A DNA stretch of 24,489 bases, taken from positions 1-24,489 of IMG/VR virus record IMGVR_UViG_3300036719_002220, one strand, 5' to 3'. Shown here piece after piece: positions 1 through 24,489 of this stretch; positions within the stretch are counted from its first letter, which is position 1; every line of letters starts with the position of its first letter. The position numbers were made by a program, and so were the translations under genes. The stretch is from a virus. Below the pieces are notes generated by a model. It was not told the DNA's origin. It did no database searches and was given only the letters and a program-made list of their open reading frames with translations.

Positions 1-81
1 CTCAGCAAAGCACAGGGAAGAACTGGGAACACCCTTGCCGCAAGCTGGTTCCGTTAAGACACGGTTTCCTTGTCAAGATGA
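1..81. other. Non-coding left edge with a weak nested hairpin
   Basis: No gene with a credible start can be placed here; this is the 3' flank of the DUF669 gene. A nested inverted repeat is visible: GGAAC (26-30) pairs with GTTCC (48-52), enclosing CTTG (34-37) and CAAG (41-44). On the minus strand it lies about 30 bases after the stop codon and is followed by a pyrimidine-rich run, so it could be a weak terminator. It could equally be a leader for the next gene outside the window. Confidence 0.25.
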
Positions 82-546
82 CTACTTGTTAGTAGCCCAA
101 GCCGTCACCTTTTTAGCAGCCGCAGGTGCAGCGGCCTTAGTCGCCTCTCCAACCGGCTTAAAATCGACGATCTTGTTACGCGGCTTTTCAACGTCCTTCT
201 TATCAACGTCCAGCTTAATCGCCATCGGCTTGTTATAAAACTCCGCGCTCTTCTGAAAAGCAGCAACGTTCACAGCCTCAGCCAGCTTACGAAGCTCGGC
301 ATGGGCGATGCTCGTGGCCTGCTCGCTCTTGTTCCACAGGTTCATGTTGTGGAAAACAATGCGCCCCTTGTGCTCGCCGTCCACAATTTGAAACTTGAGG
401 CTCATGTAAGCACCGTCGCCAGCTTTGGTTTGCTTCTTTTCAGAATCAACAATAATGGCGACGTACATGCCGGGCGGCAAAACGGAATACTCCGGCGATT
501 CAGGCAGTTTGGCGGTTTCGTAGGTGGTTCCAAAATCAACAGACAT
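82..546 (-). CDS. DUF669-family single-strand-binding-type protein
   Basis: A 154-residue protein that resembles the phage DUF669 family: an early stretch ending LPPGMY, a beta-rich core containing LKFQIVDGEHKGR and HNMNLW, then an Ala/Lys-rich low-complexity tail. DUF669 proteins are commonly encoded next to Sak4-type ATPases and are thought to act as the phage single-stranded DNA binding protein in recombination or replication. The basic Ala/Lys tail would suit nucleic acid or partner binding, but it lacks the acidic tip of classical SSB. I chose the ATG at 546 because AAGGAG lies 8 bases upstream, inside the end of the preceding recombinase gene (gap of 5 bases). A longer reading to 600 has no support. 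Family assignment is from memory of the pattern; biochemical function is inferred. Confidence 0.75.
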   Translation of the reverse strand: MSVDFGTTYETAKLPESPEYSVLPPGMYVAIIVDSEKKQTKAGDGAYMSLKFQIVDGEHKGRIVFHNMNLWNKSEQATSIAHAELRKLAEAVNVAAFQKSAEFYNKPMAIKLDVDKKDVEKPRNKIVDFKPVGEATKAAAPAAAKKVTAWATNK

Positions 547-551
547 GTTTC

Positions 552-1304
552 TTACTCCTTGTTTTGGGCAGTCACGAACGCCTCGTAAAAGGCATCCCAT
601 GACAGTTCAAGCGGGCCATCAATACCATAACGGTTTCCGGCCACGATTGACGGCGAACCGCTGGTGAACAACACACGTTCACCTCCCACGGCCTTGGTCA
701 ATTTCTTATTGCCAGCGTCCTCGCTCTTTGTGAACACGCGAGGGCCAGCGTAAAACAGGCAATCCGTCCATTGTTCCAAAAGCTGGGCGCACTTTTCGTT
801 AAGCGTCGGGCAGAAGCGCGAGTAACTTTGCGTCGTCGGATCATCAAACTGGCGCTGCATAGCATGGCCGACCAGAATGACAATCATGTTCCGCTCGTTG
901 CGAATCATGTCCAGCTTGCCCAGAAACTCGCTGAACAGGTTTGCCGCTTCGGCATAGCCCTTGCCATAACCAATGTCGGCCACGGTTTTCTTGTGCTCCT
1001 TGCGGGCCACATAGTTTTGAATGATGCGCTCCAATGCGGTGGCGCTATCCAGAACCAGCGTCTCAAAGTTGTGCGGCTGTTGATAAACCGCCATCAAAGC
1101 CTCGTCAATCTGCTCAAGAGTTTGCAGTTGCTCACCCGGAACGCGAGCGACCTTGACGTTTTCCGAACCATTCTCCAAATCAAGGAAGATGGGATTCGGA
1201 GCCTGCGAGGCAAACGTGGATTTACCAATCTTTGGCTGGCCGTAAATGGCAATCCGGGGTGGGCGCGCTACAAGCGCGGGTTTAAGTTCGGTAAGGTTAA
1301 TCAT
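552..1304 (-). CDS. Sak4-like RecA-fold ATPase (phage recombinase)
   Basis: A 250-residue P-loop ATPase. Walker A is GQPKIGKST at residues 22-30 and Walker B is LVLDS at 83-87; the next hydrophobic strand (MIVILVGHA) ends in a polar sensor-like GH. The short RecA-core layout matches the AAA_24 / Sak4 group of phage single-strand annealing recombinases, which promote strand annealing with their cognate SSB. The DUF669 gene directly downstream fits that pairing. The start at 1304 has AAGGTGG 6 bases upstream and overlaps the end of the preceding gene by 8 bases, so the two are probably translationally coupled. Alternative: a RadA/DnaB-like ATPase, but the length and neighbour favour Sak4. Acts in the cytoplasm on phage DNA. 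Confidence 0.8.
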   Translation of the reverse strand: MINLTELKPALVARPPRIAIYGQPKIGKSTFASQAPNPIFLDLENGSENVKVARVPGEQLQTLEQIDEALMAVYQQPHNFETLVLDSATALERIIQNYVARKEHKKTVADIGYGKGYAEAANLFSEFLGKLDMIRNERNMIVILVGHAMQRQFDDPTTQSYSRFCPTLNEKCAQLLEQWTDCLFYAGPRVFTKSEDAGNKKLTKAVGGERVLFTSGSPSIVAGNRYGIDGPLELSWDAFYEAFVTAQNKE

Positions 1305-1665
1305 TGCTTTCCACCTTGAAAGTAGGCTTAGACGCCTTAATGGTCAGAGCCTGGTTAATCTTCGCCAGTTGGTCGGCGGGCATGGTTTCCATCAGTTTGT
1401 TGTCCGGCTTCCACTCAGCGCGGAAGGGCCAGACGTCAACCTCACCAGAGGCGCGAAGCTGAGACAGCATTTCCTGGTCGTATTTCTTATCCAGCTTTGT
1501 TACAATGGTAAGTTGGTCGTCGATATGGTTGGTACCGGTTTCTCGGAGACGGTCACGCACAAGCTGAAAAATCTCCAACTCGACCTCAACGCGAGCCTCG
1601 TTAGCGGCATGTTCCGCCTGCTTGTGCTGAATCCAAAGGCGTTTCAGTTCTTCCAGTCGTTCCAT
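1297..1665 (-). CDS. Conserved-looking phage protein of unknown function
   Basis: A 122-residue protein that I do not recognise. Residues 1-45 are predicted to be one long charged helix rich in Glu, Arg and Ala, possibly a coiled coil, and the middle (about residues 50-85) has a beta-like stretch with VDVWPFRAEWKPDN. It is the first gene of the leftward recombination operon: a promoter is visible upstream at 1704-1731, the ATG at 1665 follows AAGGA by about 10 bases, and its end overlaps the start of the Sak4-like gene by 8 bases. By position it may assist the recombinase or be a small siphovirus-type accessory protein; there is no motif to decide. Confidence 0.7.
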   Translation of the reverse strand: MERLEELKRLWIQHKQAEHAANEARVEVELEIFQLVRDRLRETGTNHIDDQLTIVTKLDKKYDQEMLSQLRASGEVDVWPFRAEWKPDNKLMETMPADQLAKINQALTIKASKPTFKVESND

Positions 1666-1692
1666 TTTTTTGGTGTCCTTGTTTGTTTAACT

Positions 1693-1720
1693 TTGTAAGG
1701 AAGTGTATATGTGCTATAAA
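1693..1720 (+). promoter_or_regulatory. Probable promoter for the helix-turn-helix gene
   Basis: On the plus strand TTGTAA (1693-1698) and TATAAA (1715-1720) are separated by 16 bases, giving a start near 1727 and a short leader before the ATG at 1753. The -35 match is only moderate. Each -10 box lies in the spacer of the opposing promoter, so the two could not be occupied together. Confidence 0.4.
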
Positions 1721-1731
1721 GAAGGTGTCAA
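1704..1731 (-). promoter_or_regulatory. Sigma70-type promoter for the leftward recombination operon
   Basis: On the minus strand the -35 box is a perfect TTGACA (1731-1726) and the -10 box is TATACA (1709-1704), with a 16-base spacer. Transcription would start near 1697, about 30 bases before the first gene of the operon. It overlaps almost completely with the rightward promoter of the helix-turn-helix gene. Confidence 0.6.
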
Positions 1732-1752
1732 CAACTTTTGAAAGGAAAAATT

Positions 1753-1920
1753 ATGATCAAGGAAAAGCTGCTTAACATGACACAAGCATCAAAGTTTATC
1801 GGCATCAGCCGTGCGACGTTGTACTCCCTCATCAAGAAGGGCGCTATCCCGGAACCCAAAATTATTCTTGGTCGCAAGTACTACCACATCGACACTTTGA
1901 AAAAAGTTGCTATGATATAA
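1753..1920 (+). CDS. AlpA/excisionase-like helix-turn-helix regulator
   Basis: A 55-residue DNA-binding protein and the only rightward gene seen. Residues 9-35 (MTQASKFIGISRATLYSLIK and following) form a MerR/AlpA-type helix-turn-helix, and the following strand ILGRKYYHID fits the wing of the AlpA / HTH_17 / excisionase family. These proteins act as small transcription regulators or as recombination directionality factors. No integrase is in the window, so a regulatory role on the divergent promoters next to it is the better guess. The ATG at 1753 has AAAGGA 6-7 bases upstream; a TTG 15 bases earlier is less likely. Local composition is AT-rich compared with the flanking late genes, consistent with a separately acquired regulatory cassette. 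Confidence 0.8.
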   Translation: MIKEKLLNMTQASKFIGISRATLYSLIKKGAIPEPKIILGRKYYHIDTLKKVAMI

Positions 1921-2010
1921 GAGCGTGAGGGGTAGCGGCTGGTAACTGGCCGTAGGTGTCCCGTGTTTCACCTCCTTTCCCCGACCATGCCGCCAGCCGA
2001 AAGGCTGGCG
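1921..2010. terminator. Convergent intergenic region with a tetraloop hairpin terminator
   Basis: This gap separates the converging helix-turn-helix gene and the late operon. A perfect 8-bp stem, CGCCAGCC (1991-1998) and GGCTGGCG (2003-2010), closes a four-base loop and begins right after the late operon's stop codon. Neither strand has a good T-tract, so termination may be inefficient or factor-assisted. A weaker hairpin is at about 1936-1952 (CGGC/GCCG). The gap also holds an unexplained perfect Shine-Dalgarno/anti-Shine-Dalgarno sequence at 1968-1978. Confidence 0.55.
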
Positions 2011-2895
2011 TTACAGTTTGCCAGTCCAGCGACCGCTTTTATCCAGCTTCATTTGCACCAACTGGGGCACGCCCTGACGAATGACCGTGCAGCCCAAGGC
2101 GACGGGCTTCCCCGTGTGGTACGCAAACGCAGGCTTGCTCAGGTCAACTAAACAGCCACCGTACCCACCCCATACAAGGTGATGGCCCCACCGCCCTTGC
2201 AGTATCTCAAAGCGGCTGTGTTCGTGGCCCATCATCACGCAGACAGGCTCGCCACGGAATACGCTCTCGCTCACCGCCTCGTTAAACGCCTTCATGGCGC
2301 CGCCCTTGGCATGGGTCTTGTCGCCGTGCTTGAACACCACGTTGTCCACCTGGTGCGTCTCGCCAAACAGCCAGCCTTCGGGGGCCTTGAGAATATCCTT
2401 GTACGTCGGGCACAGTTGGGTCGGGCAGTTGTGGGCGATGAACCGCCGAATCATTCTGTCCATGTGGTTCGACGATGTGCAAAGCACCTCTGGGAAGATG
2501 GCAAACAGCTTGTTCGCCTCAGCCCGCAGCAGGTCTAGCTCGGTGTCGGCGTTCGGTGCGCTGGGGTGCAAGCCGTGAAAGTTCGCCATGTGAAGGTCGC
2601 CCTCGTCGCCGTTGCTCACCACCACGTCGGGCTTGCACCAGTCGCGCACGTCTTTCAGGAAGTGTAGCGCATCGGGATGTTGGAAGGGCATGTGAAGGTC
2701 GTTGAACACAAGGATGGTGCGGGGCGCGTCGCTCTGCCGCTTTTCACGCTCGCGCACGGTATCTCGGCGGTTGGCGCACTTCCTGCACGCGCTGTCGTGG
2801 CGGCCTCGGTCTGGGCGGAAACGGAAACGATCTATTGGAAGCCACTCATTGCACAGCCTGCAAACCTGACCGTCTACGCCCGTCGTCAACGCCAT
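2011..2895 (-). CDS. Metallophosphoesterase with N-terminal zinc ribbon
   Basis: A 294-residue two-domain protein. Residues 12-40 carry two Cys pairs (CxxC at 12/15 and 37/40), a small zinc ribbon of the type that often contacts nucleic acid. Residues 59-270 are a calcineurin-like phosphoesterase: metal ligands NDLH (D66, H68), NGDEGD (D97), SSNH (N143, H144), KHGD (H190) and GHEHSR (H224, H226). All core motifs are present, so it should be an active metal-dependent phosphatase or nuclease. It is the last gene of the late unit, with AGGGG about 10 bases before its ATG and a hairpin directly after its stop. The substrate (protein, nucleotide or DNA) cannot be read from the sequence; the zinc ribbon hints at DNA or RNA. 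Confidence 0.85.
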   Translation of the reverse strand: MALTTGVDGQVCRLCNEWLPIDRFRFRPDRGRHDSACRKCANRRDTVREREKRQSDAPRTILVFNDLHMPFQHPDALHFLKDVRDWCKPDVVVSNGDEGDLHMANFHGLHPSAPNADTELDLLRAEANKLFAIFPEVLCTSSNHMDRMIRRFIAHNCPTQLCPTYKDILKAPEGWLFGETHQVDNVVFKHGDKTHAKGGAMKAFNEAVSESVFRGEPVCVMMGHEHSRFEILQGRWGHHLVWGGYGGCLVDLSKPAFAYHTGKPVALGCTVIRQGVPQLVQMKLDKSGRWTGKL

Positions 2896-2918
2896 GGAGG
2901 TTTAGCCCCTCTTTTTGG

Positions 2919-3095
2919 TTATTGTATACACACGTCGTCAAACCAATCAATATCTTCTTCGTCGGCGGTCACGAGCACCTGACCGTCCAGCGTCCACAAA
3001 AAGAAAACGCCCTGTTCGTTGGCGTGCAACTGAACAGGGTCGTTGGGGTCGTAAATAAGGAACGACTTAAACGGTTTGTAGAATGGTGCCTTCAT
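2919..3095 (-). CDS. Small acidic protein, translationally coupled
   Basis: A 58-residue acidic protein of unknown function. It starts MKAPFYKPFKSFLIYDPNDP and ends in an acidic, aromatic tail containing TADEEDIDWFDD. The ATG overlaps the stop codon of the preceding 38-residue gene as ATGA, and GGAGG lies 11 bases upstream inside that gene. Codon-by-codon reading shows an unbroken frame with phage-like synonymous choice. The middle (VFFLWTLDGQVLVTADE) reads as a beta hairpin. It lies between the accessory structural genes and the phosphoesterase; no enzymatic motif is visible. Confidence 0.6.
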   Translation of the reverse strand: MKAPFYKPFKSFLIYDPNDPVQLHANEQGVFFLWTLDGQVLVTADEEDIDWFDDVCIQ

Positions 3096-3208
3096 CTACT
3101 TCTGCGCCTCCGTCTAAACACGATTAGATACAGGTTCGTCACCGCACCAGAAACAGCGCCCCACCATCCTCCAAAATAGTTACCGTTGTATTTACCAAAG
3201 TAGCTCAC
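3092..3208 (-). CDS. Micro-gene: aromatic YFG/W-motif peptide with polybasic end
   Basis: A 38-residue peptide beginning with GTG. Residues 2-17 are SYFGKYNGNYFGGWWG, an aromatic/Gly motif that is familiar at the ends of phage tail-region genes. A short hydrophobic segment (AVSGAVTNLYLIVF) follows, then RRRRRSR at the C terminus. The hydrophobic run is short for a membrane helix but could lie in a membrane with the basic end in the cytoplasm. Support for it being real: AAGGA lies 6 bases before the start, the GTG overlaps the previous stop as GTGA, and its own stop overlaps the next gene's start as ATGA. Function unknown; an accessory tail or membrane peptide is inferred. Confidence 0.6.
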   Translation of the reverse strand: MSYFGKYNGNYFGGWWGAVSGAVTNLYLIVFRRRRRSR

Positions 3209-3912
3209 GTTACATCCTTGGACGTGACCGTGCGGTTGCCACCGCTAATCGTGGCGACCAATCGGTTTTTGGTTCCGTCCTGCGATTTAAACGTGACCGT
3301 AGCGCCTTCCATGCCGGTGGCGTCGCCAGAGGTAACAGACAAGATCAGCTTCAAGATTTCCTCAGCCGTCATGCCGTCCTCGATAACGGTCGTCCACGGG
3401 TTGCCTGCGCTGCCTGCGTCGTTGAGCTTTTCGCCCATCGTGCCAGCCGCGTTGTAAGAAGTGGCCTGGGCTTGCCATACCTCCTGAGCAATGTCAAACG
3501 CAGAGGGTCTTGCGCCGGCGTCAAGGGTAGCCGACATTCTCCCAGCCGCCGTGATGTCGGCGTCTATGAAGCCCTCCCCCGCAAACGTGGCCGAACTGGT
3601 GTAGGCCATGTTCGCGCCCGGCGACATACTGCCCTCGCCCGTGAGCGTGGCTTCCATCTTGCCCGCCGCTTGGATGGACGACGTGAACGCGCTGCTACCC
3701 TGCAAGCGGGCCGAGATGCGGCCAGGCTCAAAGGCGAGCTTGATGGCGTTGAGGTTGGAGTAACCCTGCGGAAAGCTGACTTTGGGGCCGAACGCGATGC
3801 GGTTGGCGAGCGACCAGCCGTGCCGTGACTTGGCGTCCATGAAGCATGAAAGAGCGCCCCCGCTTAGGAACTTGAGGTACGCCCCGCTTGCGATGTTGTT
3901 AGCTATCAACAT
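3205..3912 (-). CDS. Putative tail-associated repeat protein
   Basis: A 235-residue protein. The middle (about 65-135) is a run of degenerate beta repeats of the form SAxLxGxG / AAGKMxAxLxGEG / AAGRMSATL. A segment GTMGEKLNDAGSAGNPW (about 155-171) and a C-terminal domain with MTAEEILKLILSV, FKSQDGTKNRLVATI and GNRTVT follow. These last parts recur in many phage tail-region proteins, where the module is thought to be structural. The ATG at 3912 is preferred over a TTG at 3930; it overlaps the end of the 55-residue gene by 14 bases. Its stop overlaps the next micro-gene as GTGA. Precise role (fibre, collar or decoration) cannot be read. Confidence 0.7.
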   Translation of the reverse strand: MLIANNIASGAYLKFLSGGALSCFMDAKSRHGWSLANRIAFGPKVSFPQGYSNLNAIKLAFEPGRISARLQGSSAFTSSIQAAGKMEATLTGEGSMSPGANMAYTSSATFAGEGFIDADITAAGRMSATLDAGARPSAFDIAQEVWQAQATSYNAAGTMGEKLNDAGSAGNPWTTVIEDGMTAEEILKLILSVTSGDATGMEGATVTFKSQDGTKNRLVATISGGNRTVTSKDVT

Positions 3913-4066
3913 TCCAGTTATCCGCAACAAACTGCGCCAAGTTGGCTAGTTCTTGCGCCTCCTCTTGCGAGCTGATGCGGATGTAGCGGCCCTCTGCCTT
4001 TTCAATGGCAATGACCGTCCCAGAGTTAAACGGAGGTTCAAATTCTGGAAGGTCATTAATAACCAT
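3899..4066 (-). CDS. Small phage protein of unknown function
   Basis: A 55-residue acidic protein beginning MVINDLPEFEPPFNSGTVIA, then a predicted strand and a C-terminal helix (SQEEAQELANLAQFVADNW). I do not recognise the family. The ATG at 4066 lies two bases after the stop of the 289-residue gene; a longer reading to 4153 would overlap that gene out of frame and has Arg/His/Gln-rich shadow composition, so it is rejected. The gene fits the tight minus-strand run of accessory structural genes and is probably co-translated with them. It could be a chaperone or minor component for its neighbours, but nothing shows this directly. Confidence 0.65.
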   Translation of the reverse strand: MVINDLPEFEPPFNSGTVIAIEKAEGRYIRISSQEEAQELANLAQFVADNWNVDS

Positions 4067-4068
4067 GA

Positions 4069-4938
4069 TCAACCCCACGCCGTGACGAGTCGGCCCGTGA
4101 TGATTTGGCTGGCCGTCAGCGCACCGCCGATGTTGACGAACAGGGCGAGACACGCATCGTCGTCGATGGGCGGCAAGGCGGGCAGTTGGCTCAAGAACTC
4201 GCGCTCGCCCGCCGTGTTCGCGGCGACCAACGGAATCTCGGCGATGGGTCGGTGCAGCACGAGGCTCACGGTGCCCGTCGTGCCCGACGCGATGGTGTAG
4301 CTGTTCAGTTCACGCACGCCCGCGTCGCCCGCCGCACGAATCATGTACGGGCTGGTAAGTTGGCCAGCCGTACCTCCACCGAGGAACGCACCGACGGGGA
4401 GCGAGTTGGCCGAAGAGGCCACGGTTCCCGTGCGCGAACCTGTGCCGCCGCTGTTGGTGTAAGTGACCGTAAGCGTAGGGGTAGCAGCACCCAACGCACC
4501 GTTGACGATGGCTGAGCACTCAACGCCGATGCCGTTGTTGTGGCGGGTCGGTTTGGCCGCGCCGTTGTTCAGCGTTGTCGGTGTGCCCGTGACGACGCAC
4601 GAGGGGTAAACGTAGAGGATGTCGGTAAGCAGGATGGTGCCCGGCACCGCCGTCGTGGCGGGGGTCAGGGCAAGCATCGACATCAGATGCTTGGTGTCCG
4701 GCGATACGGTGGCGTTCGTTTGCGGTAGCGCCCCGGTCGTGGCCGACGAGTATGCAACGCCCACGCCCGCCGTACCCGACAGCGACCCGGTGCCGCCCGT
4801 ACCCGTAGCGGTAAAGGCCTCGTGCCACCGGCCCGCTACCGAGGTCGCACCGGTTTGGATGGTGCGGATAAACGGGATGCTGTTGCGCTGGCCTGCGGCC
4901 ATGCTCTGAACAATATCGTCGATGCCAATGAAAGCCAT
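4069..4938 (-). CDS. Putative phage structural protein, Gly/Thr/Ala-rich
   Basis: A 289-residue protein starting MAFIGIDDIVQSMAAGQRNS, followed by IQTGATSVAGRWHEAFTATG. This opening is familiar from a group of phage proteins encoded near tail genes that are usually annotated only as hypothetical or structural. The body is rich in Gly, Thr, Ala and Ser with many predicted strands, and it has no enzymatic motif. The start has GGAG 9 bases upstream, inside the end of the preceding fibre-like gene (gap of 3 bases). Base composition is more GC-rich than in genes to the left. A virion component is likely; a decoration or tail role is inferred from context only. Confidence 0.65.
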   Translation of the reverse strand: MAFIGIDDIVQSMAAGQRNSIPFIRTIQTGATSVAGRWHEAFTATGTGGTGSLSGTAGVGVAYSSATTGALPQTNATVSPDTKHLMSMLALTPATTAVPGTILLTDILYVYPSCVVTGTPTTLNNGAAKPTRHNNGIGVECSAIVNGALGAATPTLTVTYTNSGGTGSRTGTVASSANSLPVGAFLGGGTAGQLTSPYMIRAAGDAGVRELNSYTIASGTTGTVSLVLHRPIAEIPLVAANTAGEREFLSQLPALPPIDDDACLALFVNIGGALTASQIITGRLVTAWG

Positions 4939-4941
4939 GTT

Positions 4942-5367
4942 TTACTGCTCCTGCACCACAAGCGTCCCGGCGTCGAACTCGGGGCGGATGTTGAGGTTGA
5001 TGACAAGCGACGAGTTCAGCGCAGCCGTAGCGATAACCGTCCCGGTGCTGCTGGCGTTTTCACCAAGGGCGACGTGCGTGATGGTTTGGGGGAGCGTGCC
5101 TCCTGTGGCGATGCCGAACTGGATGAGGGCCGCGTTGCTCGACGAACCGCTTGACGCAGCGGTGAACGCGCCGCTTGAGTTGCGCGTCAGAGCCACGCGA
5201 GCGTAGCCAGTGTAGTTCGCCTCGTTCGTAGTTTGGTTCCCGCCCAGCCCGACCGCGCCGGTGTGCAGGCTCAAATACAGGGTCGAAGCCCCGTCCCACG
5301 ACGGAGCGACGTTGCGAAGCATGTAGTTCAGTACATCATTCGCCGACTGGGTGGTTTTACTCGCCAT
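4942..5367 (-). CDS. Phage tail fibre-like protein (gp80-type)
   Basis: A 141-residue protein matching the small tail fibre-like family seen in many phages: an N-terminal helix (ANDVLNYMLRNV), then LYLSLHTGAVG, GNQTTNEANYTGYARVAL, a Ser/Ala-rich loop, and a C-terminal beta part with THVALGENASSTGTVI. The landmarks LHT.., the NYTGYARV box and the THVALGE strand are in the expected order, and the length is normal. It probably forms a beta-sandwich subunit on the virion surface or tail. The start is 3 bases after the stop of the coiled-coil gene with GGGGGA about 7 bases upstream. The family is usually called fibre protein, but the location in the particle is rarely proven. Confidence 0.75.
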   Translation of the reverse strand: MASKTTQSANDVLNYMLRNVAPSWDGASTLYLSLHTGAVGLGGNQTTNEANYTGYARVALTRNSSGAFTAASSGSSSNAALIQFGIATGGTLPQTITHVALGENASSTGTVIATAALNSSLVINLNIRPEFDAGTLVVQEQ

Positions 5368-5370
5368 GGG

Positions 5371-5832
5371 TTATTCCCCCAGCAGCTTCTTGATTTTTTC
5401 ACGGGCATCAGCCAGCTTGGCTTCCTCAGCTTGACGGTCGCGCTCAATCGACTTGACGATCTTTTCGGCGGCAACCTTAACGTCGGCGGCTTTTTCCTCG
5501 GCCTCCTTAACGGCCTTCTCGGCTTTCTCAAACAGGTCATCGGCCTCAGCCTTTTTGACCTTGGCAGCCGAAAGAATTTCCTTCGCTTGCTTGCCAGCTT
5601 CCTTCGCTTGCTTATCAGCTTCGGCGGTGATGGCGACCATCTGATCTTGCAGCTTGGCAATCTCGTCCTTAATCGCGTCGCGCTCAACGGTGAACTTGGC
5701 AATCTGGGCCTCAATATCTTCCAGCCAGTCGGCACGAGTGGCAATCGCCTCAATGGATTCTGCCGCTTCCATCAGGGGGCGCAGGAAACTAATAACCTTG
5801 GCAGCGTCTTTGTGCAACTTTGCAGCTTTCAT
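5371..5832 (-). CDS. Long coiled-coil protein
   Basis: A 153-residue protein that is almost entirely helical. From about residue 25 to 150 it has heptad-like repeats of Ala, Glu and Lys with KEAGKQAKE, KAEKAVKEAEEKA and similar blocks, so a long coiled coil is predicted. There is no signal peptide or membrane helix. I do not recognise a specific family; low-complexity helical composition makes similarity searches unreliable. The ATG at 5832 has GGAG 8 bases upstream and follows the preceding stop by one base. It lies between a small structural-type gene and the gp80-type fibre gene; a fibre shaft, scaffold or assembly chaperone role is possible. Confidence 0.7.
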   Translation of the reverse strand: MKAAKLHKDAAKVISFLRPLMEAAESIEAIATRADWLEDIEAQIAKFTVERDAIKDEIAKLQDQMVAITAEADKQAKEAGKQAKEILSAAKVKKAEADDLFEKAEKAVKEAEEKAADVKVAAEKIVKSIERDRQAEEAKLADAREKIKKLLGE

Positions 5833-5833
5833 G

Positions 5834-6184
5834 TTACTTTCTCCCCACAAGGATAATAGTCAGGCTTTGATTGATACCGCCGCCAGAAAACTCAGGCTTA
5901 ATGGCTTGAGTGTTTTCCAGGATTTGCTCAATCTTGGGGCCGGTAAACGACAGGACGTTTTGATGCGGGTCGTTCAACGCCTCGTAAGGGGCCACGCCAT
6001 TCTCGTTGGTGCCCTTCATCTGAACGGTCGCGCCGTCAAACACGCCAAAAACTTGCACACTTCGATCCGAATATTCTGCGAAGAACGTGGGGTCGCAAGT
6101 GTCGGCAGCCGTCACGTTTTCCCATTTGACGCGGACAACGCCGGTGCTCATCGACTCGACGCGGGTAGGATTAATAACAGCCAT
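5834..6184 (-). CDS. Small beta-rich phage protein, probably structural
   Basis: A 116-residue protein beginning MAVINPTRVES, followed by VKWENVT, EYSDRSVQVFGVFDGATVQMKGTNENG, then YEALNDPHQNVLSFT and a C-terminal strand. This pattern recurs in many phage genomes near head or tail genes, generally annotated as hypothetical; the predicted fold is a small beta sandwich. The ATG at 6184 has AAGGG 6 bases upstream and lies 2 bases past the holin gene. It is therefore probably co-expressed with the lysis and accessory structural genes. I would call it a minor virion or decoration protein by analogy; the sequence alone does not show the position in the particle. Confidence 0.65.
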   Translation of the reverse strand: MAVINPTRVESMSTGVVRVKWENVTAADTCDPTFFAEYSDRSVQVFGVFDGATVQMKGTNENGVAPYEALNDPHQNVLSFTGPKIEQILENTQAIKPEFSGGGINQSLTIILVGRK

Positions 6185-6186
6185 GG

Positions 6187-6591
6187 TCAGCCCTTCTTCT
6201 TTATAAATTGTTCCAGCGGGCGGAAGCCAAACCAGAAAGCAATGACCCCACCAATAATATACCAGTCGTACTCTTGAAGTTCAATGCCATTTGCGCGGGC
6301 ATAGACGTACCACGAGAACACGCCAAGGGTGGTCAGCGGACGCACCAGCCCACGGGCAATGTCAACCACGGGCAAGTTGTAGCTGGCCTTGTCGTGGTCG
6401 CGGGCGTTCTGGATCTTCTGCTCTTCCAGCTTCGCATGCTCAAGCAACACTTCCTTGGCACGGGTGTCGTTCAGCACAAAGTCGGCAAAATTGTCCAGCG
6501 TTTCGCGGACAAGACCGCCCTTTTCCTTTCCAGCAAAAAGGTCAATCAGCTTGGGAAGCGCAGCAGTAGCAAGTGCAATAAGCGGTGCCAT
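6187..6591 (-). CDS. Holin, 3TM gene-transfer-agent type
   Basis: A 134-residue membrane protein. It has an N-terminal hydrophobic/amphipathic helix (APLIALATAALPKLIDLFAG), a charged helical middle (residues 21-78), and two clear membrane segments at about 83-100 and 109-124, ending in a basic KKKG. This layout fits the holin family with three membrane segments (PF11351-like) found next to endolysins. It should form lesions in the inner membrane that release or activate the endolysin. The ATG at 6591 shares its A with the stop of the endolysin gene (TAATG) and has GGAG 6 bases upstream; a TTG start at 6603 is less likely. Confidence 0.8.
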   Translation of the reverse strand: MAPLIALATAALPKLIDLFAGKEKGGLVRETLDNFADFVLNDTRAKEVLLEHAKLEEQKIQNARDHDKASYNLPVVDIARGLVRPLTTLGVFSWYVYARANGIELQEYDWYIIGGVIAFWFGFRPLEQFIKKKG

Positions 6592-7007
6592 TAGTAGCTC
6601 CAAACGGTTGGGCGGTTGGGGAATCCGGCAGGGGCGTCCAAGTCATCGAGATGCAGGAAACGAGAACCACGGGGGCCTTTCTGCGAAATGCCCAACCCGG
6701 TAAAGCCCAGCCGCATGGCAAGGCGCAGAACATGGTACGCATCGCTGCCATTTACCAGCAAGTCAACGGCTCGCCCCGTTGTATGCGGCCCACGGTCGCC
6801 CGTCGAAGAAACCGCCGCATTGTGCTCCGGGCAGCGCCAGCCCGACGAAATGGTAAGCGGCTTGCCATAGGCCTCTCGAAGCGCGTCCAGCTTTTTGACA
6901 AAGTGCATGTCCATCTGCATCGACGCGTTCATGGGGCGCGCCGAATGGTAGGCGCATTGGCAATCAAACTCGCTCGGCGAAAAGTGCTTAATGTCTTTCC
7001 ATGTCAT
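6591..7007 (-). CDS. Endolysin, M15-type peptidoglycan peptidase
   Basis: A 138-residue enzyme of the peptidase M15 (D-Ala-D-Ala carboxypeptidase / L-Ala-D-Glu peptidase) fold. Visible landmarks are the opening HFSPSEFDC, the SSGWRCPEHN turn, and the zinc ligands H75 and D82 in HTTGRAVD plus H119 in FLHLDD. It has no signal peptide, so it needs the neighbouring holin to reach the cell wall. It is a single-domain enzyme of normal size without a cell wall binding domain, typical of phages of Gram-negative hosts. The ATG at 7007 overlaps the previous stop as ATGA; another ATG at 7025 is possible and would add six residues. Confidence 0.9.
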   Translation of the reverse strand: MTWKDIKHFSPSEFDCQCAYHSARPMNASMQMDMHFVKKLDALREAYGKPLTISSGWRCPEHNAAVSSTGDRGPHTTGRAVDLLVNGSDAYHVLRLAMRLGFTGLGISQKGPRGSRFLHLDDLDAPAGFPNRPTVWSY

Positions 7008-7222
7008 TTTGCCAAGGCCGCCCATGCCGACTTAGCGAACGCAATGAAAACCGAGGCAAAACCTCCAACGATGGCGGCAACGCCAGCCAGATAAGCGCGG
7101 TCGTTGGAATAGCGGATGTTAATGTTATCCACCTTTTCGTTCACCGAATCTACCTTATTCTCAATGCGGGCAAACTTGTCCTCGATGATCCGCTGCAAGG
7201 CCAGAAGGTCGCTCGTTTGCAT
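7004..7222 (-). CDS. XhlA-like coiled-coil membrane protein (lysis accessory)
   Basis: A 72-residue protein with an N-terminal coiled coil (about 8-38, IEDKFARIENKVDSVNEKV) and one C-terminal membrane segment (AYLAGVAAIVGGFASVFIAFA) followed by a short tail. This layout resembles haemolysin XhlA-type proteins, which help holins in several phages; a pinholin or antiholin role is also possible. It is encoded just before the endolysin and the holin in the same tight unit. The ATG at 7222 is preferred over the ATG at 7228 because the strong GGGAGG would be too close to the latter; the chosen start lies 2 bases past the previous stop. Confidence 0.75.
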   Translation of the reverse strand: MQTSDLLALQRIIEDKFARIENKVDSVNEKVDNINIRYSNDRAYLAGVAAIVGGFASVFIAFAKSAWAALAK

Positions 7223-7224
7223 GT

Positions 7225-7599
7225 TCATTCCCTCCCCAGTCTTTTCAGGACATCGCTCGGCACCATGTAGTTGGCCCGGACGAATTGCTCAATCATCTCG
7301 GCCCGCAGTTCAAGCGGGTTCCAGTACTGCATGTTTACCCATCCTTTTCCTCGGACAAGTTGGGCGATACGGTAGGGGAGGCAGAAAAGCCAGCTGGCCG
7401 CGTAGAGAATGGCAAAACCAAGCACCCAGAGCCGACGCCAGTCAAGGACATGCTGGTATTCATGAGCAAGAAGCGCGTGCTGCTCAACGGTGTCGAGAGC
7501 GTCCCACTTAGCGGTGTCGATGTGAATGCTGAACGGTGTAGCAAATCCACGTCCCCAAAGGAGACGGTGAAAGTGAACTTGTACACCATTGTAAATCAT
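7225..7599 (-). CDS. HExxH putative membrane-bound metalloprotease in the lysis cassette
   Basis: A 124-residue protein with a zincin-type motif, HEYQH, at residues 46-50 within LLAHEYQHVLDW, and candidate third ligands E97 or E101 in NPLELRAE. A hydrophobic segment at about 58-78 follows directly after the motif and probably crosses the inner membrane. Small phage proteins with this layout (HExxH, membrane stretch, NPLExxAE) exist near lysis genes and are usually left as hypothetical. The start overlaps the previous stop as ATGA and has GGAG 8 bases upstream. It could be a minimal protease acting on a membrane, lysis or tail protein, or a non-catalytic relic. Zinc binding is well supported by the motif; activity is inference. 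Confidence 0.7.
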   Translation of the reverse strand: MIYNGVQVHFHRLLWGRGFATPFSIHIDTAKWDALDTVEQHALLAHEYQHVLDWRRLWVLGFAILYAASWLFCLPYRIAQLVRGKGWVNMQYWNPLELRAEMIEQFVRANYMVPSDVLKRLGRE

Positions 7600-7769
7600 T
7601 CAGGCTGCTCCAGTTGTTCAGGAGTAGGCTGGGGAATGGGCAAGTCCCACTTAGCAATAAACAAACCGTTGCCGTCCGAGTTGTCTTGAAGAACAACCGG
7701 GCCGAACGGCCCGATGGCATCCGCGTGACCGTTCTGGGCAAGGTACAGTTTCAGGGCTTCGATGTTCAT
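7596..7769 (-). CDS. Small protein after the tail fibre gene
   Basis: A 57-residue acidic protein: MNIEALKLYLAQNGH, then AIGPFGPVVLQDNSDGNGLFIAKWD and a Pro/Glu-rich end. Short genes of this kind, with an N-terminal helix and a VVLQD..G.FIAxWD strand pair, often directly follow phage tail fibre genes; their role is not established, though fibre assembly or tail completion is a fair guess. The ATG at 7769 has AAGGTGG 6 bases upstream, overlapping the end of the fibre gene, and lies one base past its stop. A longer reading to 7793 would overlap the fibre gene without any ribosome binding site. Confidence 0.65.
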   Translation of the reverse strand: MNIEALKLYLAQNGHADAIGPFGPVVLQDNSDGNGLFIAKWDLPIPQPTPEQLEQPE

Positions 7770-7770
7770 T

Positions 7771-9261
7771 TTAGGCCACCTTGTAGATGTCAAAGTAGTT
7801 CATGGCGCCAGAAGCAATAAGGTCAGCAGACGAGGCCGCTTCAACGTAAACGTAGATTTCGATGTAGTCGCTAACCGACAAATCCTCAAGCGTAGAAATC
7901 TGAACACCAACAACATTTGAGCTGCTTGTGTGCGAAGTTGAATATCTATGTACAGAGCCATTTTTATAAACGGCAATATAAAACATTTCCGCATCGGCAA
8001 TCGTAGCGCCAGTCCATCCCGCCGAAGCGCGAATGAAATACTTGCCACCCTGTCCAGAAGGAACAGTAAAACGGTAATTGGTCGTCGGGTCGTAGGCGTT
8101 GGCTGTATCAAACAATTCGGTGCTGTAAGGCACTTTCGTCCAAGACGCCTGCGTAACGGTAAGGCTAGAACCGCGCTCTGCCTTGGCGTTAGGCGTTCCG
8201 CCACCACCAGCAGGGGCGGCCCAGATAGGCGCGTTACCTGAGCCTTGGGCAGTCAGGACGTGGCCGTTGGTTCCGGTCGTGTCAAGCTTGGCAAGAGTGG
8301 CGGCCCCGTTGTTTATTTTAGACGTAGTTACGGCGCTGGTATCAATCGTCAGCACCGTCCCCGACGACGATGCGACAATATCGCCATAGTCACCATCTGC
8401 AATAGGGCCGCCAGCGGGGCCGATAGCGCCCTGCGTACCGGACACGCGAATCGTCCAATCGGCATGCGTACCTGAGCCACCGACGTTGGTGGCAACAACC
8501 AGAAGCGACGTGCCGCTATAGGTCGAAACGTATCCATGAATATAGTTCGCCGGGTTGGCATCTGACGTAATCAGAAGCCAGGTTCCGGGCGTAAAGGACT
8601 TGCCGGACTGCGTCGTGAACGACTTGCCTCCCGTACCAATCGAAATGCTCGTGGTGCTGGTTCCGGTCAGGTTTGCAGCACTAGCTGCCGCAGCGGATGC
8701 GCTTGCCGAAGCCGCGCTGGCAGAAGCCGACGCAGCGGCAGCAGAGGCGGCAGTAGCGGCCACGTTGGCGTCCGGGTCGCTGTCGCTGTTCACAAACCCA
8801 TTTTGCGCCGCGTCATAAACCAGCACGCGGCGATCTTCCGGCGTCTCAAGAATCGACAGCTTCGTGGTGTCCACATTCGACGTAAGAGCAGCGCGTAGGG
8901 CGCGGCCCACATCACGAACATTCTGCTTCAGAATAGCAAAGTAAGATGCCGATTCCAGATTAAGCGCATCGCGGCTCAGTTTGCCGTTTGCCGGGTAGTC
9001 CGCCGTGCGCTCCGCAGGTTGATGGCCCGCAATCACAACCACGTCGTCCAGCGCCAAGCCCGTGCCAAACACGACGTTAGCGCCACCGGTTTGCTGAACG
9101 GCGCTAACGGTGTAATCGGTGGTCAGGGTTTTTAGAACGCCGTTGACGTGAACCTTCAGGTCGGTCTCGGCCTTAATCCAAAAATTAAAAGCAAAAGAAG
9201 TCTGTCCAGCCGTGGACACAATCCGAACGAGAGGGGGATTCGGGCTCACGACAGTAGACAT
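7771..9261 (-). CDS. Tail fibre: T7-type N-terminal anchor with C1q-like tip
   Basis: A 496-residue receptor-binding fibre. Residues 1-125 match the T7 gp17-type anchor, with the box ERTADYPANGKLSRDALN at 84-101 and the helix following it. Residues 162-197 are a low-complexity Ala/Ser linker. A beta-rich shaft follows (200-355) with a short collagen-like GAIGPAGGP at 278-286. Residues 360-496 look like a C1q/TNF-like jelly roll (KVPYSTELFDTANAYDP, FTVPSGQGGKYFIRASAGW, VYKNGSV). The anchor attaches fibres to the tail; the tip should bind the host surface. A GAGGA box lies 4-5 bases before the ATG. It is much shorter than fibres carrying depolymerases, and no enzymatic motif is visible. Confidence 0.85.
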   Translation of the reverse strand: MSTVVSPNPPLVRIVSTAGQTSFAFNFWIKAETDLKVHVNGVLKTLTTDYTVSAVQQTGGANVVFGTGLALDDVVVIAGHQPAERTADYPANGKLSRDALNLESASYFAILKQNVRDVGRALRAALTSNVDTTKLSILETPEDRRVLVYDAAQNGFVNSDSDPDANVAATAASAAAASASASAASASASAAAASAANLTGTSTTSISIGTGGKSFTTQSGKSFTPGTWLLITSDANPANYIHGYVSTYSGTSLLVVATNVGGSGTHADWTIRVSGTQGAIGPAGGPIADGDYGDIVASSSGTVLTIDTSAVTTSKINNGAATLAKLDTTGTNGHVLTAQGSGNAPIWAAPAGGGGTPNAKAERGSSLTVTQASWTKVPYSTELFDTANAYDPTTNYRFTVPSGQGGKYFIRASAGWTGATIADAEMFYIAVYKNGSVHRYSTSHTSSSNVVGVQISTLEDLSVSDYIEIYVYVEAASSADLIASGAMNYFDIYKVA

Positions 9262-9293
9262 ATCGTCCTCTTCTTCTTATTAAAACAAGACTA

Positions 9294-12200
9294 TCACTTC
9301 TTGGCCTTGGTGGGAATATCCAAAATCTCCTTCGTCCCTGCCTCAAACTCGTCGAACAGGAAGCGCAAGGCAAAATGGTTTTGGAAAGGAAGAAGGCGGC
9401 GAAAAGCCTTAATATCCGCCTCGGAAAGCTCGGTATCCGTCAACCCTGCCGCGCCAAAAGCACCGACCGTAGAGGCCGCCTTTGCGCCATATCCAATCGT
9501 CGGGCCAGCCAAAACCTCGGTCAGACTGCGGTTCCGATAGCGCGTGTTGGCTTCCTGCCCCATAACAGCCGACAGACCAAGACGGCCTTTCGAGATGGTT
9601 TCAAGCGTGTTGTTCGCCTCAAACGGCAGGGCCAGAACGCCGGAGCGGTCGATGCCTTCCTTGATCCAAACGGCAGGGTCGTCCGAGATTTCCTTGCCGT
9701 TGATAAGCTGGTTGTAAGCGTACACTAACGAGCCCAGCCCGGTAGTGGTGACAATGCCCTGCAAAACAGCCATGTCACGGCGCTGGCCGGCCCAGACATT
9801 CGTGCGCTGGTAAGAGGCAAAGGCAAAAGACTTGAACTGCATGATGGTCTTGCCAAGCTCAGACGACATGAACAGCGGAGCATCGCCAACGCCGGGGGTC
9901 ACGACAATGGTATCCACCTCGCGTTGCAAAGCAGTGCGGAACGTGGTCAGCGCCCCAGAGTCATCCCAGTCCCCGGTGTTGGGCAGGTAAACCCCGTCTT
10001 TCATCTGGCCGTATTTCTTAAACTGCTCAGAAAGACGCTTTGCCATGGCTCGGTCAATGCCAGCGGCGGCCAGCTTTTCAATGTCGCCCTTGCCAAGTGT
10101 GGCGTAGCTCTCCGCCAGCTTAAACATCTTCGACATGCTTACCATACCGGCAAACTGCTTCAGCGCCGCGTTCATGTGGTTCATTCCCGTCAGCGTACCG
10201 AACTGGCTGGCTGCATACGAAACGCCGCGCTCAAACTTTGAACCGCGCCCATAGTCGTCGGTAATGTCGGCAATCGCCATGGCTCGGCTGTCCATCACCA
10301 CGTCAAGCGCGGTTCCGGCCAGCTTAATCTCTTCCATAGCCAAGCGGGCGGTCTTGAAGTTTTTGATCAGCGGAACCAGCCCGTCCTTCATCACGCGCCC
10401 AAGGCCGTGCGCCATGACGGCGCGGCTCATATCAGGAAGCGAGTTAACAGCCATGCCGCCCAGGCTAGTCATGTACGACAGGCTTCGCCCGGTGCGAGCG
10501 GTTCGCACCGCCCAATGGTTTGGGTCGTTCGGCTGACCGTAGGTGCCACGCAAGCGGTCACGTACGGCCTCGATGTCGATAATGTCGCTGTCACGTTCTT
10601 TTGCTAAAGAGGCGGAAATCTGTTCTTTGGCTTTTTCGTAATCTTCAACGTACTTGCCAGCCTCGGCAGCTTCCAGCTTCTTGCGGTTTGCAGCGCCGTA
10701 TTTGCCAGCCTTTACGTCAGCGTCAATCGACGCAATGCGGTTTGCATATTCAGCCCGCACCTCGTCGATTTCCTTAGTCATGTGCGTGCTGCCAAACTCG
10801 CGGGCCAGTTGAAGGTCGGGCACTAGGCTTTGCACATACCGCTTGGCGACAAGCTCAATATCGTTCTCAAGGAACTCCTCAACCAGCTCGTCGGGAATGT
10901 CGAACACGCGGGCCTTCAACGGAAAAGCGGTCGTGCTTTTTCCGCCAGAGGCAACGGCGGTTTCGTTCAAAACATCATACGGCAAACGCCCTGCGGGGGT
11001 GCCAAGGATGCGGTCTGTAATCTGCGAGGCAACAAAACGCAAATCGCGAGTGCTGTCCGGCGCTTCTTTCTTTACGAGCCAGTCGCGCACAATGCGCTCG
11101 AAGTCGGCACGTTTGCGCACGATTTTGTCCGCATCCCACGAACGTGTCAGGTACGACGTTGCCGTGGTAACGTCCACATCGTCGGCGAGCAAGCCAAGTT
11201 TAATCGCCTCGTCTTTCAGCGGGTCAAAAACCTGCGAGCGAAAACGTTTTGCGGCGGCTGCTACTTCGGGAATCTTATGCTCGTCCCCACGGCGCATAGC
11301 GCGGGCAACTTCCGTTTTGAACTCATCGTAGCTCAGTTTGCCGCTTTTCTTCGCCGCCCCAATCGAGGCCAGCATGTCTTTGCCCACGATGGGCGAAACA
11401 AAATTGCCGCCGCCACGATACTTGACAAAATCCTGGTCAAGGCTTTGCAGCGCAACTGCCAGAGGGTACTTGCGCTTCTTAATCTCAGCCTCGACGTTTG
11501 TGCTCGGCGAAGCGATGCCTTGGCTGTTCTTTTCATAGGTAAACGGGTTGTTCATCATCCGCTGTTGCAGAATCCGCGTTTTCAGCGACGGGCTGCCAGC
11601 CATGCGCAAAGCCGGAGTCATTTCTACCTTTTCAAAACCAAAGGCAGACTTTAGCTTTTCTTCGGCCAAGGTCGAACGGCGAACGCCAGCGGAGCTAAGC
11701 GTCTGATTCAGGTCTTTTACCAGCGCCCCCTCATTCATGGCAAAGCCACCCGGTTGATACGGGTCGTTGCCTTCCGGCAGGGTCAGGTTGCGCTCAAGTT
11801 GCGCCTCGATGTCAGAGGAAACCAAAGCGCGGCGGGCCACATAGCTGGCACCAGCGCCCAGCATACCGCCCACAAACGCCGATGCGGCAATGTTGGTTGC
11901 GCTTTCGCCAAAGTCACGGGTAATCTGCGTAGCTTGCAAGGAAGCCTCAGCCGCCGATACCGAACCAGCCGTTGCTGCCGCCGTAACCGCAGCGCCCTTC
12001 AAGATGCTTCCGCCCGTGCGATAGGTCTTATACGCCACGCCACCAACGGGAATCAGGTTAATCGGGTCAAGGATACCAGCGGCCATGTTGGCCGCAATGC
12101 CAGACCAGCCTGCTTCAGCAAGAACGCGCTTGTCGTTCAATTCCTGATCAATTTTTCCCTTAATCGCCGTCACGTCATCCAGCGTGTTGGCGTAGGCAAA

Positions 12201-12437
12201 CGCATCGGTGTGTTCTTCGTACCCAGCAATGTCCTTAAACGGGTCAAAGTCAGGGTCAATCGGCCCAGAAGGGGCGTTCAGCATGTTGGCAAAAGATGCA
12301 ACCGTATTGTTCTGGCGAAACGCAGCGGGCAGCGCATCAAGAAAGCCGGGGCCCTCTTCGGCCTGTCCCGGCTTCGGCTGCTCGTCCTCGCGGAAAACCC
12401 ACGACGGCGTAACGGTCGGCGTGTCTTTAATTGCCAT
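9294..12437 (-). CDS. Large internal virion (ejection) protein
   Basis: A 1047-residue protein in the place of the T7 gp16-type ejection protein. Residues about 100-200 contain long Ala/Gly-rich hydrophobic helices (GWSGIAANMAAGILDP, LIPVGGVAYKTYRTGGS, FVGGMLGAGASYVARRA) of the type that insert into the host envelope; the rest is mainly helical and charged. The opening segment with DPFKDIAGYEEHTDAF also fits podoviral internal proteins. No lytic transglycosylase Glu-Ser motif is evident at the N terminus, in contrast with T7 gp16. It should sit inside the head and pass out with DNA to form the ejection channel. The start follows the previous stop by 2 bases and has AAAGG about 9 bases upstream. 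Confidence 0.75.
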   Translation of the reverse strand: MAIKDTPTVTPSWVFREDEQPKPGQAEEGPGFLDALPAAFRQNNTVASFANMLNAPSGPIDPDFDPFKDIAGYEEHTDAFAYANTLDDVTAIKGKIDQELNDKRVLAEAGWSGIAANMAAGILDPINLIPVGGVAYKTYRTGGSILKGAAVTAAATAGSVSAAEASLQATQITRDFGESATNIAASAFVGGMLGAGASYVARRALVSSDIEAQLERNLTLPEGNDPYQPGGFAMNEGALVKDLNQTLSSAGVRRSTLAEEKLKSAFGFEKVEMTPALRMAGSPSLKTRILQQRMMNNPFTYEKNSQGIASPSTNVEAEIKKRKYPLAVALQSLDQDFVKYRGGGNFVSPIVGKDMLASIGAAKKSGKLSYDEFKTEVARAMRRGDEHKIPEVAAAAKRFRSQVFDPLKDEAIKLGLLADDVDVTTATSYLTRSWDADKIVRKRADFERIVRDWLVKKEAPDSTRDLRFVASQITDRILGTPAGRLPYDVLNETAVASGGKSTTAFPLKARVFDIPDELVEEFLENDIELVAKRYVQSLVPDLQLAREFGSTHMTKEIDEVRAEYANRIASIDADVKAGKYGAANRKKLEAAEAGKYVEDYEKAKEQISASLAKERDSDIIDIEAVRDRLRGTYGQPNDPNHWAVRTARTGRSLSYMTSLGGMAVNSLPDMSRAVMAHGLGRVMKDGLVPLIKNFKTARLAMEEIKLAGTALDVVMDSRAMAIADITDDYGRGSKFERGVSYAASQFGTLTGMNHMNAALKQFAGMVSMSKMFKLAESYATLGKGDIEKLAAAGIDRAMAKRLSEQFKKYGQMKDGVYLPNTGDWDDSGALTTFRTALQREVDTIVVTPGVGDAPLFMSSELGKTIMQFKSFAFASYQRTNVWAGQRRDMAVLQGIVTTTGLGSLVYAYNQLINGKEISDDPAVWIKEGIDRSGVLALPFEANNTLETISKGRLGLSAVMGQEANTRYRNRSLTEVLAGPTIGYGAKAASTVGAFGAAGLTDTELSEADIKAFRRLLPFQNHFALRFLFDEFEAGTKEILDIPTKAKK

Positions 12438-12439
12438 TT

Positions 12440-14788
12440 TTATTTACCTTTTTCTTTACGAGACTTGGTCTCATAAAGGTCTATCATTGATAGGCCTACC
12501 GGCTCAAAGCTCAATTCTTTTTCAGATGACTTTTTTTTAAGTGCTTTAAGCTCGTCAAGCATTTCGGCTGGCATTGATTTTAGCCCTTGCTCACGTGCCT
12601 TCTTTTCAAAGCCCTCAATCTTATCAAGCAAATCTTTGTCTTTAATGCGTTGAGCCTCATAAAGGTCAACCATTGATGGGCCTACCGGTTTAAGGCTAAA
12701 CTCTTTTGCCATCTTTTGAAGGTTGGCACGGGCTTCTCTCTGTTCTTGCGCCTTCTCAACCGCCTTGCGCCGCTTCGTTTCAACGCTCGGCTGATACCGC
12801 TTGCCTTGCACAACTTCAAAAACGCCGTCAGCGTTCTTTACCAAAATGGGGTAATCCGGCTGTCCACGCATCGCACCGCGCTGGGTAAAGATGTCGCTGC
12901 CCAAAAGCACGTCGCCCGTTTCGACATTCTCAAAGCCAGGCAGCGAACGCACCGAATCAATAAGGTCGTCGGCCAACCAATCCGTGTCATCGCCAAAAGC
13001 GTAGTAACGCTCAGGGGCGTACTTCATCAGGCGCTTTGTGCCGTCCACGTTGGTAACTCCCCACGACTTTGCAATGTCGCGGGTGGCAAGCTCGCGGGCC
13101 TTTTCCTTATCGCCCGTGTTCACATACCAGTCGCGGAACACGGCTTCAAAATCACCGCGCAGCGCAAGGTTGGTGCCGCCAGCCATCACCGAAGCAGGCT
13201 CGTCAAAGGGCAAAATGGTTTCAAAGGCGGTCGTCGCCCAATCTTCGTACTCTTGGCCCAGCTTCATCAGGTTGACTTCGGCCTCACGCGCCTGACGAAT
13301 CGACGTGTTCGCCGGGTCGTGCAGTTTGCGGGCACGCTCCACGGCCTCGGTAGGCTCAACACCTGCACGCACAAGGTCGCGGATTTCCAAGCCAAGCGCA
13401 ATGTCACGCTTTTCAAACTCACCGCTGATGTTAGTGTTCACTAACAATTCATCCAGCAGGTCGGCAGCAGCGCCCGCTTGCTCCGGCGAGCCAGCGCGGA
13501 ACGAGGCAATAATGTTGCCCTTCACCGTCTTTGGCAAAACCCCGGTCGTCTTAACAAGGTTCGTCAGCGCGGCACGCTGTTGCTCAACGGGCAGGGCTTC
13601 CACGGCGGGCATGACGCGAGTGCGGTAGTATTCGTCCACCGCTTTCTTGTCCTTTGCGTCCACCGGGTTCAGCAAGGTTTCGCCGGCAACGGCGGCAGAA
13701 ACACGCTCCATGGAAGCGACCACGCTTTCCGTGTCGGCCCGCTGTTTGTCCAGCTTGATAATCCGATCGGCGCGAGCATCGGCGGTCATCGCGCCCTTGG
13801 AATAAAGCTCTTCAATTTCCTGCTCGGTCGCCTGGCCGCGAGAGATTTTAATATCCAAGTCCGAAATCGTTTGGGCGTACTGCGCCTTAATCTCTTCTTG
13901 GCGCTGGGCTTCGGCGGCACGGGTCAGGGCCAGGTCATCGTTGTAGGCGGCACGCAGGCGGTCAACCAAGCGGTCTTTTTCCTGCGGCTGCAACGGCCCA
14001 CCATCGCCGTCGGCAATGGCTTTAATGTAGCCCAGCTTGTCGCCGCTCTCGTCCAGCCCAGCCAGAACCGTGGCCTGATAAAGCTCCTTTTGAAGCCCAA
14101 CCCGCTTTTGCTCAGCCTCAGCCGGCGCAATGGCGCGTTGCGCCACAAGGCTGTCCAGATAAGCGTTTGCCTTGGCGATGTTCTGGGCCTGCAACTGGCG
14201 GTCGGCATCCGTCTTGGGAACACCAATCTTGATCGCCGCATCGGTCGCCAACTCAAACGCAGCCGCCGTATTCTTCTGATTCAGCGTGCGCTGTTCTTCT
14301 TCGTAGCGGCGGGTGGCGTTCACGTAGTAGCCGCTGGCCGAACGCTTCAACTGCGTTCCGATGCTGGGTTGCAAATCTTCCGGCAAGCCCTCGACCACGC
14401 CCTTGATGTAAGCGTCCATCTGCTCGCCAAGGGCGGCAGGATTCAGCTCACGGGCGGCAAGGTCGCCAAGGGCCTTGTTGGTCTCAACGTCAAGGTTTGC
14501 CACATACGACGAAAGCGCACCATCACGAAAAGACTTGTCAAAAATGGTCGTGGCTTCATTTACCGAGGCGGGGTCAAAGCCCGGTTCAGCACCAGCAATT
14601 TTACCAGCCTGCTCGCCCCGCTCTTGCGCCATGGTGTCAAGGGCACGATTCGTGCGCTGCACAACATCTTCCGCCGTGCGGGCGACGTTCGACCACATTT
14701 GCGCGGCAGAACGTGCGCCAGAAGGGTCAAAAACCTGAACATTGCTAAAATCGGCTCCAATCGACGGGTCGAACTTGGGTACACTCAT
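12440..14788 (-). CDS. Internal virion protein, gp15-like, with a duplicated C-terminal motif
   Basis: A 782-residue, mainly helical protein without membrane segments, matching the size and position of T7 gp15-type ejection proteins. It begins MSVPKFDPSIGADFSNVQVF and continues with long charged helices. Near the C terminus a peptide of the form PVGxSMxDLYE occurs twice, 62 residues apart (encoded at 12470-12520 and 12656-12706), with DNA matching at about 43 of 51 positions, which points to a recent in-frame duplication. The ATG at 14788 is preferred over the ATG at 14791 because it is better spaced from GGGGG. Function in the DNA ejection complex is inferred from order and architecture, not from a catalytic motif. 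Confidence 0.7.
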   Translation of the reverse strand: MSVPKFDPSIGADFSNVQVFDPSGARSAAQMWSNVARTAEDVVQRTNRALDTMAQERGEQAGKIAGAEPGFDPASVNEATTIFDKSFRDGALSSYVANLDVETNKALGDLAARELNPAALGEQMDAYIKGVVEGLPEDLQPSIGTQLKRSASGYYVNATRRYEEEQRTLNQKNTAAAFELATDAAIKIGVPKTDADRQLQAQNIAKANAYLDSLVAQRAIAPAEAEQKRVGLQKELYQATVLAGLDESGDKLGYIKAIADGDGGPLQPQEKDRLVDRLRAAYNDDLALTRAAEAQRQEEIKAQYAQTISDLDIKISRGQATEQEIEELYSKGAMTADARADRIIKLDKQRADTESVVASMERVSAAVAGETLLNPVDAKDKKAVDEYYRTRVMPAVEALPVEQQRAALTNLVKTTGVLPKTVKGNIIASFRAGSPEQAGAAADLLDELLVNTNISGEFEKRDIALGLEIRDLVRAGVEPTEAVERARKLHDPANTSIRQAREAEVNLMKLGQEYEDWATTAFETILPFDEPASVMAGGTNLALRGDFEAVFRDWYVNTGDKEKARELATRDIAKSWGVTNVDGTKRLMKYAPERYYAFGDDTDWLADDLIDSVRSLPGFENVETGDVLLGSDIFTQRGAMRGQPDYPILVKNADGVFEVVQGKRYQPSVETKRRKAVEKAQEQREARANLQKMAKEFSLKPVGPSMVDLYEAQRIKDKDLLDKIEGFEKKAREQGLKSMPAEMLDELKALKKKSSEKELSFEPVGLSMIDLYETKSRKEKGK

Positions 14789-14790
14789 CA

Positions 14791-15297
14791 TCAACCCCCA
14801 CGTTTTAAGGTCGTGCCAGCAAAGTCAAGCAGGCTAGTCCCAGCGCTGAAAAACCCCTGCGTCAAAGTCGTGCGCTTGGCCTTGCCAAGGTCGGCGCTTT
14901 CAGCCCGCATGGTGCCGATGTTTACATCCCGCAAGGTCGCCGCTTGGCGCGATTCACGCGCCGCGTTCGCCAGGCTGTCCTCGCCCAGCGCAGCAATCGA
15001 ACCGCCACCCGAAACACCGCGGCCAGCAAACAGCGCGGATTGCGTCGCCAGAACCCGGCGCAAGCGCTCTTGGCGCTGCTCTTCTTCAATGGCCGATTTA
15101 ACTTGCGTCGCCTTAATTTGCAGGTCTTTGTTCGCCTGTTGCGCCGCAATACCTGCCGCCGCCGAACGGGCCGACATAATCGAGCCAACCGCCTGACCGG
15201 CAGCCGCAACCCCGGCAGCAACACTCAGGGCCGTTGAGCCAGCAGCCGCGCCACCAGCGCCTGAAAGAAGAGTACCGGCAATCGCTGCTTCTGCCAT
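14791..15297 (-). CDS. Small internal virion protein, gp14-like
   Basis: A 168-residue Ala/Gly-rich protein. The first 45 residues are strongly hydrophobic (AIAGTLLSGAGGAAAGSTAL, VAAAGQAVGSIMSA); a long helical region with QANKDLQIKATQVK and EEEQRQERLRRVLA follows, then FAGRGVSGGGS. The RxxxGRGVsxxGS-like turn after a helix is typical of podoviral gp14-type ejection proteins, the first to enter the outer membrane. The position, between the nozzle gene and the two large internal proteins, is exactly that of T7 gene 14. The ATG at 15297 has GAGGG 6 bases upstream and follows the previous stop by one base. Some shared sequence features are weak, so the assignment rests mostly on order and composition. 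Confidence 0.75.
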   Translation of the reverse strand: MAEAAIAGTLLSGAGGAAAGSTALSVAAGVAAAGQAVGSIMSARSAAAGIAAQQANKDLQIKATQVKSAIEEEQRQERLRRVLATQSALFAGRGVSGGGSIAALGEDSLANAARESRQAATLRDVNIGTMRAESADLGKAKRTTLTQGFFSAGTSLLDFAGTTLKRGG

Positions 15298-15298
15298 G

Positions 15299-17329
15299 TT
15301 AAGCCCTCATTCCGATTGTTATCGCTTTGATCTTGAACTCAAGCGGCTCGGTTTGTGTGATTGTAACATAAGGCTCACGCCCATATCCACCCATATAAGA
15401 CTTGTACCAGCCGTCTTGCGTCTGGGGCGGAACACCAAACACATCCTCCGACGTGTTGTCCACCTCGACCTTGTAAGTAGATGTCCCGTTGGAAATGGTG
15501 TAGTCCCGCAGGCCTTCGCCCAGGATGTTCACCCACGCGATGCCACGCAATTCGCCAGTCATCAGGCGGCCATTGATGTTTACGTCAGGATACAGCGGCG
15601 AAAGCTCGGCGTAAAACGGCCGGCCAACCTCAATGTCAGACACCGCCTCAGACGACGTAATCGACCCGCTCGACGGCGTTGCGTCATTCAGCATGTACTT
15701 GTCCCCACGAACAGCGCAGGACACGCCATTCAGGTGCCCAAGGCCGCCCCACGATGTCGTCGGCGACCCGTTGGTGGCCCGCACGCTTGAATCCATGTAA
15801 TGCGCCGAATTGAGAACCTCAAGGTAGCGGGTACCGCCACGGTTTACCAAGAAGTAAACCTCAGACCCAAGAGCCGCAGCGTCCTCGAAATTGCCATCCG
15901 TGTTAAACAGCGAGAACGCCAAGAAGTTTTGCGACCGGCGCGTACCCATAACGGCGCAGGTTCCCGTGGTGTTCACGATGTAAACGTAGTCGCTGGCAAA
16001 GCCACCGCCACTACGGCGAACCGCCATGGCAACGGGCGTGCTGATAAGGTGCGAGGCTAGGTCAGTTACCGATTCGGCGCTGTACGACGTTTCCAGCTCG
16101 TTGTACAGGAACCGTCGAATAGTGTTGCCGCTTTCTTCGCAAAAGATGGTCGAGCCATCCACCGAGATGGGACGAACCTTCGACGAACCATGATTTGTCT
16201 GGCGCGAAATCTCGAAATTATCCGGGGTAAAGCCGATCTGCGTCGAAGCCCCACGGGCGTAGAACTCACCGCCCGACGTGAAGATTTGCAGGTCACGGCC
16301 AGAAACGATGTTCTGAATCGCGTTTACTTGATTGTCGTCGATGTCGTACTCAATGGCCTGGTTATCCAGCCCGGCCCCAGTATTGAAATCAAAAAAGCTG
16401 CCCGTCGTGCTGGCCCACACGGTTTGCGGCAAAGACTTCGAGCCACCAAACCACAACCGCCCTTGGTGGAACGTCACAGAAACGGGCCAGCCACGGCTGG
16501 CGCTCCACACATCTTCCGTCGGTTTGCCGCCCTGCGTCACGGTCGTCACCGAAAGCCCCATGTTGGCGGACGAAACGATGTTTTTTACAATCATGGCCGA
16601 CCAGTTACGGCCACCGTCTTGGCCCGTAAAAGTAACCTCAAAAATGCCGCCGCTAATGTGCGTGCATGTCGTGTCGTTGCTCACGATGCTGAGGGCACGC
16701 AAAGCCGTTTGAATACGGGATGCCGTCGTCGGTTCGTGGTTATCAACAACTATTGCGTCGGTCAGTTCGCCCTCAAGCTCCAACTGAAACGTATCGTTTG
16801 CGTTGGAATAGCTGAACGTTAAACGCTGAACCTCGTTAGTCGGCGAGCCAGCCGTATCCGGAAAGTTGCGCTTAGAAATGTTCACGAACGACACATTAGC
16901 CGCCGTCCAAGCGGTATCCGACGTGCGCGTAATCTCAATCGGCTGAAAGTCCGGATGAACGATAAACAGCTTGTCGGCGCTTTGCGTAAAGTTAAACTGC
17001 GTCAGCCGCGCCGTAGTAATGTTCGTAATCGGCGAGGACGTAACCGCCGTTTGGTAAACCCCGTTTTTGTAAACTTCCATGCGTGCGTTCGTGAACAGCA
17101 GCATGTACTTCTGAACCGTGTTAAACTCAAACGGAACAAGCCGACCAGCACCAGCCGCCGTTGCAATGTACTTCAACCCCTCACGGCGAACAGCCGGGCC
17201 TTGCGGTGTGATGTACACATTCCGCGCCCGCCGACACGCCCGGAAATAGGCTTCGGTATCAACGCGGGCGTAAACGTCCGGGGAAAGCTCACCACCGCCG
17301 AACGTGACTTGCTGAACCTTAATCGCCAT
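15299..17329 (-). CDS. Tail nozzle (tail tubular protein B / gp12-like stabilization protein)
   Basis: A 676-residue, beta-rich protein. It opens with VQQVTFGGGELSPDVYARVD, then YFRACRRARNVYITPQGPAVRREGL, the standard N-terminal signature of podoviral nozzle/stabilization proteins. Further landmarks are FHQGRLWFGGS and VWAST near residues 288-305, typical of the same group, and a large beta propeller-like body. It forms the hexameric tip of the short tail and closes the DNA channel. It lies directly after the adaptor gene, as expected in a T7-like tail module, with one base between stop and start and AGAGGG 6 bases upstream. Length is close to that of related proteins, somewhat below T7 gp12. 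Confidence 0.85.
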   Translation of the reverse strand: MAIKVQQVTFGGGELSPDVYARVDTEAYFRACRRARNVYITPQGPAVRREGLKYIATAAGAGRLVPFEFNTVQKYMLLFTNARMEVYKNGVYQTAVTSSPITNITTARLTQFNFTQSADKLFIVHPDFQPIEITRTSDTAWTAANVSFVNISKRNFPDTAGSPTNEVQRLTFSYSNANDTFQLELEGELTDAIVVDNHEPTTASRIQTALRALSIVSNDTTCTHISGGIFEVTFTGQDGGRNWSAMIVKNIVSSANMGLSVTTVTQGGKPTEDVWSASRGWPVSVTFHQGRLWFGGSKSLPQTVWASTTGSFFDFNTGAGLDNQAIEYDIDDNQVNAIQNIVSGRDLQIFTSGGEFYARGASTQIGFTPDNFEISRQTNHGSSKVRPISVDGSTIFCEESGNTIRRFLYNELETSYSAESVTDLASHLISTPVAMAVRRSGGGFASDYVYIVNTTGTCAVMGTRRSQNFLAFSLFNTDGNFEDAAALGSEVYFLVNRGGTRYLEVLNSAHYMDSSVRATNGSPTTSWGGLGHLNGVSCAVRGDKYMLNDATPSSGSITSSEAVSDIEVGRPFYAELSPLYPDVNINGRLMTGELRGIAWVNILGEGLRDYTISNGTSTYKVEVDNTSEDVFGVPPQTQDGWYKSYMGGYGREPYVTITQTEPLEFKIKAITIGMRA

Positions 17330-17330
17330 A

Positions 17331-17903
17331 CTAAGCCCTCTGGTTCAGAATGTAGTAATTCACAGGTTCCACGGTAATGTTCGGCTGGGCCTTGCTGTCA
17401 ATGCTACGGGCAGCGGAAAGGGCCACGCGCGCGCGACGGTCAAAGATTTCAGACTTATTAATGTCGTCCGCCAGCGAAGCGGCAAGATCTACCGCAAGGG
17501 CGTGAACAAGTGCGTCGATAAAGTAAGCGGGCATCTTGGGCGTTTCCACGTCCGCAACGTATTCCAGCTTCAACTCGTTCGCATCCGAGTAAATCCGGTC
17601 TTGGTAAACCAAATAATCTAGTTGCGGCGTGTCCGAACGGAACAGGGTCACAGGCTCCGGGTCGGTCGGGTAAAGATAAATGTAAGCCTTGTCAAAAAGC
17701 GGTGTTTCGCCGTCCACACGCGAAAGTTGCGTCTGCACCATGGCAAAACGCCACGGGTGAATCGAAAGGAGCTTTAGGCGCACAACGTCCCAGCGTGCCT
17801 TAACCAGCGCGGCTTCACGAGTGTCGTCCTCGAACGAGGCAAGCGTGTCAGCCCCGATAAGAAGCAAAGCCTGGTTTGCAATTTGTTCTTTTGTGAAAGC
17901 CAT
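17331..17903 (-). CDS. Tail adaptor (tail tubular protein A / gp11-like)
   Basis: A 190-residue protein with an N-terminal helical segment MAFTKEQIANQALLLIGAD, then REAALVKARWDVVRLKLLSIHPWRFAM, the signature of the podoviral adaptor that joins portal to nozzle. A LEYVADV strand and the C-terminal helices (DALVHALAVDLAASLADD) also fit. Dodecamer formation is expected under the portal. The ATG at 17903 is chosen because GAGGG lies 7 bases upstream and family members begin with a short run before Q.ANxAL; the reading to 17975 would start in the terminator hairpin. It is directly upstream of the nozzle gene (gap of one base). Confidence 0.85.
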   Translation of the reverse strand: MAFTKEQIANQALLLIGADTLASFEDDTREAALVKARWDVVRLKLLSIHPWRFAMVQTQLSRVDGETPLFDKAYIYLYPTDPEPVTLFRSDTPQLDYLVYQDRIYSDANELKLEYVADVETPKMPAYFIDALVHALAVDLAASLADDINKSEIFDRRARVALSAARSIDSKAQPNITVEPVNYYILNQRA

Positions 17904-17937
17904 GCGCCAGCCCTCTTTTTCAAAGATTATACAGGAA

Positions 17938-17966
17938 ATGAAAAGGCGGGGCAATAACCCCGCCTT
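17938..17966 (-). terminator. Intrinsic terminator after the capsid/decoration genes
   Basis: On the minus strand a 9-bp stem (arms 17943-17951 and 17958-17966, AAGGCGGGG type) closes a 6-base loop and is followed by a short T-rich stretch (TTTT then CATTT). It lies between the 89-residue gene and the adaptor gene. Partial termination would lower tail gene expression relative to capsid. Confidence 0.75.
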
Positions 17967-17983
17967 CCCATGCACAGCGTTTT

Positions 17984-18253
17984 TTAGTCGCTGTTCGTGG
18001 TCGAATCGGCAACGCCGTTGGTCACGTCCACGACGCCGTTGGCGCGGGTGGCCACGACGAACACGACACGTTGACCGGCAACGTTGGTCAGGATTTGATC
18101 GCCGACCGCAATGATATCAAACACAGCGTTAAAGTAACCGCTGGTGTTGATAACGTTTTGGTCATCACCATTAGGGGCGGCATACGCAAACACGCGGGGC
18201 GCGTTCGTGAAGCCTTCGCTGACGAGTTCAAAGTTAGCGCGAGTGAAAGGCAT
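17984..18253 (-). CDS. Small beta-rich protein after the capsid gene, possible decoration protein
   Basis: An 89-residue protein starting MPFTRANFELVSEGFTNAPR, then FAYAAPNGDDQNVINTSGYF, a series of strands and a polar end. Such small genes, with an SGYF box and a following hydrophobic strand, often lie directly after the major capsid gene in podoviruses, and a capsid decoration or minor head role is plausible. The start has a strong GGAGG 8 bases upstream. It shares a transcript with the capsid, ended by the terminator at 17938-17966, so it should be made in large amounts, as expected for a structural component. No proof of its position is available from sequence. Confidence 0.7.
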   Translation of the reverse strand: MPFTRANFELVSEGFTNAPRVFAYAAPNGDDQNVINTSGYFNAVFDIIAVGDQILTNVAGQRVVFVVATRANGVVDVTNGVADSTTNSD

Positions 18254-18268
18254 ATTCCATTCCTCCGA

Positions 18269-19108
18269 TTAGGCTTCTTGAGTGGTAATCTTAACGATAC
18301 CGCTGTTGTCAATCGCCACGGCATTGCCCGAGTACATCGCGGTAGCGACATACGAGGCCAGACGCGGGTCATAGTCAACGCGGGTCGAAAGATCCATCGA
18401 GGCGATAGCACCAATGGCTTCGCGGTGGAACGCAAAGCAAGTGCGGTTCAGGCCAGCCTTGGGCAGGCCGCCTTCAACCATGTCGCCGATGGTAACAACG
18501 CGGAAGCCCATGAAGGTGTTTACTTCACCAGTCATCAGGGCCTTCACGTTGACGTAATCGGCATTCGTCGCCTTGTCATCGCCCAGCAGCGACTTCAAGC
18601 CGCTGGCGTGAATCAGCAGGGTGCGGCCTTCCATCGGCACGTTTTCCTTGCTCAGAAGGAAAGCGGCTTGACGAATGGCATCAACCGTCAGGTCACGCGG
18701 GGTGCCGCTGATATCGTTGGCAACCAGCAGCGAGGTGGTCGAGGCGTTCATGGCATCAATCGCCAGTTGGTCAACGCGACGCTTAATCGACATCACGCAC
18801 GACTTGGCAACTTCGGTGATTTCATCGAAGTTTACTTTGGCTTGCATGAATACGTTGCTCGCCTCTTGAACGATCCAGTCACGCGACGTGACGGTCACGC
18901 CCACGCGGGTGGGGTTTTGCAGGGGAACAACCGAGCCGGGGATATGCTCGTGAGCCAGCGAGCGACCGAACACAGGAAACTGCGCGGTAGCACCGTTAAT
19001 CCGGCGGGCACGAACGAGACTGGTAAGGTTGGCACCTTCAGCTTGATACAGGTGCTTGACCTTCGTATCAAACTCGGTGACAGCCAATGCACTAAGATTA
19101 ATCGACAT
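18269..19108 (-). CDS. Major capsid protein
   Basis: A 279-residue protein of the T7-like/HK97-fold capsid type. The N-terminal arm is short; the box RRINGATAQFPVFGRSLAHE (35-54) with the following HIPGS is typical of this capsid group, and the VDQLAIDAM helix (113-121), RTLLIHASG strand and GFRVVTIGDM region are also in the right order. It is shorter than T7 gp10A. It forms the icosahedral shell. GAGGT lies 6 bases before the ATG. Upstream is a 170-base gap with a large hairpin and downstream a small decoration-type gene, then a terminator, so the capsid transcript is well delimited. Confidence 0.88.
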   Translation of the reverse strand: MSINLSALAVTEFDTKVKHLYQAEGANLTSLVRARRINGATAQFPVFGRSLAHEHIPGSVVPLQNPTRVGVTVTSRDWIVQEASNVFMQAKVNFDEITEVAKSCVMSIKRRVDQLAIDAMNASTTSLLVANDISGTPRDLTVDAIRQAAFLLSKENVPMEGRTLLIHASGLKSLLGDDKATNADYVNVKALMTGEVNTFMGFRVVTIGDMVEGGLPKAGLNRTCFAFHREAIGAIASMDLSTRVDYDPRLASYVATAMYSGNAVAIDNSGIVKITTQEA

Positions 19109-19279
19109 AGCTTTACCTCAATAAGTTTTTTTCTGTTCTCTTATCGAAGCCGGGTAAGCCATAAGGGGCCGGATTCTTGCTCATTAGAGCCATCATGAAA
19201 AGCAAACGGGCCGCTAGGCGGGTAAGCGCTTACTTACTTCATGTTTGTAAGCGTATACTAACCTAGCGGCCCGGTCAAC
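19109..19279 (-). terminator. Capsid leader region with a large branched hairpin (stem 19207-19273)
   Basis: Between scaffold and capsid lies a 12-bp perfect stem, CGGGCCGCTAGG (19207-19218) with CCTAGCGGCCCG (19262-19273). Inside it are a perfect 12-base palindrome (19222-19233, GTAAGC/GCTTAC) and a second GTAAGC at 19247-19252 that can also pair with 19228-19233. On the minus strand the stem is followed by TTTGCTTTT, so it is probably a terminator or an RNA processing/stability element. The rest (19109-19206) is the capsid leader; an open 27-codon frame in it ends 4 bases before the capsid ATG. Confidence 0.65.
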
Positions 19280-19897
19280 TTACTTTACTTGAGAAAGCAG
19301 GGCGTAGTACTCTTTTTGCAAGTCAGCGCTTCCGCCGATCTTATCAACCCCGTGCTTTTCAAGGAAAGACAGCGCAGCGGCCTTGGGGTCGGCAGGCGGG
19401 GTGTTGCTTACGCCTTCAGCCGGAGAGGGAACATCCTTCGACTTGCTCAACTGGTACAGCTTGTGCGCCAGCTTCACGCCAGCCGCCGACGAGGTGATGG
19501 CTGTCAAAGCGTCGCGCTCTTCTTCCGTCAGAGACTTGCCAGCAAAGTCTTTAAGCTCGCCCAAAATCTTGTCGCCGTCCGGGCCAAGGGCTTCAAGCTC
19601 ACGCTTGGTGCGCTCACCAATGGCTTTCTGGTCGGCCTCAAGAACGGCCTTAAAGAAGTTCTTTGCCATGTCGTTGCTAATACCCATGCCCTTAAACGCC
19701 TCAAGGGCCACGGGGACAAGGTGCGAATCCGGCATTTGAAAATCCGAGAAGTCGTACTTCTCCGGGGCGCTGTACTTGCTCTTGTAATCGTTCAGCGCGG
19801 TGTCGCGCTCACGAACCATTTTCGACAGCTCCGAGTACCCATTTTCCAAGTCCTCGGCCGTCTTGTACTTACCCGCAAACAGTTTTTCTTCAGTCAT
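19280..19897 (-). CDS. Capsid scaffold / assembly protein
   Basis: A 205-residue, highly charged, mainly helical protein directly upstream of the capsid gene. The N-terminal part FAGKYKTAEDLENGYSELSK (8-27) is the common start of podoviral scaffold-type proteins, followed by the YDFSD strand and long helices; the C-terminal part has a helix hairpin (KAAALSFLEKHGVDK). It should guide procapsid formation and then leave. The ATG at 19897 has AGGGG 6 bases upstream and lies 2 bases past the previous stop. The large hairpin after its stop separates it from the capsid gene. The position between portal and capsid also matches T7 gene 9. Confidence 0.8.
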   Translation of the reverse strand: MTEEKLFAGKYKTAEDLENGYSELSKMVRERDTALNDYKSKYSAPEKYDFSDFQMPDSHLVPVALEAFKGMGISNDMAKNFFKAVLEADQKAIGERTKRELEALGPDGDKILGELKDFAGKSLTEEERDALTAITSSAAGVKLAHKLYQLSKSKDVPSPAEGVSNTPPADPKAAALSFLEKHGVDKIGGSADLQKEYYALLSQVK

Positions 19898-19899
19898 GT

Positions 19900-20118
19900 T
19901 TAACCCCTTTTCATCATTTTGAGAATGGCGCGATACACGTTATTCTCCCCGCTTTGGAACGCCATGGTAAGCCCCATTGCGTGCCCATCGCCGCCAGCGG
20001 GAAGAGACAGGTCGCGGTCAACGGTCAACTTGCGCAAGTGCTCAAGAACAACCTTACCGTCCTGCGTCTCGAAAAGGCGGGCATATGCCGCCTTAATGCT
20101 TTCATGCTTGTCCAGCAT
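19900..20118 (-). CDS. Bbp19-like small phage protein
   Basis: A 72-residue, mainly helical basic protein: MLDKHESIKAAYARLFETQDGKVVLEHLRKLT, then MAFQSGENNVYRAILKMMKRG. The AYARLFETxDGxxVLxxL box is the landmark of the Bbp19-type small proteins encoded beside portal or scaffold genes. The function is unknown; a role in head assembly is inferred from context. I prefer the ATG at 20118 (17-base overlap with the portal gene) since family members usually begin just before this box; an ATG at 20163 with a weak GGA is possible and would add 15 residues. The RNA also carries the portal end, so translational coupling is likely. Confidence 0.7.
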   Translation of the reverse strand: MLDKHESIKAAYARLFETQDGKVVLEHLRKLTVDRDLSLPAGGDGHAMGLTMAFQSGENNVYRAILKMMKRG

Positions 20119-21679
20119 CAACCTGCCCCAGAGCGCTTTCAGCGCGTTGACGTATCTCTTCATACTCAGCTTCCGTCCTTACAAGGTTAGGCGGCAGCTT
20201 CAAGCGCTTTGCCGCCTCACGCACAAACACGTCCGACTTCACCAGCATCATGGCAACCTGCGGGCCAAACGTCGCAACGATAATTTCCATCAGCGTGCGC
20301 ATGGCGTTCAGCTCTTCCTGATCCTGGGCCATCGCAATCGGGCTGATATGCGCAATGTTAATAATCTGCCCATCAACCCGGAACTCGCCAAGGTCAATCA
20401 GGTCAAGCTCGTCAAGGTAGTACAACAGCAGGTTCACCAGAGGAACCACCAGCTCGTACTGCAAGCGGCCAAAGGCAGAACCGATGCGCTTCGACAGCTC
20501 TTGCTGGCGGTACGCAATTTCGGTCGCGCTCTTCACCGGCAAGTCAATCGGCCCCAGCGGGTCGGAGAACGTCATCTGGCGAATCGCGTTCTGAACGTCG
20601 GCGAAGATAAACTGAGCCACGTTAAAATCGCCAGCACGAGGCAGCGCGGCAATCGAGGGGCCGGTCAACTGCGAGCCGTTGCTGCTCACCGGAATAATCG
20701 CGCCAGGCGCAATACGCAGGTTCGCAATGTTCACCACGCCGTCGTCCACCGCCGTGTAAGCCCCGGCAACCGACAGGCTGGCGTTTTTAAGCACTAGCTC
20801 CTTCACCGCGTTCAGCGACTTCACATCCGCCAGCGCGTACAACGCCGGGCCGCGACCGCTTACCTCGCCCGTCACCTTCGACCAGCGGGCGCCAATAAAC
20901 GGCGACATCTCCATCTGGCGCGAGACGCAAAACTCTTCCTTGTACTTCTCGCAAATCACAAAGTACTGAAACCCACGCATCTTGCGGGTGGCAGGCTGCT
21001 TCGTTTTCCGATCCAGCTTAACAATCTCAACGTCCGTCGGAACCACGCCCTCGATGAACGTGACCGACTCGCTTTCCTTTCCAGCGTAATCCTGAGCCAT
21101 CCGCTCCGGCATCTGGAAGTCCGGCCACATCTTCTTTAGATTGCGGAAGGGAACCTCGCGCTCGAAGAAGAACGAATCAAGGTTGCCATCCGCACCCTCT
21201 TCGTACCAGACCTTCGACAGCGGCACAGGGGTAAAGCGAAACGGCTTCTGCTTCGTCCCCTTCCCCACATGCATCACGCCAGTCCCAAAGAACACGCTTC
21301 CCAGCACCTCGGCAATCGACGTGTCAAAGTTGCTGTTCCGAATCCCGGCAAACATGATTTCCGAAATCTGCTTCAACTGGCGAGCCGCATTCGACTTCAC
21401 CGCGTCCGGTACCAGCGGGCCGGGCTGCAAGTCAATCCAGTCCTTCATCGGGGGGAAGATGCTCGACTGGATGTTGCTCACAAACTTCTGGTAAGCATCT
21501 ACCGCCGTGCTGTCAAACACACGGCCAAAACCATTTCGCTTCTCGCCTTCCGTGCGGGCGTTAAACGTCTCCATCTGCGGAAGGATGTACTCGTAGGCTT
21601 CCTTATAGGTCGTGTCAAACATTTGCTTGCGCTTCTTGGCAGAGGCGGAAAAATGCAGAATCTGACCGACTTCAAACAT
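20102..21679 (-). CDS. Portal (head-tail connector) protein
   Basis: A 525-residue podoviral head-tail connector. Landmarks are the opening helices with KKRKQMFDTTYKEAYEYILP, then GRVFDSTAVDAYQKFVSNIQSS, the FGTGVMHVGK segment, GRGPALYALADVKSLN (the conserved wing-stem transition) and TATEIAYR-like KSATEIAYRQQELS, all typical of the PF12236-type family. The dodecamer sits at one vertex of the head and is the docking site of the terminase. The ATG at 21679 has GAGGGG 5 bases upstream; a reading to 21817 would run through a hairpin and the end of the previous gene and is rejected. Length is normal for T7-like portals. Confidence 0.9.
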   Translation of the reverse strand: MFEVGQILHFSASAKKRKQMFDTTYKEAYEYILPQMETFNARTEGEKRNGFGRVFDSTAVDAYQKFVSNIQSSIFPPMKDWIDLQPGPLVPDAVKSNAARQLKQISEIMFAGIRNSNFDTSIAEVLGSVFFGTGVMHVGKGTKQKPFRFTPVPLSKVWYEEGADGNLDSFFFEREVPFRNLKKMWPDFQMPERMAQDYAGKESESVTFIEGVVPTDVEIVKLDRKTKQPATRKMRGFQYFVICEKYKEEFCVSRQMEMSPFIGARWSKVTGEVSGRGPALYALADVKSLNAVKELVLKNASLSVAGAYTAVDDGVVNIANLRIAPGAIIPVSSNGSQLTGPSIAALPRAGDFNVAQFIFADVQNAIRQMTFSDPLGPIDLPVKSATEIAYRQQELSKRIGSAFGRLQYELVVPLVNLLLYYLDELDLIDLGEFRVDGQIINIAHISPIAMAQDQEELNAMRTLMEIIVATFGPQVAMMLVKSDVFVREAAKRLKLPPNLVRTEAEYEEIRQRAESALGQVDAGQA

Positions 21680-21701
21680 GGAAACCCCTCGAAAATAGAG
21701 G

Positions 21702-21721
21702 CCGGGGGCCGAAGCCCCCGG
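21702..21721 (-). terminator. UUCG-type hairpin between the signal-peptide gene and the portal
   Basis: A perfect 8-bp GC-rich stem (CCGGGGGC 21702-21709, GCCCCCGG 21714-21721) closes a loop that reads TTCG on the minus strand, a very stable tetraloop. It follows the stop of the 140-residue gene by 8 bases and is followed by CCTCTATTTT, a poor T-tract. It could be a partial terminator or protect the RNA end. Confidence 0.6.
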
Positions 21722-21729
21722 ACAATGCG

Positions 21730-22152
21730 TTAGCGCGGCTGACGGGCGCCCAGCAGCTCGTACACGCGGATCGTCACCGAGTCCGCGCCAGTAGCAACCG
21801 TACGGGCTTGCAGCCAACGGGCCACGCCGATGTCGGCGTTACGCACCGGGGTCGTCGCCGAAACCGCGTTCAGCAGGGTCGGCGAAATCGCACCGGCAGC
21901 AGTCGCCGACACGTCGGCGTTAATCACCACGGTCAGCGACGGCGAGGCACCGGTGCTGGCAGCGTGAACAGCCGTAATGGCCGACTGGTCGATTTGCAGA
22001 ATGGCCGACGGGGTCGTGCCCGAAGTCAGGGTCACCGTCGAAACACGGTACTTACCATTCTCCAGCAGCGAAGTCGTCCAAGCGGCCTGAGCATGAGCCG
22101 AACCCGACATGGCAACCATGGCGAGGGCGGCGAGAGCGAGGATACGAAGCAT
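21730..22152 (-). CDS. Signal-peptide-bearing protein of unknown function in the head module
   Basis: A 140-residue protein. Residues 1-21 are a textbook signal peptide (basic start MLRI, hydrophobic core LALAALAMVAMSG, end SAHA with likely cleavage before QAA). The remainder is a Ser/Thr/Ala-rich beta protein: ENGKYRVSTVTL, AILQIDQSAITAV, ATPVRNADIGVARWL-type segments and VTIRVYELLG. I do not recognise the family. Export in an assembly module is unexpected, because head genes act in the cytoplasm; it could be an outer-surface or periplasmic effector carried by the phage. The ATG at 22152 is one base past the previous stop. It is followed by a hairpin, so it may be expressed at its own level. 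Confidence 0.65.
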   Translation of the reverse strand: MLRILALAALAMVAMSGSAHAQAAWTTSLLENGKYRVSTVTLTSGTTPSAILQIDQSAITAVHAASTGASPSLTVVINADVSATAAGAISPTLLNAVSATTPVRNADIGVARWLQARTVATGADSVTIRVYELLGARQPR

Positions 22153-22153
22153 A

Positions 22154-22369
22154 TTAGCCTCCTAGTTTTTCAGTTACACCAAGTTCGCCACCCGCGGTTG
22201 CGAACAACAGAGAACGCCGACCGCTACGGCGGCGACGGCGTTCAATCTCATCTTGATTAGCGTTGGCAAGCTCGTTGGCTCGCTGCGCGGCTTCCTGCTC
22301 CTGACGGCGCAAAGCGTCCATCTGGGCTGACTGGTCAGGCCCTTTAGGCTTCTTTACAATGTCCCCCAT
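22154..22369 (-). CDS. Small basic head-associated protein
   Basis: A 71-residue protein with a charged helical centre (DALRRQEQEAAQRANELANANQ), followed by RRRRRSGRRSLLF and a Gly-rich end. Small genes with a polar helix and an R..G.RSLLF box between terminase and portal are common in podoviruses, and their function is not known; a head or packaging accessory role is likely by place. The ATG at 22369 has GGAGG 8 bases upstream and overlaps the end of the 127-residue gene by 26 bases, which is longer than elsewhere in this window. The following signal-peptide gene starts one base after its stop codon. Confidence 0.7.
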   Translation of the reverse strand: MGDIVKKPKGPDQSAQMDALRRQEQEAAQRANELANANQDEIERRRRRSGRRSLLFATAGGELGVTEKLGG

Positions 22370-22727
22370 ACAGGCGACCTCCGGCTTTTGCCAAGCTCTT
22401 CTTTAATCCTTCCGGCGTAAAGCAAAACGCGTCTAGCCCTAGCACCGACTTCACAACACTAACACAACTGGGTATCGCGTTGCTAATGTTTCTTGACGAG
22501 GCCGGGTCAAGGCTGATAAACCAAACCTCCCGCCCGTTCTCCACATGCGCGTCCGCTACATCCAAAGCGTCGGCCTCCGCCACCGTAATTGCCACATGGC
22601 TATGCGTCGGCTCCACCACCACCACCTGATTCCCCGCCTGCGCGAAGCACACCACATGCTGGCGCGTAAACAGCTTCATCCACCATGTCGGGGATTCTGA
22701 GATGTTAAAAGATACGAACCAGAGCAT
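22344..22727 (-). CDS. Phage protein with conserved-looking Cys/His, function unknown
   Basis: A 127-residue protein. The N-terminal part is aromatic (MLWFVSFNIS, WWMKLF), then a HVVCFA strand (24-29) and a strand VVVVEPTHSHVAI. The C-terminal part has IPSCVSVVKSVLGLDAFCFTPEGL (85-108), a Cys at the start of a helix. A Cys-led helix followed by xxTPxxL recurs in many phage proteins of this position and looks like a possible cysteine-hydrolase (NlpC/P60-like) fold, but this is inference. Start: the ATG at 22727 shares its A with the terminase stop (TGATG) and has GGTGG a few bases upstream; a GTG at 22736 is less likely. It follows the terminase directly. Confidence 0.65.
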   Translation of the reverse strand: MLWFVSFNISESPTWWMKLFTRQHVVCFAQAGNQVVVVEPTHSHVAITVAEADALDVADAHVENGREVWFISLDPASSRNISNAIPSCVSVVKSVLGLDAFCFTPEGLKKSLAKAGGRLYGGHCKEA

Positions 22728-24136
22728 CAAATCCACCCATCGGTGTTAAAGAACGACGCCTGAGGCTTCTGACTCTCGCCACGTTTCGCCAGCTTCAACT
22801 CACCGCCACCAATCAGCGCATACTGCAACGCCTCATGCACGTGGCTGTACTCGTTCTTCTCCGGCTGCTCGCTGTACTTATCCCCGCCACCAGCCGTATT
22901 GAACTTCTTAAACTGGTACCCCCCGTTAAACCCCTTACGCAACAGGTTACACACCGACGAGAGCAACAACGCGGGCTTCCCTTCCACCATCCGGTTCAGC
23001 ACCGCCAGCACCGCCTGAATCCGAGGGCCCGTCCGGAAACCATCCATACACGGGCGCACCAGAATCCCAGCCTCCGCCAGGATCTCAAAATACGTCCGCT
23101 CGTCGCTCGTCGCACGCTGACCCCCAGCCGGGTCGCCCCAATACTGAATCCGGCACCCGTTGAAATGCAACGCCACTTCCTGCTTCAACAGTTGCGCAAA
23201 ACTCACCGCGCCCATCGACCGCGCCGCTACCTCATGCACCACATGCCAACGACCACCCGGCACGCGCTGCACAAACACCGCCGCCGGAGAAAGACCCGAA
23301 CAATCCAAGCCGCAAATCGTCTCAAACTCCGGCTTCACGTCCAGCTTCTTCCCAGCAAAATGCAGGTCATCGTTCCAAGACTTGTCATACACCGCCAAGC
23401 CTTCCTTGATGTACCCGTACTTCCCATGAACGTAAACGTCCACCCACTCCTTCGTCTTACCCGCCGACAACGTCTCGTAATACCCCGGCGGCAAGTTGCT
23501 CACATTCTCCGCCTCGTCCGACAACCCGCTCGGCTGCTTCCAGAACTTCCAGCCCTGGGGCGGCTCTTCCTCCGATGCCCTATACCACCAATGCCGATCG
23601 TCCGGCGGGTTCGTATCCGCAATCACCCCGTACCACGTCGCGCCAACCCCATCCCGCTTGCTCGGATACCGACCCACCCGGCCAGTCCCCGCGTCAATAA
23701 TCTCCTTCCGAAGCTCCCGCGCTTCGTTAAACCAAATCCCCGTGCACTCAAACGACAACAGCTTCTTCGCATCCTCCGGCGTATCCAGCGCCAGAAAGAT
23801 AACCTCCGCCTCGACATCGTTAAACCGCAACTTGTGCGTATACGGCGGCTTCGCCGTCATGTGCCCAAAAATCTCAGGAGGAAACCAATCCTTCCACGTC
23901 TTGATCGTCGTCGTCTCCAACTGCGGCAACGTATTCCGCACCACCAACCAACGCGACCGCCGAACCCCATCAGGCCCGGCTTCCTGACGACACATGCGCA
24001 TGAACATCTCCATCACGCACATAACGCTCTTCCCAGACCCAATCGGCCCCATTACCCCACGGAAAAACGAATCGTCCCCGTGAAACAACCGGGCCGTCTT
24101 GCTCTGGGAATAGTTAATCGACTTTGTTTTTGTCAT
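22727..24136 (-). CDS. Terminase large subunit (packaging ATPase-nuclease)
   Basis: A 469-residue packaging motor. Walker A is GPIGSGKS (30-37); the Walker B-like motif is GIWFNEA (133-139) with E138 as catalytic Glu. The nuclease domain has CGLDCS (D278), YWGDPAG (D335) and the C-terminal NEYSHVHEALQYAL (429-441), the usual metal-binding positions. It docks on the portal, translocates DNA and cuts the concatemer. The Walker B Asp position is Asn137, as found in some podoviral relatives (xxxWxNEARE type). The start overlaps the preceding gene by 23 bases with a weak GGG. Base use on its coding strand is strongly G over C, more than in the tail genes. Confidence 0.92.
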   Translation of the reverse strand: MTKTKSINYSQSKTARLFHGDDSFFRGVMGPIGSGKSVMCVMEMFMRMCRQEAGPDGVRRSRWLVVRNTLPQLETTTIKTWKDWFPPEIFGHMTAKPPYTHKLRFNDVEAEVIFLALDTPEDAKKLLSFECTGIWFNEARELRKEIIDAGTGRVGRYPSKRDGVGATWYGVIADTNPPDDRHWWYRASEEEPPQGWKFWKQPSGLSDEAENVSNLPPGYYETLSAGKTKEWVDVYVHGKYGYIKEGLAVYDKSWNDDLHFAGKKLDVKPEFETICGLDCSGLSPAAVFVQRVPGGRWHVVHEVAARSMGAVSFAQLLKQEVALHFNGCRIQYWGDPAGGQRATSDERTYFEILAEAGILVRPCMDGFRTGPRIQAVLAVLNRMVEGKPALLLSSVCNLLRKGFNGGYQFKKFNTAGGGDKYSEQPEKNEYSHVHEALQYALIGGGELKLAKRGESQKPQASFFNTDGWI

Positions 24137-24470
24137 TGGTTAATACCCAGGTTAACAACTCATCCGCCTGACACGGAATACCATCCGCCAAGACAGGCTT
24201 ACCCTCGCCTAAATACTTCCACCGCCAAGCGCGGGCAAAATACTCAAGCCTCTCCTGAAACCCACGCGCCTGACCCGACAACGCCTCGTGACACGCCCGC
24301 GCAACATCAATATCCGACATTACAGGTAGGTCTCGCTCAACTACCTTGTACCAACTCACCTGACACCAATCCTCGGTCGTCATGTCCCCGGCCCGAACCC
24401 GCATGGAAAACGGCGTCAGCTTAAAACGAAACTCAATCACGTCATCAGGGGAAACATCACTTGGTTTCAT
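24114..24470 (-). CDS. Protein at the small-terminase position, identity uncertain
   Basis: A 118-residue protein: an acidic start (MKPSDVSPDDVIEFRFKL), then DWCQVSWYKVVERDLP, a helical part with ARACHEALSGQARGFQERLEYFARAWRWKYL, and a polar end. It overlaps the terminase large subunit start by 23 bases, so the two are probably coupled. Its place suggests a small terminase or packaging accessory protein, but I see no clear helix-turn-helix. GAGGTTACCG before the ATG is a good ribosome binding site. It may equally be a replication-region or hypothetical protein left in place. Confidence 0.55.
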   Translation of the reverse strand: MKPSDVSPDDVIEFRFKLTPFSMRVRAGDMTTEDWCQVSWYKVVERDLPVMSDIDVARACHEALSGQARGFQERLEYFARAWRWKYLGEGKPVLADGIPCQADELLTWVLTNDKNKVD

Positions 24471-24489
24471 CGGTAACCTCGATAATGGG
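24457..24489 (-). CDS. Possible end of an upstream gene (partial)
   Basis: At the right edge one minus-strand frame reads PIIEVTDETK and stops at 24457-24459, overlapping the next gene's start by 14 bases. The acidic ending and the overlap pattern match other gene junctions here, so this may be the C terminus of a gene continuing beyond the window. Only ten codons are visible, and another frame also stops at 24468-24470, so the call is weak. Confidence 0.35.
   Translation of the reverse strand, partial: PIIEVTDETK

Follow-up and report, generated by a model that had tools for sequence, protein, structure and literature searches.

In plasmid pLS20 the Pr/Pc pair, a strong operon promoter and a weaker regulator promoter, overlaps and diverges with interlocked -10 and -35 boxes, and the divergently encoded repressor RcoLS20 represses there (PMC4207663). 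Rco forms tetramers, its operators are mapped and DNA looping is involved. In phages 186 and P2, small excisionase-type helix-turn-helix (HTH) proteins, Apl and Cox, belong to the early control region, and Apl of phage 186 represses both early promoters (PMC7498355). The promoters of these phages converge face-to-face 40-60 bp apart, the Apl/Cox gene is the first of the early lytic operon, the sites are 10-11-bp direct repeats and an integrase is present (PMC7498355). A further arrangement is found in E. coli, where bidirectional promoters share a -10 element, opposite polymerase sites exclude one another and the mRNAs diverge from starts 10-23 bp apart (Warman/Grainger, PMC12825309). Five such promoters showed little RNA polymerase competition at basal activity, with competition seen only once one side was strongly activated (PMC12825309). 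At PsoxS/soxR, the MerR-type protein SoxR blocks its own promoter (PMC12825309).

The locus described here adds one case to the known class of overlapping divergent promoters with a divergently encoded regulator, and is ordinary in kind and tidy in form. It lies in a stretch of 24,489 nucleotides from a viral record (IMGVR_UViG_3300036719_002220; hereafter the window). By sequence, the two candidate promoters share core-element DNA, and one gene of the pair has a product that family and predicted fold mark as a DNA-binding regulator. This is a 55-codon gene at 1753-1920, preceded by the Shine-Dalgarno sequence AAAGGA, and it is the sole gene assigned to the plus strand; all other assigned genes in the 24.5-kb window are on the minus strand. 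Its position marks the late/early junction of a genome otherwise read one way. The late block consists of terminase, portal and other structural genes, then a metallophosphoesterase gene ending at 2011. The early block, also on the minus strand, begins with the gene for a 122-aa protein (1297-1665; phrog_2480, with DUF7173 slightly below cut-off), followed by those for a Sak4-like single-strand annealing protein (552-1304; phrog_124, AAA_24) and a DUF669/ssDNA-binding-like protein (82-546). These profile matches bear out the initial annotation, which had read the leftward operon as Sak4/DUF669 recombination genes. In the related contig L065 the early block continues with a Cas4-type exonuclease, a DNA helicase, a pyrophosphatase-like protein and a DNA methyltransferase, and the Cas4-type exonuclease and helicase also follow Sak4/DUF669 in L049. 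The 122-aa and 55-aa genes are separated by a gap of 87 bp (1666-1752; 30% GC).

Candidate promoters for both directions are found within this gap. The leftward promoter has a perfect-consensus -35 box, TTGACA (1731-1726), and a -10 box that can be placed in two registers, TATACA at 1709-1704 (16-bp spacer) or TACACT at 1707-1702 (18-bp spacer). The rightward promoter combines a weaker -35 box, TTGTAA (1693-1698; 4/6 consensus), with an extended -10 element, TGC-TATAAA (1712-1720; TG at 1712-1713, TATAAA at 1715-1720), over a 16-bp spacer. All four hexamers named by the initial annotation are thus found where it had placed them, although its leftward -10, TATACA, is outscored by the TACACT alternative, and the TG of the extended rightward -10 was absent from it. 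Both leftward -10 registers fall within the rightward spacer, and from left to right the boxes read rightward -35, leftward -10, rightward -10, leftward -35. With this order the transcripts diverge, so the earlier label “face-to-face” is misleading and “overlapping divergent” is the right name. Transcription is predicted to start at about 1727 rightward and at about 1697 or 1695 leftward, some 30 bp apart (30-32), each start lying in or beside the -35 box of the opposite promoter. The proposal that RNA polymerase could not bind both promoters at once follows from this geometry. In mutually excluding opposite polymerase sites with divergent mRNAs the pair is like the E. coli bidirectional promoters, but its -10 hexamers lie 5-7 bp apart rather than being shared, and its predicted starts are 30-32 bp apart rather than 10-23 bp (PMC12825309). 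The interlocking of boxes between what would be a strong operon promoter and a weaker regulator promoter is like that of pLS20 Pr/Pc (PMC4207663), as is the divergent position of the gene for a predicted DNA-binding regulator.

The promoter-like sites were ranked with a sigma-70 weight matrix that approximates published E. coli frequencies; the host's sigma factor may differ, and the ranks rather than the absolute scores are usable. Across 24.5 kb and both strands, the leftward site ranks 5th and the rightward site 6th. As an interleaved pair, with each -10 inside the opposite spacer, their weaker member scores 11.8 against 7.3 for the next-best independent pair in the window. When the 87-bp spacer was dinucleotide-shuffled 2000 times, scores as high as those observed arose on both strands in 0.1% of cases, and 3 shuffles (0.15%) gave an interleaved pair whose members both scored 10.5 or above. 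Taken singly, the sites are only mildly unusual for such AT-rich DNA (P = 0.041 rightward and 0.017 leftward in spacer shuffles). Since so good an interleaved pair is rare among shuffled spacers, the pair is probably real and not a product of chance. We consider it very unlikely that the rightward boxes are fortuitous, with only the leftward promoter real and the small gene read from another start or by readthrough. Such a reading could draw on the 4/6 match of the -35 box, on a -10 box lacking the final T, for which reason one promoter scanner skipped the site, and on the AT-rich spacer, which yields an equally good plus-strand site in 4% of shuffles. Against it stand the extended -10 TG, the suitable distance to the Shine-Dalgarno sequence and ATG, and the rank of 6 in the window; moreover, no better promoter-like site lies upstream, and no upstream plus-strand gene is present from which readthrough could come.

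The locus is present in three further contigs (L064, L065 and L066), two of which are about 5-6% diverged around the spacer. The spacer itself (1666-1752) carries 0/87 substitutions in all three, and the leftward -35 box is unchanged in each. The only differences are indels in L064 and L066, of 2 nt in the leader of the 122-aa gene and of 1 nt between the small-gene Shine-Dalgarno sequence and ATG, both outside the promoter cores. By comparison, the flanking genes of L064 are 3-10% diverged from the window, with values of 7.1% for the small gene, 6.3% for the 122-aa gene and 9.7% for the DUF669 gene. As 10 of the 12 small-gene substitutions fall at third codon positions, the sequence comparison indicates that the 55-aa gene is under purifying selection. 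L064 and L066 share the number and codon positions of their early-gene changes, so few independent lineages are represented, and only two haplotypes exist besides that of the window. Loss of the boxes in relatives would have spoken against the initial annotation; they are kept in these near relatives. A spacer free of substitutions speaks for constraint, but the whole of the non-coding DNA is nearly invariant: over the 6.4 kb compared with L064 (1-6455), there is 1 substitution in about 390 non-coding nt, while coding DNA is about 6% different. As all non-coding stretches are equally conserved, the conservation of the spacer is not specific to the promoter boxes.

This excess of coding over non-coding divergence between window 1-6455 and L064 reverses the usual pattern. 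The longest substitution-free run against L064 in the 6.4 kb (220 nt, 3099-3318) spans the gap at 3096-3204 and the 3' end of the next gene, and the minus strand of that gap folds no better than shuffles. Separately, the full-length amino acid sequence of Sak4 (555-1304) is 100% identical among five contigs of different metagenomic origin, whereas the neighboring DUF669 protein is 90-95% identical.

The 55-aa protein matches the Pfam families HTH_17 (PF12728; 32 bits against a cut-off of 27) and AlpA (PF05930; 22.7 against 21), and its best PHROG match is “excisionase and transcriptional regulator.” An AlphaFold2 model (mean pLDDT 86, from a 7-row alignment) resembles MerR-type winged HTH domains, the excisionase RdfS, RacA, BldC and Pukovnik Xis in Foldseek searches, with a best E-value of 3.5e-3 (none below 1e-3) and a TM-score to RdfS of 0.78. 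Profile scores over cut-off and the predicted fold thus sustain the family proposed for the rightward product, an AlpA-like DNA-binding protein, and identify it as a MerR/excisionase-type winged HTH protein. Activation of the MerR type was considered for these promoters and dropped because the spacers, 16 bp rightward and 16 or 18 bp leftward, are too short to match the 19-20 bp of a MerR-activated promoter.

On balance we favor a reading in which these are ordinary overlapping divergent early promoters and the divergently encoded winged HTH protein most likely represses one or both of them, probably as an autoregulator. The gap would hold two divergent, physically overlapping promoters of the host sigma-70 type. 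Early transcription of the 122-aa gene, Sak4, DUF669 and the genes beyond would start at the leftward one, which has the perfect -35, and the 55-aa protein would be expressed from the rightward one, with its weak -35 and extended -10. This protein would then bind in or beside the gap and repress one promoter or both, the outcome being negative autoregulation or early shut-off by analogy with Apl (phage 186) and Rco (pLS20). Polymerase occlusion might contribute a modest degree of interference, exerted for the most part on the rightward promoter by the stronger leftward one; the perfect -35 suggests a strong leftward promoter that could suppress its opposite. Repression is consistent with the position of the 55-aa gene, which alone runs against a continuous early operon. 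The likeness to Apl and Cox is of a small excisionase-type HTH protein at an early control region that may repress early-operon promoters, but here the promoters diverge rather than converge, the regulator gene is on the opposite strand rather than first in the early operon, and direct repeats like those of 186 and P2 are not seen in the spacer, nor an integrase in the pieces of this phage group examined. The comparison with pLS20 is likewise limited to architecture, since the present case is a phage in whose spacer no operators were detected for the putative regulator.

Operator-like repeats in the spacer were compared with shuffles, and neither direct repeats at one or two helical turns nor inverted repeats exceeded chance (p = 0.16-1.0), including direct repeats at lags of 9-12 (p = 0.59) and triple hexamers at 10-11 bp (p = 0.40). 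This null result fits a rival account, in which the overlap is compaction only: two ordinary promoters occupy the 87-bp gap, with no regulatory link between them and a 55-aa protein whose targets lie elsewhere. Two separate promoters with their leaders do not fit into 87 bp, so the overlap needs no special purpose, and the little basal competition at the bidirectional promoters tested (PMC12825309) also agrees with such an account. We nevertheless regard it as a possible but unlikely explanation, as a lone small winged HTH gene beside an early promoter is the classic site of a local regulator, and the gap is free of substitutions in relatives.

The same forced overlap means that overlap alone does not show a switch. 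The mutually exclusive switch suggested by the initial annotation finds no support here, given the lack of an operator-like repeat in the spacer, the weak basal competition in E. coli (PMC12825309) and a gap that imposes overlap. A true bistable switch, in which the two promoters and the 55-aa protein would give two alternative stable expression states controlling the recombination genes, is improbable. Polymerase binding is mutually exclusive by geometry and the perfect leftward -35 could favor real interference, but bistability requires two opposing regulators or positive feedback, and there is one candidate regulator only. The 13 sequence pieces examined from this phage group, no complete genome among them, contain neither a tyrosine integrase (PF00589) nor a CI-type HTH_3 gene over cut-off, and the spacer lacks detectable operators.

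Downstream of the small gene, between it and the convergent phosphoesterase gene, is a conserved stretch (1921-2012) that folds strongly on the plus strand (-44.1 kcal/mol, z -3.25; minus strand z about -1). The predicted structure is a junction of hairpins plus a GC-rich hairpin with a GAAA loop, with no clear U tract. The stretch lies within a 165-nt run without substitutions relative to L064, has no Rfam match and is immediately preceded by a good promoter-like site at 1889-1916 (TCGACA-16-TATGAT, with TG). Possible readings are a small RNA, a structured 3' UTR and a terminator, perhaps a bidirectional one. Within it, 1968-1980 contains TCACCTCCTTTC, the 3' tail of 16S rRNA (anti-Shine-Dalgarno), which on the minus strand reads as an extended Shine-Dalgarno sequence, GAAAGGAGGTGA, with no suitably spaced start codon; perhaps this is a relic ribosome-binding site. 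The idea that 1921-2012 mimics the 16S rRNA 3' end was rejected: beyond a genuine 12-nt match, TCACCTCCTTTC, the resemblance is marginal (p = 0.04), and other contigs chosen by the same pattern score alike, mostly at ribosome-binding sites of opposite-strand genes. A more elaborate proposal, that a single MerR/Xis-fold protein of 55 aa uses the interlocked promoters as a minimal timer or switch through occlusion and autoregulation, without integrase or opposing repressor and possibly with a small structured RNA from 1921-2012, seems to us improbable.

Searches further afield returned no relative diverged enough to show independent upkeep of the architecture. Matches to the 55-aa protein, the 122-aa protein and the phosphoesterase are confined to the same near-identical contigs, and neither a DNA match in named phages nor a near host genome was found. 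Records of Sak4 relatives at about 23-33% identity mostly lack an HTH_17 match, and the HTH_17 genes that do occur near Sak4 share its strand. No Sak4 match turned up in the portal relatives at 34-50% (L058-L060, Methylophilales phage MEP301 and Pelagibacter phage Hodr), among which L059 has its HTH gene inside an operon running in the same direction as the neighboring genes. The divergent arrangement was not seen among these 23-50% relatives.

Taken as repressor-controlled overlapping divergent promoters, the locus is a compact control region of a familiar kind, for which switch behavior is no more than plausible. If both promoters are active, it would offer a very compact, testable case of two genes on one promoter footprint, with a 55-residue regulator, in an uncultured phage group, and would help to decide whether promoter overlap represents control or compaction.
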